64,000 nucleotides of DNA from Pseudanabaena mucicola str. Chao 1806 (GTDB lineage Bacteria; Cyanobacteriota; Cyanobacteriia; Pseudanabaenales; Pseudanabaenaceae), in NCBI RefSeq assembly GCF_030323025.1, contig NZ_CP097329.1:2838001-2902000 (forward strand), read 5' to 3'. Within the stretch, counting starts at the first letter, position 1, and every line of letters begins with the position of its first letter. The notes under the pieces were generated by a model. That model made no database searches and was not told where the DNA came from. It worked only from the letters and a program-made list of their open reading frames with translations. Position numbers and translations under genes: made by a program. Below, piece by piece: positions 1 through 64,000 of this stretch.

Positions 1-2300
1 GTGCGGGGAAATCGATGTTGATTAACGCGCTCTTAGAACGGGAATTACTTTATAGTGCTGAGGGACATGCCACGGGGACAGAATGTAAAATCGCCTATGC
101 CAAAACTGGTGAAGAACGTGTGGTTTTAACTTTTTTAAGTGAAGTGGAAGTACGCGAACAAATTAAAACTCTATCGCAGTTAATTGGACAGAATGCACCA
201 GCAAATATTAATCAACTGGAATCACTCAAACAGTTGCAGACCTTGACCTTATCTGTAATTGAACAGGAAGGGGGCAAGAGCAAGTCGAAACGGGCTAAAG
301 ATGCTGATGCCTTGAATCTATTGATCGAGGGGTTTATCAATAATCGCGATCGCATTAGTTCGATCGCTAATGCTACCTATTCCATGGAACAGTTTGGCTT
401 TGAGAATCTCAAAAAAGCTGCTGACTATGCTAGACGAGGCGCTAATAGTGCAGTTTTAAAGCGTGTGGAATATTATTGCAATCATCCACTTTTGCAAGAT
501 GGCAATGTGATCATTGACACCCCCGGGATCGATGCACCTGTCAAGAAAGATGCCGCCTTGACCTTTGAGAAGATTGAAAATCCTGACACTTCCGCCGTGG
601 TCTTTGTGCTGAAAACCGCAGCAACTGGAGAACTTACTTCCGAGGAAACGGAACTCAGTGAAAAGATTCAAGGTAATGCAGGTATTCGCGATCGCGTATT
701 TTATGTCTTCAATCGCATTGATGAAACTTGGACTAACGATCAACTGCGTGATCGCCTGAACTATACAATTTCCAGTCAATTTCGCAATAGCTCAAAAATC
801 TATAAAACTAGCGGCTTACTTGGATTCTATGGCAGTCAAATTCGACATACTAGTATTGGCGATCGCTTTGGTTTAGATTCCATTTTTGCCGAAAGTGTTA
901 AATCAGTGGGTGGTACTGAAGGCACACCTCAGTTTGTGAATGAGTTCAATAGCTATTGCTTAGTTTCGGGTAAGCTGGATATTGACAAGTTCCCAATTCC
1001 TTATAATGTTTTGCAAACAAGTGTCAAAAATGAGAAGTATATTCGCTTGCTGGGGGAGTTAGGAACGGGTCTAATCGAGCAACTGATTAAGGATAGTGGA
1101 ATTGAGGAATTTCGCAATGCGATTACTCACTATTTGACCAATGAGAAGCGCCCCCTATTATTTGCCGATCTTGCTGATGACTTACAGCCTATTTGTATTG
1201 CCCTGCGCCAGTTTTATCTAGAAACATGGCACAAGTTAGAGAGTCAGCCTCGCGATATTGAGGCAATTAAATTGCAGGAGTTGAAAAAGCTGGGTCACGA
1301 CCTCAAGCAAATTGGCGATCGCTTGCGTGAACATATTGCTCAAGAGCTAAATGATGCAGTGGCAAGCAATAAAAATCAAGGTTTGGAGGCAGACTATCGC
1401 AGACTCAAAGAGAATATGGTGCGGCGTTTGGATGAGTTGATTGGTTATTTCTCCGTTGCTGAGGTACATCAACGCGCCCAAGCTAGTCACCGCCGTAATT
1501 CCGTTGTACCTGTGATGGGGATTTTGGCAGAGGGTTTCTACTACTTAGCCAATGAGTTAGAAGATGTGTTGGTGGAGAATTCACAAAGGATTGTGGAAAA
1601 CTTCTTCCAGAATTTGATTGAGTCAATCAAGAAAACAGAATATTATCGCGAACTCTATCGCCTATTGGGCAATGATGGCGGTATTGAATCCCGTCTCGAA
1701 AAGCTAGCTATCACGGCATCTGATGCTTTGGTCAATGAGGCGCGGACAGAATGCGATCGCTATGTGCGTGAACGCCCAGAGTTTTACGCAGAAGAGACTA
1801 ACTCCATCTATCAGTTACGTCAAACCTTGCAACAAGCCTGTCGTGGCTATGACTATCAAAGTATGATTGAGGCTGAGCCAGCAATTCGGCAGTTGTTAAA
1901 GCTTGATTTTGAACTGAAGGTTAAAGATACGATTATTCGTACTTTTCGTCAGTCAATCAATCAAACTTTGAGTACACATTTGCTAGCAAGTGCGGAGAAA
2001 CAATCGGATGCAATTTTGCAACAATATGATCATGCGCGTGATTATTTGGCACAAACTTTGGAGAGGGAAGCCCAAGTTAAACTTGATAAAAATCGCAGTT
2101 TACAAGTTGCTGTAGAGAAAAATATTGCTATTTACAATGAAGCAGTTTCTGGCATTAATCAATGTTTAGAAGCATTAGATTTATCTCGAAAGAATCTGCC
2201 AATTATCAGCGAGTCAGACTTGCTAATCCCAATAGTTATCTCTGATGTAATTGATGCCGAGTCTTTTGTTATTGATGAAGCTAGTGACTCAGAAGTATAA
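1..2300 (+). CDS. Dynamin-like large GTPase, 5'-truncated by window edge
   Basis: The frame is open to base 1 and begins in the P-loop (AGKS at bases 3-14), so the start lies upstream; an ATG at base 15 would cut off the Walker A motif and is not the real start. Visible GTPase elements are the P-loop, a G2-like threonine in HATGTE, the G3 motif DTPGID near residue 165 and a G4-like FNRID. The remaining ~500 residues are mostly charged helix, as in the stalk of bacterial dynamin-like proteins. Such proteins bind and remodel membranes upon GTP hydrolysis. Family assignment is secure from these motifs; the membrane role is family knowledge and not shown here. The gene ends at a strong hairpin. 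Confidence 0.85.
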   Translation, partial: AGKSMLINALLERELLYSAEGHATGTECKIAYAKTGEERVVLTFLSEVEVREQIKTLSQLIGQNAPANINQLESLKQLQTLTLSVIEQEGGKSKSKRAKDADALNLLIEGFINNRDRISSIANATYSMEQFGFENLKKAADYARRGANSAVLKRVEYYCNHPLLQDGNVIIDTPGIDAPVKKDAALTFEKIENPDTSAVVFVLKTAATGELTSEETELSEKIQGNAGIRDRVFYVFNRIDETWTNDQLRDRLNYTISSQFRNSSKIYKTSGLLGFYGSQIRHTSIGDRFGLDSIFAESVKSVGGTEGTPQFVNEFNSYCLVSGKLDIDKFPIPYNVLQTSVKNEKYIRLLGELGTGLIEQLIKDSGIEEFRNAITHYLTNEKRPLLFADLADDLQPICIALRQFYLETWHKLESQPRDIEAIKLQELKKLGHDLKQIGDRLREHIAQELNDAVASNKNQGLEADYRRLKENMVRRLDELIGYFSVAEVHQRAQASHRRNSVVPVMGILAEGFYYLANELEDVLVENSQRIVENFFQNLIESIKKTEYYRELYRLLGNDGGIESRLEKLAITASDALVNEARTECDRYVRERPEFYAEETNSIYQLRQTLQQACRGYDYQSMIEAEPAIRQLLKLDFELKVKDTIIRTFRQSINQTLSTHLLASAEKQSDAILQQYDHARDYLAQTLEREAQVKLDKNRSLQVAVEKNIAIYNEAVSGINQCLEALDLSRKNLPIISESDLLIPIVISDVIDAESFVIDEASDSEV

Positions 2301-2304
2301 ATGA

Positions 2305-2343
2305 TTTATTTGCATACAGATCTCAGTACTGTATGCAAATAAA
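2305..2343. terminator. Bidirectional hairpin terminator
   Basis: A perfect 15-bp stem (TTTATTTGCATACAG and its complement) with a 9-nt loop lies between the convergent ends of the dynamin-like gene and the Uma2 gene. A-rich and T-rich tails flank it on both sides, so it can serve both genes. Confidence 0.75.
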
Positions 2344-2350
2344 CATTTTT

Positions 2351-2950
2351 CTATCCCAAACACAACAAATTAAATATGTCATCTACTGTTACCTGCCAAT
2401 TTAAAATATCCAAAACTGGCAAAATATCCTTTCCACTCATCTTTTCGGGAAAGCGATCGCCTTCATAAACCATAATAAAATCTTGGGCTGGAGAAATCAG
2501 CCAACCAATCTCAGAACCATTGGTAATAGCAGAACTGATTTTGTTCATTACCCGCAAAGGCGACTGATCTGGTGAGAGAATCTCAATAATCCAATCAGGA
2601 GGAACTAAAATTTGATTGGCAACTCGTTTATTGGGTAAGAACGGTATATTCGCCCAACGCATCACCGCAATATCAGGAACAATCGATATATCACCAAAAT
2701 TACAGCGCAACTCAGGAAAAGCAAAAGCAAGTTTTTGAGGTTTACCAATCAGATTAATGGAGGTAACAATTTCTGCTTGAAAAGTACTATGTTGTCCCTG
2801 TGGCATAGGTTTCTGATAAATTTGACCGTCAATATATTCACTAGCAGGCTTAGTTTCTGGCAAAGTCAAAAACTCTTCGATTGATAAGTGATTTGTGCTT
2901 AACGATCTAGCTGGTTCTAAATTTTGATGTTGCTCTGATGCGATCGCCAT
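2351..2950 (-). CDS. Uma2 family (DUF820) PD-(D/E)XK-like protein
   Basis: A 199-residue protein with the Uma2 layout: an N-terminal SIEEFLTLPE segment, the SEYIDGQIY strand, the VPDIAVMRW motif and the WIIEILSPDQS motif that supplies the acidic nuclease-fold residues. Cyanobacteria carry dozens of such genes and most have no known function. The usual lysine following the IEILSP strand is not obvious, so catalytic activity is uncertain. ATG start at 2950. It converges on the dynamin-like gene. Confidence 0.85.
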   Translation of the reverse strand: MAIASEQHQNLEPARSLSTNHLSIEEFLTLPETKPASEYIDGQIYQKPMPQGQHSTFQAEIVTSINLIGKPQKLAFAFPELRCNFGDISIVPDIAVMRWANIPFLPNKRVANQILVPPDWIIEILSPDQSPLRVMNKISSAITNGSEIGWLISPAQDFIMVYEGDRFPEKMSGKDILPVLDILNWQVTVDDIFNLLCLG

Positions 2951-3232
2951 TACCTAAACCTCTATAAGAGATAGAAAGTTCATACCCAAAAACTATTCTA
3001 GATTAGATCTGGGTTTGTTTGACATGCGGCATAATGACATATACGGTTATAGTTTTTCTAGATTAAAACACTCTAAAAGCAACTCAATTTATTGAGATCA
3101 CTGCTTCTAAACAATTAGCATCTTTAGCTGTTGTTGCTGCAGCTTTGGATGAAAACGTAGCAAGTTTTTATCTGGTAGTGGTCAGTAAAGGAGTGATGGT
3201 TAAAATAGAGAGGTAGAGACAAGGAGGCAAAG

Positions 3233-3517
3233 ATGAAATGTCCGCACTGCCAAAGTGAACAGGTGGTCAAAAATGGCAGAGATTACCACCAAGACGGCAA
3301 AGCAATCCAAAATTATTTATGCAAAGGATGTGGCAAGCGATTCAACGAACGGACAGGAACAGCGATGTCAAGACTAAGAACACCCGCAAGTATCGTGTCC
3401 TATGCGCTGAAAATGAGGACAGAGGGGATGGGAATCAGAGCAAGTGGGAGAGTGCTAGAAAAATCGCACATCAGCATCATGAGATGGGAGGAAAAACTGG
3501 CGAACCAGTCACAGTAA
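3233..3517 (+). CDS. IS1-family InsA-like protein
   Basis: A 94-residue protein with an N-terminal CPHC..CKGC zinc finger and a C-terminal helix-turn-helix segment (GIRASGRVLEKSHISIMRWEE), the usual layout of the N-terminal part of IS1 transposases, which binds the terminal repeats. An AGGAGG ribosome site lies just upstream of the ATG. It is intact, but its catalytic partner downstream is frameshifted, so the element is probably immobile on its own. Confidence 0.75.
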   Translation: MKCPHCQSEQVVKNGRDYHQDGKAIQNYLCKGCGKRFNERTGTAMSRLRTPASIVSYALKMRTEGMGIRASGRVLEKSHISIMRWEEKLANQSQ

Positions 3518-4229
3518 TGGAGTCCAGATGCGCCAGCAGGAGGAGATGTAACCATCGAAGGAGATGAAATTTATACTCACATAGGCGAGAACCTTCCCAC
3601 CCAGAGAATCAAAAGGGTGGACAGTGATATTTATCGAACGTAACAGTCGCTATTGGATTGAGGCAAAGGCAGGAAGCTAAACCACTGAACTATTTGCGAA
3701 AGTAACGAAAACAGCAGTGCCATGGTCAAAGGCAAGTCAATACATCCGATGGTTTACTGATGGCGAAAAGAGATATGCCCAACAACTGTGGCAAATGGCA
3801 AGTGTATACCTCAAAGCTACCGAAGTAATTCGTGAGTATCGACATCACAAGGTATGGCGATATGGATTAGAAGTGGCGATCAAAATCAAAGGCTCACACG
3901 GTAATCATCCTGTCGAATGGGTAAAACCTGAGCATCCCTATACCGCGATTAGCGACAAGAGTGACATTCATGCTAATCACAATGAAGCAAACAACAGTGC
4001 TTTGAGAAGGAGATGTAGCGCTTATCGCCGCAGACAAAACCTGTATGCGAAAAATACTGAAGGATTACAACGCGCAGTCACTGTGCAAAGATTAGTGCAC
4101 AACTGGGTAAGACCTCATGGGGGCTTAGGCAAGAACAAGACTCCAGTTATGGCGATCGGTCTGTATCATCGACCGATTTCGATGTTAGAGTTGCTCTCAT
4201 TACAGGGCTTTACTTCTCTCACGCCTTAA
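3518..4229 (+). pseudogene. Broken IS1-family InsB-like transposase
   Basis: After the InsA stop the frame reads WSPDAPAGGDVTIEGDEIYTHIGEN, then stops appear. A second open stretch from 3717 encodes a degraded catalytic domain (KASQYIRWFTDGEKRYAQQLW, later SVKVQRL-like HNWVRPH). Several frame changes and stop codons separate the parts, so no full-length transposase can be made by simple reading-through. It ends 12 bp before the IS right end. Confidence 0.65.
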
Positions 4230-4572
4230 CTGACCAGTGCCAAGAAACATCTAGCCATAGATGGCTATGTAGTTTTGATTATTCAAGAAAGCAAATTATT
4301 TTCTCTTTTTGATGAACAGAAAAGAACGAAGGAAAGAGAAGTAGAAATAATTCAAGATTTTATAAATTCATTCTCTTTGAAGCTAGTTTGGTATAAGCGG
4401 GTAGACTCTACTCCACAAAGAGAAAAAATGAATATTCATTTTAATGAATTTGCGACAAAAAACTTGTCACTTCAAACTTATCTGTCCCCAATCAAAAAGG
4501 AATTGTTTAATTTAAAGTTTGACAGCAATTATGTTTTAGATGACTATATTATTCTTGCCCAAATTTAAGTTT

Positions 4573-4824
4573 ATGGCAGAAAAAACACCACGTATTAGCA
4601 TCCCTCCCGAAGTTAGAAAATATATCTTCGATCGCAACAACTACCGATGCCAAAGCTGTCATAAAACTGACCTTACGGCGAAGACGCTCCAAGTCGATCA
4701 CATTATTCCCCTAGCCCAAGGTGGAACTAATGACTTCAGTAACCTCCAAACCCTCTGTGCTAAATGTAACCGTAAGAAAAGCGCTAAAATTGATCCCCGT
4801 TTTCGTAGACTTTATAGTGACTAG
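4573..4824 (+). CDS. HNH endonuclease
   Basis: An 83-residue protein with a complete HNH nuclease core: CQSC, then LQVDHIIPLAQGG with the metal-binding DH, the NLQTLC asparagine, and CAKCNRKKS. The ATG at 4573 is preferred over one 33 bases upstream, because the protein then starts with the usual MAEKTPRISIPPEVR leader. Small stand-alone HNH proteins of this type occur in many cyanobacteria; the substrate is unknown. It converges on the next gene, 12 bp apart. Confidence 0.85.
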   Translation: MAEKTPRISIPPEVRKYIFDRNNYRCQSCHKTDLTAKTLQVDHIIPLAQGGTNDFSNLQTLCAKCNRKKSAKIDPRFRRLYSD

Positions 4825-4836
4825 TACGCACCACAA

Positions 4837-5547
4837 TTAAGAAGGTCTTTGTAAAGCGGCTCTGCGAACTGAGTTGATGCGTTGCTCTGAGCGAGCATCG
4901 ATTTTGAGATTGATGGTTTGATGCTTATTGCGATCGACCAAAGGAAATTGAGTTTGCCAGTTACTAATAATGTGAAAATAATTTTCGGCATCCTCTAGAC
5001 AGTATTCATAGATTTCATTAAGAATTGTTTCATAGCCTTTCTCTTTTCTTAATACTTTAATCCCATTCCGAAAAACATAATATCCTTTAATTCTTTTAAA
5101 AATCGGAATTCCTAAATAAGCAAAGAGATTATTTAATCCTTGATTAAGATCATTACGCTGACTTGTTCTTTGCAAATCAAGGATTCTAATACTATCAATT
5201 TTAGGAATAAAGTCTAGAGCCTCAATCCTTTTACGCAGACAAAACATATCACTGGTTGATAGCCCATAACCAATGAAATACTTTCCCTGTAAACTATGTA
5301 GGTCATTTAAAATATCTTGAATGATCTTTTTTTCTTGCGTACTTGATTCAATAAATTGAATTTTAATGTACTGCTCATTACTATCTTCTAAAATGCGAGT
5401 AAGAGTATATCCAAAAATCTTTTGTACTAGTCCATCCTTCTGAAAATCACGACACCACTCTAAGTCTAAAAATACAAGATCATAGATTGAGCCATCGTAG
5501 AAATTGTTGATATATTGACTTGGAAGCTTAAATTCCCTTTTATACAT
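4837..5547 (-). CDS. Putative DEDD-type 3'-5' exonuclease-like protein
   Basis: A 236-residue protein with motifs in the order expected of a DEDD (RNase H-fold) exonuclease. LVFLDLEW near residue 24 could be Exo I (D..E), GYGLSTSD near residue 95 could be Exo II, and IYEYCLEDAENY near residue 180 could be Exo III. The intervening ILDLQRTSQRNDLNQGLNNLFAYLGI resembles the helical part of such proteins. I recognise the fold from motif spacing only. The reading is AT-rich. It could instead be an inactive homologue. Confidence 0.5.
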   Translation of the reverse strand: MYKREFKLPSQYINNFYDGSIYDLVFLDLEWCRDFQKDGLVQKIFGYTLTRILEDSNEQYIKIQFIESSTQEKKIIQDILNDLHSLQGKYFIGYGLSTSDMFCLRKRIEALDFIPKIDSIRILDLQRTSQRNDLNQGLNNLFAYLGIPIFKRIKGYYVFRNGIKVLRKEKGYETILNEIYEYCLEDAENYFHIISNWQTQFPLVDRNKHQTINLKIDARSEQRINSVRRAALQRPS

Positions 5548-5690
5548 AGAGTTTGACTCAGAGGTTGGCTAGGAGAATGGCTAGCAGGCAAATCACTACC
5601 ATTTATATATCCTAATACCAAAACACAAAATGGCTACGTCATTTAAAGAGGTTTATTTCTCTTTCTTTGTCAGAAATGAGCCTATACTTT

Positions 5691-6380
5691 TTAAATCTCA
5701 AAATTAAAGCCACTCTGCTTGATTTGTAGGTATTTAGTCTCATCAAATTGATATAACTTCGCAGCCCGATGGGATACACCCTGCTCTAGCTCACCAGTAT
5801 CGAATAATAAGTCCATACTGAGTATTTTTTTGCGAAAGTTGCGTTTGTCAAGGTCACGATCTAGAACAGTTTCATAAAGTTTTTGTAACTGCGTCAAGGT
5901 GAATTTTTTAGGTAATAATTCAAATCCAATTGGTTCATACCGAATTTTGCTACGCAGTCTAGTGATCGCCTTTTCTAAAATCTGCTCATGGTCAAAGGCT
6001 AATTTAGGAATTTGAGAAAGAGAAAACCAGTAGGCATCTCGTGCATCAGTTGATGCTTGAATTTGTTGTTCCACTAAGTTAATCAAAGCGTAGTAAGCAA
6101 CCGTGACAATGCGATCGCGGGGGTCACGATCCAAGTCACCAAAAGTATATAGCTGCTCCAAATACACATCGTGAATTCCTGTTTCTTCTTGTAATTCCCG
6201 CAAAGCTGCTTGCTCTAAAGTCTCATCCATCCGCACAAATCCCCCTGGGATAGCCCATTGTCCTTGAAAAGGGGGTATATCACGCTGAATAAGCATTATT
6301 TTTAAATCTAGCTCTGCATCAAGTCCAAAAACAATGCAATCTACAGTGAGCGCAGGTCGCGGATATTCATAATTATACAT
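5691..6380 (-). CDS. nrtR: NrtR-type Nudix-domain transcriptional regulator
   Basis: The first ~140 residues form a Nudix domain with a full Nudix box ([19 protein letters not shown]). The last ~80 residues ([20 protein letters not shown], then ..[14 protein letters not shown]) match the winged-helix part of the NrtR family. NrtR proteins sense ADP-ribose-type NAD metabolites through the Nudix domain and repress NAD-salvage and ADP-ribosylation genes. The gene diverges from a run encoding ADP-ribosylglycohydrolases and a nicotinamidase-like enzyme, which fits that role well. ATG at 6380. Some Nudix proteins with this layout are enzymes, but the context favours a regulator. Confidence 0.8.
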
Positions 6381-6426
6381 TTGACGATTTTTCCCTTTTT
6401 CCTTTTAACTTTTTTCATGAACAGGC

Positions 6427-6480
6427 TTGACATAGTGTAAAAATAACACTATATTGATTTGTGTAGTTTTTACACTATAT
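6427..6480 (+). promoter_or_regulatory. Sigma70 promoter with two operator-like palindromes
   Basis: A near-consensus promoter, TTGACA (6427-6432), 17-bp spacer, TATATT (6450-6455), lies 30 bp before the PP2C start. The spacer holds the palindrome TAGTGTAAAAATAACACTA (6433-6451). A second palindrome, GTGTAGTTTTTACAC (6461-6475), covers the expected transcription start. Both share GTGTA and TACACTATAT parts. The position is ideal for repression by the divergent NrtR protein; that pairing is inference. Confidence 0.65.
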
Positions 6481-6484
6481 CGCA

Positions 6485-7378
6485 ATGCAAGAACAAGTAG
6501 GTATTCTCGCTGAAATTCGTGAGCATCAATCGCTGGAAATTTCTGACTTATTTGGTAAAGATTTAGCACAACAATTAGCAAATCAATTTGAATATGCAAG
6601 TGGCTCTATCATCGGGCGGAATCATGTTCTGACGAACAAAAATAATCAGGATGCTTATCAAATTTCTGTAAACGAAAAATTTATTGCAGCAGTGGTGTGC
6701 GATGGTTGTGGTAGTGGCAAGCATAGTGAAGTTGGCGCAAAGCTTGGTTCCCATATGGTAATCGAGGCGATCGCTAATCTGCTGAATCTAGATCCAAATC
6801 AAGATTCAGAAATATCTACATCTGAGTTTTGGGATTCTGTAAAAATACATTTATTGCAGCATTTGAAAGAGTTTGTCTCACTTTTTAATAGTAATAAGAG
6901 CCATGGCGAAATGCAATTTGTGAATGATTACTTGTTATTTACAATTGTCGGTACGCTGATTACTGAACATGAAACTGTTACCTTCTCTATCGGCGATGGT
7001 GCGATCGCTGTAAACGGCAAATTTACAGAAATTCCACCCTATGCTGATAATGCGCCCCCCTATCTTGCCTATGGTCTGTATAAGCCAGATGCAGTTCATT
7101 TTGAAATACGTAATCGCTTACCCACCCAAGAGCTAGAATCACTTCTCATAAGTACCGATGGCATTATGGACTTAGTAACAGTCGAAAATATCGCTCAATT
7201 TTGGCAAGAATCCCGCTATTTTCAAAATCCCAACGCAATTAGAAGGAAATTAGCCCTGCTAAATCGAGAGGAGATCAAACCTAATTGGCAAAAGCGCGAG
7301 TTAACTAAGCGATCTGGCGTTTTATCAGATGATACGAGTTTAGTTGTGATAAGAAGGGATTTAGCGATTAGCGATTAG
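6485..7378 (+). CDS. PP2C-family serine/threonine phosphatase
   Basis: A 297-residue protein with PP2C metal-binding motifs in order: NQDAYQI, VVCDGCGSGKHSE (DG pair), FSIGDGAIAV, LLISTDGIMDL and the C-terminal LSDDTSLVVI. It resembles the stand-alone PP2C proteins that work with a kinase and a vWA protein in TerY/YegKL-type triads; here the kinase and vWA genes follow in the same run. There is no clear ribosome site before the ATG at 6485, only 25-30 nt after the predicted promoter, so the leader is very short. It is likely the first gene of the NrtR-linked operon. Confidence 0.85.
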   Translation: MQEQVGILAEIREHQSLEISDLFGKDLAQQLANQFEYASGSIIGRNHVLTNKNNQDAYQISVNEKFIAAVVCDGCGSGKHSEVGAKLGSHMVIEAIANLLNLDPNQDSEISTSEFWDSVKIHLLQHLKEFVSLFNSNKSHGEMQFVNDYLLFTIVGTLITEHETVTFSIGDGAIAVNGKFTEIPPYADNAPPYLAYGLYKPDAVHFEIRNRLPTQELESLLISTDGIMDLVTVENIAQFWQESRYFQNPNAIRRKLALLNREEIKPNWQKRELTKRSGVLSDDTSLVVIRRDLAISD

Positions 7379-7453
7379 CTTACTCCGAAAAAATCTAACT
7401 TACCAATCACCAAAAGCTAAAAGCTAAAAGCTAATCACCAAAAAGGAAAAACT

Positions 7454-8227
7454 ATGTTAGGCGCAATTGTCGGCGATATTGTCGGTTCCATTTATGAATT
7501 TAATAATCATCGCTCAAAAGACTTTCCTCTATTCAGTGGAGGATGTGATTTTACCGATGACACAGTGTTAACTGTAGCAGTTGCAGATTGCCTAATGAAT
7601 CAAGGCAGTTATGTAGAATACATCAAAAACTATACTCGTAAATACCCCAATCGTGGCTATGGTGGACGCTTTGCTCAATGGATACGTTTTGAGAGTATGG
7701 AGCCATACAATAGCTGGGGTAATGGCTCAGCAATGCGAGTCAGTGCTGTGGGGTTTGCTTTTGATGATTTAGAAATGGTGATACAGGAAGCTAAGCGATC
7801 GGCTGAAGTCACGCATAATCATCCAGAAGGTATTAAGGGAGCGCAAGCAACGGCTCTTGCTATTTATATGGCGCGTCAAGGTCAGAGTAAAGAGCAAATA
7901 AAATCTGCGATCGCCAAATCATTTAGCTATGACTTAGATAGAACCTTAGACGAAATTCGTCCTGTTTATCAATTTAATGAATCTTGTCAAGAAACCGTTC
8001 CCGAAGCAGTTATTGCCTTCTTAGAATCAACAGATTTTGAAGATGCAATTCGCAATGGAATTTCCCTCGGTGGTGATAGCGATACGCTGACCTGTATTAC
8101 AGGCGGCATAGCCGAAGCCTTTTATGGTGGTGTTCCTCAAGATATTGCTGAAAAGGCTTTAAGTTATTTACCCAAAGCAATGCGTGAAGTGGTTGAAAAA
8201 TTTAGAGTGAGGTATAACTTATGTTAG
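7454..8227 (+). CDS. ADP-ribosylglycohydrolase family protein (copy 1)
   Basis: A 257-residue DraG/ARH-type enzyme. Family motifs are MLGAIVGDIVGSIYE at the N-terminus, FTDDTVLTVA near residue 36 (metal-binding DD), NSWGNGSAMRVS, THNHPEGIKGAQA and the C-terminal LGGDSDTLTCITGGIAEA with the GGDSD metal site. Such enzymes remove ADP-ribose from proteins or nucleic acids. A ribosome site (AAAAAGGAAAAA) precedes the ATG. It overlaps the next paralogue by 7 nt, so the two are translationally coupled. The substrate is not known. Confidence 0.9.
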   Translation: MLGAIVGDIVGSIYEFNNHRSKDFPLFSGGCDFTDDTVLTVAVADCLMNQGSYVEYIKNYTRKYPNRGYGGRFAQWIRFESMEPYNSWGNGSAMRVSAVGFAFDDLEMVIQEAKRSAEVTHNHPEGIKGAQATALAIYMARQGQSKEQIKSAIAKSFSYDLDRTLDEIRPVYQFNESCQETVPEAVIAFLESTDFEDAIRNGISLGGDSDTLTCITGGIAEAFYGGVPQDIAEKALSYLPKAMREVVEKFRVRYNLC

Positions 8228-8994
8228 GCGCGATCGCTGGCGATATTATCGGCTCGATTTACGAAGTCATTCCGATGAAGCGGAAAGATTTTAAACTGTT
8301 CTCCTTAGGTAGTCATTTTAGCGATGATACTGTGCTTACCTATGCTGTAGCTAAATCAATTCTCACGGGGACTAGCTATGCAAGCAACTTCAAAAAATGC
8401 TTTTGGCGCTATCCCTTAGCAGGTTTTGGGCAAAGGTTTACTTGCTGGGCAATGAGCAATCAGAAGGAAGGTTATAACAGTTGGGGTAACGGTGCGGCGA
8501 TGAGAGTCAGCCCGATCGCATGGGCATACAATGATCTTGAGACTGTTTTGAAAGAAGCAGAACGTTGCACGGTAACTACTCATAATCATCCTGAAGGAAT
8601 CAAAGGCGCACAAGCAACAGCAGCAGCAATTTTTTTAGCTCGTAATAATAAAACCAAGGCAGAAATTCGCGACTATATCGAACAGAATTTTAACTATGAT
8701 TTGCGACGCACTCTAGATGAAATTCGCCCCAAATATAAGTTTGAAGTCTCCTGTCAAAAAAGTGTTCCTGAAGCAATCATTGCTTTTTTAGAATCAACGG
8801 ATTTTGAAGACGCGATTCGTAATGCGGTATCTCTCGGTGGTGATAGCGACACGATCGCCGCAATTACAGGCAGCATCGCTGAAGCCTTATATGGTGGTGT
8901 TCCTGAAGCGATCGCTAAACCAATATGGAAAAAGTTAGATCGGCGTATTCGTCATACGGTGACTGAGTTTAGAGAAGTTTATCAATTGCCTTAA
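8221..8994 (+). CDS. ADP-ribosylglycohydrolase family protein (copy 2)
   Basis: A tandem paralogue of the preceding gene with identical length (257 residues) and the same motifs: MLGAIAGDIIGSIYE, FSDDTVLTYA, NSWGNGAAMRVS, THNHPEGIKGAQA and LGGDSDTIAAITGSIAEA. By eye more than half of the residues match copy 1. All catalytic acidic residues appear kept in both copies, which argues for two active enzymes, possibly with different targets, rather than one decaying copy. The kinase gene follows after 17 nt. Confidence 0.9.
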   Translation: MLGAIAGDIIGSIYEVIPMKRKDFKLFSLGSHFSDDTVLTYAVAKSILTGTSYASNFKKCFWRYPLAGFGQRFTCWAMSNQKEGYNSWGNGAAMRVSPIAWAYNDLETVLKEAERCTVTTHNHPEGIKGAQATAAAIFLARNNKTKAEIRDYIEQNFNYDLRRTLDEIRPKYKFEVSCQKSVPEAIIAFLESTDFEDAIRNAVSLGGDSDTIAAITGSIAEALYGGVPEAIAKPIWKKLDRRIRHTVTEFREVYQLP

Positions 8995-9011
8995 AGCATT
9001 GGAGTATCGTC

Positions 9012-10862
9012 ATGGATATCTATCTCAATCAAAAACGGATTAAACTCAATCCTAAAAATGCGATCGGCAAGGGTGGCGAAGCGGATATCTATGATCTCAA
9101 AAACGGTAGGGTTCTCAAACTCTTCAAAACATCCGATCATCCTGATTATCAACTTCTCCCTCAAGAACAGTTAGCAGCTATAGCGAGATTGTCGATTCAT
9201 CAGCAAAAGTTACCTGCTTTTCCGAATAATCTACCTGAGAGAGTAATTAAACCTGAAATCTTTGCCACAGATAAACAGGGTATGATTTTGGGCTATACAA
9301 TGCCTTTTTTGCAGAATACTGTTCCACTTTTGAAATATAGTGATCGCGCTTACCGCAATACAAACGCCATTTCCCAGCAATTTGTAACTAGCCTATTTCA
9401 AGATCTCCATGAAACGGTTCTCAAAATTCATCAAGCAAATGTCACGATTGGTGACTTTAACGACTTGAATCTATTGGTTGCTCAGAATCAAGTTAATCTC
9501 ATAGATGCGGATTCCTTTCAGTTTGGGCAGTTTCCCTGTCAGGTATTTACAGCAAGATTTGTTGATCCGTTATTGTGCGATCGCAACACCAATCAACCAA
9601 TTCTCATCAGTCCGCATAATCCTGAATCCGATTGGTACGCCTTCACGGTGATGTTGATGCAGAGCCTTCTCTATGTCGATCCCTATGGTGGAGTATATAA
9701 GCCCAAATCGCAAGAATCTCAAATTCCTCATAGTGCCAGACCACTGCATAGAATTACTATCTTTCATCCTGATGTACGTTATCCCAAACCTGCAATTCCT
9801 TACAAGGTTCTATCTGATGATTTATTACACCATTTTCATAAATGCTTTGAAAAAGATTGGCGAGGAAATTTTCCTAAATCACTACTTGAATCAATGCGTT
9901 GGACAAAATGCAATCAATGTGGAATTGAACATTTAAGGACTACTTGCCCAATTTGTACACCTTTAATTGCAGTTCTCTCTCCTAACCCTAAGAAAGGATT
10001 AGAGGGTAAATGCAAGGTTATGCATATATTTAAAACCGAAGGTGTAATCCTGCAAGTCACTTTACAAAATAATTCTCTCAATTATCTCTATCACATTAAC
10101 CACGAATTCAAACGCGAAGACAACGCAATTTTATTGTCAGGAGAACTCGATGCTAATATTCAATTCACTATCTTTAATAAGTCCACAATCATTGCCAAAC
10201 AAGGGAAAGCACTTACGCTCAATCAAGGACAGTCGCAAGCGATCGCCGCCGATCTAATTCGAGCCAATTCCTTCTCTCGCTATTGGATTGATCAAGGGCA
10301 ATTACTCCGCGATGGCAAACTAGGAAATGGATATATCGGTGATATTCTCGAAGGACAAACACAATTTTGGATTGGTGAAACCTTTGGTTTTGGCTTCTAT
10401 CGTGCAGGGGTAATCAGTGTTGCTTTTACCTTTGATGCGAAGCGTTCAGGCATATGCGATCGCGTGAAAATCCCCCAAATTCAAGGAGAACTGATTGATA
10501 CAAATTGCGTCTTTAGCAATGACATCTGCTGGTTCTTCACCATCACCCAAGAGCAAGGCAATATCATTCATCGAGTTTCCGTATTGCGTCCTACAGGTGA
10601 GTTAGTTGCCACGCTTGCCGCACCTAAAGGAAATCTTGCATGGTTGACGAATATTCATGGATGCAGTGCGATCGCTAATTGGCTATTCGTTCCCACTGAT
10701 GAGGGTATCACTAGAGTTGAGGTAAACGATGGACAGATTATGATTACGAAAACTTTCCCTGAAACCGAACCCTATGTCGATAGTGGATGTTCTCTGATTG
10801 TCAGTTCACAAGGTATCTATGTGATTCACTGCCAAAAGATTGTGCAGTTACAGTTATCTTAA
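9012..10862 (+). CDS. Protein kinase-like protein with zinc ribbon and C-terminal repeat domain
   Basis: A 616-residue protein. Residues ~18-200 form a kinase-like fold: glycine loop IGKGGEADIY, lysine in VLKLFK, catalytic-loop-like IGDFNDLNLLV and metal-site-like NLIDADSFQ. Around residue 295 is a zinc ribbon (CNQCG..CPIC). The last ~280 residues are beta-rich with sequence suggestive of a propeller. This resembles the kinase partner of PP2C and vWA proteins in YegI/TerY-type triads. Catalytic residues look intact. It sits in the middle of the ADP-ribose-related run, 17 nt after copy 2 of the glycohydrolase and 32 nt before the hydrolase. Confidence 0.75.
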   Translation: MDIYLNQKRIKLNPKNAIGKGGEADIYDLKNGRVLKLFKTSDHPDYQLLPQEQLAAIARLSIHQQKLPAFPNNLPERVIKPEIFATDKQGMILGYTMPFLQNTVPLLKYSDRAYRNTNAISQQFVTSLFQDLHETVLKIHQANVTIGDFNDLNLLVAQNQVNLIDADSFQFGQFPCQVFTARFVDPLLCDRNTNQPILISPHNPESDWYAFTVMLMQSLLYVDPYGGVYKPKSQESQIPHSARPLHRITIFHPDVRYPKPAIPYKVLSDDLLHHFHKCFEKDWRGNFPKSLLESMRWTKCNQCGIEHLRTTCPICTPLIAVLSPNPKKGLEGKCKVMHIFKTEGVILQVTLQNNSLNYLYHINHEFKREDNAILLSGELDANIQFTIFNKSTIIAKQGKALTLNQGQSQAIAADLIRANSFSRYWIDQGQLLRDGKLGNGYIGDILEGQTQFWIGETFGFGFYRAGVISVAFTFDAKRSGICDRVKIPQIQGELIDTNCVFSNDICWFFTITQEQGNIIHRVSVLRPTGELVATLAAPKGNLAWLTNIHGCSAIANWLFVPTDEGITRVEVNDGQIMITKTFPETEPYVDSGCSLIVSSQGIYVIHCQKIVQLQLS

Positions 10863-10894
10863 ATAATTAGGAAATACTAATAGGAAATACTAAA

Positions 10895-11947
10895 ATGACT
10901 ACTCAACTTATTACCCAACTTCCCATCCCTGCCTTTTTTGATCGCCACAAAGTCAGCTCGGTATGGCGCGTTCCCTATCAAGATCGGGCGAACCAAGCCG
11001 AAGCATGGGCGAAACAACATGGCATTACTCCTGCTGCAAAGGATCGTAAAAAAATATGTCTAATGGCGATCGATGTGCAGAATACCTTTTGTATCCCCGA
11101 TCATGAGTTATATGTAGGTGGACGCTCTGGTACTGGTGCGATCGATGACAACGTGCGGCTTTGCGAATTTATCTATCGCAATCTCCACCATATCAGTGAA
11201 ATTGCGCCCACTATGGACACTCACACCGCCATGCAGATCTTCCATCCCATCTTTTGGATAAATGATGCGGGTGAACATCCCATTCCCAATGCGACTTCCA
11301 TCACCTTAGAAGATGTGCAGCAAGGTAAGTGGAAAGTAAATCCTGCGATCGCCTATAGTCTTGCCAAGGGTAATTACATGGCAATTCAGCGCCACGCCTT
11401 GCATTATGTCCAGAAGCTCAGTGATGAAGGCAAGTTTCCCCTCACCGTATGGGCGTACCACTCTATGCTCGGTGGCATCGGTCACGCTCTAGTTTCGGCT
11501 GTGGAAGAAGCGATGTTTTTCCATAATATTGCGAGGCATAGCCAGACAAACTTTGAGATTAAAGGCGGCAATCCTCTTACAGAGAACTATTCCGTCTTAC
11601 GTCCTGAAGTGATAGATGGAGCCGATGGCAGACCGATCGCCCAAAAGAATACGCGCTTCTTGAAAAGGTTGCTAGAGTTTGATGCCGTAATCATTGCAGG
11701 ACAAGCAAAAAGTCATTGCGTCGCATGGACAATTCAAGACCTGCTCAGCGAAATTCTCACCCACGATCCCAAACTTGCCAAAAAAGTCTATCTACTTGAA
11801 GATTGCACTTCGCCTGTCGTTGTTCCTAATGTGGTCGATTACACCGAACAAGCCGATGCTGCATTCAAGCGTTTTGCCGATGCAGGGATGTACTTGGTGA
11901 AATCCACAGATGCAATGGAAACTTGGACAGATCTCAATCTTGTGTAA
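10895..11947 (+). CDS. Nicotinamidase/isochorismatase-like cysteine hydrolase
   Basis: A 350-residue cysteine hydrolase, longer than bacterial PncA (~210). The catalytic Asp is in LMAIDVQNTFC and the nucleophile Cys in IIAGQAKSHCVAWT. The DTHTAMQIFHPIFW stretch gives the Asp-His-His metal site typical of nicotinamidases. Nicotinamidase converts nicotinamide to nicotinate for NAD salvage, which matches control by a neighbouring NrtR. Extra segments near residues 100-190 (EDVQQGKWKVNPA) could change specificity, so the substrate is uncertain. A GGAAATACTAA leader with weak ribosome site precedes the ATG. Confidence 0.75.
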   Translation: MTTQLITQLPIPAFFDRHKVSSVWRVPYQDRANQAEAWAKQHGITPAAKDRKKICLMAIDVQNTFCIPDHELYVGGRSGTGAIDDNVRLCEFIYRNLHHISEIAPTMDTHTAMQIFHPIFWINDAGEHPIPNATSITLEDVQQGKWKVNPAIAYSLAKGNYMAIQRHALHYVQKLSDEGKFPLTVWAYHSMLGGIGHALVSAVEEAMFFHNIARHSQTNFEIKGGNPLTENYSVLRPEVIDGADGRPIAQKNTRFLKRLLEFDAVIIAGQAKSHCVAWTIQDLLSEILTHDPKLAKKVYLLEDCTSPVVVPNVVDYTEQADAAFKRFADAGMYLVKSTDAMETWTDLNLV

Positions 11948-12007
11948 CAAGTTACTATCCAATGCATCACAACTCAAATACATTTGAATTTATAGGAGGT
12001 TAATCCC

Positions 12008-12169
12008 ATGATGAGTATTAATCTTGATGCTGAAACAGAAAGCTATTTAATCGCAATTCTTGCTCAAGAAAAAACTACCAGTTCTGAATTAATTGAACGA
12101 TTGCTCAGAGAATATCTAGAATCTATCCAACCGAAAAAGAATTTCCTAGAACGTTTATTATCCCTGTAA
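12008..12169 (+). CDS. Small ribbon-helix-helix-like protein
   Basis: A 53-residue protein (MMSINLDAETESYLIAILAQ..) with a strong AGGAGG ribosome site at 11994-11999, eight bases before the ATG. The pattern, a short strand followed by two helices containing SSELIERLLREYLES, is that of ribbon-helix-helix DNA-binding proteins or antitoxins. No toxin follows. It lies between the hydrolase and vWA genes of the cluster and may be an extra regulator or a leftover antitoxin. Confidence 0.55.
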   Translation: MMSINLDAETESYLIAILAQEKTTSSELIERLLREYLESIQPKKNFLERLLSL

Positions 12170-12290
12170 TTATTCCTGTAGGAGCAGATCATTCCTGTCA
12201 CAGTTTATAAATTTTCAAATTATCTCAATACAGGAATGCTCTGCCTAAGCAGAGTGGGTTTAGCATTTGCAGATCAATATTCAATATTTA

Positions 12291-12378
12291 GGACTTACGC
12301 ATTGGGTAGACGTGATGCGGGCAAAGCCCTCATCACGTCTACCTCAAGCCTAATAAATTCGTTCGGTTTGCGTAAGTC
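12291..12378 (+). repeat. Hairpin repeat family A, copy 1
   Basis: Begins GGACTTACGCATTGGGTAGA and ends TTTGCGTAAGTC. A central stem (GACGTGATGCGGGC, loop, matching arm) resembles copies at 13293 and 17700, but the stem bases differ with compensating changes. It lies in the 294-nt gap before the vWA start. Confidence 0.8.
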
Positions 12379-12463
12379 GTGTTTTCCAGATTGTGGCACA
12401 AATGCTAAATATCTAAAGATCAAATTCATCTCACCAATTACCCATCACCAGTTACCAACTACC

Positions 12464-13237
12464 ATGACTAACATTAATGATCTCTTTCAATCTGCATTAG
12501 ATGATGGAAGCATTTCCAATGAATCTTTGCAAGCACTCACAGTTTATGATCTCGGCGCACAAATCCAAGCAGGGCTTGGTATCCATGTAGATGATGTGAT
12601 GTCCAGCGAAGTTGTGCTAGTAACAATCATGCCCGATGATTCTGGCTCGATTCAATATGCTGGCAATGCTCAAGCCGTGCGTGGCGGACATAATTCTGTA
12701 ATTGACGCGCTGATTTCTTCGCAACAACAGGATAATATTCTCATTCACAATCGTTATCTGAATGGAACTATTCTCTATCCCTACTGCCCGATCGCACAGG
12801 CAATCAGGATGGATACGAAAAACTATCATCCCAATCAAGGTACACCCCTTTACGATCAGACGGTGATTTTATTGGGAACGGTATTAGCAAAAGCGCAAGA
12901 ATTCTCCGATAATGGTGTACCAGTGCGGACAGTTACCCTCATTATTACTGATGGTGATGATTGTCATTCGACTCGCCATAGTGCTAAAGATGTAGCAGCG
13001 ATTGCTAAGGATATGTTACGAATGGAAAATCACATTATTGCGGCGATGGGTATTGATGACGGATCTACCAACTTTGGTCAGGTATTCAAAGAAATGGGCA
13101 TCCATGATGAATGGATTCTCACGACTGCCAATAGTGATGGCGAAATTCGCAAAGCTTTTCAAGTCTTTTCGCAATCGGCAATGCGAGCCAGTCAGAGCAC
13201 AACAAACTTTAATTCTTTGGGAGGATTTGGTGGCTAG
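12464..13237 (+). CDS. vWA-domain protein (TerY/YegL-like)
   Basis: A 257-residue protein starting MTNINDLFQSAL. The frame is open further upstream, but that part consists of a hairpin repeat, so the ATG at 12464 is chosen. A von Willebrand A fold is indicated by a MIDAS-like MPDDSGSIQYAGN near residue 56, the conserved threonine region (NQGTPLYDQ) and LIITDGDDCHS. The C-terminus is Ser/Gly-rich (SLGGFGG). vWA proteins of this class pair with PP2C and kinase proteins; both are encoded upstream on the same strand. It might be transcribed with the cluster or separately. Confidence 0.8.
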   Translation: MTNINDLFQSALDDGSISNESLQALTVYDLGAQIQAGLGIHVDDVMSSEVVLVTIMPDDSGSIQYAGNAQAVRGGHNSVIDALISSQQQDNILIHNRYLNGTILYPYCPIAQAIRMDTKNYHPNQGTPLYDQTVILLGTVLAKAQEFSDNGVPVRTVTLIITDGDDCHSTRHSAKDVAAIAKDMLRMENHIIAAMGIDDGSTNFGQVFKEMGIHDEWILTTANSDGEIRKAFQVFSQSAMRASQSTTNFNSLGGFGG

Positions 13238-13292
13238 AAAGCGAGGGGGCTTAAGCCCCTATTGCTTCTGGCTAATCAATTTCTAGAATAGT

Positions 13293-13383
13293 AGGACTTA
13301 CGCATTGGGTAGATGTGGTGCGGGCGAAGCCCGCACCACATCTACCCAATGCGTAATAAATTCGTTCGGTTTGCGTGAGTCCT
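13293..13383 (+). repeat. Hairpin repeat family A, copy 2
   Basis: A 91-bp element from AGGACTTACGC to GCGTGAGTCCT. It holds a near-perfect inner stem (ATTGGGTAGATGTGGTGCGGGC with its complement) and is nearly the complement of copy 3 at 17700-17790. Confidence 0.85.
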
Positions 13384-13568
13384 ATATAGCATTGAGTAAT
13401 GGTGTTACTAATGGTGATGGGGAACCTCTTAAATCTTTTTCTTGGAACATACGCAGAAATTGGTAAGCGCTCCATCAATATCAAGAAAAAGGAATATTTT
13501 TTCTATGAGTATAGATCGTAAAAGCAAGATAAGGTAAGACTTAGAGAAAAAAAGCTTTTGATTTTTTC

Positions 13569-15041
13569 TTAATCGATTTCATTGGCAAATACTGTTGCGA
13601 TCGCCTGTTTTGCATCGCTGCGAAATTCCCTGACATTCACACGACTGAGTAAAAATACAGCGACAATCATAACCGCAGCCTCACAAACAAATACAAAGCT
13701 ATAGGCTAAGGAATTAGAATCACTGAATATCTTCTTTCCAATATCTAACACCACGCCACCTGTAACTGTCGCTAACCCTCTGGCGATCGCCTGAGATAAA
13801 CCCCAAGCACCGACAAAGGTTCCCGCAGTTTCGGCGGCTGTTAAGTCAAGCATGAGACTCAATGCACCCGCAGTCGTAATACCTGACGAGAAGCCAAACA
13901 GAGCAAGAGAAGCTTGCAAAGCCCAAGTCTTTTGGATAAAACCAGATACTAGTAACAGAACACAACTCACTGCCACTAGATAGCAACCTAATCTCGTAGA
14001 ATTCTCCTTACCGAGTTTAGGAACTACTAAAAATCCCGAAGAACTAAGTCCTATTAAAGTCCCCGTGCCAAAAGCCGCATTGAGTTGAGTGGTCGCACAA
14101 ATACTCATGCCAAATACTGCGCCGCCAAAGGGTTCCATAATCGCATCTTGCATAAAAATGCCAATAGTCATCATCAGCAAAAATGAGAAGAATAAACCCG
14201 TTTGTTTGCTTGCAGTCAAAACCTGTAAAGCCCTGCTAAGACTAAGTTTATCCTCGGTCGCATTCGTTCCATTGAGAATATGATTTTGAGCAACTCGTAA
14301 CTTATAACGCGAATACTTCTGTTCTATACCATAGGTCGCAAAAAAAGACATGCCAACTACAGCAGCAGGAATAATTAGAAAGACAGAATTAATCGCTTTT
14401 TGGAGTTGAGCAAGGCGATCGCTATTAGCAAAAATCGAAATATTGCTGGGCGGCGCTTCGGTACAGGGTAGCAATCTCGAAACGGCGATCGCCCCAATCA
14501 CAATTCCCACCATCAGCATCGACCATACGATTCCCACTAATTTGGATCGCTCCTCTTCGTCAGAGATATCCACTAATAAAGCCGCAAAGGGAGTGGAACT
14601 AAAACTAATAGCCATCCCATAGATGGCAAACGTTGCACCTAAAGCGATCGCCCATCCATAAGTAATGCCATTCCAACCAATCGCATGGACACTGCGCCCT
14701 AATTGCCACATCACCTGTGTCGTCAAGAAGGCAACTAGAGCGAATACTATTGCACCAATCCATACATAGCCTGAACGATGGGTTCCAAAAATAGTTTTAG
14801 CATCGGAAGTTTGTCCAAACCAAATGCGAGTTGGCGAAACAAACAGAGGCATAGCAATAAATGCGGCGGCAAGGGTGGCAGGAATTGTTAACTCATTAAT
14901 CATCAACCTATTAAGTAACCCTGCAATCAACAAGGACATAATGCCTAAGCCCATCTGAAATAGACCAATCCGAAACATCTGGATCAGTGGCAATTTAGGC
15001 GGTAATTCCTCGAAATTTATGGCATCAACTTGGTTATTCAT
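13569..15041 (-). CDS. BCH2/PucC-family chlorophyll transporter-like MFS protein
   Basis: A 490-residue membrane protein with about 12 hydrophobic segments. The N-terminal LPLIQMFRIGLFQMGLGIM and GLLNRLMINEL segments, RIWFGQTSDAK and FGTHRSGYVW are typical of the PucC/LhaA/BCH2 family of the major facilitator superfamily. In phototrophs such proteins are linked to (bacterio)chlorophyll delivery and antenna assembly. The cyanobacterial members' exact cargo is not settled. ATG at 15041; no close operon partner. Confidence 0.85.
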   Translation of the reverse strand: MNNQVDAINFEELPPKLPLIQMFRIGLFQMGLGIMSLLIAGLLNRLMINELTIPATLAAAFIAMPLFVSPTRIWFGQTSDAKTIFGTHRSGYVWIGAIVFALVAFLTTQVMWQLGRSVHAIGWNGITYGWAIALGATFAIYGMAISFSSTPFAALLVDISDEEERSKLVGIVWSMLMVGIVIGAIAVSRLLPCTEAPPSNISIFANSDRLAQLQKAINSVFLIIPAAVVGMSFFATYGIEQKYSRYKLRVAQNHILNGTNATEDKLSLSRALQVLTASKQTGLFFSFLLMMTIGIFMQDAIMEPFGGAVFGMSICATTQLNAAFGTGTLIGLSSSGFLVVPKLGKENSTRLGCYLVAVSCVLLLVSGFIQKTWALQASLALFGFSSGITTAGALSLMLDLTAAETAGTFVGAWGLSQAIARGLATVTGGVVLDIGKKIFSDSNSLAYSFVFVCEAAVMIVAVFLLSRVNVREFRSDAKQAIATVFANEID

Positions 15042-15121
15042 CTTTTAAAATTGCAATAAAAAAATTAAATCGTTCTGGATGATTTTCTCAGTCAATGAAT
15101 ATCTTTTGGAAAAGCTCAAAT

Positions 15122-15165
15122 CTTGTATATAGCTATTTGCTTTAGCGAAAATAGCTATATACAAG
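15122..15165. repeat. Long perfect hairpin
   Basis: 17-bp perfect stem (CTTGTATATAGCTATTT and complement) with a 10-nt loop, in the 264-nt gap between the transporter start and the fibrillin stop. No U-run follows, so it may be a repeat or processing site rather than a terminator. Confidence 0.6.
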
Positions 15166-15305
15166 AGTCTATGCAGAGAAACTATCACAAAAGATGAATA
15201 TGGCTGGACAGCGATCATGTGGACATGGGACGGTAAGTATGAAGAAACCGTAGCAATTTTACGAAGCGCTTCCCGTGAATAAAAAAGAGCGCTTTGCAAT
15301 CTTTT

Positions 15306-15899
15306 TTATACTTTTCTTAAAACAAACAAATTTCCTTCATTGCCGCGACCAATGCGTAAGTCTTGATCTATATAAGTAGTTTCCAGCCAGCCCTTTTGAT
15401 CTTCGCGCTTAATTTGAAAATCGATCGCTAATAATTTCTTAGGTAATCGTAAAGTCTCAATAAAGCTATTCACATCCTGATAACCTATCAAAGTTTGCGA
15501 ACCAGCCACTAAACGCTCAAAATTTACCTTAACCCGTTTCTCATTCACCACTGAGAAATTGGCACAGACACTAACTAATCCACTAAGCCATGGCAAACCC
15601 TTAACTTCAGCAACATTAAAGATTTTGCCCTCAGAGACTCGCAAGCACTGATAGATATTGCCTAGTTTATAAAGTGGCAAGCGATCAATCCCTAAAAGCT
15701 CTTGACTGGTCGTAAAGAGCAGTAACCAATTACCATCTAGCAAATCAGGGTTTTGAGTTGGAGCAGGCGTGGGATTTAACTCTTCGAGATAGGCAACTGC
15801 CGAAAAAATGGCTTTGCGCTGATCCTCTGTCATTTTTAAACCGCGATTCACAGGGGCGATCGCATTGAGGAGATTTGCTTTGCGAGTAGTACTAGTCAT
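15306..15899 (-). CDS. PAP/fibrillin family protein
   Basis: A 197-residue protein with the plastid lipid-associated protein pattern: an N-terminal helix pair, then LLDGNWLLLFTTSQELLG (the family's W-L/F-TTS signature) and a lipocalin-like strand-rich remainder ending GRGNEGNLFVLRK. Fibrillins bind hydrophobic molecules at thylakoids and plastoglobules and are linked to photoprotection; the role in cyanobacteria is inferred from the family. ATG at 15899, downstream of the L36 gene on the same strand. Confidence 0.88.
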   Translation of the reverse strand: MTSTTRKANLLNAIAPVNRGLKMTEDQRKAIFSAVAYLEELNPTPAPTQNPDLLDGNWLLLFTTSQELLGIDRLPLYKLGNIYQCLRVSEGKIFNVAEVKGLPWLSGLVSVCANFSVVNEKRVKVNFERLVAGSQTLIGYQDVNSFIETLRLPKKLLAIDFQIKREDQKGWLETTYIDQDLRIGRGNEGNLFVLRKV

Positions 15900-15912
15900 G
15901 AGACTATTCTAC

Positions 15913-15948
15913 AAAAAAAGAGAGATCGCTAAGCGATCTCTCTTTTTT
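15913..15948 (-). terminator. Hairpin terminator after rpmJ
   Basis: A stem of GAGAGATCGCT with its complement, flanked by A and T runs on both sides, lies between the rpmJ stop and the fibrillin start. It fits intrinsic termination in either direction. Confidence 0.75.
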
Positions 15949-15971
15949 GATAAATAACGACAAGTCGCTGA

Positions 15972-16097
15972 TTATCCTTGACGAGCTTTGAACTTTGGGT
16001 TTGTCTTACAAATGACATATATTCTGCCGCGACGACGTACAATTTTGCAGTCCTTATGGCGAGTTTTTGCCGATCTGAGGGAGCTAACAACTTTCAT
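15972..16097 (-). CDS. rpmJ: Ribosomal protein bL36, zinc-free (C-minus) type
   Basis: A 41-residue protein, [18 protein letters not shown].. followed by [18 protein letters not shown]. This is the YkgM-like, type B form of L36. It keeps only two cysteines and lacks the CxxC..C..H zinc site of the canonical form. In other bacteria zinc-free L36 replaces the zinc form under zinc shortage and is Zur-controlled. I see no Zur box directly upstream here. The gene was too short for routine ORF cut-offs. Confidence 0.9.
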
Positions 16098-16359
16098 GGA
16101 TTAATCCCTAACGTTTACTTATAATGAAAATTTTTCACACGGCTTACAATTCTAACATAATTTTGGGCACAAGAATGAAGTCATAATTTTAGGGAAACGC
16201 TTCTCGTCAATACATCCCATGTTTTATAGTGCCGCTAAGCAACATCACAAAAATTTCTACGGGCAGTTTATTTAGAGTTTTAAAGTGTGCATTTATTCAA
16301 TCCAATGCTATGCTTGCAGCATAAATTTCCCAACATCAATATTAAATTTTATTCTTGTA

Positions 16360-17475
16360 ATGCTGCATCCAACTGCCATTCCTTACTTGGTCGCCTTTGC
16401 AGTATCTGCGATCGTGGTGTGGCTGAGTACTCCGATTATTCGCTATTTCGGACTCAAAGCAGGATTAGTAGATAAGCCTAACCATCGCAAGATGCATACA
16501 ACGCCTGTAGTACGTGTTGGCGGCATAGCAATTTTTATAGGAAGCGTCACCGCCCTTCTATTAGTCTGGGCTGGTGGATATTTTGGAATATTGCCACAAA
16601 ATAGGGAATATGAAGTTTGGGGTGTCACAATTGGTGGAGCAGCCTTTTTCTTAATTGGATTTGCTGATGATTTATTTAACCTGCCACCATTACCACGCTT
16701 AATTGCTCAGTTAGCTGTATCCGCCGCCGCTTGGCGCGTGGGTGTGCGTATTGACTTTATCTCAATACCATTTTGGGGAATTATCAAGTTTGGCTGGTTT
16801 AGCTTGCCAATTACAATGGTGTGGCTTTCGGGTATGGCAAATGCGATCAATTGGTTGGATGGTTTGGATGGACTTGCCGCAGGTGTTTCGACGATCGCTG
16901 CAGCCGTAATTCTAATCACCAGTCTCTTTATGAATCAACCTGCTGCTGCTTTGATTGCAGCAGCCCTTGCAGGAGGATGTTTAGGTTTTTTGCGCTATAA
17001 CTTTAAGCCCAAAAGTTCGGCGGAAATTTTCATGGGTGATGGGGGCGCTTACTTTTTGGGATTCACTCTTGCTGGCGTAAGTGTAATCGGTCTAGTCAAA
17101 GCGGTAGCAACCGTGGCACTAATCATGCCCTATATGATTTTAGCTGTACCAATTGTAGACGCGACGGCTGTAATTTTACAGCGTATTGGTAGAGGTGAGT
17201 CACCAATGGCGGCAGGAAAGCAGCATTTGCATCATCGTCTAGTTCAGGCAGGTGTATCAAAACGACTCACGGTTCTATTTATCTATGCCCTGACGCTGTG
17301 GGTTGGTAGTATTGCGATGGCGATTTCTGGAATGCCTGCGGGGGGAACCTATGCGGCAATTAGTACTTTGCTGATGATCTATGCTTGCTGGAAAGTATGG
17401 CAAAGAATTAGAGCGAAAGAATTGCGATCGCAACAAGAGAAATCTGCTCAAGCCTCTCAACTAAGTGAACGCTAA
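16360..17475 (+). CDS. Undecaprenyl-phosphate GlcNAc-1-phosphate transferase (WecA/TagO-like)
   Basis: A 371-residue integral membrane protein with about 10-11 TM segments. Family motifs are visible: DKPNHRKMHTTPVVRVGG near the N-terminus, FADDLFNLPPLPRL (Asp pair for magnesium), MANAINWLDGLDGLAAG, IFMGDGGAYFLG and KQHLHHRL. The enzyme moves GlcNAc-1-P from UDP-GlcNAc to undecaprenyl phosphate, starting surface-polysaccharide synthesis. ATG at 16360 (MLHPTAIP) is preferred to an in-frame GTG/ATG at 16285, because the family starts there. A terminator follows directly. Confidence 0.85.
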   Translation: MLHPTAIPYLVAFAVSAIVVWLSTPIIRYFGLKAGLVDKPNHRKMHTTPVVRVGGIAIFIGSVTALLLVWAGGYFGILPQNREYEVWGVTIGGAAFFLIGFADDLFNLPPLPRLIAQLAVSAAAWRVGVRIDFISIPFWGIIKFGWFSLPITMVWLSGMANAINWLDGLDGLAAGVSTIAAAVILITSLFMNQPAAALIAAALAGGCLGFLRYNFKPKSSAEIFMGDGGAYFLGFTLAGVSVIGLVKAVATVALIMPYMILAVPIVDATAVILQRIGRGESPMAAGKQHLHHRLVQAGVSKRLTVLFIYALTLWVGSIAMAISGMPAGGTYAAISTLLMIYACWKVWQRIRAKELRSQQEKSAQASQLSER

Positions 17476-17511
17476 AAAAGAGAGTCTCTGTCAAGTATTG
17501 ACTCTCTTTTT
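17475..17511 (+). terminator. Rho-independent terminator
   Basis: AAAAAGAGAGTC pairs with GACTCTCTTTTT around a 13-nt loop immediately after the transferase stop codon. Confidence 0.85.
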
Positions 17512-17516
17512 GTAGA

Positions 17517-17560
17517 ACTCATGAACAACATTGCTTTAAAAAGCAATGTTGTTCATGAGT
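17517..17560. repeat. Long hairpin
   Basis: ACTCATGAACAACATTGCTT pairs perfectly with its complement over 20 bp with a tiny loop; it follows the terminator and has no gene of its own. Part of a gene-free stretch (17512-17939) filled with hairpins and repeats. Confidence 0.7.
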
Positions 17561-17642
17561 CGCTTTCAACTTAACTCCCTCAAGAAAAGTGCTATATTTT
17601 GTGCCACCATTAGGCAGATTTCAAATGATTATGTACTCATTT

Positions 17643-17684
17643 GGGTAGTGCTACAAAGCAATTTTTTACATTGCATGACTACCC
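17643..17684 (+). repeat. Repeat family B, internally deleted copy
   Basis: GGGTAGTGCTACAAAGCAAT joined to ACATTGCATGACTACCC. These are the two ends of the family B element seen at 19358 and 25521 with the middle missing. Confidence 0.7.
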
Positions 17685-17699
17685 TCATTTGAAATCAAT

Positions 17700-17790
17700 A
17701 GGACTTACGCAAACCGAACGAATTTATTACGCATTGGGTAGATTTGGTGCGGGCTTCGCCCGCACCAAATCTACCCAATGCGTAAGTCCT
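17700..17790 (-). repeat. Hairpin repeat family A, copy 3
   Basis: 91 bp, opposite orientation to copy 2. It has the same ends (AGGACTTACGC / GCGTAAGTCCT) and the same tail (AATAAATTCGTTCGGTTTGC on the complement), with a compensated base change in the central stem. Confidence 0.85.
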
Positions 17791-17815
17791 AATCAAAAAC
17801 AATCAAGATAAGTGT

Positions 17816-17893
17816 TATAGTTTTCATTTTGCTTACAGCAAAACGAAAACTATAATAAATTAAAACATTAGAGGCAGTGCTAAGCACTGCCTC
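17816..17893. terminator. Two adjacent hairpins, possible terminators
   Basis: TATAGTTTTCATTTTGC pairs with its near-complement (17816-17854), and GAGGCAGTGC pairs with GCACTGCCTC (17871-17893). They lie after the end of the minus-strand secreted-protein gene and could end its transcript. Confidence 0.45.
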
Positions 17894-17939
17894 TAAAAAA
17901 AGTCTCAACACAAAAACTTTATTAGGGGTAATTAAGCGA

Positions 17940-18392
17940 TTACCACAATGCGGGCACAGGCGCAGCAGGAACTGCGGCTGGAGTCTCTACTCTAGGAGCA
18001 GGAACCGCAGGGGATGGCTCTTCAGGAGCGGCACAAGCATTAAACCCTTCAGCAAGTAACGACGAGCAATAGGAAGATGGCAAATCACGGGTGCGAATCG
18101 CCGCATCACTAATAGTTTGCAAGTCTATCATTTCTCGATGAATTGCCCGCATCGCACTGTTTTGACGTTCAACCCATTGATCTCTATATGTAGTTTGAAT
18201 ATAGGGATTAGGTACGTTAGGATCAGAAGTCATATCCAAAACCTTATTCTGTACCTGAGGATAGGTAGCAGGAAAGTTTCGAGGATATTGATCCTGATCA
18301 GTGAGCAGGGGATTGGCAAAAGCAGCGCCACTAGACAGCAGCGCTGAGGCTACAACCAATGACGAAGCAAGCCAAGAGAACCGAGTACTCAT
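17940..18392 (-). CDS. Small secreted protein of unknown function
   Basis: A 150-residue protein starting MSTRFSWLASSLVVASALL, a clear signal peptide ending near AAFANP. The mature part contains two Cys (SSYCSSLL, FNACAAPEE) and ends in a Pro/Ala-rich low-complexity tail (PAVPAPRVETPAAVPAAPVP). I chose the ATG at 18392 because it puts the signal peptide at the very N-terminus. No known family is recognised; it is likely periplasmic or cell-surface. Confidence 0.7.
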   Translation of the reverse strand: MSTRFSWLASSLVVASALLSSGAAFANPLLTDQDQYPRNFPATYPQVQNKVLDMTSDPNVPNPYIQTTYRDQWVERQNSAMRAIHREMIDLQTISDAAIRTRDLPSSYCSSLLAEGFNACAAPEEPSPAVPAPRVETPAAVPAAPVPALW

Positions 18393-18618
18393 ATAAATAC
18401 ACATCCTCACAGTTGGACGCTGACTAATGTAGCAGATCCAGCCCAAAATTGACGGTTTTCATAAAAGAGAACTTCTAAATTCCTGTCAAGGATGGATTCG
18501 CAACCTTATAAACTAAAAAAAGTAGTCCTTAATTGGTTAGGCACAGGAAAGCAAATCGTCCCTGTCCTTACCCCAATTCATACAGTCAAAATCTCAATAC
18601 AAAACCCAAGTAAAAGTT

Positions 18619-19182
18619 GTGGAACATCCAAATCGCGAAAAGTTACTAGACCTATTTTGTCGCCTTGCCTATAAAAGTGGGGACTTTACATTGTCTTCTG
18701 GTCAAAAAAGTACCTATTACATCAATGGAAAGCTAGTAACACTACATCCATTTGGTGGACTATGGACAGGGCAAGTCCTATTATCAATGTTGCCAGAAGG
18801 TACAGGAGCAGTGGCAGGTTTAACATTGGGTGCTGATCCGATCGTGAGTGCCGTTAGCGTAGTCTCTGCTTACGAAAGCAAACCCATTCCTGCTTTGATC
18901 ATCCGCAAACAGCCCAAAGGACATGGGACAGGTGCATGGATTGAGGGACCTGAACTTGTGCCGAATACGAATGTAGTCGTACTAGAGGATGTGGTGACAA
19001 CAGGGCAATCTGCTTTATTTGCAGTTGAAAAACTTCGCGATGCAGGCTATACCGTAACCCATGTATTAACTTTGGTCGATCGCCAACAGGGGGGGGCTGA
19101 GCTATACGCAAAGGAAGGTTTACAATTTGGTGCTATATTCGATATTGGCGAAATTCAAAGCTATGCCAAGGGAATTAGTTAA
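18619..19182 (+). CDS. pyrE: Orotate phosphoribosyltransferase
   Basis: A 187-residue enzyme with the PRPP-binding motif VVVLEDVVTTGQSA near residue 117, FTLSSGQKSTYYING near the N-terminus and the flexible loop region IIRKQPKGHGTGAWIEG. It forms orotidine 5'-monophosphate from orotate and PRPP in pyrimidine synthesis. The start is the GTG at 18619 (VEHPNREKLL), which matches the family N-terminus; no better ATG exists in frame. Monocistronic by context. Confidence 0.92.
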   Translation: MEHPNREKLLDLFCRLAYKSGDFTLSSGQKSTYYINGKLVTLHPFGGLWTGQVLLSMLPEGTGAVAGLTLGADPIVSAVSVVSAYESKPIPALIIRKQPKGHGTGAWIEGPELVPNTNVVVLEDVVTTGQSALFAVEKLRDAGYTVTHVLTLVDRQQGGAELYAKEGLQFGAIFDIGEIQSYAKGIS

Positions 19183-19231
19183 TCACAGAGCTTTGCGCTA
19201 AGGGACTTGCTATTAATTAAAGTAACTGTTA

Positions 19232-19273
19232 CTTCGACTCCGCTCAGCCAAAGTTAGCAGAGCGAAGTCGAAG
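19232..19273. repeat. CTTCGACT-type inverted repeat
   Basis: CTTCGACTCCGCTC pairs with GAGCGAAGTCGAAG (one mismatch) around a 14-nt loop. Similar sequences are dispersed in many cyanobacterial genomes. It is part of the gene-free stretch 19183-19750. Confidence 0.6.
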
Positions 19274-19357
19274 CTAGATAAATTCGGTGGGACATTTTTT
19301 ATCCACAAGAGTCTAAAGATAGCATTTACTAGTCTAATCTAGTGATGTACGAGTTTT

Positions 19358-19439
19358 GGTGGTCATGCAATGTAATTGTGTTACAGGCGTTTTGCGCCCG
19401 CAACATAATTACTAAAAAAATTACTTTGCAGCACTACCC
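19358..19439 (-). repeat. Repeat family B, copy 1
   Basis: The complement reads GGGTAGTGCTGCAAAGTAAT... ending ..TTACATTGCATGACCACC, with a GGGCGC-core hairpin in the middle. It matches the copy at 25521 and has short terminal inverted repeats, like a MITE. It appears inserted in another hairpin (GTACGAG / GTATCGTGC flanks). Confidence 0.75.
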
Positions 19440-19614
19440 GAGTTTTTTCTCCGCCGAAGGCAGGAAAAGAAATTTCTGTATCGTGCTTGATTAAAAAACA
19501 CCATAAGTCTTAGTTACTTTTAGAAATTTATAAATTTATATTTTTGTCTGAGGCAAGATATAAATTTGTAAGTATTAATTTATAGCAGTAGCCAGTCATG
19601 TTAGGACAAAAACA

Positions 19615-19665
19615 AAAACCAGAAGAGAGTTGCGGCGCTTCGCGCCGCAACTCTCTTCTGGTTTT
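19615..19665. terminator. Very stable hairpin with CTTCG loop
   Basis: AAAACCAGAAGAGAGTTGCG is followed by GCG, CTTCG and the exact complement, about 23 paired bases. A T-run follows on either strand. It could act as a terminator, but no gene ends within 400 bp. Confidence 0.55.
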
Positions 19666-19694
19666 ATAGCTATATATAGCATTTACCAGTCTGG

Positions 19695-19749
19695 CGAGGT
19701 ACAGGTTTGTTTCCCAGTCAAAGGCTGGGAAACAAACCTATGTACCTCG
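19695..19749. repeat. Repeat family D, copy 1
   Basis: CGAGGTACAGGTTTGTTTCC..GGAAACAAACCTATGTACCTCG hairpin, about 22 paired bases. A second diverged copy lies at 25609-25662. Confidence 0.7.
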
Positions 19750-19750
19750 A

Positions 19751-20566
19751 TTGATTGAAAACCGCTATACAGAAGTTTTAATAAAAAATTTAATTACAGG
19801 TTTAACAATGGTGATGAAAAATTTATTACAGCGTTTACAGTGCATTTTACAAGCATTATCAAGAATCAGTAATAGATGGCAGAGGCTCGGTTTTGGCGCG
19901 ATCGCTTTATTAATTAGCTTTAATTTATTGATGGTTCCCGCCTTAGCATTACAAGTCTCTGATATTCCTGATCTTGCTGAGATTAAAACTTTAGCAGATC
20001 AAACTTGGGTCATTGATGACTCAGAGGTACTGAGCACTTTGACTAAAAGCACAATCGCAAGTAAAGCGGCAAAACTAGCTGAACAAACTGGCATTGAAGT
20101 CCATGTAGTCGCCATTCAGCGAATTGATTTAGGACAACTTGCATCTGAATTTGCCACCGAACTATTTAACAAATGGTTCCCCACAGATAAAGAAAAAGCC
20201 AATCAAGTATTATTGTTTCTGGCGACTGAAGACCATCGTACTGCCATTCAAACTGGCTCAAAGGTAAAGGAAGTCTTACCCGAAAGCATTGCCACCAGTA
20301 TAGCCGATGAGACCATGCTCTATCCAGCACGTAAGGCAAATTACAACCAAGCTGTTAATGAAGGAATAGCCCGTTTAGAAACTGTACTCAGAGGCAATCC
20401 TGATCCTGGTGCACCGCTATTGGTGGTAGAAGAATCAGAGACAAGTAATTACGCAACCAAGGAGGAGACTGAAGCGAGTTCTTCTAATGTAGTTGTAATT
20501 TTGCTACTAATTTTAGCGACACTATTGCCGATGGCAACTTATTACTGGCTCCAAGGTAAACCATAA
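19751..20566 (+). CDS. TPM-domain membrane protein (Psb32-like)
   Basis: A 271-residue protein; the ATG at 19808 (MVMKNLLQRLQ) is a likely alternative start. A hydrophobic signal/TM segment (LGFGAIALLISFNLLMVPALAL) is followed by a TPM domain (WVIDDSEVLS..LAEQTGIEVHVVAIQRID..VLLFLATEDHRTAIQTG) and a C-terminal TM helix (VVVILLLILATLLPMATYYW). This layout matches cyanobacterial Psb32, linked to photosystem II repair; Psb32 function is family knowledge. The domain most likely lies in the lumen or periplasm. A terminator follows. Confidence 0.8.
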   Translation: MIENRYTEVLIKNLITGLTMVMKNLLQRLQCILQALSRISNRWQRLGFGAIALLISFNLLMVPALALQVSDIPDLAEIKTLADQTWVIDDSEVLSTLTKSTIASKAAKLAEQTGIEVHVVAIQRIDLGQLASEFATELFNKWFPTDKEKANQVLLFLATEDHRTAIQTGSKVKEVLPESIATSIADETMLYPARKANYNQAVNEGIARLETVLRGNPDPGAPLLVVEESETSNYATKEETEASSSNVVVILLLILATLLPMATYYWLQGKP

Positions 20567-20571
20567 TTATC

Positions 20572-20598
20572 AAAAAGGAGCGCTTTGCGCTCCTTTTT
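20572..20598. terminator. Bidirectional terminator
   Basis: AAAAAGGAGCGC pairs with GCGCTCCTTTTT around a TTT loop, between the convergent ends of the TPM gene and the following minus-strand gene. Confidence 0.85.
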
Positions 20599-20613
20599 GA
20601 TTCCTTTTTGATT

Positions 20614-23073
20614 TCAGATATCCTGTACCAAATTTGGAGGAGTTACCGCGCGAGTGACTCTAATTTTGTGGCTTTCTCTCTGAGTTTGTGCCTCGATAGT
20701 GATCGCCTCGAAAGCAACATCAACACTACTCAAGGGAATAGAAATATTAGTACGGGTTTCGATGAAATCTGTATTAGGAACCACACTAAAATCTAATAAC
20801 CAACGAGGACCATCAATAATCGTGCGCGTCTGCAAGTCCTTAATCCAAAACTTAACAAAGAACTTAGGGGCAATCGCAGGTAAGCGCACAGTCACCATCA
20901 TGGGTGTACCCGATATAATCTCACCCATAGGCACAATCAATTCAGGAAGAGGAACTGGTTCCTGCTCTGAGAGTGGTTGGGATGAAGATTCTTGAATATT
21001 GCGGATAGTTTGGAATGTTTCAGAAAGGGTAGAAGCGATCGTATTTCCAATCGGAAAGTTATGAGGATCAATATTTTCTTCCCAGACATATTCATTCAAA
21101 ATATGTTCAGGAATTTCTGACTCTGGCGCAAGTATGCGATCCAGTTCTAAATCAAGTTCGCGATCTAGCTCTGCTAAACTGGCTTCCTCGGTAATTGTCA
21201 AGGGTGTTTGATCAGGATTATCAAGATCAATAGATAGCTCTGAGAGGTTTTCAGAGACGATTAAGGGATTACTAGGAGGCAAGTGATCGAGTAATAATTC
21301 TTCGGTACGCTGACTCGCTTTTTGAGTAGCAATCGCTTCTGCCGATAAGGTTTGAAGTTTATTGAGAAATCGATTACTATGATGGAGATCGCGAGAGGAA
21401 ACAGGTGTATTATTGAGAGGGGATAAAGGTTGACCTTGAGATTCTAGCCTAGGCTGCTCTAGCAATTCAGCATATTCTTGAGGAAGTTCCTCTTCAAAAC
21501 TATAAAATAATTCTGGCTCATCTAAGTTAGAAGTAGATGCATAGTTCACATTTTCGGTGAAACCTTTACGTGCCAACTCTGCTTCGCCTTGCTGAAGCTT
21601 ATGCGTTTGTACTTGTGGAAAACTTTGCGAATCATCCTCCAATATTGGAAGATTTTCTAAATTCAAATTTTGATCAGCAGTTCTATTTGGTAAAGGGGGT
21701 AATTTGGGTGGTGAAACAGACACTGGAGTATTCTTATTCTTTTCTGATTCTGCCACAGAGGTTTTGGGCTTATTAGATGGCAAAGGTGGCAGACTTAAAG
21801 AGGGAACTGGTTTTACCTTAGTCGCTGGCTCAGTCGAGAAATTTTCCGTTACTCTGGCTACCTGTGGAAAACTCTGTGGAGATTGTGGATAACTAGAAGG
21901 ATAATCTAACCGAGAAGAATTAGCAGATCTAGTAGAATCACTATCCTGAGAATGGTATTTCTGCGCTTCCTTAAGAATCTCAGGGAGCACTCTTGATGCA
22001 GGATAGGAGATGGCGATCGCCTGTTGAGTAATAAACAGATTGCCGTATTGTTGAAAGTCATGCTGTGGATAAATTTGGACTTCTCCAATTAAGACTTGAA
22101 CTTCCGATGGTGGCGGTACAGTAATTGTATAGGAAAAGGGAATGGCACCTGTGTTATGATTGCCATTAGAGATCACATAACGCTCATGCACCAGCACCTT
22201 AAGGGTTTGAGGGTCTTTAAGGCTAACTTCTATCTCACCATGAGTATAGGCTTCACCAGTTAGGTTAAAGCTATTGTCATCATTGATGACGAATTGAGGC
22301 TGTTGCAGACGTAGTAAGCTACGTGGTTGGATGGATAATTCAGTCTGAAGAGCAGCCTGTACGTCAGATAGAGAATCTGGATTTGCAAGTTCATCAAGAT
22401 TAAGTCGATCACTAACTATTTCCCTTGCAGTCTCCTCGTCCTCTTGCTCTAGTTCATCATTAAACAGCGCAAACTCCTCAAACATTGATTGCACTAGTTC
22501 GGTAGAGCGTTGCTCCGCAATATCTAAAATTGGTGAACTGTAACTGAGTGTTTTTGGCTCAGTTTGCTCAATCCCCAAGGCATTAGTATGGATATCAGTA
22601 TCAATCTCTGAAGCAGTTGTCAGATCCTCATCCAGATCATTGTCAGGATCGCTATATTGCCATTCCACACCAAAGTCTGAAGAAACAGGAATGACATCAA
22701 ATTTAACAGTTCTTTTCCATGGAGGAGTTTCTTCCGCAATCCCTAATGCAGATTCAGATTGCGAATCAGTTTGAGGATAATTCGCCTGCACGGAGAGACA
22801 GTCAACCTGCCATAGTCCCGGGACAAAATTGGTATAGGGCATTACGATCAGCAAACCGTCATGGCTGATACGTTTGACCAGTTTTTGCTGAAGGGGTTGA
22901 TGCCTAACATCGGCAATCGGACGATAGGCGATCGAAATGCCCACTGGCACGTTCGCTAAATCAGAGCGTGCAGCTAGTCTGTACTGCCCTTCCAAAATCT
23001 CAACGGTAGGAGATTCGAGGGGCAACCAGGACTTGTCACCTTTGCGTTGTAACAAAAACTCCCAGTTTTCCAT
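20614..23073 (-). CDS. Large conserved cyanobacterial protein of unknown function
   Basis: An 819-residue, acidic, Ser/Pro/Gln-rich protein. It has three parts: an N-terminal ordered region (residues 1-150, MENWEFLLQRKGDKSWLPLE..), a beta-rich block near residues 250-370 (VINDDNSFNLTGEAYTHGEI, then VSLKDPQTLKVLVHERY) and a second beta-rich block at the C-terminus (VPLPELIVPMGEIISGTPMM, then VTVRLPAIAPKFFVKFW). Low-complexity linkers join them. The blocks look like immunoglobulin/Calx-type sandwiches. No signal peptide or TM helix is seen. I do not recognise a named family. Confidence 0.75.
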   Translation of the reverse strand: MENWEFLLQRKGDKSWLPLESPTVEILEGQYRLAARSDLANVPVGISIAYRPIADVRHQPLQQKLVKRISHDGLLIVMPYTNFVPGLWQVDCLSVQANYPQTDSQSESALGIAEETPPWKRTVKFDVIPVSSDFGVEWQYSDPDNDLDEDLTTASEIDTDIHTNALGIEQTEPKTLSYSSPILDIAEQRSTELVQSMFEEFALFNDELEQEDEETAREIVSDRLNLDELANPDSLSDVQAALQTELSIQPRSLLRLQQPQFVINDDNSFNLTGEAYTHGEIEVSLKDPQTLKVLVHERYVISNGNHNTGAIPFSYTITVPPPSEVQVLIGEVQIYPQHDFQQYGNLFITQQAIAISYPASRVLPEILKEAQKYHSQDSDSTRSANSSRLDYPSSYPQSPQSFPQVARVTENFSTEPATKVKPVPSLSLPPLPSNKPKTSVAESEKNKNTPVSVSPPKLPPLPNRTADQNLNLENLPILEDDSQSFPQVQTHKLQQGEAELARKGFTENVNYASTSNLDEPELFYSFEEELPQEYAELLEQPRLESQGQPLSPLNNTPVSSRDLHHSNRFLNKLQTLSAEAIATQKASQRTEELLLDHLPPSNPLIVSENLSELSIDLDNPDQTPLTITEEASLAELDRELDLELDRILAPESEIPEHILNEYVWEENIDPHNFPIGNTIASTLSETFQTIRNIQESSSQPLSEQEPVPLPELIVPMGEIISGTPMMVTVRLPAIAPKFFVKFWIKDLQTRTIIDGPRWLLDFSVVPNTDFIETRTNISIPLSSVDVAFEAITIEAQTQRESHKIRVTRAVTPPNLVQDI

Positions 23074-23204
23074 GGCGGCGATCGCGAGTTAAATCGGTAA
23101 GGTGTGTTTAGATGCAAATACTAACCCATCTGGGCTGGTATAGCAATTAAACAAGGCTTTGAAATATAAGTTTTACTATGGGTAAAACTCATATTTCAAA
23201 TTGT

Positions 23205-23696
23205 CTAGATCGAAAGCCCTAATTTCAGCCCTAAAGCCGCATGAACAAACAACAACAGCACAATCGCACTGCCTAGATAAGCATGGACATTACGCAGCAA
23301 TGGCTTATTGCCAGCAAATCCACTGAGGGAGATTGCACCATTGATCGCAAGCAATGTCAGCACTACAGAGCCTGTAATAAAATGGGGGCTCTCTAAGAGG
23401 GGCTTCCCTTGCATCACAAGAGAAAGCAACCCGCCACTATAGCCCAGAGCCAAGAAAGTAGTCATGACAGGAGCCACTTTGCGGTGATCGGCTTTGTTTT
23501 TATTCGCAACCTCGGCATCCGTGACCGTACGCCCACGCCATCCTGAAATCGCGACAAATGATCCCATAGCAAAAATAACGATCGCCATGAAAAATGGATG
23601 TCCCCAGTGAGTAACTGGTGCGGGAATATTCAGAGATTTGAATTGATCGGCAACGGGCTGAAGCGATTCAGCTATTTTGGTAGCAAATTCAGTCAT
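23205..23696 (-). CDS. DUF4079 family membrane protein
   Basis: A 163-residue protein with four hydrophobic helices (FFMAIVIFAMGSFVAISGW, MTTFLALGYSGGLLSLVM, ITGSVVLTLLAINGAISL, YLGSAIVLLLFVHAALGL). Histidines near helix ends (THWGHPFF, ESPHF, RNVHAYLG, LLFVHAALG) are reminiscent of b561-type haem proteins. DUF4079 proteins are widespread in cyanobacteria and plastid-bearing algae; their role is unknown. Haem binding is only a possibility. Confidence 0.8.
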   Translation of the reverse strand: MTEFATKIAESLQPVADQFKSLNIPAPVTHWGHPFFMAIVIFAMGSFVAISGWRGRTVTDAEVANKNKADHRKVAPVMTTFLALGYSGGLLSLVMQGKPLLESPHFITGSVVLTLLAINGAISLSGFAGNKPLLRNVHAYLGSAIVLLLFVHAALGLKLGLSI

Positions 23697-23890
23697 AGAT
23701 TTGTTTAGAGCTTGATGAGACAGTACAAATAAAAATTATAAAAATCTTTACAATTTTTAATGATTGTAGCGTTTTTCTGCCACTTAGCTGTCAACAAAAC
23801 ACTGTCAACAAAGCAATGACAAAAGTTTAATCCTTGCAATGGCTTGACAAAGCCATTGCAAGGATCTATACATCTCTTTGCGCTCAAACG

Positions 23891-23948
23891 AACCCAAAGG
23901 AATTTTAAAAGTGTTGCAAAGCAACGCTTTTAAAATTCCTTTGGGTTT
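23891..23948. repeat. Long perfect hairpin
   Basis: AACCCAAAGGAATTTTAAAA, then GTGTTGC, pairs with the following complement over about 27 bp. It is one of several long hairpins in the gene-free stretch 23697-24203. Confidence 0.65.
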
Positions 23949-23988
23949 AGGTTTAAGCGGTAATTGCCGTATGACTTAATAAATAATT

Positions 23989-24118
23989 AACGCAATTTCG
24001 GAATAATTTAAAACAGGCTTTGAGAGATAGTTTGCTATACAAACTATCTCTCAAAGCTAGAAAGCAGAAGCTTTTCTAAACAAGGATTCTGCTTTCTAGC
24101 TTATAAAACTGAAGTTAG
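23989..24118 (+). repeat. Double-hairpin repeat family C, copy 1
   Basis: AACGCAATTTCGGAATAATT, then stem 1 (GCTTTGAGAGATAGTTTG and complement), then stem 2 (GCTAGAAAGCAGAA and complement), then AAACTGAAGTTAG. It has the same plan as copies at 31983 and 33556. Confidence 0.7.
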
Positions 24119-24203
24119 CATAAAATAATTTTGTTTAAGTCCTTTCTCATTTAACAAAGTAGATTTTTTGTGGATTAGTGAAGCGGCTCCACAAAAAATC
24201 TGC

Positions 24204-25442
24204 CTAAGATTTTGTAACAGGCAATCGTACCGTAAAACAACTACCCAATGCGAGTTGACTAGTAACAGAAATATTACCACCATGACTTTCGGTGATTGAT
24301 CGCGCGATCGCTAGTCCTAAACCACTACCTCCCGTCCATTGCGATCGCGAAGTATCCGCCCGCCAAAATCGATCAAAAATATATCCTATCTGTTCAGAAG
24401 CAATGCCGATCCCCGTATCTTTGATATTGATAGTAATCCACTGACCTGATGTATTTGCCGAAATCACAATTTGACCATTCGCAGGCGTGTAGTAAATCGC
24501 ATTCTCAAGCAAGTTCGTAAACAAGCGTAAGATTTGCTCAGAATTGCCTTTGATCATGAGCGAACTCATAGGTTGACAGATCATGGTTAAATTTTTCGCC
24601 ACAGCCTGAGTTTGCAATTGATTGACCAAATGTTGCAGAAGTTCTGTTAAATTAATATTCTCCCATGTCACTCTTAAGTTCTGATCCATTCTTGCCAACA
24701 TCAACAAATCCTCCGTCAATCGCGTCATCCGTTCCGCCGTTTGGGAGATCGCTCTAAATTCATCAGCATCACTAGGTCGCATTCCTTCAGGATAGCGCAT
24801 CGCCACTTGAGAGCTCGCCTTAATCGCCATCAGGGGACTCCGCAGTTCATGGGAAGCATCGGCAGTAAATTGCTGTAAGCGATCAAAACTTTGTTCAATG
24901 GGTTGCATTACTTGGCGTGTGAGAAAGATGCCGCCGAAACTAACTAAAATCAAAGCAATTGCGGCTCCACCAATTAACCCTAAATCTAATTGACGAAAGG
25001 TTTCGTGCAACTCGTCTAGGGACTGACTAACACGCAGATATCCCACTAAGCTACGGGTATATGTATCCACAATAGGAATATTGACACTAATTAACGCAGG
25101 TTTACTCGGTTGAATTTGAATCGATTCGCGAATCGTCGGAGGCAAAGACAGAGTGCGATTTCCTTGTAGATAAACCGTATTCCCCTGTATATCAATCCAT
25201 TGCAAAGACTGCCGCCGTACATCCAAACCCTGCACCGAGAGATTATCCGCAACCTGAATTCTACCATTCTTAAATCCCGAACTGGCTGCTACCGTCTGTC
25301 CCAGTGTTGTGAGTTTATCCACAACTTGATTGGTCATCGTATGTACAAAGACGGTACGCACAGCGATCGCAAAGATGCTCAGAATGGATGCAAAAATCCC
25401 CAAGTAAGCCAACAGCAAGCGTAGTCGCGTTTTTTGAAACAT
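24204..25442 (-). CDS. Sensor histidine kinase (RppB/NrsS-like)
   Basis: A 412-residue protein from the ATG at 25442 (MFQKTRLRLLLAY). It has two TM helices (residues ~10-30 and ~165-185) around an extracytoplasmic sensor region, then the HisKA H-box FTADASHELRSPLMAIK, an N-box (NLLENAIYYT), DTGIGI and GGSGLGLAI ATP-lid motifs. It is a classical two-component kinase. A response regulator gene starts 237 bp away on the same strand, with repeats in between. The gene order regulator, kinase resembles RppAB/NrsRS of cyanobacteria; the signal is not known. Confidence 0.85.
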   Translation of the reverse strand: MFQKTRLRLLLAYLGIFASILSIFAIAVRTVFVHTMTNQVVDKLTTLGQTVAASSGFKNGRIQVADNLSVQGLDVRRQSLQWIDIQGNTVYLQGNRTLSLPPTIRESIQIQPSKPALISVNIPIVDTYTRSLVGYLRVSQSLDELHETFRQLDLGLIGGAAIALILVSFGGIFLTRQVMQPIEQSFDRLQQFTADASHELRSPLMAIKASSQVAMRYPEGMRPSDADEFRAISQTAERMTRLTEDLLMLARMDQNLRVTWENINLTELLQHLVNQLQTQAVAKNLTMICQPMSSLMIKGNSEQILRLFTNLLENAIYYTPANGQIVISANTSGQWITINIKDTGIGIASEQIGYIFDRFWRADTSRSQWTGGSGLGLAIARSITESHGGNISVTSQLALGSCFTVRLPVTKS

Positions 25443-25520
25443 CTCAATATGACTTATGAGTAGAGTTATCCACAATTGTTTCAACAGTTGTGGATAAATT
25501 GATCATCTTTTTAATCTAGT

Positions 25521-25602
25521 GGGTAGTGCTGCAAAGTAATTTTTTTAGTAATTGTGTTGCGGGCGCTTCGCACCCACAACACAATTACATTACATGACTA
25601 CC
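25521..25602 (+). repeat. Repeat family B, copy 2
   Basis: GGGTAGTGCTGCAAAGTAAT to TTACATGACTACC, the inverse orientation of the copy at 19358. Central hairpin GTGTTGCGGGCGCTTCGCAC. It separates the response regulator gene from the kinase gene. Confidence 0.8.
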
Positions 25603-25608
25603 ATCCAG

Positions 25609-25662
25609 TGAAGTACAGGTTTGTTTCCCATCTGAAGGCTAGAAAACAAACCTATGTAACTC
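25609..25662. repeat. Repeat family D, copy 2
   Basis: GTACAGGTTTGTTTCCC.. paired with ..AAACAAACCTATGTA, adjacent to the family B copy. It matches 19695-19749 apart from a few changes. Confidence 0.65.
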
Positions 25663-25678
25663 AATTGCTTACAAATCT

Positions 25679-26356
25679 CTATAATTTAGAATTAAAGCTA
25701 TAGCCAACACCATAAACCGTTTGAATTAAATCTTCAGAACCTCCTATCGCCTTAAGTTTACGGCGAATATTCGTAATATGAGTTCTCACAGTTTCTTCAC
25801 CAGATAATTTATCCAGATCCCAAAGTTTATCGAGCAAATTAGCCTTCGTAAATACTTGCGTAGGATTACGCAAAAAGCATTCCAGAATAACATATTCCTT
25901 AGGGGTTAATGCTAAGAGATGATCATCATAAGTGATCGTATGTGAATGCAAATTTAATGTCAATAAGCCTTGCACAATCACCGTTTGCTGTATGTCCACC
26001 ACTCGCCGAGATAATGCCCTGATTCGTGCCGCCAACTCCTCCAGATCAAAGGGCTTTACCAGATAGTCATCTGCACCTGTATCTAATCCCAAAACCTTAT
26101 CTGCGATCGTATCCTTAGCAGTGAGCATCAAAATATGAGTCTTACATCCCTCTTCTCGCAAACGCTTACATAGAGAAATTCCATCCAAACGCGGCAACAT
26201 CAAATCCAAAAGAATCAGATCGTATTCCACAGCTTGAGCATATTCCAAAGCACTAATCCCATCGCTTGCTACATCGACAACATGACCTTGATGCCTGATG
26301 TCCTTAGCAACTGGCTTAGCGATATATTCATCATCTTCCACTAACAGAATTCTCAT
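25679..26356 (-). CDS. OmpR-family response regulator (RppA-like)
   Basis: A 225-residue protein starting MRILLVEDDEYIAK. The receiver domain has the acidic pair (EDD), the phospho-acceptor Asp in LILLDLMLP and the Lys in DDYLVKPF. It is followed by an OmpR-type winged helix (LTPKEYVILECFLRNPTQVF, then ETVRTHITNIRRKLK). An upstream in-frame extension was rejected because the receiver must start at MRILL. It lies 61 bp after the HtrA gene, so it may be read from the same transcript. Confidence 0.88.
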   Translation of the reverse strand: MRILLVEDDEYIAKPVAKDIRHQGHVVDVASDGISALEYAQAVEYDLILLDLMLPRLDGISLCKRLREEGCKTHILMLTAKDTIADKVLGLDTGADDYLVKPFDLEELAARIRALSRRVVDIQQTVIVQGLLTLNLHSHTITYDDHLLALTPKEYVILECFLRNPTQVFTKANLLDKLWDLDKLSGEETVRTHITNIRRKLKAIGGSEDLIQTVYGVGYSFNSKL

Positions 26357-26417
26357 AATGCCTATATATATAAATTTGGCAAGATTTACAAAGCAAATCT
26401 TGCCAAATTTATACATC

Positions 26418-27599
26418 TTATCCCACTTGACTCGGTAAAGTTCCAACTTGGACAGTTACCCTCATTGGCTGCCCACCACGATTCACTTCCAATTGCAGGT
26501 TACTACCAACAGCACTATCTTGAACAGCTTGCTGCAAATTTTCTGGTTTTGTGACTTCTTTATCATTGAGTTTCGTCACCACATCACCAGCCTTTAGACC
26601 AGCATTCGCCGCAGGAGAATTATTCTGCACTGCTACAATCAAGACTCCACGATCGCTATTTACTTTTAATCTCGCAGGCAATTTCTGTTTGACATCAGCA
26701 GTCAGCCCGACCATCTGTACTCCCAAATAGGGATGATCAACTTTACCTTGACTAATTAGCTGCTGGGCAATGCTTTTAGCTTTGTTAATGGGAATAGCAA
26801 AACCTAGACCCTGCGTACCTTGGATAATCGCCGTATTCATACCGATAACTTCACCACGCTGATTGAGCAAAGGTCCACCTGAGTTACCAGGATTAATCGC
26901 CGCATCGGTTTGGATAAAGCGCACCTGCTGATCGGGAATCCCAACCTGAGAGCTAGAACGTCCCGTTGCGCTGACAATACCAACAGTGACTGTGTTATCT
27001 AATCCAAGGGGATTCCCGATCGCGATCGCCCATTCGCCTGATTGCAAGCGATCAGAATCTCCCAATCTCACAACGGGCAAATCGGAAGCATCAATCTTCA
27101 CAACAGCAACATCCGTAACCTTATCCGCACCTAAAACCTTACCGTTAAAGGAACGACCATCCCTGAGTGTCACAGTCACTTTATCCGCACCACTCACCAC
27201 ATGAGCATTGGTGAGAATTTCGCCATTCGCATTAAAAATAAACCCTGATCCCGTTCCTTGAACTACTTCTTTTCTTTGTTGACTAGAAGAGTCATAAGAG
27301 AATTGATTGAAAAAAGGATCATTGAAGATATCAGGAATCTCACGAACTATGGTTCGCGATGAATCAATTCGCACAACTGCACCACCATCTTTTTTCACGG
27401 TTTCCGTAATGAAATTGGGATCACTAGCGATCGCTAATTTCCCAAAAGGATTATTTTCGGCAATTACAGGCGCGATTCCTTGAGCGATCGCTTTATTTTG
27501 AGTAAATAGCTGTTTTCCACCAATCGCCACCGATGCTCCCATCAAAAAAATGGCGCTATAGAGAACGGGCTTTTGCCATTGACGATATTCAATCTTCAT
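26418..27599 (-). CDS. HtrA/Deg-type serine protease (HhoA/HhoB-like)
   Basis: A 393-residue protein with an N-terminal signal/TM segment (VLYSAIFLMGASVAIGG), a trypsin-like domain with His in LTNAHVV, Asp in TDVAVVKI and Ser in NPGNSGGPL, and one C-terminal PDZ domain (PYLGVQMVGL to LEVNRGGQPM). All three catalytic residues are present. Such proteases handle damaged proteins in the periplasm or lumen. It is the first gene of a minus-strand run with the response regulator and kinase, suggesting joint stress control. Confidence 0.9.
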   Translation of the reverse strand: MKIEYRQWQKPVLYSAIFLMGASVAIGGKQLFTQNKAIAQGIAPVIAENNPFGKLAIASDPNFITETVKKDGGAVVRIDSSRTIVREIPDIFNDPFFNQFSYDSSSQQRKEVVQGTGSGFIFNANGEILTNAHVVSGADKVTVTLRDGRSFNGKVLGADKVTDVAVVKIDASDLPVVRLGDSDRLQSGEWAIAIGNPLGLDNTVTVGIVSATGRSSSQVGIPDQQVRFIQTDAAINPGNSGGPLLNQRGEVIGMNTAIIQGTQGLGFAIPINKAKSIAQQLISQGKVDHPYLGVQMVGLTADVKQKLPARLKVNSDRGVLIVAVQNNSPAANAGLKAGDVVTKLNDKEVTKPENLQQAVQDSAVGSNLQLEVNRGGQPMRVTVQVGTLPSQVG

Positions 27600-28013
27600 A
27601 GGTAAATCCTGCTTTTTGCAATATCTGTTTTTTTCTCAAGAACAAAATTAGGACAGGATTATCAAGAACTTAAAAAGATCCATTTCGCATTTAAGGAATG
27701 TGCCAAGAAAAAATATTTGCAAATATTTTTTCAGATCAAATCAGGCGATCGTGAAAATATCTGCTTACTAATTTGAGAATCTTAATTATTACAAAGATAA
27801 AAACTAAGAGAGAGAGAGCAACATTATCATCGATTCCTAAATTTAAACCGAAATCAAAATTATCCCCATTTGTACTTTATCCCACTAAAAAAATTATTAA
27901 TTTTAGTAAAATTTTTTAAGAATAGATGAAGCAGTTGCTCCAACTTTTGACAACAATTTTGATTATTTTTTGATTGTTGATCCCCAACTTATTCCACCTA
28001 TAGTGTTTTTGCC

Positions 28014-28525
28014 TGTGGAAAACCTGTGGAAAACCCCAAATCTTTTGTGGATAACTTGGCAAAATCTGTGGATAACTTGGAGATAAATGTGGATAACTTT
28101 TAATAGGTATTTATACCCTGTGGAAAAACAGCCACTTTTTCCACAGGGTTTTCCACAGACTAAAAACGCTAGAAAATAGATTATATATACTTTTTAAAAA
28201 GTTTTCCACATTTTCCACAGCCCCTACTACTACTATTAATAAATTTATTTATTCTTGAATAGTAATAATTAGATCAAGTGAAAAAATAACGAGAAATTGC
28301 AAAAAACAATTTTTTACTTTCATCGTACAAAAATTGTTAACAGTGTTATGATTAGCTTCCACAAATTAAAAAACTAATATTAAAAAACTAAAGAACTTTG
28401 GCTTAGCATTTCTTTTTAGATTTTTTTCTTAAATTTTAAATTTTTTAAATCTTATACATTTTTCATGTTTCTTGTAAGACTTCATCTGTCCTCGCAATTT
28501 TTCAACTTTTTTAGACTTTTCCACA
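28014..28525. other. Predicted chromosomal replication origin (oriC) with DnaA boxes
   Basis: The 983-bp gap between htrA and dnaN is AT-rich and holds at least eleven DnaA-box nonamers. Forward TGTGGAAAA occurs at 28014, 28025 and 28119, and TGTGGATAA at 28046, 28067 and 28088. Reverse TTTTCCACA occurs at 28137, 28149, 28202, 28211 and 28517. A T-rich stretch (28370-28510) near dnaN could be the unwinding element. In Synechococcus elongatus oriC is also next to dnaN. The part 27600-28013 shows no gene. Confidence 0.8.
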
Positions 28526-28582
28526 TAATTCCACACAAGTTTTCCCCTCGAGTCTAACCATCAAAAACTTTGCCATCAAACC

Positions 28583-29737
28583 ATGCGACTAGTCTGTCCT
28601 CAAAACCAACTCGCTGCTAACCTTGCCCTTGTCGGTCGTGCTGTCGCTTCTCGTCCAACACACCCGATCTTGGCAAATATCCGACTCGATGCTATTAGCT
28701 CTAGCCAAAGCCTTGGGATGACAGCTTTTGATCTCAATTTAGGAATTCAGGTTTCTTTCCCTGCTCAAGTGGTCGAAGCGGGATCAATCACTTTGCCTGC
28801 AAAGTTGCTTAATGACATCGTTTCACGACTTCCTGATGAGGATGTAACCATCAGCATAGACAAGGACAATACGATGGTGTCGATTCTCTGCGGTTCGGGT
28901 CGCTACCAACTCCATGGTCTGCCTGTGGAAGAATTTCCTGAATTGCCACAAATCGGTGAAGATGGCGAAACGACCTATTTGCCTGTTGAGTCAATGCTCA
29001 GTGGGCTTGCCTCAACCTTATTTGCAACTTCGGCAGATGATACGAAGCGGATTCTTACGGGTGTACATTTGACTGCTAGCGCTGATCGTCTTGAATTTGC
29101 TGCTACTGATGGGCATCGCTTAGCGGTAGTCCAAACTGGTTTCCTCGATGCCGATGAGCCACCTGTGACGGGTGATACCGTATCCACCAATTTGGAAGTG
29201 ACGATACCTGCAAGAGCGTTGCGTGAGCTAGAAAGAATGCTCAATCAACAAACTGAGGGAGCGATCGCGGTTAAGTTTGACCGTGCGAATATGATTTTCC
29301 AAAGTGCTAGCCAGATTTTGATTTCTCGATTGTTAGACGGTACTTATCCCAACTATCGCCAGTTGATCCCCAATCGGTTTGAACGCCAAGTGACGGTTGA
29401 GCGTAAATTATTTTTGTCAGCCCTAGAGAGGATTGCGGTACTTGCTGACCAAAAGAACAACATTGTCAAAATTACGATTGACTCAACTGGTCAGGAAATT
29501 TCCTTGTCCGTTGAAGCCCCAGATGTTGCTGCAGGTCGCGAGTCTTTGCCATCACAAATTTCGGGCGAAGATTTGGAAATCGCTTTTAATGTCAAATATT
29601 TGCTAGATGGTCTAAAGGCTTTGCCCAGCAATGAGATTCAAATCCAGCTTAATAACTCAACTAGTCCTGCAGTGCTGATCCCAATTGGGGCAACAAAAAT
29701 GACCTATTTGCTGATGCCTGTACAAATTCGTAACTAA
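28583..29737 (+). CDS. dnaN: DNA polymerase III sliding clamp (beta subunit)
   Basis: A 384-residue protein with the three-domain beta-clamp pattern. MRLVCPQNQLAANLALVGRA at the N-terminus, TDGHRLAVVQT and LLDGTYPNYRQLIPNRF in the middle and the C-terminal PSNEIQIQLNN..PAVLIPIG..MTYLLMPVQIRN are characteristic. The clamp tethers polymerase III to DNA. Length is near the family norm (~370-390). The ATG at 28583 lies just right of the DnaA-box cluster. Confidence 0.95.
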   Translation: MRLVCPQNQLAANLALVGRAVASRPTHPILANIRLDAISSSQSLGMTAFDLNLGIQVSFPAQVVEAGSITLPAKLLNDIVSRLPDEDVTISIDKDNTMVSILCGSGRYQLHGLPVEEFPELPQIGEDGETTYLPVESMLSGLASTLFATSADDTKRILTGVHLTASADRLEFAATDGHRLAVVQTGFLDADEPPVTGDTVSTNLEVTIPARALRELERMLNQQTEGAIAVKFDRANMIFQSASQILISRLLDGTYPNYRQLIPNRFERQVTVERKLFLSALERIAVLADQKNNIVKITIDSTGQEISLSVEAPDVAAGRESLPSQISGEDLEIAFNVKYLLDGLKALPSNEIQIQLNNSTSPAVLIPIGATKMTYLLMPVQIRN

Positions 29738-29745
29738 CGGTTAGT

Positions 29746-29788
29746 TAAGATTTTGAGATTGTGTCTTTTCCATGATCTCAAAATCTTA
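29746..29788 (+). terminator. Hairpin after dnaN
   Basis: TAAGATTTTGAGAT pairs perfectly with ATCTCAAAATCTTA around a 15-nt loop, between dnaN and the next gene. No long U-run follows, so it may attenuate rather than end transcription. Confidence 0.5.
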
Positions 29789-29816
29789 GCGAAAAATCCT
29801 GTAGACTTAGTTTCGT

Positions 29817-31910
29817 ATGGACTTTTTAGCACTACCTTTATCACAACTGCCACCTCGCCCATATGCAGAGGTAAGACCGCAATCTCCACAACCGTTGGTA
29901 TCTCCGCCAACGTTACAGAGTCATATTGCTACGAGGTTGAATTTTGAATTGCCCCTTGAGGTACGATCGCAATTAGAGCTATTTTTAGATAGGTTGCCCG
30001 AGCCTGATGCAATTGTCAGTAAGCTAATTGTCCCAACTTTAACGGCTCAAGTTGGTCCCGTGAAGCCCAATAGCTTACCGAAGCCCAAGCCCACGGATAA
30101 GCCCCGCCAAGCCTCACCTCCCAAAGATCCTGCAACAAACTCCCAAGACATTAAACCTGTATTGCGGGATCTCGCTCCTTTGCTGCGTAATTTGCTAAAG
30201 GTCGTTAGCGATCGCCAAGAATATGACATTAACACACAGGTATTTGTCGCAGAGGGCAATGTTTTAATCAGATATAAAAAATCTGAACTGAAGGCTGATC
30301 GCGTGCAGTTAAATACCAAGACTCAAGAGGTAATTGCCGAAGGTAACGTCTTTTTTACCCGTGGTGATCAAAAAATTCGTGGCACAAAGCTAACCTATAA
30401 CTACGGCAGTGTCAGAGGTGAATTAATCAAAGCTTCGGGTTCCGTTGACCTTGGCAATTTAATTAATTCCGAAGTCTCGCGATCCCTTGCGGATACCGCA
30501 ACTAATTCGATTACGATTTCGGCAACTGGTAATAGTGACTCTACTGATGGACAAGTGCGTCGCTTTGGATTTGTTGCTGAGCGCTTAATTCTAGATGGTG
30601 ATACTTGGACAGCAGAGAATCTGCGTGTTACTAACGATCCATTTAGTCCACCTGAGTTGGAACTAGTTACTAACAAAGCTACCTTAACACCGATTTCCCC
30701 TACCCAAAATCGTCTCGATTTGGAATCGCCCACGGTGGTGTTTGATCAGGGCTTTTCGCTACCCTTACCACTAAATAGCATTACCCTTGATCGGTTTCAG
30801 CGTTTTGCGCCTGCATTAGTGGGTTTCGATCAACGCGATCGCGATGGGGTGTTCTATCAACAAAGCTTTGACGTTGTTTCTCAACCGAATCTCAGCTTTC
30901 AATTGTCGCCGCAATTACTGATCCAACGCGCCTTTTCTTCGGGACAGAGTGGTGTATCAGCATATGACATTTTTGGGGTGGTGGCGACTTTAAATGGAGC
31001 TTTTGATGATGGTCAGAGATTATCAGCAAGGGCAAGTCTATCGGGTTTAGATTTTGGCAATCTAGATACGATTCTGCGTCTCAATGCAACCCATTCCATG
31101 ACTGTCTTTGGCAATCATACCTTGCTATCCCAATATGCTTTTCGCGATCGCGTCTTCAATGGTTCCCTTGGCTTTCAGGATGTCAACAATATTGTGGGAT
31201 CGACCCTGCTTTCCCCAAACTATGTTTTGGGCGATTCCAAAATTTCCTTTAACTATCAACTGGCAGCGCAATTAATAGGGGCAGTCCGCGATGATGTGGC
31301 TGTGCCGAATACTGTTGGCACATTAATCCGTTTGCAGAGTGCAGCCGTTCTCAGTCGTGCCTTCCCTCTCTTGCGTGGCGAACCTGCACCTGCGGAAAAG
31401 GAAACAGGTTTGCGCTTCTCTCCTAAGCCAATTGTGCCGAAACTAGATGCTGTTGTTGCTCTACAGGGTATTAATTCTTTTTATTCCAATGCTGCTAGTC
31501 AATCGATACTTTATGGAACTTTGGGTTTATCAGGAGAGGTTGGCAACTTTGCGAAGGATTTCTTGGACTATACAGGTTTCAATATTAGCTATACTCAAGC
31601 TTTTTCCAGTGGACGATCACCGTTTATCTTTGATCGCGTAGCGGATACGAGACTAATCAGTGCTGGGATCGTTCAGCAAATCTATGGACCACTGCGCTTT
31701 GGTATTCAACAAAGTTGGAGTTTAGATACGGGTACGTTATTTGATTCTACTTATTCCTTGGAATATACAAGGCGTACCTATGCCGTGTTAATTCGTTATA
31801 ACCCTAATCAAGGTTTGGGTGAACTTCTCTTGAGGATCAGTGACTTTAATTGGACACGTCCACCTTCTAACGTAACTAATGTTCAGAATGGAATTGAACA
31901 GCGTAATTAA
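29817..31910 (+). CDS. DUF3769 family outer-membrane (LptD/OstA-like) protein
   Basis: A 697-residue protein. Residues ~140-220 show the OstA/LptA pattern (YDINTQVFVAEGNVLIRYKK, then QEVIAEGNVFFTRG), and the last ~400 residues are a run of amphipathic strands ending in RTYAVLIRYNPNQGLGELLLRI, as expected of a beta-barrel. This is the cyanobacterial LptD-like family, which probably inserts lipopolysaccharide into the outer membrane; the function is inferred from the family. No obvious N-terminal signal peptide is visible from the chosen ATG. It follows dnaN by 79 bp. Confidence 0.75.
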   Translation: MDFLALPLSQLPPRPYAEVRPQSPQPLVSPPTLQSHIATRLNFELPLEVRSQLELFLDRLPEPDAIVSKLIVPTLTAQVGPVKPNSLPKPKPTDKPRQASPPKDPATNSQDIKPVLRDLAPLLRNLLKVVSDRQEYDINTQVFVAEGNVLIRYKKSELKADRVQLNTKTQEVIAEGNVFFTRGDQKIRGTKLTYNYGSVRGELIKASGSVDLGNLINSEVSRSLADTATNSITISATGNSDSTDGQVRRFGFVAERLILDGDTWTAENLRVTNDPFSPPELELVTNKATLTPISPTQNRLDLESPTVVFDQGFSLPLPLNSITLDRFQRFAPALVGFDQRDRDGVFYQQSFDVVSQPNLSFQLSPQLLIQRAFSSGQSGVSAYDIFGVVATLNGAFDDGQRLSARASLSGLDFGNLDTILRLNATHSMTVFGNHTLLSQYAFRDRVFNGSLGFQDVNNIVGSTLLSPNYVLGDSKISFNYQLAAQLIGAVRDDVAVPNTVGTLIRLQSAAVLSRAFPLLRGEPAPAEKETGLRFSPKPIVPKLDAVVALQGINSFYSNAASQSILYGTLGLSGEVGNFAKDFLDYTGFNISYTQAFSSGRSPFIFDRVADTRLISAGIVQQIYGPLRFGIQQSWSLDTGTLFDSTYSLEYTRRTYAVLIRYNPNQGLGELLLRISDFNWTRPPSNVTNVQNGIEQRN

Positions 31911-31911
31911 T

Positions 31912-31950
31912 CCCAAAGAAAAGCCTCGCAATGCGAGGCTTTTCTTTGGG
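31912..31950 (+). terminator. Rho-independent terminator
   Basis: CCCAAAGAAAAGCCTCGCA pairs with its exact complement immediately after the stop codon. The inner stem is GCCTCGC/GCGAGGC, followed by a T-rich half-stem. Confidence 0.8.
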
Positions 31951-31982
31951 AGAGGATTTGCATTGCAACGCCCCTCTAAAAG

Positions 31983-32129
31983 AACGTGAGTTTGGGATAA
32001 TTTGAAACAGGCTTTGAGAGAGGGTTTGCTACGCAAACCCTCTCTCAAAGCCCAAAAGTAAAAGCCTTGCTTAGCAAGGCTTTTACTTTTGGGCTTTTAA
32101 AATTTGCCAGCTTAACCCGAACTGACGTT
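31983..32129 (+). repeat. Double-hairpin repeat family C, copy 2
   Basis: Terminal inverted repeats AACGTGAGTTTGGGATAA and the complement of CTTAACCCGAACTGACGTT. In between are two long stems (GGCTTTGAGAGAGGGTTTGC and GCCCAAAAGTAAAAGCCTTG, each with its complement). MITE-like. Confidence 0.8.
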
Positions 32130-32140
32130 AAAAGACTGGT

Positions 32141-32677
32141 TTAGCTGGGAATAAATTTAAGAGATACGCCATTCATGCAGTAGCGTTGTCCAGTGGGTTT
32201 GGGACCATCATTAAAGACATGACCTAAATGTCCTCCACATCGGCTGCAATGAACTTCAATACGCTTCATGAAAAAGGAATTATCAATCGTCGTGGCGATC
32301 GCCCCTTCAATGGGTTGAAAAAAGCTCGGCCAGCCTGTACCACTATTGAACTTAGTATCAGATGTAAACAAAGGCAAATCACAACCCGCACAGTGATATG
32401 TACCCTTACTATATTCTTTATCTAATGGACTCGTAAAGGCTCGCTCAGTGCCATGCTTGCGTAAAACGCGAAACTGCTCTGGTGTGAGGATTTGTTTCCA
32501 TTCTTCTTCAGTTTTCATGATTTTATACTTCTTATTTACTTTAGTTGAGTCTATATCTAAGTCTAAAGCGATCGCTGAGTCTTTGGATATGTTACTCGAT
32601 GGCGATCGCCAATATAGCCAAAGCCATGCACCGCTAATCAAGGCAGTTCCAGTTATTAATAAGTCTCTTTTCTTCAT
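32141..32677 (-). CDS. msrB: Peptide methionine-R-sulfoxide reductase, membrane-anchored
   Basis: A 178-residue protein. The MsrB domain starts near [19 protein letters not shown] and contains zinc CxxC pairs ([11 protein letters not shown] and [14 protein letters not shown]), the GTGWPSF substrate loop and the catalytic Cys in [12 protein letters not shown]. It reduces R-form methionine sulfoxide in proteins. The first ~25 residues ([18 protein letters not shown]) form a TM anchor or signal, suggesting an extracytoplasmic or lumen-facing enzyme. An internal ATG (MKTEEEW) could yield a soluble form. It lies next to sodB, both antioxidant. Confidence 0.9.
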
Positions 32678-32944
32678 GGTATAGCAATGGATACAATCAG
32701 CTATTTATGGAGTCTACGCGAGTAACTAGCGCTCTGGATGTGAATTTTTTGAAAGATAGTTAAGCAGAATTCAATCCCAGATTGTTTTTACTGCTCGCGT
32801 AGCAGTCAATAAAACAATAGGTGATCTGTGTATGGCAGATGACAAAAAAGTAGCAGTTACTACGGTTTAATTAAGATATTCTATAATTGTAACAATACTT
32901 AAAGCTGAAAAATTGCTTAAAATTCTAAATTAGGTTAAACAACA

Positions 32945-33547
32945 ATGGCATTTGAACTACCATCTCTTCCTTACGCCGATGATGCTCTTGCAGCTTCAGG
33001 GCTATCTGCCCAAACCATCTCCTTTCACCATGGCAAGCATCACAAGGCTTATGTTGATAATCTCAACAACTTGGTTAAGGATACCGATTTAGCTGACAAG
33101 ACTCTGGAAGAAGTAATCAAAATTAGCTACAAAGAAGGTAAAACTGGCATCTTCAATAACGCTGCTCAAGTTTGGAATCACACTTTTTACTGGAATGGGA
33201 TCAAACCTGCTGGTGGTGGCGTTCCTACTGGTGCATTGTTGGATGCAATTAATGCTAGCTTTGGTAGCTTTGATAACTTTAAGACCGAATTTAAAAATGC
33301 GGCTCTCACCCAATTTGGTAGCGGTTGGGCATGGCTAGTAGCTGAAGGTGGTGCATTGAAGATTACCAAAACTCCTAATGCCGAAAATCCTCTCATCGTT
33401 GAAGGTCAAGTGCCTCTATTGACTATTGATGTTTGGGAACATGCCTACTATTTGGACTTCCAAAATAGCCGCCCTAACTACATCCAAAACTACATCGACA
33501 ACCTCATCAACTGGGATGTAGTTGCTGCTAACTTCGCGGCTGCCTAG
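32945..33547 (+). CDS. sodB: Iron superoxide dismutase
   Basis: A 200-residue Fe/Mn-type SOD. Metal ligands are in FHHGKHHKAY (His), VWNHTFYW (His) and DVWEHAYY (Asp and His). The AALTQFGSGWAWL and NHTFYWNGIKPAGGG segments, with Gln and Gly at the discriminating positions, point to the iron form. It has no signal peptide, so it is cytosolic. It carries its own upstream region (TATAAT-like at 32881-32887) and is divergent from msrB. Confidence 0.93.
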   Translation: MAFELPSLPYADDALAASGLSAQTISFHHGKHHKAYVDNLNNLVKDTDLADKTLEEVIKISYKEGKTGIFNNAAQVWNHTFYWNGIKPAGGGVPTGALLDAINASFGSFDNFKTEFKNAALTQFGSGWAWLVAEGGALKITKTPNAENPLIVEGQVPLLTIDVWEHAYYLDFQNSRPNYIQNYIDNLINWDVVAANFAAA

Positions 33548-33555
33548 TTTTAACT

Positions 33556-33702
33556 AACGTCAGTTCTGGTTAAACTGGCAAATTTTAAAATCCTAAAAGT
33601 AAAAGCTTTGCCATGCAAAGCTTTTACTTTTAGGATTTGTGAGAAGGTTGACGTAGCAAAACCTCTCGCAAATCCAGTTTTAAATTATTTCGAACCACAT
33701 TA
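33556..33702 (+). repeat. Double-hairpin repeat family C, copy 3
   Basis: AACGTCAGTTCTGGTTAAAC.. with stem 1 (ATCCTAAAAGTAAAAGCTTT and complement) and stem 2 (GGATTTG..GAGGTTTTGC region, imperfect), ending CGAACCACATT. Same plan as 31983-32129 with the two hairpins in the reverse order. It occupies the first part of the gene-free stretch 33548-34132. Confidence 0.75.
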
Positions 33703-33749
33703 ACTAGTTTAAAAAAAGTACATACAGCCCATTGAGGCTTTAAGTGTTC

Positions 33750-33800
33750 CAGAAGATTTTTTGAAAGTGTCACTTCGTGACACTTTCAAAAAATCTTCTG
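33750..33800. repeat. Long perfect hairpin with TTCG loop
   Basis: CAGAAGATTTTTTGAAAGTG, TCAC, then TTCG-type loop and the exact complement. It is part of the gene-free stretch 33548-34132 downstream of sodB. A second hairpin, AAAAGAGAAG with CTTCTCTTTT (33843-33878), follows. Confidence 0.65.
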
Positions 33801-34132
33801 GGTTTTAAGTCAGCGCAAAGTGCTGTAATGCTTTTTAATTTTAAAAGAGAAGTATTGTTCATCGATGCTTCTCTTTTTGTATAGGCTAAATCGTTTTGTC
33901 TAAAACTAAGCAATCAGCGATCGCCTTTGCGTATCTCAGCAAACGCAGTTCTGCTATTACAAACCAAAATGACCCTAAATTACAGTGAATGTGATTGTTG
34001 AGGGATTAGTTGGTCAGCATTACTGAGTAGCTCGGCATAATTAAAACCCAAAACTATAGAGACCGCCCCTAAGAAGTAGGACTGTTAAATGATTTTCTGA
34101 TGATTTGTAGCATGTTGGCTTTAGGGGTAATC

Positions 34133-35014
34133 TTATTGTTTATTTGCCCTTATTTTACTTAGCAAAGTTTTTGTTCGTTGGGGTACTGTTCTCTTTGTCA
34201 GGATTCCCTGAGAAGGACTGAATAGTAATGCTAACAAGAAAAATCCTGAAATAATCAATACGATCGCACTACCCGAAGGCACATTCTGATAATAGCTAAC
34301 ATACATACCACTGACATTTGCGATAACGCCAATTAATGCCCCTAAACTCATCATTAAATGTAATTCATTTACTAATAGATAAGCGGTGGCGGCAGGACCT
34401 GTGAGGAGTGAAACCACTAGCACTACGCCGACCGATTGCATACTAGCGATAATCGTGAGCGTGATTCCTGCCATTAGCCCAAAGTGAATGAAATGGACAG
34501 GTAAACCCATGGCTTTAGATGCCAAGGGGTCGAAGCAATAAAAGATTAATTCTCGATAAAAGATAGCAACACATGATAGAACCGCGATCGCAATTATCAA
34601 TGTCCGCCATAGATCAGTAGTTGTCACTCCCAAAATATCGCCAAATAGAAAGCTATGCAGATCTAATTTGCTCTTGAGGGTGGTAATCAACATGACTCCC
34701 AATGCTAAAAATCCAGAAAACACCAGAGCCATTGCCGTATCAACTTTAATTTTGGAATGGGTCTGAATCCAAGCCACCACAAAGGTGCTAATTGTTCCTG
34801 CAATAAATGCACCTAAGAAAATATCCATGCCAATATAAAAGGCGATCGCTAATCCTGGTAAGACTGCATGAGCAACCACATCACCTAAAAGCCCCATGTG
34901 TTGCACAATCAAATAACTGCCAACGATTGCCGATAAAATCCCAATGAGAATGCCGATCGCGATCGCATTTCGCATAAACTCAAAACCCAAAGGCTCAATT
35001 AACCAAGTCAACAT
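34133..35014 (-). CDS. znuB: Zinc ABC transporter permease
   Basis: A 293-residue ABC-3 family permease with 8-9 hydrophobic helices (GILIGILSAIVGSYLIVQHM, LLGDVVAHAVLPGLAIA, VVLVVSLLTGPAATAYLLV). The GDVVAHAVLPG loop is the family signature for coupling to the ATPase. The Mn and Zn members are hard to tell apart by sequence. Zinc is favoured because a Zur box lies upstream of the partner ATPase gene. No solute-binding protein gene is adjacent. A repeat of ~100 bp separates it from znuC. Confidence 0.82.
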   Translation of the reverse strand: MLTWLIEPLGFEFMRNAIAIGILIGILSAIVGSYLIVQHMGLLGDVVAHAVLPGLAIAFYIGMDIFLGAFIAGTISTFVVAWIQTHSKIKVDTAMALVFSGFLALGVMLITTLKSKLDLHSFLFGDILGVTTTDLWRTLIIAIAVLSCVAIFYRELIFYCFDPLASKAMGLPVHFIHFGLMAGITLTIIASMQSVGVVLVVSLLTGPAATAYLLVNELHLMMSLGALIGVIANVSGMYVSYYQNVPSGSAIVLIISGFFLLALLFSPSQGILTKRTVPQRTKTLLSKIRANKQ

Positions 35015-35055
35015 AATTTTTATTCCTTAACTTATCTCATCCCAATCGAAGATCT

Positions 35056-35156
35056 GCCCTCACCCCCCAGCCACCTCTCCCATTAAGGGCGAGGTGGAGT
35101 AAGATTAATTTCTTGTTCCCCTCTCCCAAAAAGGGAGAGGGGCTAGGGGTGAGGGT
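35056..35156. repeat. CCCTCACCCC-type inverted repeat within the znu operon
   Basis: GCCCTCACCCC at the left pairs with GGGGTGAGGGTC at the right, with nested GGGAGAGG-type stems. This G/C-rich repeat type is common in cyanobacteria. It fills almost the whole gap between znuC and znuB. Confidence 0.7.
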
Positions 35157-35891
35157 CTATAATTCTTTCTGTATCAAAATCACGCTGTCGCCATAGGCGC
35201 GTTTAATATTCTGGTTGGTAATCACTGCATTGCGATCACCTTCAGCAATAAGTTCTTTATTCAGCAATAAAAGATGATCATAATTATCCAAATTAGAACC
35301 AAGATCGTGAGTGATTACTAACAGAATTTTGCTTTGAGATTTTAATTCGGCAAACACATCAAAAATTACTGCCTCCGTTTTCTTATCGACACCCACAAAC
35401 GGCTCATCGAAAAATAGTAATTCTGCTTCTTGAGCGATTGCTCTGGCGAGAAATACCCTTTGCTGTTGACCGCCCGATAATTCACCAATTTGGCGATCGC
35501 GTAATTCCCACATGCCGACACGCTGAAGTGCCGATTTGACAATATTTTCACAATGACAGCCAGATTTTTTGATCCAGCCTAACCAATTGCGATGGCGAGT
35601 ACGAGACATCATCACTGCTCCCCATACGGTCACGGGAAAATCCCAATCAATCTGTGATCGCTGCGGCACATAGGCAACGGTGCGAAGCTGTCGATGCAAA
35701 GCTCGCGAGCGATAGCGCACATGACCACTAGAAGCAGGAACCAATCCTAAAATTGCTTTGAAGACTGTACTCTTGCCTGCACCATTAGGACCAATCACTG
35801 CCACTATTTGTCCAGAAGCAATCGCAAAGCTGACATCCTCCACTACATTTACATCGTGATAGCTGACTGCTAAATGCTCGACTTCTAGCAT
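35157..35891 (-). CDS. znuC: Zinc ABC transporter ATP-binding protein
   Basis: A 244-residue ABC ATPase with Walker A GPNGAGKST, the Q-loop in YVPQRSQIDWDFP (typical of the ABC-3 zinc/manganese group), signature LSGGQQQR, Walker B LLFFDEP and the H-loop His in VITHD. The start MLEVEHLAVSY at 35891 is chosen. An upstream in-frame ATG at 35939 lies inside the Zur box and would add a non-conserved MIIIIKLST leader. It drives zinc uptake with ZnuB; control by Zur is inferred from the box. Confidence 0.87.
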   Translation of the reverse strand: MLEVEHLAVSYHDVNVVEDVSFAIASGQIVAVIGPNGAGKSTVFKAILGLVPASSGHVRYRSRALHRQLRTVAYVPQRSQIDWDFPVTVWGAVMMSRTRHRNWLGWIKKSGCHCENIVKSALQRVGMWELRDRQIGELSGGQQQRVFLARAIAQEAELLFFDEPFVGVDKKTEAVIFDVFAELKSQSKILLVITHDLGSNLDNYDHLLLLNKELIAEGDRNAVITNQNIKRAYGDSVILIQKEL

Positions 35892-35923
35892 ATTTTTGAT
35901 TTGAATTAAATTTGTGGATAATT

Positions 35924-35938
35924 TAATAATGATTATCA
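35924..35938. promoter_or_regulatory. Zur box, divergent znuC / small protein-cobW
   Basis: TAATAATGATTATCA matches the cyanobacterial Zur consensus TGATAATNATTATCA with one mismatch. It lies between the divergent znuCB and small-gene/cobW units and can control both. Confidence 0.8.
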
Positions 35939-35983
35939 TTCTTATTGTATAATCAAGTTATCTTAACGCAATATTTTCGTCTC

Positions 35984-36265
35984 ATGTCCATAAATATTTT
36001 TCCAAAAAAAACTGCCGTTAGTGCCGAACAGTCCCAGCAGGTCAAAGATTGGCTATATGAAGTCTTACAAATTGATCGCCATACGGTTATTTCTCTAAGC
36101 CAATTGCAATGTCAAGATTCTGGTTGTCCACCCATGCAAACTGCGATCGCGATTATGACCATTCCTCATCGTGTCATTCGCATACATAAAGCAATTCCAG
36201 ATATTACTTATGCTGATGTAGTACAAGCGATCGCTGTACAAAAGCACAAATTAACACAGTCATAA
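35984..36265 (+). CDS. Small conserved protein linked to CobW GTPases
   Basis: A 93-residue protein starting MSINIFPKKTAVSAEQ. It contains VISLSQLQCQDSGCPPMQTA, a short Cys-x-x-x-x-Cys-Pro-Pro motif that could bind metal, and is otherwise strand/helix mixed. I do not know a function. It is 18 bp upstream of a CobW-type GTPase gene and directly downstream of a Zur box, so a role in zinc starvation is inferred. A longer start at 35945 overlaps the promoter and is less likely. Confidence 0.65.
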   Translation: MSINIFPKKTAVSAEQSQQVKDWLYEVLQIDRHTVISLSQLQCQDSGCPPMQTAIAIMTIPHRVIRIHKAIPDITYADVVQAIAVQKHKLTQS

Positions 36266-36283
36266 ACTTCCCATTTCAAAAAC

Positions 36284-37279
36284 ATGCAAACTCTTCAACT
36301 CGATATTCCTAAGCGGGGAATGCCTGTGACTATCGTTACGGGATTCTTAGGCAGTGGCAAAACTACACTTCTCAATCAAATTCTCAAGAACCGTCAGGAT
36401 TTGAAAGTGGCAGTTTTGGTAAATGAATTTGGTGACATTAACATTGATGGACAACTTCTAATCGATATTGAAGATGGGATGGTTGAGCTAAGTAATGGCT
36501 GTATTTGCTGCACGATTAATGATGGCTTAGTTGATGCTGTGTATAACGTTTTAGAACGAAGCGAACGAATTGATTACATGGTGATCGAGACAACTGGCGT
36601 TGCTGACCCTTTACCGATCGCCTTAACTTTTTTGGGGACAGAACTCAAGCATCTTACCCAATTGGATTCGATTCTCACAGTTATAGATGCAGAGACCTTT
36701 ACTCCCGAACATTTCCAAAGTGAGGCAGCCATGAGTCAAGTAGAATATGGTGATATTGTGCTGTTGAACAAAACTGATTTAGTCCCTGAAGAGCAAGTTG
36801 AAGAGCTAGAAGAGTACCTCCGCAAGAAGAAATCCAAAGCGCGAATTTTGCGATCGCAATATGGAGAAGTTCCATTACCCCTAATTCTAGATGTTGAACT
36901 AGCTCCAACTAGTGTTTATCAACAAGTAGAGAACGAGGATGAGATTCATGAACATGAGCATCACGAACATCATCATCACCACTCTGACCATTTAGCCAAT
37001 GATGGATTTATATCTATCTCATTTCAAAGCGATCGCCGATTTGATCTAGACAAGTTTACCCATTTCCTTGATAAGGTGATGCCCAACGATGTATTCCGAG
37101 CTAAGGGAGTTCTTAGCTTTGCGTCTCAAGATATGCGGTTTATTTTTCAGTTAAGTGGTAAGCGTTATGAATTATCCTACGATCATCGGCAAAAACCTAC
37201 TGGCAATCAATTAGTTCTCATTGGCAGGAATCTTGATGGAATATTACTTCAACAACAGTTGCAAGAATGCTTGGTATAG
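36284..37279 (+). CDS. CobW/COG0523 zinc-chaperone GTPase
   Basis: A 331-residue G3E GTPase with Walker A GFLGSGKTTLL, the metal-binding CICCTI motif, Walker B-like ETTGVADP, guanine motif NKTDL and a His-rich stretch at residues ~222-239 (HEHEHHEHHHHHSDH). The C-terminal CobW_C domain is complete. COG0523 proteins of this class (ZNG1/ZigA-like) deliver zinc to client enzymes when zinc is scarce. The Zur box upstream supports this. The His-rich loop probably binds zinc. Confidence 0.88.
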   Translation: MQTLQLDIPKRGMPVTIVTGFLGSGKTTLLNQILKNRQDLKVAVLVNEFGDINIDGQLLIDIEDGMVELSNGCICCTINDGLVDAVYNVLERSERIDYMVIETTGVADPLPIALTFLGTELKHLTQLDSILTVIDAETFTPEHFQSEAAMSQVEYGDIVLLNKTDLVPEEQVEELEEYLRKKKSKARILRSQYGEVPLPLILDVELAPTSVYQQVENEDEIHEHEHHEHHHHHSDHLANDGFISISFQSDRRFDLDKFTHFLDKVMPNDVFRAKGVLSFASQDMRFIFQLSGKRYELSYDHRQKPTGNQLVLIGRNLDGILLQQQLQECLV

Positions 37280-37339
37280 TCCCGCGATCGCGACAAGAGC
37301 TATGGCATAAGGGTGCGACTTCAGGGCATATTCAAAAGC

Positions 37340-37480
37340 TCTAAAACTCTATATTGTAGATTTGGTTAGTGCTGTCACAATGCGATATTAACCACAAAAC
37401 CCTGCTGCCCTTCAATTCCGTAACATCTCTGCTCGACACACCGATTGTTGTCTGGACAATTTTGCGGCGGCGATGAGTTA
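37340..37480 (-). pseudogene. Decayed remnant resembling the 3' end of the FAD oxidoreductase gene
   Basis: The bases GTAGATTTGGTTAGTGCTG, then CACAATGCGAT, match the end of the FAD oxidoreductase gene at 42245-42280 (GTAGATTTAGTCAGTGCTG, CACAATACGAT). Upstream on the minus strand a diverged VGVSSRDV..G.R reading resembles VGPTARNISGAR of that gene. It looks like a fragment left by recombination around the inserted methylase cassette. The rest of the gap 37280-37538 holds nothing I can identify. Confidence 0.4.
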
Positions 37481-37538
37481 GACGCTCAAACCAGCATCAG
37501 TGTTTATTAGGAAGCTCAATAAAACAACTAACTACACC

Positions 37539-38063
37539 TTATGAAATCATAATCTCTTGAGTATACTGAACTTTTGCTCTTTGTTTAAAACTGTCAAAAT
37601 TAATAACTGATGATTTTGTAGCAGCTTCCCAAACCTCATTAACGATTTCTGTCAGTGCTGGCAATACAAGTAAAGTATATTGCCCTACACCTTTGTTACT
37701 TCTACCTCCAACCTTCATCGCAGAAGGCATTTTTTCTGGAAAATCTTGCCAGTCTTGCTGAATCCAAAATACTTCATCATCTACAACAACAAGCTGTTTG
37801 CACCTTAAATTATCGTCAAATCCACTTTTGTTCAGAAATTCTACTATTTTGCGGACGGTCTGAAGTGATATTTCTTGCCGAAGGTGCTTGATTGCCCGAA
37901 TTTCCAGAATTTGTTCCCAAGTATAGATAACAGTAGGCTTTCGAGACTTACCAATCCTTTGAGGTATTACAAGCTCTTTCATCTCTAAATACTGGAGTCG
38001 ATTTGATGTAGTTTCAGTAAGAGCTAGTGTCTCTGTTCGTGTAAAACCTTCTATAAGAGCCAT
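37539..38063 (-). CDS. MerR-like helix-turn-helix protein
   Basis: A 174-residue protein. The N-terminal ~75 residues have a MerR-like pattern (TRTETLALTETTSNRLQYLEM, then KELVIPQRIGKSRKPTVIYTW and EILEIRAIKHLRQEISLQTV), in which the strand of the winged helix reads IYTWEQILEIRAI. The C-terminal part is of unknown type. It diverges from the methylase gene across 193 bp and may be its regulator; that is inference from position. Confidence 0.6.
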   Translation of the reverse strand: MALIEGFTRTETLALTETTSNRLQYLEMKELVIPQRIGKSRKPTVIYTWEQILEIRAIKHLRQEISLQTVRKIVEFLNKSGFDDNLRCKQLVVVDDEVFWIQQDWQDFPEKMPSAMKVGGRSNKGVGQYTLLVLPALTEIVNEVWEAATKSSVINFDSFKQRAKVQYTQEIMIS

Positions 38064-38256
38064 AAGTTGAAGGGCAGCATTAATGTATTACCTTTTGACA
38101 AGTTTATAATACATTTGATTAGAATTTACATTTAAAGTGATATTATCTTTGTAAAATAGCTTTAATCTAGATAGCTAAACTAAATCTTGAATTTTTAAGA
38201 AATAGCTCATTGATTATTTAATTTAAGTTGATCTTGAGTGCAATTGGTTTGGAATT

Positions 38257-41200
38257 ATGTCGCAGTCTGGGATGCTAGAACTAGCTCACAAAAAACTTTA
38301 TTGGCCAAAACCTGAGCAGATCTGGGAACCTAGTGGATCTGGTCCAAAGGTTTATGCTCAATTGGCTAAAGAAAAAATCGGGGAGAAAATCAAGCGGGAA
38401 TTCCCAAAAGATGCCAAAGGTGTAAAAGTTAGTGTATTAGCAGCTAACCCAGATGGTGATGAAACAGAAGCGCCGATTGCTATCGTCTGCCAGTTTAATA
38501 GACCTATCTCTTCAGCAGTAATTAAAGAAGTTCATCGACTAGCGTGGAGCTTTAGTCGGGCGCGATCGCTAATTACAATAGAACCTAGCTTAATTCGAGT
38601 TTGGTCATGCTGTGAACCACCTACAGAAGAAGGGGAACTTAAAGCGGTTGCAAGTGTAACTAAGACTCATCTTTCTGAACAAGCTGACCTTTCTGAGCAA
38701 GCAGCAAATGCTCTGCAATGGGTTGAGTTAGTTTCTGGGAATTTTTTCCAAAACCATGAGAATCGGTTTAAAAGAAGTGGTGCTGCCGACCAAATGCTAT
38801 TGGACAATCTCAAGCAAGTCCGACAACAGATTGAGACAGATGGTTTGGATGTTGAAACTATCCATGACCTATTAGCAAGAATTATTTTTATTCAGTTCCT
38901 ATTTCAGAAACAAGATTCCAAAGGTGAACCTGCTCTGAATGAGAGGATTCTGCAAGATTTGCATTCACAAGGAATTTTATCTAAATCTTATGGGGAATTA
39001 TCTGAGATTCTTGATGATTTTGGTGATACTTACAGTCTTTTTCGTTGGCTGAATGACAAGTTTAATGGTGATCTATTTCCTGGGAAAGGTGAAACAGAAG
39101 AAGAACGTGAATCTGAATGGCAAGCAGAAATACAAAAAGTTAGGGTAGAAGGAAACCGATATCTAAAAAAGCTTGCAGATTTCGTCAGAGGCGATCTAAA
39201 GATGCTAGATGGACAACTATGCTTGTGGAAGTTTTATTCTTTTGATGTCATTCCCCTTGACTTCATTAGCAGTATTTATGAAGAATTTGTTAATAAAAAG
39301 GCAGGAAAAGGTGTTCACTATACACCCGAATATCTTGTCGATTTTATCTTAGATGGGGTTCTCCCTTGGGATGAAACAGGGTGGAATCTCAAAATTCTAG
39401 ATCCTGCGTGTGGTTCTGGTATTTTTTTGGTAAAAGTTTTTCAGAGGTTAATTCATCGATGGAAATTAGATCATAACGATCCAATCCCAGTAGATGTCTT
39501 AAGAACTTTGCTTGAAAGGAATATTTTTGGTATTGATATTGATAAAGAAGCTGTTAGAGTGGCATCTTTTAGTCTTTATATGACGATGATAGATAATATA
39601 GATCCATTGCGATATTTGGAAGAAGTTCGATTCCCTAGATTGAGAAATAAAAGATTATTTGATTCTGATTTCTTTGCAGAAAACAAGCAAGGTTTCCGCA
39701 CTAAAGAAGATGCAGAAACTTATGACATAGTATTGGGTAACGCTCCTTGGGGTAAAAATACTATTACAAAACCATCACAAGCTTGGGCGAATTTATATGG
39801 ATGGAACAATAGTATAACTTACGGAAATATTGGACCACTTTTTCTGCCTAAAGCGCTTGCTTTGGCTAAGATAAGAGGGGTAGTTTGTATGATACAACCT
39901 GCTGGAGTTATTCTTTTTAATCAAATTAGTACTGCTCAAAACTTTCGGAACAAGCTCTTTTTAAACTCAAAAGTTGAAGAGATTATTAATTTGTCTGCCC
40001 TATGTTATGGGCTATTTAAGGATGCACTTTCTCCTTCTTGCGTAATTACTGTTTCTAATATTAATCCTGATGGAGAACCAATATCATATATTTGTCCAAA
40101 ACCAAGACAAAGTAGTGAAGATGATTATTTCATCACTATAGAGTCTCAAGATATTAATGAAATATATTTTGAGGAAACTATAAATGATCAATTTATCTGG
40201 TCTACTTTCATGTGGGGGGGAAGCCGAGATCTTAATCTCATTAGATATTTGAATCGATCTTCAAATCTAGAGAAATTTGAAAAAGATGGCATTATCGTAA
40301 AGCGACAAGGAATTATACGAGGAGATAGGAAAAAAGAACAAAATATAATTATTGGAAAACCTATCTTGTCGGAGTTTCCAAAAGAAGCGTTCCTATTTCT
40401 TGATTCAACAACTTTACCAATAAATAACGACTCAAGCACACATTCAAGAGATTCAACGGATTTTTCAGCGTTTTCAATTCCCCAAATGATATTGAAGCAG
40501 GCTTGGAAAAAAGAGCATGGAAGATTTCAAGCCGCTATTGTAAAGCCAAATAATTATGAAATTACTTTGTGTTCTAAAAGTTATATTACTATACATATTC
40601 TTAATGAGTATAAAGATGATTATCCCGAATTATTAGAGTCTGCATGTCTTAGCTATATCAGTAAACTAGCTGTGTATTATTTGTTTTTATCAAGCGGACG
40701 ATTTGCTTCTTATAGAGCCGAGCCAAATGTAGATGATTTATTGCGAGTTCCTATACCAAAGTTTAGTGGACAAGAAATTGAAGGTATAACAAAGTTTGAT
40801 TTTGATAGTGTTGATCAAAAAGTTTTTGATGCTTTTTCACTTAAAGAAAGTGAACGTATTTTAATTGAGGATATTGTCAATTATACTTTACCAGATTTTA
40901 AAGGAGATAAGTTATCTCCTGGACGAAAGCAAACTCATCGTAGAAATGCAAATTTACTTGAGAATGAAGAGGAAAGAGAGCTTAAAGAATATTGTGATTA
41001 TTTTTTGCGTGTAATAAAAGCTGGATTTGGAGAAGATAAGGAGGTTTGTGCAACTATTTTTCAGGAATCCACAAATGATTACCTGCCTATTAGATTAGTT
41101 GCTATATACCTAAACAAGTCAATTCATGATGGCATAAAAGTTGAGACTATTAACTCTCAAGATTTGCTAAATCAATTGAATCAGTTAAACAATTTATTCA

Positions 41201-41439
41201 TAGAGAAGTCTAATTCTCATACTGGAGGGATTTTTTATCAGCGCGTAGTCAGATTGTATGACTCTACTGAATGGCAAGGAGAGCAAGTACCAACTGTATA
41301 TCTGATCAAACCAGATAAGATTCGTTACTGGACTCGTTCAATGGCATTGCGAGATGCGGACGAGGTAGTAGCTGATATTATGGGTTCTGGCTTTTTACAC
41401 ACTCATATTTCAAGTGATTCTTTGACAAAACATGGCTAA
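38257..41439 (+). CDS. Eco57I-like N6-adenine DNA methyltransferase
   Basis: A 1060-residue protein. A central methylase domain begins with VNKKAGKGVHYTPEYLVDFI, then motif I ILDPACGSGIFLVKVF, HIDKEAV-like GIDIDKEAVRVAS and motif IV as NAPW (IVLGNAPWGK) rather than the common NPPY/NPPW. The C-terminal half should recognise the target sequence. The N-terminal ~300 residues are a helical region without an obvious PD-(D/E)XK site, so cleavage probably depends on the next gene, which it overlaps by 8 nt. The region is AT-richer than the core genes nearby, which suggests acquisition. Confidence 0.78.
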   Translation: MSQSGMLELAHKKLYWPKPEQIWEPSGSGPKVYAQLAKEKIGEKIKREFPKDAKGVKVSVLAANPDGDETEAPIAIVCQFNRPISSAVIKEVHRLAWSFSRARSLITIEPSLIRVWSCCEPPTEEGELKAVASVTKTHLSEQADLSEQAANALQWVELVSGNFFQNHENRFKRSGAADQMLLDNLKQVRQQIETDGLDVETIHDLLARIIFIQFLFQKQDSKGEPALNERILQDLHSQGILSKSYGELSEILDDFGDTYSLFRWLNDKFNGDLFPGKGETEEERESEWQAEIQKVRVEGNRYLKKLADFVRGDLKMLDGQLCLWKFYSFDVIPLDFISSIYEEFVNKKAGKGVHYTPEYLVDFILDGVLPWDETGWNLKILDPACGSGIFLVKVFQRLIHRWKLDHNDPIPVDVLRTLLERNIFGIDIDKEAVRVASFSLYMTMIDNIDPLRYLEEVRFPRLRNKRLFDSDFFAENKQGFRTKEDAETYDIVLGNAPWGKNTITKPSQAWANLYGWNNSITYGNIGPLFLPKALALAKIRGVVCMIQPAGVILFNQISTAQNFRNKLFLNSKVEEIINLSALCYGLFKDALSPSCVITVSNINPDGEPISYICPKPRQSSEDDYFITIESQDINEIYFEETINDQFIWSTFMWGGSRDLNLIRYLNRSSNLEKFEKDGIIVKRQGIIRGDRKKEQNIIIGKPILSEFPKEAFLFLDSTTLPINNDSSTHSRDSTDFSAFSIPQMILKQAWKKEHGRFQAAIVKPNNYEITLCSKSYITIHILNEYKDDYPELLESACLSYISKLAVYYLFLSSGRFASYRAEPNVDDLLRVPIPKFSGQEIEGITKFDFDSVDQKVFDAFSLKESERILIEDIVNYTLPDFKGDKLSPGRKQTHRRNANLLENEEERELKEYCDYFLRVIKAGFGEDKEVCATIFQESTNDYLPIRLVAIYLNKSIHDGIKVETINSQDLLNQLNQLNNLFIEKSNSHTGGIFYQRVVRLYDSTEWQGEQVPTVYLIKPDKIRYWTRSMALRDADEVVADIMGSGFLHTHISSDSLTKHG

Positions 41440-42169
41440 TCGTATTAGAAGAGAACGAGGTACAACGATTTCAGAACTTCGATGGCCGATTGAAAAGGCT
41501 GAGTTTGCTGAAATAAGTGACAAATGGACACCTAAATTAGTTGTTAAATCATTTGAGCTTGTGTGGAGTGCATATGATTTGCTTAAAACTGATATTTTAA
41601 CTAAAATTGATTGTACAAAAGCTAGTAAACAAATAGAGAAAAATATAAATTCTCTTTTACAACTCAGAATCAGTAGGTTGATGACAGGGTACGAGCCTTT
41701 TGATGTTCAGCATGAAGTACCTGAATTTGAAACAAGCCTTTCAGATAAGGCACAACCACCTTCCTATGATATTGCATTCATTTTAAGATCTAATGAAAGA
41801 ATCATATTACCCTTGGAAGCTAAAGTTTTAAAAACTGATAAAGCTATCTCTAAGTATATTAATGAAGTCAAATCTAATTTTTTAACCTGCCGTTACTCTC
41901 CATTTTCAAGTCAAGCAGGTATGTTGGGTTATTGCCTCGGAAATAATTCTCAAGAAACATTTAATAATATCTCCACAGCGCTTCCTTGCAATTTGTCCGA
42001 TCACCCAAACTTTATGGATCGAGACCATAAAATTTCAGATCATCAGCGAAATGTGCCAGTGGGCAAAACGTATCCAGTAGAATTTCGTTGTCATCATTTG
42101 CTTTTACAATTGAGCAAGGAACCCAATGTTAAACAAGCATCTAGAAAAAGAAAAAGTCAAAAAAATTGA
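41432..42169 (+). CDS. Putative PD-(D/E)XK restriction-like partner of the methylase
   Basis: A 245-residue protein overlapping the methylase gene by 8 nt. Near residue 112 it reads PSYDIAFILRSNERIILPLEAKVLK, which fits the D-(x)n-ExK pattern of PD-(D/E)XK nucleases. The C-terminus is basic. No other recognisable domain is seen. With the methylase it probably forms a restriction-modification or related defence pair. This function is inference from the motif and the overlap. Confidence 0.6.
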   Translation: MANRIRRERGTTISELRWPIEKAEFAEISDKWTPKLVVKSFELVWSAYDLLKTDILTKIDCTKASKQIEKNINSLLQLRISRLMTGYEPFDVQHEVPEFETSLSDKAQPPSYDIAFILRSNERIILPLEAKVLKTDKAISKYINEVKSNFLTCRYSPFSSQAGMLGYCLGNNSQETFNNISTALPCNLSDHPNFMDRDHKISDHQRNVPVGKTYPVEFRCHHLLLQLSKEPNVKQASRKRKSQKN

Positions 42170-42226
42170 GCGATTAGAAATCTTGCAATCTAGACTTAGC
42201 TTTTTTTGATTAGCTGAAAATTTATT

Positions 42227-43480
42227 CTATGAATTAGCTGACCTAATCGTAGATTTAGTCAGTGCTGGCACAATACGATCGCTTGCCATTCTTGCGCCCG
42301 AAATATTTCTTGCTGTGGGTCCCACACGCAAAGCAGCTAAGCCTCCCATGATGAATAATTCGCAGCCATGCCATCGCAGATGTTCATCGAGAATTGGAAA
42401 TCCGTTAACGAGGGGTTGGGGATATTGCTGCATTACTTGATGTAGCAACGGTTCCGCTTTTGCATCAAATCTTGTACCTGTAGCTAACCAAAGGCGATCG
42501 CAAGAAAGTTCCATGCCTTCAGTACAAACAATTTGCCATTTTGTTCCATTCCAACTGGCTTGAGCAACTTCGCATTCTGGATGAAATTCTAATCTGCCTT
42601 GATGATGCTCTCTGCGTAACTGTGTCATCACCGAGGGAGTCATCGAACCACCATCTCTCGCAGATAAGACCATTTCCTGCCGTTTTTGCCAATCGGTTTC
42701 GGCATTAAAACCCTTGAGATATTTGGGACCAAGCCAGCCCGCATCAGCATCAAAGAGCTTTTCTTTAAATTGCCGACGGGACAGCAATAATACCTTTGCG
42801 CCACGAGCGATCGCCCCTAAAGCCAAATGTCCACTAGTTAAGCCACCACCGACAATCAAGATCGTTTCTCCTGCTAAATGTTGCGATGGTAGATTGAGGT
42901 CACTAGAATGCACAAGGCGATCGCTAGGAAAGTTAGGGGCAATTCGCTCGACCCAATGGGGAATTTGTTTAATGCTGTTATTGGTGGCTAAGACAACGCG
43001 CTTAGCGGTGATGCTTTTGCCATGATTTAGCCAAAGCCGAAAGCCGCGACGGGGTGACATGATTGGCTCTAGGTCGATGACTTTAGCTGTGATTAGTCGC
43101 TCATCAAGTTGCTGGGAAGCGATCGCCTTTTGGCAAAAGTCATGAAATAGCTCCGTGGATGGCAAGTCATAGGGAGGAAATAAGTCATCGGGACGGTTTT
43201 CGGCGAAGCGTCGTAATGCGAAGGAATCGGGGGCAGGGTGGTGAACGACAGGCGATCGCAGATGGGGAATTTCTTGGGCGGCAAATTGGCGATGCCATTG
43301 GGTGAGCCAGTCGCCACTGGGATCAAAAACTAGGATTTTTTCGCGTAAAGCCTGACGTTTTTGCAGGAGATGCAGGGTTAAGGTAAGAGCGTGAACTCCT
43401 GCACCAATAATGGCTATGTCAATATCAAAATTTTGCTTATCTACACGATCGCTTAATTTCATCGAAGACACAGAAGACAT
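42227..43480 (-). CDS. FAD/NAD(P)-binding oxidoreductase (lysine/ornithine N-monooxygenase-like)
   Basis: A 417-residue protein with an N-terminal FAD Rossmann motif (IAIIGAGVHALTLTLHLL), a second nucleotide motif (ILIVGGGLTSGHLALGAI) near residue 220 and a C-terminal FIMGGLAALRVGPTARNISGAR segment. This resembles flavin-dependent FAD_NAD_binding_9 or N-hydroxylating enzymes. Substrate unknown. The ATG at 43480 (MSSVSSMKLSDR) or 43462 is likely; a TTG at 43495 lies inside the Zur palindrome. A Zur box directly upstream suggests a zinc-starvation role, for instance in metallophore synthesis. Confidence 0.75.
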   Translation of the reverse strand: MSSVSSMKLSDRVDKQNFDIDIAIIGAGVHALTLTLHLLQKRQALREKILVFDPSGDWLTQWHRQFAAQEIPHLRSPVVHHPAPDSFALRRFAENRPDDLFPPYDLPSTELFHDFCQKAIASQQLDERLITAKVIDLEPIMSPRRGFRLWLNHGKSITAKRVVLATNNSIKQIPHWVERIAPNFPSDRLVHSSDLNLPSQHLAGETILIVGGGLTSGHLALGAIARGAKVLLLSRRQFKEKLFDADAGWLGPKYLKGFNAETDWQKRQEMVLSARDGGSMTPSVMTQLRREHHQGRLEFHPECEVAQASWNGTKWQIVCTEGMELSCDRLWLATGTRFDAKAEPLLHQVMQQYPQPLVNGFPILDEHLRWHGCELFIMGGLAALRVGPTARNISGARMASDRIVPALTKSTIRSANS

Positions 43481-43498
43481 AGGCAAGCCAGACAATAA

Positions 43499-43513
43499 TG
43501 ATAACGATTATCA
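43499..43513. promoter_or_regulatory. Zur box upstream of the FAD oxidoreductase
   Basis: TGATAACGATTATCA, one mismatch to the consensus, sits in the centre of a longer palindrome with 14-bp arms (GACAATAATGATAA, 43491-43504 and 43508-43521) just before the gene. Confidence 0.8.
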
Positions 43514-43564
43514 TTATTGTCTAGTCCTAAACAATATAGCAACCCTAACGAGACTTTCCAAAAA

Positions 43565-43620
43565 CAAATTATCCAATATAGCCTTAGCCTTATGAGGCTA
43601 AGGCTATATTGGATAATTTG
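43565..43620. repeat. 25-bp perfect hairpin
   Basis: CAAATTATCCAATATAGCCT, then TAGCCT, pairs exactly with the following complement around a 4-nt loop. It is 50 bp before the TIGR04255 gene and could mark the edge of that cassette or control it. Confidence 0.6.
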
Positions 43621-43672
43621 CATTAAAGTGGTAAGTTGTTATCCGTAGCAGTTTTTTGAGATGTGAAGACAA

Positions 43673-44386
43673 ATGCAGTCAATTCCCAAGAAAATAACTC
43701 CTTGTCCTATCCTTCAAGCTGTTGTAGAACTCAGGTTTGAGACAGTCTTGCCAAGTGATGCAGTGTTTGGCATACTTTACTCTCTTTTGTCAAGCCAATA
43801 TAATACATTTGAAAAGCTTCCTGTCTTGCAAATACCAGAAATCTTGAGAAGTCAAGATCCTAATTTAAGATATCAACCTGCTTACAAATTAATTGATGAC
43901 AATTTTTGGGTTCAAATAGGTTCAAATGTTATATCAGTAGTTAATGTTGGTAGTTATGCTGGGTGGACGTTATTTTTGGAAAAGATAAGCTCAGTTTTAA
44001 ATCATCTAAACGATTCAAAGATTGTCAGTAAGGTTACAAGGTTTGGCATCCGCTATATAAGCTTTTTTTCTTTAGACATATTTAAAGAAATTAATTTTGG
44101 ACTGACATTAAATGGTGATGAATTTGAGACTGAGCAGCTTGTTTTAAGGAGTTTACTGAAGCGCGAAGAATTTTTTGTTAATTTACAAGTAGCAAATAAA
44201 ACTTTTGTTAGCGATTTTACAGAAATAGGGTCAATAATTGACATAGATACTTTTATTGAAAATGAAAATTTAACTATACCTGATATAAAATCTTCTTTTT
44301 TAGAAAGAAGCCATTTTGAACAAAAAAAATTATTTTTTGGGATTTTAAAAAAAGAATTCCTAGTTTCACTTAACCCAGAATATTAG
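43673..44386 (+). CDS. TIGR04255 family protein
   Basis: A 237-residue protein whose N-terminus (PCPILQAVVELRFETVLPSD) and the VTRFGIRYISFF segment near residue 120 match the TIGR04255 family. That family is found in many bacteria, often in accessory regions, and has no known activity. The gene is very AT-rich. It starts a run of three co-directional genes with short or overlapping junctions, probably one operon; a role in defence is only a suggestion. Confidence 0.75.
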   Translation: MQSIPKKITPCPILQAVVELRFETVLPSDAVFGILYSLLSSQYNTFEKLPVLQIPEILRSQDPNLRYQPAYKLIDDNFWVQIGSNVISVVNVGSYAGWTLFLEKISSVLNHLNDSKIVSKVTRFGIRYISFFSLDIFKEINFGLTLNGDEFETEQLVLRSLLKREEFFVNLQVANKTFVSDFTEIGSIIDIDTFIENENLTIPDIKSSFLERSHFEQKKLFFGILKKEFLVSLNPEY

Positions 44387-44405
44387 TCTTAAAGGAATTT
44401 GTATT

Positions 44406-44720
44406 ATGATTGATCTATTGACTACAAGTAGCTCTTACTCACCACTAGTATTTATTTTGCCATATTCACTAACACTTACTACAGTGACCTGCATACCTAA
44501 TATACATTCAATAAATAGTAATATGGATTCATCTTTGATCCCGTTGGTTCAAAGATATTCTTGGGAAGATAATTACACTCCTTCAGCCATAGTTGATTAT
44601 ACAGACGAAGAAAAACTGACTATCTTAAAGGATTTTGCAACAAAGCTAATATCAAACATGCATGACGTACCTAGTGAGTTTGCTGAAATACTAAGCGAAA
44701 ACTTTTGGGAATTAATATGA
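44406..44720 (+). CDS. Small unknown protein in the TIGR04255 operon
   Basis: A 104-residue protein with a hydrophobic stretch near residues 13-35 (PLVFILPYSLTLTTVTC) and an acidic C-terminal half (YTDEEKLTILKDFATKLISN). AAAGGAATTTGT precedes the ATG as a ribosome site. It overlaps the next gene by ATGA, so they are translationally coupled. Family unknown. Confidence 0.6.
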   Translation: MIDLLTTSSSYSPLVFILPYSLTLTTVTCIPNIHSINSNMDSSLIPLVQRYSWEDNYTPSAIVDYTDEEKLTILKDFATKLISNMHDVPSEFAEILSENFWELI

Positions 44721-45331
44721 GCGATGTGTTTGAAGATTTTAAGAAGTATCTCCCTAGATATCTATCTTCTTTGTCATCCAAAGAATTATTTGATGGATTA
44801 AAAGATTTCCCTGAGAATATGAATAAAAGATTTTATACGGATGAAATCTCTCTAGATGAAAATATTATTTATCAAGGAGATGGAATTAGAGACCTTCCGT
44901 TTATCGTCTTCCCAAGCACTAAAACAGGAAATTTAAAAGCTGTTATCTTAACAAATACTTGTGACAATGATATCAATAACAAAAGGTTGAATACATCATA
45001 TATCTGTTATTCACCTTTAATCCTGCTTGATAGTTATAAGGAATCTTTACTAAAAAACTCTCAACAAAGCAAAGAATCTGTTAGAGGACATATTGACAGT
45101 ATTAAAAGACAAGAAGCCACACAATTTTTCTATTTTCCAAGAGGTGGGAATTTAGAAAACGACTCTATTATTGATTTTAGTTTAATTTGTAGCTGCACAA
45201 ATAAAAGTATTGCAAGGGAATCCTTAAGGCAAAAAAGACTTTTTTCTTTAAGTAATTATGGGTTTTACCTACTATTATTTAAGATGTCTGTCCACTTCTG
45301 TAGGATGGGAGAAAATATAGATAGGCGCTAA
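44717..45331 (+). CDS. Unknown protein coupled to the TIGR04255 gene
   Basis: A 204-residue protein (MSDVFEDFKKYLPRYL..). The ATG at 44717 overlaps the stop of the preceding gene (ATGA), and this decides the start. It contains LKAVILTNTCDNDINNKRLN, with NTCD as a possible functional motif, and a charged central helix. No family recognised. Low GC and isolation from core genes point to the same transferred cassette. Confidence 0.65.
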   Translation: MSDVFEDFKKYLPRYLSSLSSKELFDGLKDFPENMNKRFYTDEISLDENIIYQGDGIRDLPFIVFPSTKTGNLKAVILTNTCDNDINNKRLNTSYICYSPLILLDSYKESLLKNSQQSKESVRGHIDSIKRQEATQFFYFPRGGNLENDSIIDFSLICSCTNKSIARESLRQKRLFSLSNYGFYLLLFKMSVHFCRMGENIDRR

Positions 45332-45353
45332 ATAAACAAAAAAAGACAAAAAA

Positions 45354-45498
45354 TTAGGTTTTGTGTGTTGAGTGACATTCATCACAACGCTGAAGAGCAT
45401 CATGGACGACAGAAGTGCTAGTTTTCAAACTTTCTGCTAACTCCACATAAGTCCATTCTGAATTTAAGCAATATAACGATATCTTGAGGCTTGAGCAT
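45354..45498 (-). pseudogene. Frameshifted HTH protein fragment
   Basis: On the minus strand MLKPQDIVI is followed, after a one-base shift, by SLYCLNSEWTYVELAESLK and TSTSVVHDALQRCDECH. This matches the start of a common small cyanobacterial winged-helix protein (LKPQDVVI..) that pairs with a nucleotidyltransferase-type partner. It is too short and frameshifted to be functional. Confidence 0.5.
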
Positions 45499-45624
45499 AG
45501 TTTAAGTCTGGATTAAATTAACTTTATTCTATATTCTCGAATCATGAATATAGCAGATTTAAGCCTTATTTCATGCTCTTTTTATAGCCAATTTAGCGGT
45601 TAATATAGTAGACTAGGATAAAAA

Positions 45625-45639
45625 TGATAATGATTATCA
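45625..45639. promoter_or_regulatory. Perfect Zur box
   Basis: TGATAATGATTATCA fits the cyanobacterial consensus exactly, 29 bp before the start of the following CobW-like gene. Confidence 0.9.
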
Positions 45640-45667
45640 TTTTTATAATCTTCGTTGCCAAAAGTCT

Positions 45668-46471
45668 ATGTCTGTCGTCACAGAAACATCTCAGAAAGAT
45701 CCGCCCACTCAAGTATGGGCGATCGCTGGAGCAGTGGGAATCGGCAAAACTGGTTGGATCTATCAACAAATTGAGCAAATATCTGCACCAGTTGTTTATT
45801 TCTGCCCTAGTGCTGGTAATGTTCCCATCGATCCAACTTGTCTTATCGCAGAATTTCCCCATGTGCAAATTTTCGCCGATGGGCAGGAATTAGAACTGAT
45901 TGAAAAAGTAGAGCAGGGCGCGATCGCTTTTATAGAGTTGGGCTTTCACTTAGATTTGAGATCGGGAGATATGCTGCTAGATACTCTTGCCGATCGCCAT
46001 GCTTGTAAACGGATAGCCCTTGTTCCCTCTGAGTTAACCAGTTCTGAATGGCATGACTGGGCGAATGAAGTAATAGAAGTCAAATATAATTTAGATTTTC
46101 ATGATTTGCAGATTTGGCGATCGCCCTTTACGGGACATGTTTTTGATCCTTCGAGTTTGAATGTCCTTTGGTATGAAATTACTCAAGGAGCCTATGGGGA
46201 AGTCAGCCGAGCGAAAGGAATTTTCGACTTATTCGATGGTCGTGCCTTTCATCTAGATTTTGTCGCAGGTATGGAAGATAGCCTCTATTTACCCCTTGAT
46301 GTGCCGCTTTGGTTAGATGGTCGTCCTGAGCGCTTTAGTGGAATTGAAGTTGTCGGGCGCAATCTCGATGGGAAGGCGATCGCGCAGTGCATTATCGATT
46401 GCTGCCTATCAGAAGAAATCATGCTCCATTATCAAAATCAAATCAAACAATCACACCAAGTGGCTGCTTAA
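45668..46471 (+). CDS. CobW-like P-loop GTPase
   Basis: A 267-residue protein with a P-loop near residue 23 (GAVGIGKTGWIYQQI) and a C-terminal domain resembling CobW_C (FHLDFVAGMEDSLYLPLDVP, then LWLDGRPERFSGIEVVG). The CxCC metal motif of COG0523 proteins is missing; the equivalent place reads YFCPSAGN. It is a shortened relative of the CobW gene at 36284. The perfect Zur box upstream and the two downstream phosphoesterase genes (3-nt gap) place it in a zinc-starvation operon. Confidence 0.75.
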   Translation: MSVVTETSQKDPPTQVWAIAGAVGIGKTGWIYQQIEQISAPVVYFCPSAGNVPIDPTCLIAEFPHVQIFADGQELELIEKVEQGAIAFIELGFHLDLRSGDMLLDTLADRHACKRIALVPSELTSSEWHDWANEVIEVKYNLDFHDLQIWRSPFTGHVFDPSSLNVLWYEITQGAYGEVSRAKGIFDLFDGRAFHLDFVAGMEDSLYLPLDVPLWLDGRPERFSGIEVVGRNLDGKAIAQCIIDCCLSEEIMLHYQNQIKQSHQVAA

Positions 46472-46474
46472 ATT

Positions 46475-47299
46475 ATGAAAATCGCTGTAATGTCTTGCAT
46501 TCATGGCAACTATGAAGCCCTTGATGCAGTTTTGAGAGATATAGACCACCAAAAAGCCGAAAAAATCTTTTGCTTAGGCGATCTCGTTGGTTATGGTCCT
46601 TTTCCCAGTAACGTTGTGGAAATGGTGCGATCGCTAGATATTCCTACGACACAGGGTTGCTGGGATGAGGATATTGTGGAAGGATTGAACTCCTGTGAAT
46701 GTAGCTATCCATCCATGCTTGCGGAAAAGCGCGGTCGGCTTGCCCATGAATGGACAAACGAGCATATTTATCCTGAAACTAAGGAATATCTAGCAGCTTT
46801 ACCGAAAGTGATTAAGCATGACAATCTCGCCTTTGTGCATGGCAGTCCGCAAAGTCAGCATGAATATCTTTTGCCAGAACTGGATGGCTTTATTGCCCTA
46901 GAGCGAGTTCTCTCGACGGGAGCCGATATACTCTTTTGTGGTCATACCCATGTGCCATATGTGCGAACCTTAGATGCAGGTCATTTGCGCCTCTTAGTGA
47001 GAACTGGTACAGAGGTTCCAGAAGCAGAAATGCGCGAATTTAATGCACCCTTAAAACGGATTGTCAATGTTGGCTCCGTTGGCGAGCCGCGTCATGGTCG
47101 CCCCAATGCTACCTATGTGATCTATGACACCGATAGCGATCGCGTTACCTTACGCGAAGTGGAATATGACTATCAAAAAACCTGTGTTGCCATTATTGAG
47201 AGAGGTTTACCACCAATTTTTGCATGGCGCTTAGCCAAGGGTTTAGAATTTGCCGAACGTGCCGATGATGCTTCCCATTTATGCGAGAGAGGTGTGTAG
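46475..47299 (+). CDS. Metallophosphoesterase-like protein
   Basis: A 274-residue calcineurin-type phosphoesterase: motif GDLVGYGPFP, HGSPQSQHE and GHTHVPYVR are intact, but the first motif is MSCIHGN instead of the usual (S)DIHGN, with Cys for the metal Asp, and the GNHD equivalent is GCWDED. Changed ligands suggest an altered metal preference or a weak enzyme. It follows the CobW-like gene by 3 nt and is directly joined to the next gene. Confidence 0.8.
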   Translation: MKIAVMSCIHGNYEALDAVLRDIDHQKAEKIFCLGDLVGYGPFPSNVVEMVRSLDIPTTQGCWDEDIVEGLNSCECSYPSMLAEKRGRLAHEWTNEHIYPETKEYLAALPKVIKHDNLAFVHGSPQSQHEYLLPELDGFIALERVLSTGADILFCGHTHVPYVRTLDAGHLRLLVRTGTEVPEAEMREFNAPLKRIVNVGSVGEPRHGRPNATYVIYDTDSDRVTLREVEYDYQKTCVAIIERGLPPIFAWRLAKGLEFAERADDASHLCERGV

Positions 47300-48031
47300 A
47301 TGTCACATTGGGCAGTTTTAAGCGGTATCGAGGCTAATCTCACGGCTTACGAAGCAGTGCTAGAAGACATTAAGCGACAAGTTCCAAAAGTTACCGAACT
47401 TTATATTCTTGGTGATGTGATTAATGCGACTACTGCTAGTGAGAAGGTCGTAGAGAGGATTCGCAATCCCCGCATCGGTGAACTAGTGCCGCAGGTCTGC
47501 AAAGGCTGGTGGGAAGAGCAAGTAATGATGCTGCATGGATTCGTTCCCGATCTTGAGCCAAATCCTTTGGTAGAAAAATATGGCGCGGCTGGTGTAAAAG
47601 CCCTTTGGGACAGCATTTCCAAAGAAACCGTGTCATGGATTAGCAATCTCCATTTTGCTTTTATGGAATTTGATTGTCTATTAGTACATGGCAGTAGTTT
47701 GAGTGTGTTTGAAGAACTCACGCCTGAAAGTTCGCCTTTACTGCTTTTAGATCGAATTGCTCGTAGTAATGCTAATCGCCTATTCTGCGGACGTTCTGGG
47801 CAAACCTTTCGCTATCAGATTAAAGATGGTTCCCTCAATTCCCATGTGTTAACCCTTGATGGTGCAGAGGCTTTGGAGACTTTTAATACTAGCGATCGCC
47901 TTGCGATCGGTGTCGGCAATGTCGGCGGCACTCCCAACAGAGCAACCTATACAATCTACAGTCCCAATACTGATATTGTTCAGTTTCGGACAGTGCGCTA
48001 TGGCAAGAGCAAGGGCTTTGGGAAAAGTTGA
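47300..48031 (+). CDS. Degenerate metallophosphoesterase paralogue
   Basis: A 243-residue paralogue of the previous protein starting at the base after its stop. Only fragments of the family motifs remain: LSGIEANL for DIHGN, ILGDVINA for GDLVGYGP, VHGSSLS for the HGSP motif and FCGRSGQTF for GHTH. Nearly all metal ligands are lost, so it is most likely a non-catalytic partner of the upstream enzyme. Confidence 0.75.
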   Translation: MSHWAVLSGIEANLTAYEAVLEDIKRQVPKVTELYILGDVINATTASEKVVERIRNPRIGELVPQVCKGWWEEQVMMLHGFVPDLEPNPLVEKYGAAGVKALWDSISKETVSWISNLHFAFMEFDCLLVHGSSLSVFEELTPESSPLLLLDRIARSNANRLFCGRSGQTFRYQIKDGSLNSHVLTLDGAEALETFNTSDRLAIGVGNVGGTPNRATYTIYSPNTDIVQFRTVRYGKSKGFGKS

Positions 48032-48069
48032 GAACAGTATTTGGTCAAGAATGTTATGATGCAAGAAAA

Positions 48070-48084
48070 TAATAATGATTATCA
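48070..48084. promoter_or_regulatory. Zur box upstream of the porin
   Basis: TAATAATGATTATCA, one mismatch to the consensus, 47 bp before the porin start. Same sequence as the box at 35924. Confidence 0.8.
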
Positions 48085-48130
48085 TTTTTAAAATTAAGCA
48101 GTGTCTCTAAAATTCTGAAAATCAAAAATT

Positions 48131-49360
48131 ATGTTTAATCGATTTTCTAAATCTGTATTCAAAGCGATTGCTGTTTCGGCGATCGGGATTCTCCCTAACG
48201 CCGTAGCTAGTGTGTCGGCTCAATCTATCCCTCCAACCAAAGATATCATAGGACAGAACGTAACATCGGTTTCACAACTGAGCGATGTAAGACCCACCGA
48301 TTGGGCTTTTACGGCTCTGCAATCCTTAGTGGAGCGCTATGGCTGTATCGCAGGATATCCCGATCGCATCTTTCGCGGCAATCAAGCCACCAGTCGTTAT
48401 GAATTTGCGGCGGGGATAAATGCTTGTTTGGACAAAATCAATGAAATTATTTCCGCAGGTTTAGCCGATAAAGTTGGGAAAGAAGATCTTGCCACATTAC
48501 AAAAACTGCAAGAAGAGTTTGCCGCCGAACTAGCCACATTGCGCGGTCGTGTAGATGCTCTGGACGCAAAAACTGCCAAATTGGAAGCACAGCAGTTCTC
48601 TACTACTACAAAACTGGAAGGTCAAGCGATCGCGGCTGTTTCGGTTGGAACTTCAGGCTCTGATTTCCTTTTGGACTCAACAGGAACACCGACAACCAAT
48701 GCTGGCAAGGTCAATACAACAGTAATCAGCCGCGTGCGTCTGAACTTTAAGACGAGTTTCACAGGTGAAGATTTATTGCTCACACGCATCTAGCTTGGTA
48801 ATGGTGGCACAGGATTAGGCAATTCTCTTGAGGCTCCTGAGAGCTTATTAGGCTTCACGGGATTTGGGAACAGTTCTAAATTTGATTACAGTGGTGTTGG
48901 CACGACTGCCACACTCAATCGCTTACGTTACGATTTCCCAATCGGTAAAGATATTCAAGCTTCGATTGGCACAAATATGTCACTGAACGATCATCTGGAT
49001 GCCAATAGTTTTGCCAATGATGAATCTGCCGACTTTTCTAGTGGGATGTTTATCAATAACCCCTTGATCTTGCCTGTGAATGATGGGGCTGGAGCAGCGA
49101 TCGCTTGGAATTTTGGTGGTAGTGCTTTTACTCTAAGAGCAGGTTATGTCGCTCAGAATGCGAGTCTTCCGACCTCTGACGGAACGATCAATCGTGGCTT
49201 ATTTGGTGATCCCTCTCAAGGCACGGTTGAGCTAGAGTTTGCACCGAAAAACGCTGATGATGCAAGTCCCTTTGCAATCCGTCTGCAATATACTCGCGCC
49301 TCGGTAAATAATCTGGACTACAACACAGGTGGCGTAAATCTTGAGTGGGCTTTTAATAAA
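48131..49360 (+). pseudogene. SLH-OprB type porin broken by a stop codon and truncated
   Basis: The first 220 codons give a signal peptide, an SLH domain (VSQLSDVRPTDWAFTALQSL, then VERYGCIAGYPDR), a coiled coil and the start of a carbohydrate-type porin barrel. A TAG at 48791 interrupts the frame (LLLTRI-stop-LGNGG), but the same frame stays open for another ~190 codons with good barrel sequence (IAWNFGGSAFTLRAGYVAQN), so it is one gene with a nonsense change. It then runs into foreign sequence near 49360. Family length is ~500-600 residues, so the barrel end is lost. Zur control is likely. Confidence 0.75.
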
Positions 49361-49537
49361 GTGATAGCCACGCTCTTTTGCTGCAAGTTTGACTTTATCT
49401 GCACCATATCTAGATAAGTCTTGCCATTACTGCCATTGAGAAACCAATAGGAATCTAAAAACCTCTATTCTTTGTTCTTGTGGCAGTTGTTTGACAAGTT
49501 CTACAACTTGCTCATTACTTAGTGTTAGCATTGGCAT
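49361..49537 (-). pseudogene. Antitoxin-like fragment
   Basis: On the minus strand MPMLTLSNEQVVELVKQLPQ, EQRIEVFRFLLVSQWQ, an in-frame stop, then WQDLSRYGADKVKLAAKERG. This is the N-terminal part of a common small cyanobacterial antitoxin-like family. It lacks the C-terminus and abuts the broken porin end, so its insertion probably truncated the porin. Confidence 0.55.
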
Positions 49538-49616
49538 TTTTGTATTTCTCTAAATATTGATTCTAAAATATATTTGATGAGGCGATCGCCCAATATATCA
49601 AAATATCACTACTAAA

Positions 49617-49871
49617 CTAAAGATTGTTTTCATGAGTATTAGGCAATGTTGTAACCTTAGTGGGCTGGTTTTGTTGTGTAACTCTAATCAGGAATCTTAG
49701 GGCTTCATTGACTGCATCGGCGTTTGGAAATATTGCAGCAACATCAGGTTCTAGACGCACAGTTGAACCGCCAAAGCCTTTACGTCCTGAGCCTAGTTTT
49801 CTGACACGCAGACTTTTAAGGTCATATTCGGGTCTAAGGTCGTCTTCTAGTTCTAAGTCAGCCTTCTTCAT
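49617..49871 (-). CDS. brnA: BrnA-type antitoxin
   Basis: An 84-residue protein (MKKADLELEDDLRPEYDLKS..) with the BrnA pattern: an N-terminal acidic part that neutralises the toxin and a C-terminal ribbon-helix-helix-like part (VRLEPDVAAIFPNADAVNEA). It overlaps the end of brnT by 14 nt. The start at 49871 is chosen over an upstream one inside brnT. BrnA usually represses its own operon. Confidence 0.75.
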   Translation of the reverse strand: MKKADLELEDDLRPEYDLKSLRVRKLGSGRKGFGGSTVRLEPDVAAIFPNADAVNEALRFLIRVTQQNQPTKVTTLPNTHENNL

Positions 49872-50130
49872 ATGCTTCACGCTCCGATTTTGTAACTTCT
49901 CTGGCACTGATGATCCGAATTGATTCTTTTCTCTCTGTATAGGAAACGATTAACAATCGTCCTCGATTTGACTCGCCGACAATTAGATAACGTTCTTCGT
50001 CTTCTGAGTGGTCTAGATCATAGAAATCAACATACATCGGATCGTCAAATATGGTTTTGGCTTCGGTAAAGGAAACTCCATGCTTTGCCAAGTTTTTGAC
50101 TGCTTTGTTTTCGTCCCACTCATATTTCAT
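49858..50130 (-). CDS. brnT: BrnT-type toxin
   Basis: A 90-residue RelE-fold protein with the BrnT signatures YEWDENKAVKNLAKHGVSF, FDDPMYVDFYDLDHSEDEER, YLIVGESNRGRLLIVSYTER and IRIISAREVTKSEREAYEE. BrnT cleaves RNA until bound by BrnA. All conserved stretches are present, so this pair appears functional, unlike the surrounding toxin-antitoxin remnants. Confidence 0.85.
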   Translation of the reverse strand: MKYEWDENKAVKNLAKHGVSFTEAKTIFDDPMYVDFYDLDHSEDEERYLIVGESNRGRLLIVSYTERKESIRIISAREVTKSEREAYEEG

Positions 50131-50209
50131 GAATTTATTTTAACAAGTATTGAAAGCGATCGCCTAGTCTATGAGTTGCCTTGCGATCGCCTGATAAAAA
50201 CTATTTTTA

Positions 50210-50568
50210 CTACAAGTTGAGAGTATGTTTCAGGGCTGCATCAACATTTTCTGTTGGAATCGAACCAATTAATCGATAAATTGCTGATGTGGCGTATGAG
50301 AACTACATCACCCCGTTTAAAGTTTGGCTTTGGCTGCGTCATAGTCATCATAAATACTCATTTCAGGGCTATTCCAGTCTTCGGCAAAGGTGGCTAGACT
50401 TGTTCGCAAAAGTTATGCTTGGGCTTTGTCGATGCTCTGAGAGGCTAGGTCAATTGTTTTCGTTTCTAGGAAAGTAACAATAACTCGCGTTCCTTCAAGT
50501 AGATTATTTGGGCTTTCTATAAGTTCTACTTGTCCGTTACGATAGATGCCTTCAACAGTAGTTAACAT
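50210..50568 (-). pseudogene. Toxin-antitoxin remnant fused by deletion
   Basis: The minus strand reads a small antitoxin (MLTTVEGIYRNGQVELIESP..TIDLASQSIDKAQA, 51 codons) up to a stop at 50413. The frame then continues LLRTSLATFAEDWNSPEMSI, the normal antitoxin end, and RGDVVLIRH, the start of a MazF/PemK-type toxin, ending abruptly at 50210. So the antitoxin has a nonsense codon and the toxin has lost most of its length. Confidence 0.6.
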
Positions 50569-50589
50569 TTGTCACCTCTTTATAAATTT

Positions 50590-50700
50590 AAATTTTTAAC
50601 GGTCTACAGATCTCGTCATGTCAACAATCACTTCAAAAGGTAGAGATAAATTTACGGTTACTTAGTTTTTCGGCATAGTAGGTGCTTTTTATGCTTGACA
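50590..50700 (-). repeat. Flanking repeat of the darTG locus, downstream copy
   Basis: The minus strand encodes KSTYYAEKLSNRKFISTF then stop, clearly related to KPYYYAYKPNNRKSISTF encoded at 53525-53635. DNA such as GTAGAGATAAATTTACGGTTA is shared with GTAGAGATAGATTTACGGTTA there. The two copies are in the same orientation and bracket darTG. Confidence 0.6.
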
Positions 50701-50702
50701 GG

Positions 50703-51393
50703 TTATTGCATATTGAATTTTGGTAACCAACCAGCCTCATGTAATCGTTCCCACGCTATATGAATATGACGGGATTCAAACATACGCTTTCTAGTATTCC
50801 AATCATAGATTTTTGTGACAGCTAATTCTGCTGTTGCCGCTTTTTCTCGCGTGGCAACCCAATGCACTGTTGATAATAATTCCATTCCAAAAGTTGTTTC
50901 AAATCCTTTAATCAGATCGGCAACACGATCAAATCTGAGCCTTGTGGACTCATGCTCTGCAAGAAAGTTTTCGGCTTTCTCAAAAGCATTAGGCATCAAT
51001 TCTAGTGGCTTATCTGGTCGATCTTCAGCATCGCCATAGCCACTGATAAAATGCCCTTCAATATAACTGAGGACATGGCGTAGATTTTCTGCATAGGGTC
51101 CATAGGGAGCCTTTTGGTAATTTAGTCGCAGAGGTTCACCAGCCTCCTGCATAAAGTACATGAGCTTATGCACTTCTAACAGGGTAACGGTAGGGTCCAT
51201 AACAGCAGACAAGTAGCGGCGCATCAGTCCTAAGAGAGCGGCTCGTCCCACAGTCATATTTGGGACTTTACTCTCCTTGACCATTGACTTAGCTTGAGGC
51301 GCACCTACAGGCTCAAATAGCAAAACAGATACTTCTGGTAGGGACTGAAAAGCTTCAATAATTAGTGGTCGCACATCTTCCCAGTTTAGTCCA
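50703..51393 (-). pseudogene. darG: darG, C-terminal part separated by an IS
   Basis: 230 codons beginning at the IS edge (LNWEDVRPLIIEAFQSLPEV) and containing the DarG C-terminal domain (AALLGLMRRYLSAVMDPTVT, KLMYFMQEAGEPLRLNYQKA). In intact DarG this follows directly after the macrodomain motif GCGLGGL, found on the other side of the IS at 52650. The four-base duplication TCCA on the plus strand fixes the insertion point. A start inside the IS end (MVQDLS) might allow translation of the fragment. Confidence 0.8.
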
Positions 51394-52649
51394 CTGAGAT
51401 CTTGCACCATTCTAAAAAGGGGTTGCAAAAAGACGAGAGATGTGAAAAAAAGGGCGTAGTACTAATTTAAATAACGATATGGAAAGCATCGTTAAGCACG
51501 CCCAAAGGTTAGTTTATAGCCTTCTGAGCTTTATGCCTAGTGTGTATCAAAAAGCCAGTCTGAATGCGATATTGGGACTATTTCTCGAAGCGCAGGGACA
51601 TCCTTTACCTCAACATACGCAAGTAAAATCAGCCAGTTCGTTAAGTCGGTTTCTAAATCACTATAACTGGTCTACGCGGTCAGTGATTCGGATAACCCGT
51701 CAGATCATCTTAGAGCAAATCGCTCAGCATCGACCATACAAAGGGAGTCCATTGAAGATCTTGATTGACTTGACCACATTGACAAAATGCGGCAAGTTTT
51801 TGCATCTAAATACCTCGACGGCTGACGGCTCAGCCCCATGGGTAAGGATGCTCAACGGTAAGCGAGGACTTCATCTAGTCTTACTTTATCTAGTCTACGG
51901 TGAGTGGCGAATACCATGGAGTTTTAGAGTGTGGCGCGGCAAGGGATATGCGAGTCCATCAGACTTAGCTTGTAAATTGTTGGGAACAGTGCCAAAGCGA
52001 TTAACCCAAGGCAGGAAAGTAATTGTTCTTGCTGATACTGAGTTTTGCACAGTCAAGTTTTTAAATACAGTCCGAGCAAAGGCTTGGCGAGTTGTTGTGG
52101 GCATACGCTGCAATCGTAAGCTTCAAGATGGGCGTTCGGTCAAACAACTTTATCGTCATGGCAAACGGGGGCAACAAGTTTTACTCGAAGGGCTAAGTAC
52201 CACATTTACCATCTCTTGGTTCTGGCTCAAAAGAGCTGATAGCAAACGAGAGTTACGCTTTGTGATTTCTTCTCATCCTTATTCGGGTGCTTATCTGGTG
52301 ATGTTGGGTCGTAAGCGTTGGGCGATTGAGGGATTTTTCAAAACCATTAAACATCGCTTTGGTTTACATTGTTTTGGGCAGTCTACAAAACTTGGAGTTT
52401 TTCGTTGGCTAATTCTATCTCTGATTGCTTATCTTTTGGCTCACTGGAGTACTCAATGGTCGCCACCTCCTGTCTTGGACTGGAAGGCTGCCTCTGATTT
52501 GACACTTTCTGTTTTATTCCCTTCTGTCCTTTGGTTAAAACTCCTCCGATACATCCGAATTAATGCTGATATTGCTGCTCGTTATGGTTTTAAAATTGTT
52601 CTCAAACCCATTCCTACTTAAAGCTTTTGGGAATGGTGCAAGATCTCAG
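51394..52649 (+). mobile_element. IS4-type insertion sequence in darG
   Basis: 1256 bp with perfect 19-bp inverted repeats CTGAGATCTTGCACCATTC, flanked by a TCCA duplication (51390-51393 and 52650-52653). It carries a single intact transposase gene and so may still be mobile. Joining the flanks across one TCCA restores the darG frame (GCGLGG-LNWEDV). Confidence 0.9.
51479..52621 (+). CDS. IS4-family transposase
   Basis: A 380-residue DDE transposase. Candidate catalytic residues: Asp in LKILIDLTTLTK, Asp in KVIVLADTEF and Glu in RWAIEGFFKTIKHRFG, the last matching the Y/W-R-E-K signature of the IS4 group. The N-terminal LLSFMPSVYQKASLNAILGL is typical. Full-length, no frameshift. Its stop lies 28 bp inside the right inverted repeat side. 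Confidence 0.88.
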   Translation: MESIVKHAQRLVYSLLSFMPSVYQKASLNAILGLFLEAQGHPLPQHTQVKSASSLSRFLNHYNWSTRSVIRITRQIILEQIAQHRPYKGSPLKILIDLTTLTKCGKFLHLNTSTADGSAPWVRMLNGKRGLHLVLLYLVYGEWRIPWSFRVWRGKGYASPSDLACKLLGTVPKRLTQGRKVIVLADTEFCTVKFLNTVRAKAWRVVVGIRCNRKLQDGRSVKQLYRHGKRGQQVLLEGLSTTFTISWFWLKRADSKRELRFVISSHPYSGAYLVMLGRKRWAIEGFFKTIKHRFGLHCFGQSTKLGVFRWLILSLIAYLLAHWSTQWSPPPVLDWKAASDLTLSVLFPSVLWLKLLRYIRINADIAARYGFKIVLKPIPT

Positions 52650-53015
52650 TCCACCTAAACCACAACCTAATGGAGGAATTGCGATCGAGCGAATCTGATG
52701 TTGCTGTACCACATTTATTAAATCTTCTAGCCCAGTCTTAATGTCTTCGATGTGGCTTTTGCCTTTCCAGTGTCGCTTAGTGGGAAAGTTGATGATGAAG
52801 CGAGGCGCATACAAACGATTAAGGTCATACACAAACATTTTGCCTGCTTGCACTTCGTTAGCTTTGCAAGCGGCTTCATAAACCTTGAAATTTTCTGGAA
52901 AAGCTTTTCGGAATTGCAGAGCAATACCACGTCCCATAACGCCAACACAATTGACGGTGTTAACCAACGCTTCAGCGTCAGCTTTAAGGATGTCGCCTTG
53001 AGTTAGCTCAATCAT
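52650..53015 (-). pseudogene. darG: darG, macrodomain part cut by an IS
   Basis: Starts MIELTQGDILKADAEALVNT and contains the macrodomain ADP-ribose loops (VNTVNCVGVMGRGIALQF and IPPLGCGLGG). DarG is the antitoxin of DarT; its macrodomain removes ADP-ribose from DNA. The frame enters the IS after GLGG and stops with a short foreign tail. The macrodomain itself is almost whole, so de-ADP-ribosylation may survive. The gene overlaps darT's end region with a short gap, same operon. Confidence 0.85.
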
Positions 53016-53032
53016 GGGTTTAGCGTCTGCGC

Positions 53033-53524
53033 TCAGAAATACCAATTAGGTTCTACGGCTATAACGGGTTTGTGAGCGACATTTGCTAAAGTCGCCTTAA
53101 CCTTTGTTGCCATCGTACTATTGATTATCCCAATTTTCTCGATCAATGTCCAAGCCCAACTTACGCTGTTTGAGTTTGCCCAATTAATGACTTTGTGGAA
53201 GTCGGCTTGCAGATGAACTATCGGTTGTTGACCTCCTTTATAGCTAATATCTGGATGGTTTCCCATGTGCAGCATAAAAAGCATTATTGAACGTGGACAG
53301 AAATAAAAAGGTACATACTGTCCAACCATTGTTTTTGGATGACATGGGACTTCTATCTCTTTGAGTCTTCTTTCTTTGATAGTGGACATGCCTACTAATG
53401 AACAAGAAAAATTTCTTGCTATGCGGGTTGCATCTGAAACTAAGCCCAGACTGGCTGCAATGTTTGGCAGGTTGTCGATATGGGTAATGTGATAAATCTT
53501 GGGACTGGAAGGAACTGATGCCAT
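53033..53524 (-). pseudogene. darT: darT with internal deletion of the catalytic segment
   Basis: 163 codons. The N-terminal part matches DarT well (YHITHIDNLPNI, TIKERRLKEIEVPCHPKTMV, GQYVPFYFCPRSIMLF, GGQQPIVHL). The C-terminal part (WTLIEKIGIINSTMATKVKA to VEPNWYF) also matches. Between WANSNS and WTLIEK about 50 residues are missing compared with the ~210-residue family, including the KQAEFLV-type stretch that carries the catalytic Glu. The frame is preserved but the DNA ADP-ribosyltransferase should be dead. Confidence 0.75.
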
Positions 53525-53635
53525 TTAATTACCCAAATTGTTGTAGCGCATCATTTCCATGAGCGATTCAAAAGTAGAGATAGATTTACGGTTATTTGGT
53601 TTATATGCATAGTAGTAAGGTTTTGCTCCTAACAT
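53525..53635 (-). other. Short coding-like remnant, flanking repeat of darTG (upstream copy)
   Basis: 36 codons, MLGAKPYYYAYKPNNRKSIS, TFESLMEMMRYNNLGN, ending on the base before the darT start codon. It is related to the segment at 50590-50700 on the other side of the locus. It could be a short leader gene or a remnant of the site into which darTG was inserted. Confidence 0.4.
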
Positions 53636-53675
53636 TGTATTTAAAGTAATCACAGCGTTTATATAAGTCAAACTT

Positions 53676-55148
53676 CTAATCCAAATTGTCCAATACCTTT
53701 TGAAGTTCAATCCATCCATCTGACAAAGAGTAAAAAACTTCTTCAGGTGTACGAATAGGCAAGGTTTCATATAGCCAAGAATCATCTGATTTAGAATTTG
53801 TTTTCATAATTGCAAACAAAATTTCCGTCCCCAACTTTTGAGCTATTTCTTCCGCTTGGAACATTACTGTATCATCTGAGATAAAACTTCCGTGTAAAAG
53901 CCCATTTCTAATTTCAATAAACTTGGGTGCTTCTTTTTCGCTGCTGATATATTTTTTATAGTTAATACCTAAATCGTCAATAAAAAAACGAATAATTGTT
54001 GAAAGATAGGGTGTTTTATCAGTTACAACTTTAATTTTTTCAATCATTTTTACAGATATTTTATCTGATATAAGTGTGTTTTTTTGAGTTGCAGCATATA
54101 TTAATTTTTGTTTTCCATTCATATTCCAAAACCAAAAAGAATAAAAATATTCTATTGCAGAACATGATGCCATCAATTTTAATTCAGCAGGAGATTCATA
54201 CACCGTTAGTTTTAAATGTTGTATTCCTCTACTTAGTTGCTTACTAATAGGACAACATTCTAAAAAAGCCGTAATGTTACCCATTAAGTGAGTTTCATGA
54301 GCAAACCATAATTTATTGACTTTTAAGATCTTTCTTCGTGACCAAATAGGAATTATTCTGCCTTCTGTATATTTATTATGCTTGTAAATTGAGTAATCGT
54401 AATATATTGGTAATATCTCACGATCACAAACAACACTAAGAAATGCACAAGCATCATTAAAAAGATCTTCTAAATGTTTGAATAATGATGCTTCTATATT
54501 TTTATTGTCATCTGCAATCATATCATTGCTTTTTAATGGCAGTGATATATCTATAAAACTCAATCTGTATAAGGTTTCTATATTTTTTGTATAGTGACTA
54601 GTCTGATGATCTTTATGAGTAATATATTTTTTACCACATCTGACTTCGTATCCAGAATTCAATTTACAATATATCGGTTGAACACCTTTTTGATTAATAT
54701 TTCTGAAGGGAATACCTTCAAATTCTTCAGCAAAAATTTCGTCGTCAGATGAAATCCCATCATTTAAGTAAGCTTTTAATTCAGCAAAATACTTGTCGTC
54801 TTCTTGCATCGACGAATCTGTTTGAAACTGGTAATAAGATATGATTTTTATTACATTGAATTTTGTTGTTCTATTGATATTAAAAGGCGGAATAGAGAAT
54901 CCTATTAATAATATACTTTCTTGAATAGAAAGTACTTGAGTTTGACCACGATCCATTTTTAGACCAATTTCCACCTGCTCTTCTCTAGAAAAATCGTCCC
55001 AAATTATCTCTACATCTATTTCAGATTGTTCCGTAAAAATAAAGCGCAAGCTAACTGTTACCAATTGAACTGTGTCTTTAAGTAAGAGTTTTGCTTTACC
55101 TTGATATGTCCAATCTCCCGGAAACCCACAAAAGCTACCTATAGTCAT
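53676..55148 (-). CDS. Unknown protein with a HEPN-like motif
   Basis: A 490-residue, very AT-rich gene. The first ~330 residues are mixed strands without a recognised family. The last ~150 are helical and contain FIEIRNGLLHGSFISD, which fits the R-x4-6-H motif of HEPN ribonucleases, preceded by an acidic-rich helix. The arrangement (large N-terminal domain plus C-terminal HEPN-like domain) is like ApeA-type phage-defence proteins. Family membership is uncertain; the motif and neighbourhood are the evidence. Confidence 0.55.
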   Translation of the reverse strand: MTIGSFCGFPGDWTYQGKAKLLLKDTVQLVTVSLRFIFTEQSEIDVEIIWDDFSREEQVEIGLKMDRGQTQVLSIQESILLIGFSIPPFNINRTTKFNVIKIISYYQFQTDSSMQEDDKYFAELKAYLNDGISSDDEIFAEEFEGIPFRNINQKGVQPIYCKLNSGYEVRCGKKYITHKDHQTSHYTKNIETLYRLSFIDISLPLKSNDMIADDNKNIEASLFKHLEDLFNDACAFLSVVCDREILPIYYDYSIYKHNKYTEGRIIPIWSRRKILKVNKLWFAHETHLMGNITAFLECCPISKQLSRGIQHLKLTVYESPAELKLMASCSAIEYFYSFWFWNMNGKQKLIYAATQKNTLISDKISVKMIEKIKVVTDKTPYLSTIIRFFIDDLGINYKKYISSEKEAPKFIEIRNGLLHGSFISDDTVMFQAEEIAQKLGTEILFAIMKTNSKSDDSWLYETLPIRTPEEVFYSLSDGWIELQKVLDNLD

Positions 55149-55152
55149 ATAA

Positions 55153-55311
55153 TTAATCTGACAATATCATTCTTACAACAACAGTCACGATAAAAGGAAG
55201 ACGATTAATATCATCAATGGAAAGAACTAAAACAGGTCTTGTGCCACTTTGCTCTCTGCCAGCAGTCGGATTGAGATTTACAAAATAGATTTGCGATCGC
55301 AATATAGCCAT
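55153..55311 (-). pseudogene. Truncated MazF/PemK-type toxin
   Basis: 52 codons: MAILRSQIYFVNLNPTAGRE, QSGTRPVLVLSIDDINR, then LPFIVTVVVRMILSD and stop. The N-terminal half of a MazF-type RNase is clear (GREQSGTRPVLVLS), but family length is ~110, so the second half, needed for the dimer and active site, is missing. It starts 3 nt after the antitoxin gene stops. Confidence 0.7.
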
Positions 55312-55314
55312 ATT

Positions 55315-55560
55315 TCAAAGACCATCAAAATCTGTAACAGCAAACTCTTGCTGAATCTGAGAAAGCTCAGCTTGAATTTGCGGATCTTGTGCCATTGCCG
55401 CTAATTCATTCTTAATCCGAATTTGATGCGCTATATGCTCCAAAAGCCATAATTGCTCAGTTAGATTGAGAGCATCTATAGATTTAGCAATTACTTTAAG
55501 ATTGCTGAGATGAATTTCACCATCTTTTTCTATAGTTTGCTGTAACTGAATTGCTTGCAT
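55315..55560 (-). CDS. Antitoxin-like protein upstream of truncated MazF
   Basis: An 81-residue protein starting MQAIQLQQTIEKDGEIHLSN and ending QAELSQIQQEFAVTDFDGL. The first part reads like an AbrB/Phd-type strand for DNA binding, the rest a long amphipathic helix. It ends 3 nt before the truncated toxin gene, the classical antitoxin-toxin order. A longer frame upstream overlaps another small gene and is not used. Confidence 0.65.
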   Translation of the reverse strand: MQAIQLQQTIEKDGEIHLSNLKVIAKSIDALNLTEQLWLLEHIAHQIRIKNELAAMAQDPQIQAELSQIQQEFAVTDFDGL

Positions 55561-55600
55561 AGCTTTATATTTCCTGTTTGTGCATACACTATGAAGTTGT

Positions 55601-55759
55601 TTAAATAGCTGGGATTTTGTCATAGGCTTCTGGCTCAACATCAGGAACTTTTGCCAAGATTGCCTCATACTTTGCTCGACTACCCCTCTTAGCCCTTTCA
55701 CTGAGATAACTTTCCGTCATCAGCGCTGACAACTTTTCAGCGACATTAATATGTTTCAT
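55601..55759 (-). CDS. Small antitoxin-like protein
   Basis: A 52-residue protein (MKHINVAEKLSALMTESYLS to EPEAYDKIPAI), too short for usual cut-offs. The helix-rich sequence with KYEAILAKVPDVEP resembles VapB-like small proteins often found with PIN toxins. It lies 15 bp downstream of the vapC gene, on the same strand, and upstream of the next antitoxin gene. Confidence 0.5.
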   Translation of the reverse strand: MKHINVAEKLSALMTESYLSERAKRGSRAKYEAILAKVPDVEPEAYDKIPAI

Positions 55760-55774
55760 TGTATTACATACTTT

Positions 55775-56200
55775 TTAGTTTGACCAATCTTCGATTTTTA
55801 GTTCCACAATTTGAGCAAAATCAGACTTGTTCCGAGTAAGCAAAGTTGCATTATTAACTAGAGCGATCGCAGCTATTTTTAAGTCCATATTTCCCAGCCG
55901 AGGATAAGTTTTTCTGAGACGTTGATGTTCTACTACTGCGATGTTGTCAAAGGGAATAACCACAATAGCCTGATAATCAACTAAAGTTTGTTGCAATCCC
56001 TGATAGCCTTTAACTGTCTCATCTGTAGTTCTTGCCTTAGAAATAAAATTTAGTCTGCCTCTAATCTGTTCTTCGTAGGTAATTACAGTGACAGCAACTT
56101 CAACATCTTCCGAAAGTCTTGATAGCCTAGCTAGGATGTTTCTACCTTCTTGTCCTTTGCGCTGAATAAAACTTAAGTGATCAGTGTCAAGAATATACAT
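55775..56200 (-). CDS. vapC: PIN-domain toxin, VapC family
   Basis: A 141-residue PIN-domain RNase. Acidic metal residues are at MYILDTDHLSF, the central VTVITYEEQIRGR and MDLKIAAIALVNNATLLTRN with a final KSDFAQI. All four PIN positions seem to be present, so it is probably active. The antitoxin gene (69 codons) lies 18 bp upstream. VapC toxins cleave tRNA or rRNA; the target here is unknown. Confidence 0.85.
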   Translation of the reverse strand: MYILDTDHLSFIQRKGQEGRNILARLSRLSEDVEVAVTVITYEEQIRGRLNFISKARTTDETVKGYQGLQQTLVDYQAIVVIPFDNIAVVEHQRLRKTYPRLGNMDLKIAAIALVNNATLLTRNKSDFAQIVELKIEDWSN

Positions 56201-56218
56201 TGAATAAAAAGTACGAAT

Positions 56219-56428
56219 TTACTCAGCAGATTTACGCCATTCTTGTCCAAGACGAGTTACCTCATCAAAAGTCGGATCATTTTCAAAACTTCCAGCAACC
56301 TTTAGCCACCAAGGAGACTTTTTCTGTGTAAATGCAGATAGTATTTGTCTCATTTGCGCTATTTCGGCCTCTAAAGTTGCCACTCGTGCTTCCAAAGGTT
56401 GAGGATCTGCAATTTGTTGATAGAGCAT
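56219..56428 (-). CDS. vapB: Antitoxin upstream of VapC
   Basis: A 69-residue protein (MLYQQIADPQPLEARVATLE..) with an N-terminal coiled-coil helix (ARVATLEAEIAQMRQILSAF) and a C-terminal WWLKVAGSFENDPTFDEVTR segment common in cyanobacterial VapB-like antitoxins. It precedes vapC by 18 nt on the same strand. Family by context and length. Confidence 0.7.
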   Translation of the reverse strand: MLYQQIADPQPLEARVATLEAEIAQMRQILSAFTQKKSPWWLKVAGSFENDPTFDEVTRLGQEWRKSAE

Positions 56429-56500
56429 ATAAGTGTTTACTACAAGTTTTGATCGCTATTGTAGCAACACTTATATGCCCTATATGTCATTTGCTGCGAT

Positions 56501-58720
56501 CTATGGCTTCTGCTCAGGGAACATACACTTATCAGAATCGCAACCCGCAGGGCCCGCATCCATCAACTCACCCGAATCATAACGCAACAAACTTGCGTAA
56601 AAATCATCAGACTTGCGACGTTCTAGCACCTCAGCACTGAGCTTCTCATAGGTAGCCTTATCGATTGGCTCAAAGGGCAAACGAGGGAAGGTTTGTAGGT
56701 CATCAAAACGTGCCAATAGCGCCGCCGAGATATAACCCTCATCATCACGAATCGCTTCGTAAATCTTCTTCCCTAAAGGCTCGATTTCATGCTCGCGCAA
56801 TTCCAAAGTTGCAGAAGTATTATGACGGGTGTAATGCTTCTGCACCTGCATATAGAAATCAAACTGCGCCATCACATCGAACTTACTGATGTCCACCATG
56901 TCCGCACCGTCAAGGTCAGCCCAAGAAACACTCACAGGAATCTCCACCAGCCATTCCGTACATCTCGGATCGAACGGATCATTTAGCAATTGTCCATTCT
57001 CATCCTTATCCGATTGCGAAGGAATGATGCTATAGCCATAGTCCATGCAAGCCCGCGCCACAGGATCTTCCTTACGGAAAGTAATCCGACGGATAAAGCG
57101 CTGCGCCTTCGGAGGATGCCACCCAGGGGAAGCGCCAGTGAGCAGAGACTTGGTATTGTGAGACTTCAACGCCCCTTGCCAGTACCATGAGTCATCATCA
57201 TCAATTCCCGATACTGCAAAGTCATAGCTGTAGTCGGGAGTAGTTTCAAACTCGATGCTAGTGACGCGATAGGGATAGAATGCAAACTGGCGTTTTGGTT
57301 CTGGTAATGGACGTAGCTGACATTTGCGACTGTGGGTATTGAGATATGCCAAGGATTCAGGTTGTGACAACATCCGACTCAGAGATAAGCCCCACATATT
57401 CTTTTGACCTTGGAAGTTCTCACCTTGAGTATTATGGAAAATGCTAAAGCACAAACCAACAGCTTCACCAACCTGTTGCAGATTACGAATAAAGGCTTCG
57501 CTTGATGAATCAATGGAAAGATCACCTTTTACCCGAACGCATCTATCGGTATCGATCAAACCACAGAAGAAGGCAAGAATTGTCTCGCGGGAGGATTTAC
57601 GAATTGCGAGAGGAATCCGATCTAGATCCTTACTGCTGCCTTTCTCCAACTGATTCAATTTCAGCCAATCAAACAACTGTCCAGAAGCAAAGGTTAATTC
57701 GCCTCTTGTGCCGCCATTGCGAGGATCATGGCTGATTTTGCCTACGAGTCCAAACTGATTTTGGGCGATCGCTTGCAAACGCTCTACCAAATCTAGCTCT
57801 TTCTCATTGAAAGCAAATCGTACCCGATCTTTGCTTTCACTCATAGCGCCATCGCCAAACAAGCAACCTAAGAAATAACCCAATTCTGGATTTAATGTAG
57901 TTGGTGTTGAGATTTCCGCAGTCAGCACACCACGACTATGCCCTAAAAGTTCTTTACGACCTTCGCGAGTATATTGAGCAGAATTGAGGCTGAGCAATAG
58001 AGCATCTTCTGTATGACGGTATTCACCAAGGGAATAGTCAATGTCCATACCAAGTTCTAGGTGATCGGCTCTCACCCATTGATTGGCGATCGCAAGGCGA
58101 TGATTAGGAGTCATCCGCAAGACACGACCATTTGCAAGAGTGACACGCACTAGGTTGAGAGGATGATTAGCGATCGCTGTATCCGCAGCAATGCCATTCC
58201 GCACACTCAAATCTAAACCTTTGCTCTCACCACTACCCGCTTCGACAATTTCATCGGCATAGAGCAAACCTTGATCAAAAATGCGTAAAGCAGTGCGATC
58301 GAGGCATCCCGCAGGTTGAGTTGTTGTGCAACGATTCGGGCGGCGTAAGCCATGCGCGTCACAATATTCCCAAACTGTCTGATGCACAATTTCACGCCAG
58401 CGATTGAGATAATCAGCTTCCTTCTCTTTGAAGTCTAGCCCCTGCACGGTATCAGGACGACCTGCTTCCCACCAGCGCAGCCATTCCACACCAAAGGCAT
58501 GAACGAAGAAGTCAAATAATCCTGTGAAGGATACACCCACAATTGGGTCGATTTCACGACTGTATTGATAGCGTTCTTCATTGAAGCGATGATTGAGCAA
58601 AGCCGCGACAGATAAAGCACCTGCTTTAAAGGCTTCTTCCTGTTCTTTCTCATTGCGAGGATTGAGTTGATTGAGATGTACCTCCGATAGATTACAGTGA
58701 AAATCAGCACCGAGAATTTC
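56501..58720 (-). CDS. nrdJ: Class II (B12-dependent) ribonucleotide reductase, exon 2 with intein 2
   Basis: From the intron 3' splice site the frame reads EILGADFHCNLSEVHLNQLN, then a conserved NrdJ sequence to the C-terminal redox Cys pair GCDSDKCMF. It reads on in one frame to the TAG-region stop at 56501. A 384-residue intein lies between TTTQPAG and TKSLLTGASPGW. Without it, exon 2 gives ~355 residues of enzyme. NrdJ reduces ribonucleoside triphosphates using adenosylcobalamin. The exon has no own start; a Met at 58600 is internal. Confidence 0.9.
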   Translation of the reverse strand, partial: EILGADFHCNLSEVHLNQLNPRNEKEQEEAFKAGALSVAALLNHRFNEERYQYSREIDPIVGVSFTGLFDFFVHAFGVEWLRWWEAGRPDTVQGLDFKEKEADYLNRWREIVHQTVWEYCDAHGLRRPNRCTTTQPAGCLDRTALRIFDQGLLYADEIVEAGSGESKGLDLSVRNGIAADTAIANHPLNLVRVTLANGRVLRMTPNHRLAIANQWVRADHLELGMDIDYSLGEYRHTEDALLLSLNSAQYTREGRKELLGHSRGVLTAEISTPTTLNPELGYFLGCLFGDGAMSESKDRVRFAFNEKELDLVERLQAIAQNQFGLVGKISHDPRNGGTRGELTFASGQLFDWLKLNQLEKGSSKDLDRIPLAIRKSSRETILAFFCGLIDTDRCVRVKGDLSIDSSSEAFIRNLQQVGEAVGLCFSIFHNTQGENFQGQKNMWGLSLSRMLSQPESLAYLNTHSRKCQLRPLPEPKRQFAFYPYRVTSIEFETTPDYSYDFAVSGIDDDDSWYWQGALKSHNTKSLLTGASPGWHPPKAQRFIRRITFRKEDPVARACMDYGYSIIPSQSDKDENGQLLNDPFDPRCTEWLVEIPVSVSWADLDGADMVDISKFDVMAQFDFYMQVQKHYTRHNTSATLELREHEIEPLGKKIYEAIRDDEGYISAALLARFDDLQTFPRLPFEPIDKATYEKLSAEVLERRKSDDFYASLLRYDSGELMDAGPAGCDSDKCMFPEQKP
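57155..58306 (-). other. Intein 2 in NrdJ (LAGLIDADG type)
   Basis: 384 residues, from Cys in PAG-CLDRTALRIF to Asn in LKSHN-TKSLL. The +1 extein residue is Thr. Block B-like TPNHRLAI is present, and a homing endonuclease with two LAGLIDADG motifs (LGYFLGCLFGDGAMS and AFFCGLIDTDRCV) occupies the middle. All terminal splicing residues (Cys1, penultimate His, last Asn, +1 Thr) are intact. In motif 2 Gly is replaced (DTDRC), so the nuclease may be weak. Confidence 0.9.
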
Positions 58721-59898
58721 CAGTATTTTTATTGTTTTGTTATCCTAGAGGCTCTTTATCCTCTAGTTCTAACGCTTCATAATTCGCGTTAGCTCCGAGT
58801 ACCTTTTCTACCAAAGAACGAAAATAGTAAAGGATCTCTTTACGGCTAGTTTGTTTACCTAACAAGGCTTTGCTAAGAGTTCTCTCATCTTGAATATCAA
58901 ATTGATTACGGACTTGTTCGTAGAAAGGTTCAAGAACAGGCTTAATCTTATTGAGCTTACAGGTCATTATCTCTATTGGATAAGTCTCTGCAAACTTAAG
59001 GGCGATCGCCTGTATTACCTGAGCATTTTCAGAGAATGTCTTTGAGCGAGTAGCGTTTACAGAACATTTGTATGAACAATATGTTTGAGGATTATTCTTG
59101 CGAAATAAAACTTCAAAACTCTTCTTACAGTATGCACAGGTCGTAAAGACTTGATAATAGCGTTGAAGATTGTATTGTTTTAGACTTTCTGTTTGCAGTT
59201 GAACTTTTTCACTCTTTGCTCTAGAGTCTAACCACTTCTGACGATACTCAGCATCTTGCAATCTAGCCTTTGCTTTTTGGGCAATTTTTGCCTTTGTTGA
59301 TTGGGATGCTTCTACACCGTAGCGTGGATTGTTTTGACCAGAGGTATCCATACCCAATCCATTTGCTATTTGTTTCCACTCTTGCTTGAGTTGCTCAAAA
59401 ATAAATGGTGTGGGATGAATTAACTTTCGTAGGTCTTTCTCTTGAAGAACTTTAACATTCAGTCCATAGTCTTTCTCAAAAGTTAAGATTCGAGGTAAAT
59501 CAGTCTCATAATTAAATCCACCTTTAATCTCTACATAGGAACCATCAGCTAATAGAAAATCAGGTTTATATGAGCCTCCCGTAGAAAGCGAAAACGTTTT
59601 GACCTCATATTGCCATTGGATTCCCATATAGTCGAGATATCGAGCGTAAATGTACTCTAAGGTCGATTTGAGATAATAGCCTTGATAGTAGCCGCAATAA
59701 GTTCTTCCGTTCATTAATAGCCCGACACTCGTGGAGGTTTCTATTCTAAAAAGATTATAGTGCAAACGCACTTTTCTTGTAGGTTCATCCTCTACTCTGT
59801 ACGGTGCTGGAAGTGCTTTAGTTCTTCCAGTTACCACGGGATTAGCGTCTCAGCCTTCCCCGTTTTTGCCGGGTTTTTAACGTGAGGCAAAATTATCT
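58721..59898 (-). other. Group I intron in nrdJ, 1178 nt
   Basis: The upstream exon ends AATCCGTGTGGT (NPCG) and the downstream exon begins GAAATTCTCGG (EIL), restoring NPCGEIL. The 5' exon ends in U and the intron in G. CGTGTGGT pairs with the intron sequence GCCTCACG over 7 of 8 bases, with the U-G wobble at the splice site (P1). Further pairs fit the core: CCCGGC/GTCGGG (P3), ACGGG/CCCGT (P4), CTGGAAG/CTTCCAG (P6a), AGTAG/CTACT (P7). It carries its own homing endonuclease gene. Confidence 0.88.
58740..59714 (-). CDS. PD-(D/E)XK homing endonuclease of the group I intron
   Basis: A 324-residue protein from the ATG at 59714 (MNGRTYCGYYQGYYLKSTLE). The frame is open upstream to a GTG at 59837, but that part reads the ribozyme core (P4-P8). 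KSTLEYIYARYLDYMGIQWQ, YEVKTF, then YKPDFLLADGSYVEIKGGF gives the PD..ExK nuclease site. A CAYC..CSYKC zinc finger and basic helices (KAKIAQKAKARLQDAEYRQK) follow as DNA-binding parts. This resembles I-Ssp6803I-like PD-(D/E)XK enzymes of cyanobacterial introns. It ends 19 nt before the intron 3' end. Confidence 0.8.
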   Translation of the reverse strand: MNGRTYCGYYQGYYLKSTLEYIYARYLDYMGIQWQYEVKTFSLSTGGSYKPDFLLADGSYVEIKGGFNYETDLPRILTFEKDYGLNVKVLQEKDLRKLIHPTPFIFEQLKQEWKQIANGLGMDTSGQNNPRYGVEASQSTKAKIAQKAKARLQDAEYRQKWLDSRAKSEKVQLQTESLKQYNLQRYYQVFTTCAYCKKSFEVLFRKNNPQTYCSYKCSVNATRSKTFSENAQVIQAIALKFAETYPIEIMTCKLNKIKPVLEPFYEQVRNQFDIQDERTLSKALLGKQTSRKEILYYFRSLVEKVLGANANYEALELEDKEPLG

Positions 59899-62426
59899 AC
59901 CACACGGATTGAGTCCATAACGACTCATTCGATGCTCAAGCTCTAGTTCCAAATCATTCATCACTTTTTGCATAAGTTTTCTCTCATCTATTATTGGATT
60001 GGTTAGGAATTTGTGTGATGCTCTAGTAGAAGCTGCCGAAGATATTCCTTAGCTAAATCCCTAGACTGACTATAGAGTTCCACAAATTTTTGTTTCTTGT
60101 CGGCAGTGTTTAATAGGTCAGCATTAGAACGGGCGATCGCCTCACCCGCCCATTGAATTGCACCTTCACCCGAATAGTATTGTTTGCGAACAGCATCCAC
60201 GCATTCTTGTTCAGTCGGTTTGCGATGGAATACCCTTGTGTGGTTCGCCATACGAAGTGCATCACGCTCAGGATCGATGCGCCAGTTACCCGCTTCATCT
60301 TGCTGCCAGAGATTATCCTTTGCGACAGAACCAAGTGTATCTTCAGAGGAGAACTGGCGCATACCTGCTGAGTTGTGTGTGAGATAGCCATCGCAATAGA
60401 AACAATGGGCTTCTTCTACTTCAATGTCATAGGTCTGCACATAGTCTTGACTACCCAAACCTTTGACACTTACAGGAATATCCATACTGACATCAGATTC
60501 AGCAATATAGCGCTCATAATTGGAATTGCCCGAACGAGAGCCTTGGAAGCCCATATCACGCATTTCGCTGTAGGTATAGGCTTCTCGCATCATTTCACCA
60601 GCGATCGTAAATCCATACATCTTCAATCCTTGACGAATTTCGCCCTTGACTGAATGTTGAGCAATGAGAGCGTTATATCGTTCCTTTAGGGCAGGGATAG
60701 TGAGGTTATATTTTGCTTGCCAGTTTTGCTCTTTAGGTCTGGTAATAACGATTCTGCCAGCAATCCCAAGACTCGAAAGAACTGCACTTACCTGTCTAAC
60801 AAATTGATGGTAAACAGAGGTTACTAGATGCGGTGGACGATTATCGACTGCACCATCACTATCCATTAATCCTGCAAGATAAGCAGAACGAATATCTGTA
60901 GATCCTTGCAAGATGAAAGATGGAACTTCTAAAACAGTGTTTGGTTGTTTAATATGCTTATAGAAGTATTCAGCTAAACGAATTGAAGAACAGACTGTTT
61001 TAGCGGTGTTCTCACCATTGACAACTCCGTGAGTAGCTGTCAAGCCAAACATTGCCAGAGCTTGATCCAGTTTGCTCTGAAGCTTTTGGCAAAGCTCGGG
61101 CTGGGTGGCATTCATAGCCCACTCTACCCGTCCATAGGGCTTGGCATGTTTATTTCGCCCTAAAGCTACATAGCCATCACCATGCGTAAAACCAATCAAC
61201 CAAGCAACTTCAGGAGTTAACGCGGGAATAGTAATAGACTTAGCAGTGCGACTATGACTAGGACGTTGCTCAGTATCGTCTGCTGGTAAATGGGTAACTG
61301 TTCCCGAAAGAATTTGAATACTGTGCATGAGGCGATCGCCTTCTTCAAGTGCCGCCACATATTTCCAACGAATGCTCCCTTTAGCATCAGCCAAAACGGC
61401 TACACGATGATTAATTGTTGCTCTAGGGAGAGTAGCATTGGTTTCAATTTCTTGAACTTCTTGCATTCCCTGATCAAATTTATTCAGGACTTTCCGAAAT
61501 CCTAAAGGAGTCTGAACCAAGTCGCCAATTTGTACATCCTTAATCGCAACTAAGCCTTTAGATGTATGCACAAGGGCATCTTCAGGAAGACAACGCCTAA
61601 TATTGCCAGCCACGATGCAAACTGCGGCTTCATCGATGAGGATGCAGCACTCGACTGAGGTGAGTTGACGACCGATCGCCTTGTTTAAAATATTGGCACA
61701 GCGATCGTAAAGCGTAGGCAACTTGACAGGATTTGCCATACCACCAAAACCCTTGAGGGCTTCACCACTGGGGCGCACATCACTGATATCAACAGTGATT
61801 TGGACGGGATTGGATGCATCAAACTTCTCGTCGCTCGATAGCTCTAGTAGAGACTGGTAGGACTTGACCCAACCTTGACGACTATCGCCCACATGGAATT
61901 TAACGGCATTGTTGGCATAGTCAAACTCAACTTCGGTGTTGTGGCGACGATGCTCGACAGGAGTTGCCCCGATCGCACCGACCACATTTACTTGCAACTG
62001 GTTACGAATTACGGGCAGTTGGCAGATGTACTGCGGCTCTAATACGCCACCCGTGCCAGAGCCTTGCATAGCGAGATCCATCATCAAGCCAAAGGCTCGC
62101 CAGTCAATCACATTAGTGCTGGTGCAATTGTAAGAGCCTGAAAAGTTTTCGGGGCGATCAACCCATTCAGTGCCACCGACCCACAGCCAACGCCCAGAGG
62201 TGAGGGACTTGAGCTGCTTTTGCATCTTGTCAATCAGGTCAGCTTGTTCTTGGGTCAGCTTACCTAGCTTTTTTAAACCTGTAAGTGTGCGATCGCATAC
62301 CTCCGCCCAGCTTTCCCGCTTGTTATTATATTTGCGGCTATAAGTCCTGAAAAATACGGGATAAGCAGCAGGAGCGCTATCGGGAAACCTAACCTCTTTC
62401 TGGAATCGTGTAAATTCTTGTACCAT
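59899..62426 (-). CDS. nrdJ: Class II ribonucleotide reductase, exon 1 with intein 1 and a frame break
   Basis: From the ATG at 62426 (MVQEFTRFQKEVRFPDSAPA) the frame gives the NrdJ N-terminus and the substrate region (SGSYNCTSTN, GCGTGGVLE-like GSGTGGVLE) and, after a 407-residue intein, SAGMRQFSSEDTLG.. to QLLLEHHTNS, where it stops at 60003. The conserved continuation (NPIIDERKLMQKVMNDLELE, then LEHRMSRYGLNPCG) lies in the -1 frame and ends at the intron. Exons minus inteins total 2375 nt, not a multiple of three. So one base is missing or two are extra, either a real mutation or a sequencing error. Confidence 0.85.
60372..61592 (-). other. Intein 1 in NrdJ (LAGLIDADG type)
   Basis: 407 residues between GNIRR and SAGMRQFS. 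It starts Cys (CLPEDALVHTSKG) and ends GYLTHN with +1 Ser. Splicing block B reads ATINHRVAV. The endonuclease has WLIGFTHGDGYVALG and YLAGLMDSDGAVDNR, both LAGLIDADG motifs intact with their acidic residue, so homing activity is plausible. Terminal splicing residues are intact. Confidence 0.92.
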
Positions 62427-62487
62427 AACTCATAAAAATGTATTTGAGCATATCACACATATAGTGTTATGTTAACCATATAAAGCC

Positions 62488-62512
62488 TATCTAACACTAG
62501 TAGTGTTAGATA
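62488..62512. promoter_or_regulatory. Palindrome upstream of nrdJ
   Basis: TATCTAACACTA, one-base spacer, then its exact complement TAGTGTTAGATA, lies between the divergent nrdJ and 62620 genes. A second ATAGTGTTA lies at 62460-62468. It is a likely operator; the repressor (NrdR or another) cannot be told. Confidence 0.55.
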
Positions 62513-62619
62513 CCTTGATTTTAAAAATTTGAATAGCTCATGTTTAGCATTGTGTAAATAGACTCTCAAGTTAAGATAGAAAAAAGTTTTATTCAGTTGT
62601 TTTGTTCTTTGGAAAGGTC

Positions 62620-63186
62620 ATGAGTACATTTAGCAGTATGTTGGAGCCTCTTGAGCCAACGAAGAAATTTATTCTTGGATTGCCTGAAAATCCTAGAGCT
62701 AAACCCCTACAAAAAAGGCAAAAGCAGTGGCTATCAATTAATATTGGTTTGATGTCTCCAGATAATCTCTTGCGTTTCTTGGAAGCAATCAACAATTTAA
62801 CGGATTCAATCGAAGAGTGGTGGGTAGAAATGCCTACTGAATTTTATGAGATTTTCAATAATCCTGCGCAGTCAGATCAACATAAGAAAGAGAAAATTAC
62901 CTTTTGGCAAATGACTGGTATGATATTTTCCCTTACATGGGCATCTATAGTGTGTTTTAAAAATTTCTTTAAGTTATTTGATTCCACTGTGATTAGTTTG
63001 TTGGCTGCCATTGAGGAGCAAATTGCTATAGATGAAGCATCTGAGGATCTTATCCAAGTCACCTTGAATTCTGGGCAGGAGAAAACTGTTAAGATAAGGG
63101 AATTGCTCGAAGATAATAATCTAAAAGATAATATTCAGTATAAAAGAGAGGCATCAATCTCAATATTGCCAAGGCGTACAGCTTAA
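62620..63186 (+). CDS. Unknown protein divergent from nrdJ
   Basis: A 188-residue protein starting MSTFSSMLEPLEPTKKFILG after a GGAAAGG ribosome site; an in-frame TTG at 62602 is less likely. The sequence is helical in the middle (EEWWVEMPTEFYEIFNNP) with a hydrophobic stretch (FWQMTGMIFSLTWASIVCF) that could be a TM helix, and ends RRTA. I recognise no family. It overlaps the end of the next, convergent gene. Confidence 0.55.
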   Translation: MSTFSSMLEPLEPTKKFILGLPENPRAKPLQKRQKQWLSINIGLMSPDNLLRFLEAINNLTDSIEEWWVEMPTEFYEIFNNPAQSDQHKKEKITFWQMTGMIFSLTWASIVCFKNFFKLFDSTVISLLAAIEEQIAIDEASEDLIQVTLNSGQEKTVKIRELLEDNNLKDNIQYKREASISILPRRTA

Positions 63187-63489
63187 CACTCTTACTTGTA
63201 GATCGTATTGAATATCGCAATAGTTCTGATTGTCTAAGTCTTCATCTTTTAGTGCGTAGAAAACTGTACAGCCAGTAAAAAGCTTAGTCTTACCGTTTTT
63301 TGCTCTGAAAGATCTATCCTCAATTCTTCTGCCAAGTTTGACATAAACATATAGACATCTAGTGTTGAGAGAAGATTTTGAGCTTCCTTTATTACTGCTA
63401 TTACTACGAACAACTCTTACTCCATAAACATATCCATCACTTTGAGCTTCCGTGAACTCTTCTTCAGGAATCTTGACATCTATGACCAT
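63160..63489 (-). CDS. Small unknown protein, convergent
   Basis: A 109-residue protein (MVIDVKIPEEEFTEAQSDGY..) rich in strands, with Cys residues (TRCLYVYVK, TGCTVFYAL, NQNYCDIQY). No family recognised. It overlaps the preceding plus-strand gene by 27 nt at the 3' ends. Real coding status is supported by the clean acidic-to-basic domain-like pattern only. Confidence 0.45.
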   Translation of the reverse strand: MVIDVKIPEEEFTEAQSDGYVYGVRVVRSNSSNKGSSKSSLNTRCLYVYVKLGRRIEDRSFRAKNGKTKLFTGCTVFYALKDEDLDNQNYCDIQYDLQVRVLSCTPWQY

Positions 63490-63647
63490 AACTTAATTTA
63501 TTTCACTATCTACAATATTTCTGAGCACTTAAGAAATTTTCGGGGCGAACAACTCATTTTGTACAACCCACCCACAGTCAATATCGGGAGATGCAGACTT
63601 TATCTGAATCCTTCATCTCTTAATCGATAAGGATAATGTTTGCTATC

Positions 63648-63796
63648 GAGCAGTTTCCCTAGTTTTTTAACCTGCAAGTGTGCGATCACTTACCTCCGCC
63701 CAGCTTTCCCGTTTATTATTATATTTGCGGCTATAAGTCCTGAAAAATACGGGATAAGCAGCAGGAGCGCTTTCGGGGAAACAAACTTCTGTTTTA
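63648..63796 (-). pseudogene. Duplicated, broken 5' fragment of nrdJ
   Basis: The minus strand reads FPESAPAAYPVFFRTYSRKY, NNKRESWAEVSDRTLAG, then stop after a one-base deletion. It is almost identical to residues 14-50 of NrdJ (FPDSAPAAYPVFFRTYSRKY), and about 130 bases match 62270-62400. It continues for ~10 more related codons (LKKLGKL) out of frame, then the similarity ends. Confidence 0.8.
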
Positions 63797-64000
63797 AGAC
63801 GGGGAACTCTAGCACCATATAGTACTTGTGCCTCTACAACATTATAGAGATCCAAGCTTAGCGCAAAAAATGCTTAAATCACTCTGCATTTAGTGTATTA
63901 ATTGTAAAGATAAACAGGTAATACGCTATTAGTAGTTTGAAGCACAATTTAGAGACCTGAAAATAATCCATGATTAAATTATTTTCAAGTTTGCCAAAGT

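Follow-up and report, generated by a model that had tools for sequence, protein, structure and literature searches.

A class II reductase gene in two reading frames

In this study, we analyzed a 64,000-nt stretch of the Pseudanabaena mucicola str. Chao 1806 genome (contig NZ_CP097329.1, positions 2,838,001 to 2,902,000; hereafter the window). Its minus strand encodes a ribonucleotide reductase, NrdJ, whose gene is occupied by a group I intron and two inteins (Table 1). The intron is inserted in phase 0 between GGT (Gly) and GAA (Glu) and splits the motif NPCGE after Gly (written NPCG/E below). A preliminary description of this DNA had placed it exactly between the catalytic Cys-Gly and Glu, and its coordinates and length proved exact. 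The same description spoke of one gene needing splicing in three places. There are two ORFs instead: NrdJ-N contains the first intein, and NrdJ-C contains the intron and the second intein; the N-terminal ORF ends at 60003, upstream of the ATG of the intron-bearing ORF at 59973, and this two-piece organization had been missed.

Table 1 Features of the nrdJ locus and of the intron core, numbered by position in the window
Feature	Position	Strand	Remarks
NrdJ-N (N-terminal half, class II reductase)	60003..62426	-	807-aa ORF including intein; end ...LLLEHHTNS-stop
Intein in NrdJ-N	60369..61599	-	Ends approximate (alignment gap against intein-free congener G021)
Stop-restart segment (cassette), 215 nt	59899..60113	-	New tail of NrdJ-N, stop, spacer, NrdJ-C start and first 25 codons
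Spacer, 29 nt	59974..60002	-	From NrdJ-N stop (60005-60003) to NrdJ-C start; weak Shine-Dalgarno-like GAGAG
NrdJ-C 5' exon	59899..59973	-	ATG ... MQKVMNDLELELEHRMSRYGLNPCG
Group I intron, IA-like, 1178 nt	58721..59898	-	Relatives at same site; core covariation
P3	5' strand 59868..59873; 3' strand 59726-59721	-	149/150 cells paired; both-side change in 4/6 pairs
P4-P5	59836..59863	-	P4, 59863-58 with 59841-36; P5, 59855-53 with 59846-44; from alignment
P6	59835-33 with 59805-03	-	Invariant; P6-P6a region 59803..59835
P6a	59830-24 with 59813-07	-	171/175 cells; both-side change in 6/7 pairs
P7	5' strand 59793..59799; 3' strand 58801-58796	-	C(A)GAGUA with UACUCG, the latter inside the ORF; 150/150 cells
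P7.1, between P7 and P3'	59734..59792	-	59792-89 with 59737-34; 81/100 cells; fourth pair weak
P8, nine pairs	5' strand 59712..59720; 3' strand 58816-58808	-	5' strand holds intron-ORF AUG; 203/221 cells; both-side change in 9/9 pairs
Intron ORF, 324 aa + stop, probable PD-(D/E)XK homing endonuclease	58740..59714	-	In P8 loop; overlaps P8, P7', P9 and P9.1
P9	58792-86 with 58775-69	-	In last ORF codons; 175/175 cells
P9.1	58766-60 with 58751-45	-	In last ORF codons; 175/175 cells; P9-P9.1 region 58745..58792
NrdJ-C 3' exon	56501..58720	-	EILGADFHC... to stop
Intein in NrdJ-C	57143..58307	-	Ends approximate (alignment gap against congener G021)

The window's NrdJ is a class II, B12-dependent ribonucleotide reductase of the RTPR type, matching the whole-enzyme profile TIGR02505 (NCBIfam). 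NrdJ-C scores 390.5 bits (cut-off 340; E 1.3e-116). NrdJ-N, whose best stretch covers profile positions 16-280 of 724 (E 8.7e-91), alone reaches 305.1 bits, below the cut-off of 340 as expected for a half, and positions 280-516 of the profile were filled by the middle stretch from a congener (L009). PDB sequence searches with an NrdJ stretch gave no match. When the NrdJ-C exons were joined in silico, they formed one open frame of 764 aa, intein included, with the catalytic Cys and Glu of NPCGE both present, while the unspliced frame meets a stop two codons inside the intron. The restart ATG is 25 codons upstream of the intron; the predicted chain ends are ...LLLEHHTNS at the C-terminus of NrdJ-N and MQKVMNDLELELEHR, that is (M)QKVMNDLELELEHR, at the N-terminus of NrdJ-C. 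With the inteins removed at their approximate ends, the chains would be about 397 and 376 residues long. The 215-nt segment that holds the stop and the restart has no alignment to uninterrupted congeners and is homologous to the same segment in other split alleles. Both inteins have Pfam support and are missing in congener G021, which bears out the two inteins of the preliminary description. Beside the nrdJ genes, ORFs at 51479-52621 and 55775-56200 of the window look transposase-like and PIN-domain-toxin-like by eye.

The split NrdJ is apparently the sole reductase of the cell, judging from profile and sequence searches. PF02867, PF00268, and PF13597 matched none of the 11 genomes searched, including that of the window, and matched 11, 7, and 6 of 14 control genomes, respectively; PF02867 is also blind to the window's own NrdJ. 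With an NrdJ query, only the two halves were matched in genome G000. Because no other reductase was found in the genome, the two pieces presumably work together.

The intron core and its reading frame

P1 and P10 were read directly in the sequence. Exon GUGUGGU pairs with the IGS GCCUCAC, with a U.G at the splice site and one internal U-U mismatch, and the IGS stretch AAUUUU pairs with GAAAUU of the 3' exon. The terminal G (omega-G) is present in 29 of the 30 introns extracted from this site, the exception being L107, whose 3' end is unresolved, and the introns of relatives share the insertion site and the ends. The P1 with a U-G at the 5' site and the omega-G at the 3' site, as first proposed, are thus legible. 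The genome (complete, 4,530,340 bases in one contig) contains one full copy of the intron. The other genomic match spans 26 bases (window 42180-42205) and agrees at 92% with a piece of the intron ORF. A Pseudanabaena metagenome assembly (L034) encodes an identical ORF product.

The Rfam (release 15) model RF00028 (Intron_gpI) gave no match in the window at its gathering score of 50 bits, none in the intron stretch at E values up to 10, and none in the loci with six ORF-less relatives at E values up to 1. The few Rfam matches listed were to unrelated families below their gathering scores and were treated as chance. The preliminary description had named a covariance-model match as a check and its absence as a refutation. 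RF00028 fails on the intron and on the six ORF-less relatives, and the core was therefore tested by comparison. From the 30 extracted introns, 26 were aligned with the ORF part removed, giving 25 distinct rows; those left out were G044 and Okeania (in both, P3' not placed by the pattern), L033 (another intron type), and L107 (3' end unresolved). We counted 58 pairs in P3, P4, P5, P6, P6a, P7, P7.1, P8, P9, and P9.1. Bases were paired in 1401 of 1446 cells (96.9%), compared with a mean of 84.3% and a maximum of 86.0% in 500 column shuffles, and only 32-44% of cells were paired when the partner was slid by 1-3 bases. Both sides had changed in 35 of the 58 pairs, against a shuffle mean of 20.3 and maximum of 28, a covariation figure that is no probability because the shuffles do not preserve relatedness. 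P6 never varies and is therefore uninformative on covariation.

The core thus has the P3-P7 pseudoknot, a P7 with a bulged A and an invariant G-C pair, and a J8/7 of six nucleotides. Three types of P7 occur among the relatives, GAGUA/UACUC, GCGUA/UACGC, and GACUA/UAGUC, the last in G146. The candidate P3, P4, P6a, and P7 helices of the preliminary description are upheld by pairing and both-side changes across homologous introns. On this comparative evidence, the element is a group I intron whose core from P3 to P8, with the guanosine site in P7, is supported by covariation, and it is predicted to splice. Since the core covaries, we take the Rfam miss as a blind spot of the one RF00028 model; the intron family would comprise group I introns unseen by that model. 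RF00028 does detect, with 90.5 bits, a group I intron of another type that lacks an ORF and occupies this NPCG/E bond in a congener (L033, genome G023, minus strand 2176-1919). Introns of subgroup IA are marked by an additional helix (P7.1/P7.2) that lies between P7 and P3'. P7.1 lies in that place here and shows both-side changes in three of its four pairs; P7.2 is visible by eye and stands outside the pair count. The IA-like class, a guess in the preliminary description, is supported by this helix.

The intron ORF starts with an ATG at 59714, within the 5' strand of P8, and its last codons hold the 3' strands of P8 and P7 as well as P9 and P9.1, so that both ends of the reading frame also form part of the ribozyme core. 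Neither this overlap nor the nature of the ORF appears in the preliminary description. ORF-less relatives retain the 3' core RNA parts despite having no ORF. The product has the motif E...PD...(D/E)xK, in which E20, D52, and K64 are invariant and E62 is nearly so among 14 sequences. PHROGs searches returned an endonuclease (1.2e-8) and a Holliday junction resolvase (6.7e-6), Pfam returned Phage_endo_I PF05367 (2.2e-5) and NUMOD3 (0.0056), both below the cut-off, and an NCBIfam search of the ORF gave nothing useful. In the structure model (pLDDT 73.5, pTM 0.41), residues 2-122 align with nucleases of the PD-(D/E)XK fold, namely TnsA (Z 7.1), VRR_NUC (Z 6.7), and I-Bth0305I (Z 6.3), all with Z below 8; the top structural match of the model is a mitoribosomal protein (Z 7.8). 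Foldseek with this model gave no E-value under 0.001. I-Bth0305I, which belongs to the EDxHD homing endonucleases and is encoded in a phage group I intron, resembles the model in the nuclease domain over 76 residues (rmsd 2.5); its DNA-binding part differs, and its Foldseek E of 0.11 is not significant. The ORF product is a probable PD-(D/E)XK homing endonuclease, with predicted endonuclease activity.

Split and intron in other genomes

A 28-base pattern of the 5' splice site, with up to two mismatches allowed, was searched in 388 genomes of the class. The intron was found in 16, of which 12 have the stop-restart split upstream and four a continuous gene; G325, missed by the pattern, is also split. 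Beyond those four, the intron also occurs in continuous genes of Okeania, Nostoc carneum, Tychonema, and Microcoleus. The NrdJ-N tails after NADL have a mean identity of 0.57 between split alleles (78 pairs), 0.23 between split and continuous alleles (156 pairs), and 0.45 between continuous alleles (66 pairs), the means being taken without five close relatives (G019, G004, G021, G001, and G015). Two loci (L114 of G175 and L115 of G043) have nrdJ frameshifts near short single-base runs in the same stretch, possibly sequencing errors, and as they look like frameshifts they were not counted as split. In six of 30 loci (L081, L082, L084, L086, L088, and L090), a short loop, e.g. GEAERRAQGKGRYGLNPCGE, replaces the split or continuous stretch, which suggests that a break there may be easily borne.

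The halves are unlinked in three of three genomes taken from genus g24 (family f17), which were chosen for their broken matches. Here an ORF of 394-401 residues encodes the N half and ends in a tail like that of the split alleles. The C half is on other contigs in G083 and G118, and in the one-contig genome G096 it lies at 3,002,555, with the N half at 581,050. The restart of the C half is seen in G118 and G083; the G096 locus does not reach the restart region. G083 has no intron at NPCG/E, and G118 has an intein-like sequence after NPC (by eye). In these unlinked-half genomes (L131, L132, and L133), a UvrA-like ORF, by eye, adjoins the NrdJ-N ORF. Because the intron occurs in continuous genes and the split occurs without the intron in g24, the two need not each other.

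Related elements are also present outside cyanobacterial genomes. An IMG/VR viral contig (L134, 146,537 bases) has at 1418-5030 an nrdJ with this intron type (1155 nt) at the same bond; with its exons joined it reads without a stop for 819 codons, and the gene is unbroken with a tail of the split type. By its sequence, such an uninterrupted gene with a split-type tail may resemble the source. The Aneurinibacillus plasmid L135 (NZ_CP116888.1, Bacillota) encodes at about 2544-5973 a related endonuclease ORF (31.8% identity over 93%) in a putative intron, as read from the sequence, at NPCA/E of an nrdJ that is unbroken upstream; the products are annotated as hypothetical proteins. In a phage collection, only partial matches were obtained (12 records, 17-19% of the intron ORF product). 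Inteins lie at NP/CGE of NrdJ in L031, L032, and many of L085-L106, so the catalytic loop is targeted by unrelated self-splicing elements.

Origin of the split and comparison with known reductases

In the genus Pseudanabaena, 25 of 26 genomes match the NrdJ query: 18 genes are uninterrupted, four are split with the intron (two of one species), two have an intein at NP/CGE, and one has the other group I intron. The window aligns with the uninterrupted gene of G021 at 97.0% (63998-61600), 89.2% (60368-60118), 90.6% (58711-58308), and 95.2% (57142-56496) identity. The blocks without alignment are the first intein, the stop-restart segment together with the intron (one block, with nothing until 58711), and the second intein. 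Stop-restart segment and intron thus look like one foreign block, as if homing had brought the split along. On exon trees, whose support is low in places, split Pseudanabaena alleles are interspersed with uninterrupted congeners, with 7-8 changes of the split label over 37 tips, 15 of them split; the cassette has thus moved between nrdJ backgrounds. Between Pseudanabaena species, identity is 0.915-0.981 for the cassette, 0.946-0.952 for the intron, 0.83-0.86 for the N exon, and 0.915-0.92 for the C exon; recent co-conversion within the genus is only suggested because cassette and intron are hardly above the C exon.

We propose the following pathway for the window's NrdJ. NrdJ-N would be translated to its own stop at 60003, and ribosomes would re-start at 59973; on unspliced message they would reach a stop two codons inside the intron. 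Group I splicing, initiated by guanosine, would join Gly to Glu and complete NrdJ-C, and an intein would be lost from each half. With the break about 25 residues ahead of the catalytic Cys, the two chains would then assemble into one enzyme, the only reductase of the cell. The stop-restart segment would have entered Pseudanabaena with the intron, by homing and co-conversion of about 0.2 kb of upstream exon. This account of a mobile IA-like intron, a two-piece NrdJ whose parts assemble, and a split that entered by homing with co-conversion has in our estimate a probability of roughly 0.8. It draws on the intron position, the core covariation, the two ORFs, the conservation of the stop-restart, the unlinked halves, the lack of matches to other reductase families, and the mosaic, all at the level of sequence; from these we infer the assembly of the halves and homing as the cause of the mosaic.

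A serious contender, at rather less than even odds, is that cassette and intron came separately: recombination of the whole segment with a split donor would have divided the gene first, the intron having homed later or been present already. Intron and split each occur without the other, and the 7-8 label changes among 15 split tips fit independent movement. In genus g32, two split alleles have a near-identical upstream exon with introns only 62.5% alike, so intron and split can separate. Against separate arrival, the split Pseudanabaena genomes all have both elements and the 18 uninterrupted ones have neither, and the foreign block ends at the 3' end of the intron.

Far less probable than joint or separate arrival of the cassette is that the stop-restart is bridged, by bypass, frameshift, or a second tiny intron, with one full-length chain as the product. 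The two ORFs are indeed adjacent, 29 nt apart in the window and overlapping in G313. However, their relative frames vary among split alleles (0, +1, and +2); for the same reason, we rejected the view that the break arose from a frameshift or from faulty sequencing. In the 12 split alleles examined for the restart (those of the screen, with G097, which belongs to the window's species, replaced by G325), the restart ATG is 25 (nine alleles), 26 (two), or 29 codons (one) before the intron. A candidate ribosome-binding site precedes it in most alleles, the duplex with the anti-Shine-Dalgarno sequence ranging from -11.2 (G086) to -2.9 kcal/mol (window and G004) in these 12. Other in-frame start codons are present in several alleles, such as an ATG 36 codons (G313) or 10 codons (G150) before the intron. 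The spacer is not conserved, and the unlinked halves of g24 also speak against bridging.

That the split is decay or an assembly error and this nrdJ copy a pseudogene is very improbable: G175 and G043 do resemble simple frameshifts at this segment, but the same split recurs in several families with conserved tails, both halves keep open, conserved frames, and the searches turned up no second reductase. Equally hard to credit is that the element is another RNA insertion or a fused junk stretch rather than a group I intron, as the missing Rfam match might suggest, given the P3-P7 pseudoknot, the bulged A and invariant G-C of P7, the six-nucleotide J8/7, P1, P10, the terminal G, and the 35 of 58 pairs changed on both sides.

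Group I introns in the RIR (nrd) gene are known from Nostoc punctiforme (Meng et al. 2007) and Arthrospira platensis (Fujisawa et al. 2010), as related in passages of PMC12702839 and PMC3984707. The likeness is a group I intron in the gene of a cyanobacterial reductase; those passages mention no two-piece host gene for either intron. Meng et al. refer in their title to an insertion sequence element, whereas the ORF of the window's intron is a probable homing endonuclease. The intron itself belongs to a known kind, and such introns have been met in this kind of host gene before. In 2003, Liu et al. are said to have described four inteins as well as three group II introns in the RIR gene of Trichodesmium, likewise a cyanobacterial reductase gene crowded with self-splicing elements, though different and more numerous ones. 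Three splicing events are thus no record.

Reductases in two pieces are also known. According to passages of PMC2988022 and PMC3653736, nrdA-a/nrdA-b of Aeromonas phage Aeh1 is split by the homing endonuclease mobE and functional; the likeness is a reductase large chain in two pieces linked to a homing endonuclease. The Aeh1 enzyme is class I and phage-borne, with the endonuclease gene in the break and no intron spliced, whereas in the window the break precedes a group I intron by 75 nt and affects the apparently sole reductase of a cell. Thermus phage phiYS40 has nrdJ-a and nrdJ-b as two consecutive ORFs with a 12-nt spacer (in a passage of PMC3653736), an nrdJ likewise in two pieces but in a phage. 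In Pseudomonas aeruginosa, NrdJa-NrdJb is a class II reductase of two polypeptides from one operon (PMC4520616, in the part concerned). There, the active site is confined to NrdJa and NrdJb (229 residues) supplies the redox part at the C-terminus, whereas the window's break divides the catalytic part, 25 codons before NPCG/E, and is thus not of the NrdJa-NrdJb type. The same part of that 2015 paper calls the proteobacterial NrdJa-NrdJb the only split reductase found in a non-viral organism. Paper searches on split reductases turned up no description of the present split apart from one unexplained Nostoc mention: a passage of PMC5987646 on differences in lichen Nostoc includes 'split ribonucleotide reductase enzymes', and earlier workers may therefore already have noticed the split. 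The new part is the two-piece, apparently sole reductase split in its catalytic domain, and its tie to a mobile intron.

More tentatively, at not far below even odds, homing may have carried the cassette and thereby halved the only reductase of free-living bacteria through its catalytic domain, with halves that assemble, a fission that crossed cyanobacterial families on different nrdJ backgrounds, and halves that later came apart in one genus. The fission differs from that of NrdJa-NrdJb and passes through the catalytic part just before the radical-bearing Cys in many cyanobacteria in which no other reductase was found. Two questions thereby become testable: can a mobile intron, through co-conversion, change how an essential enzyme is divided into subunits, and can a reductase barrel be put together from halves whose genes are separate or even unlinked?
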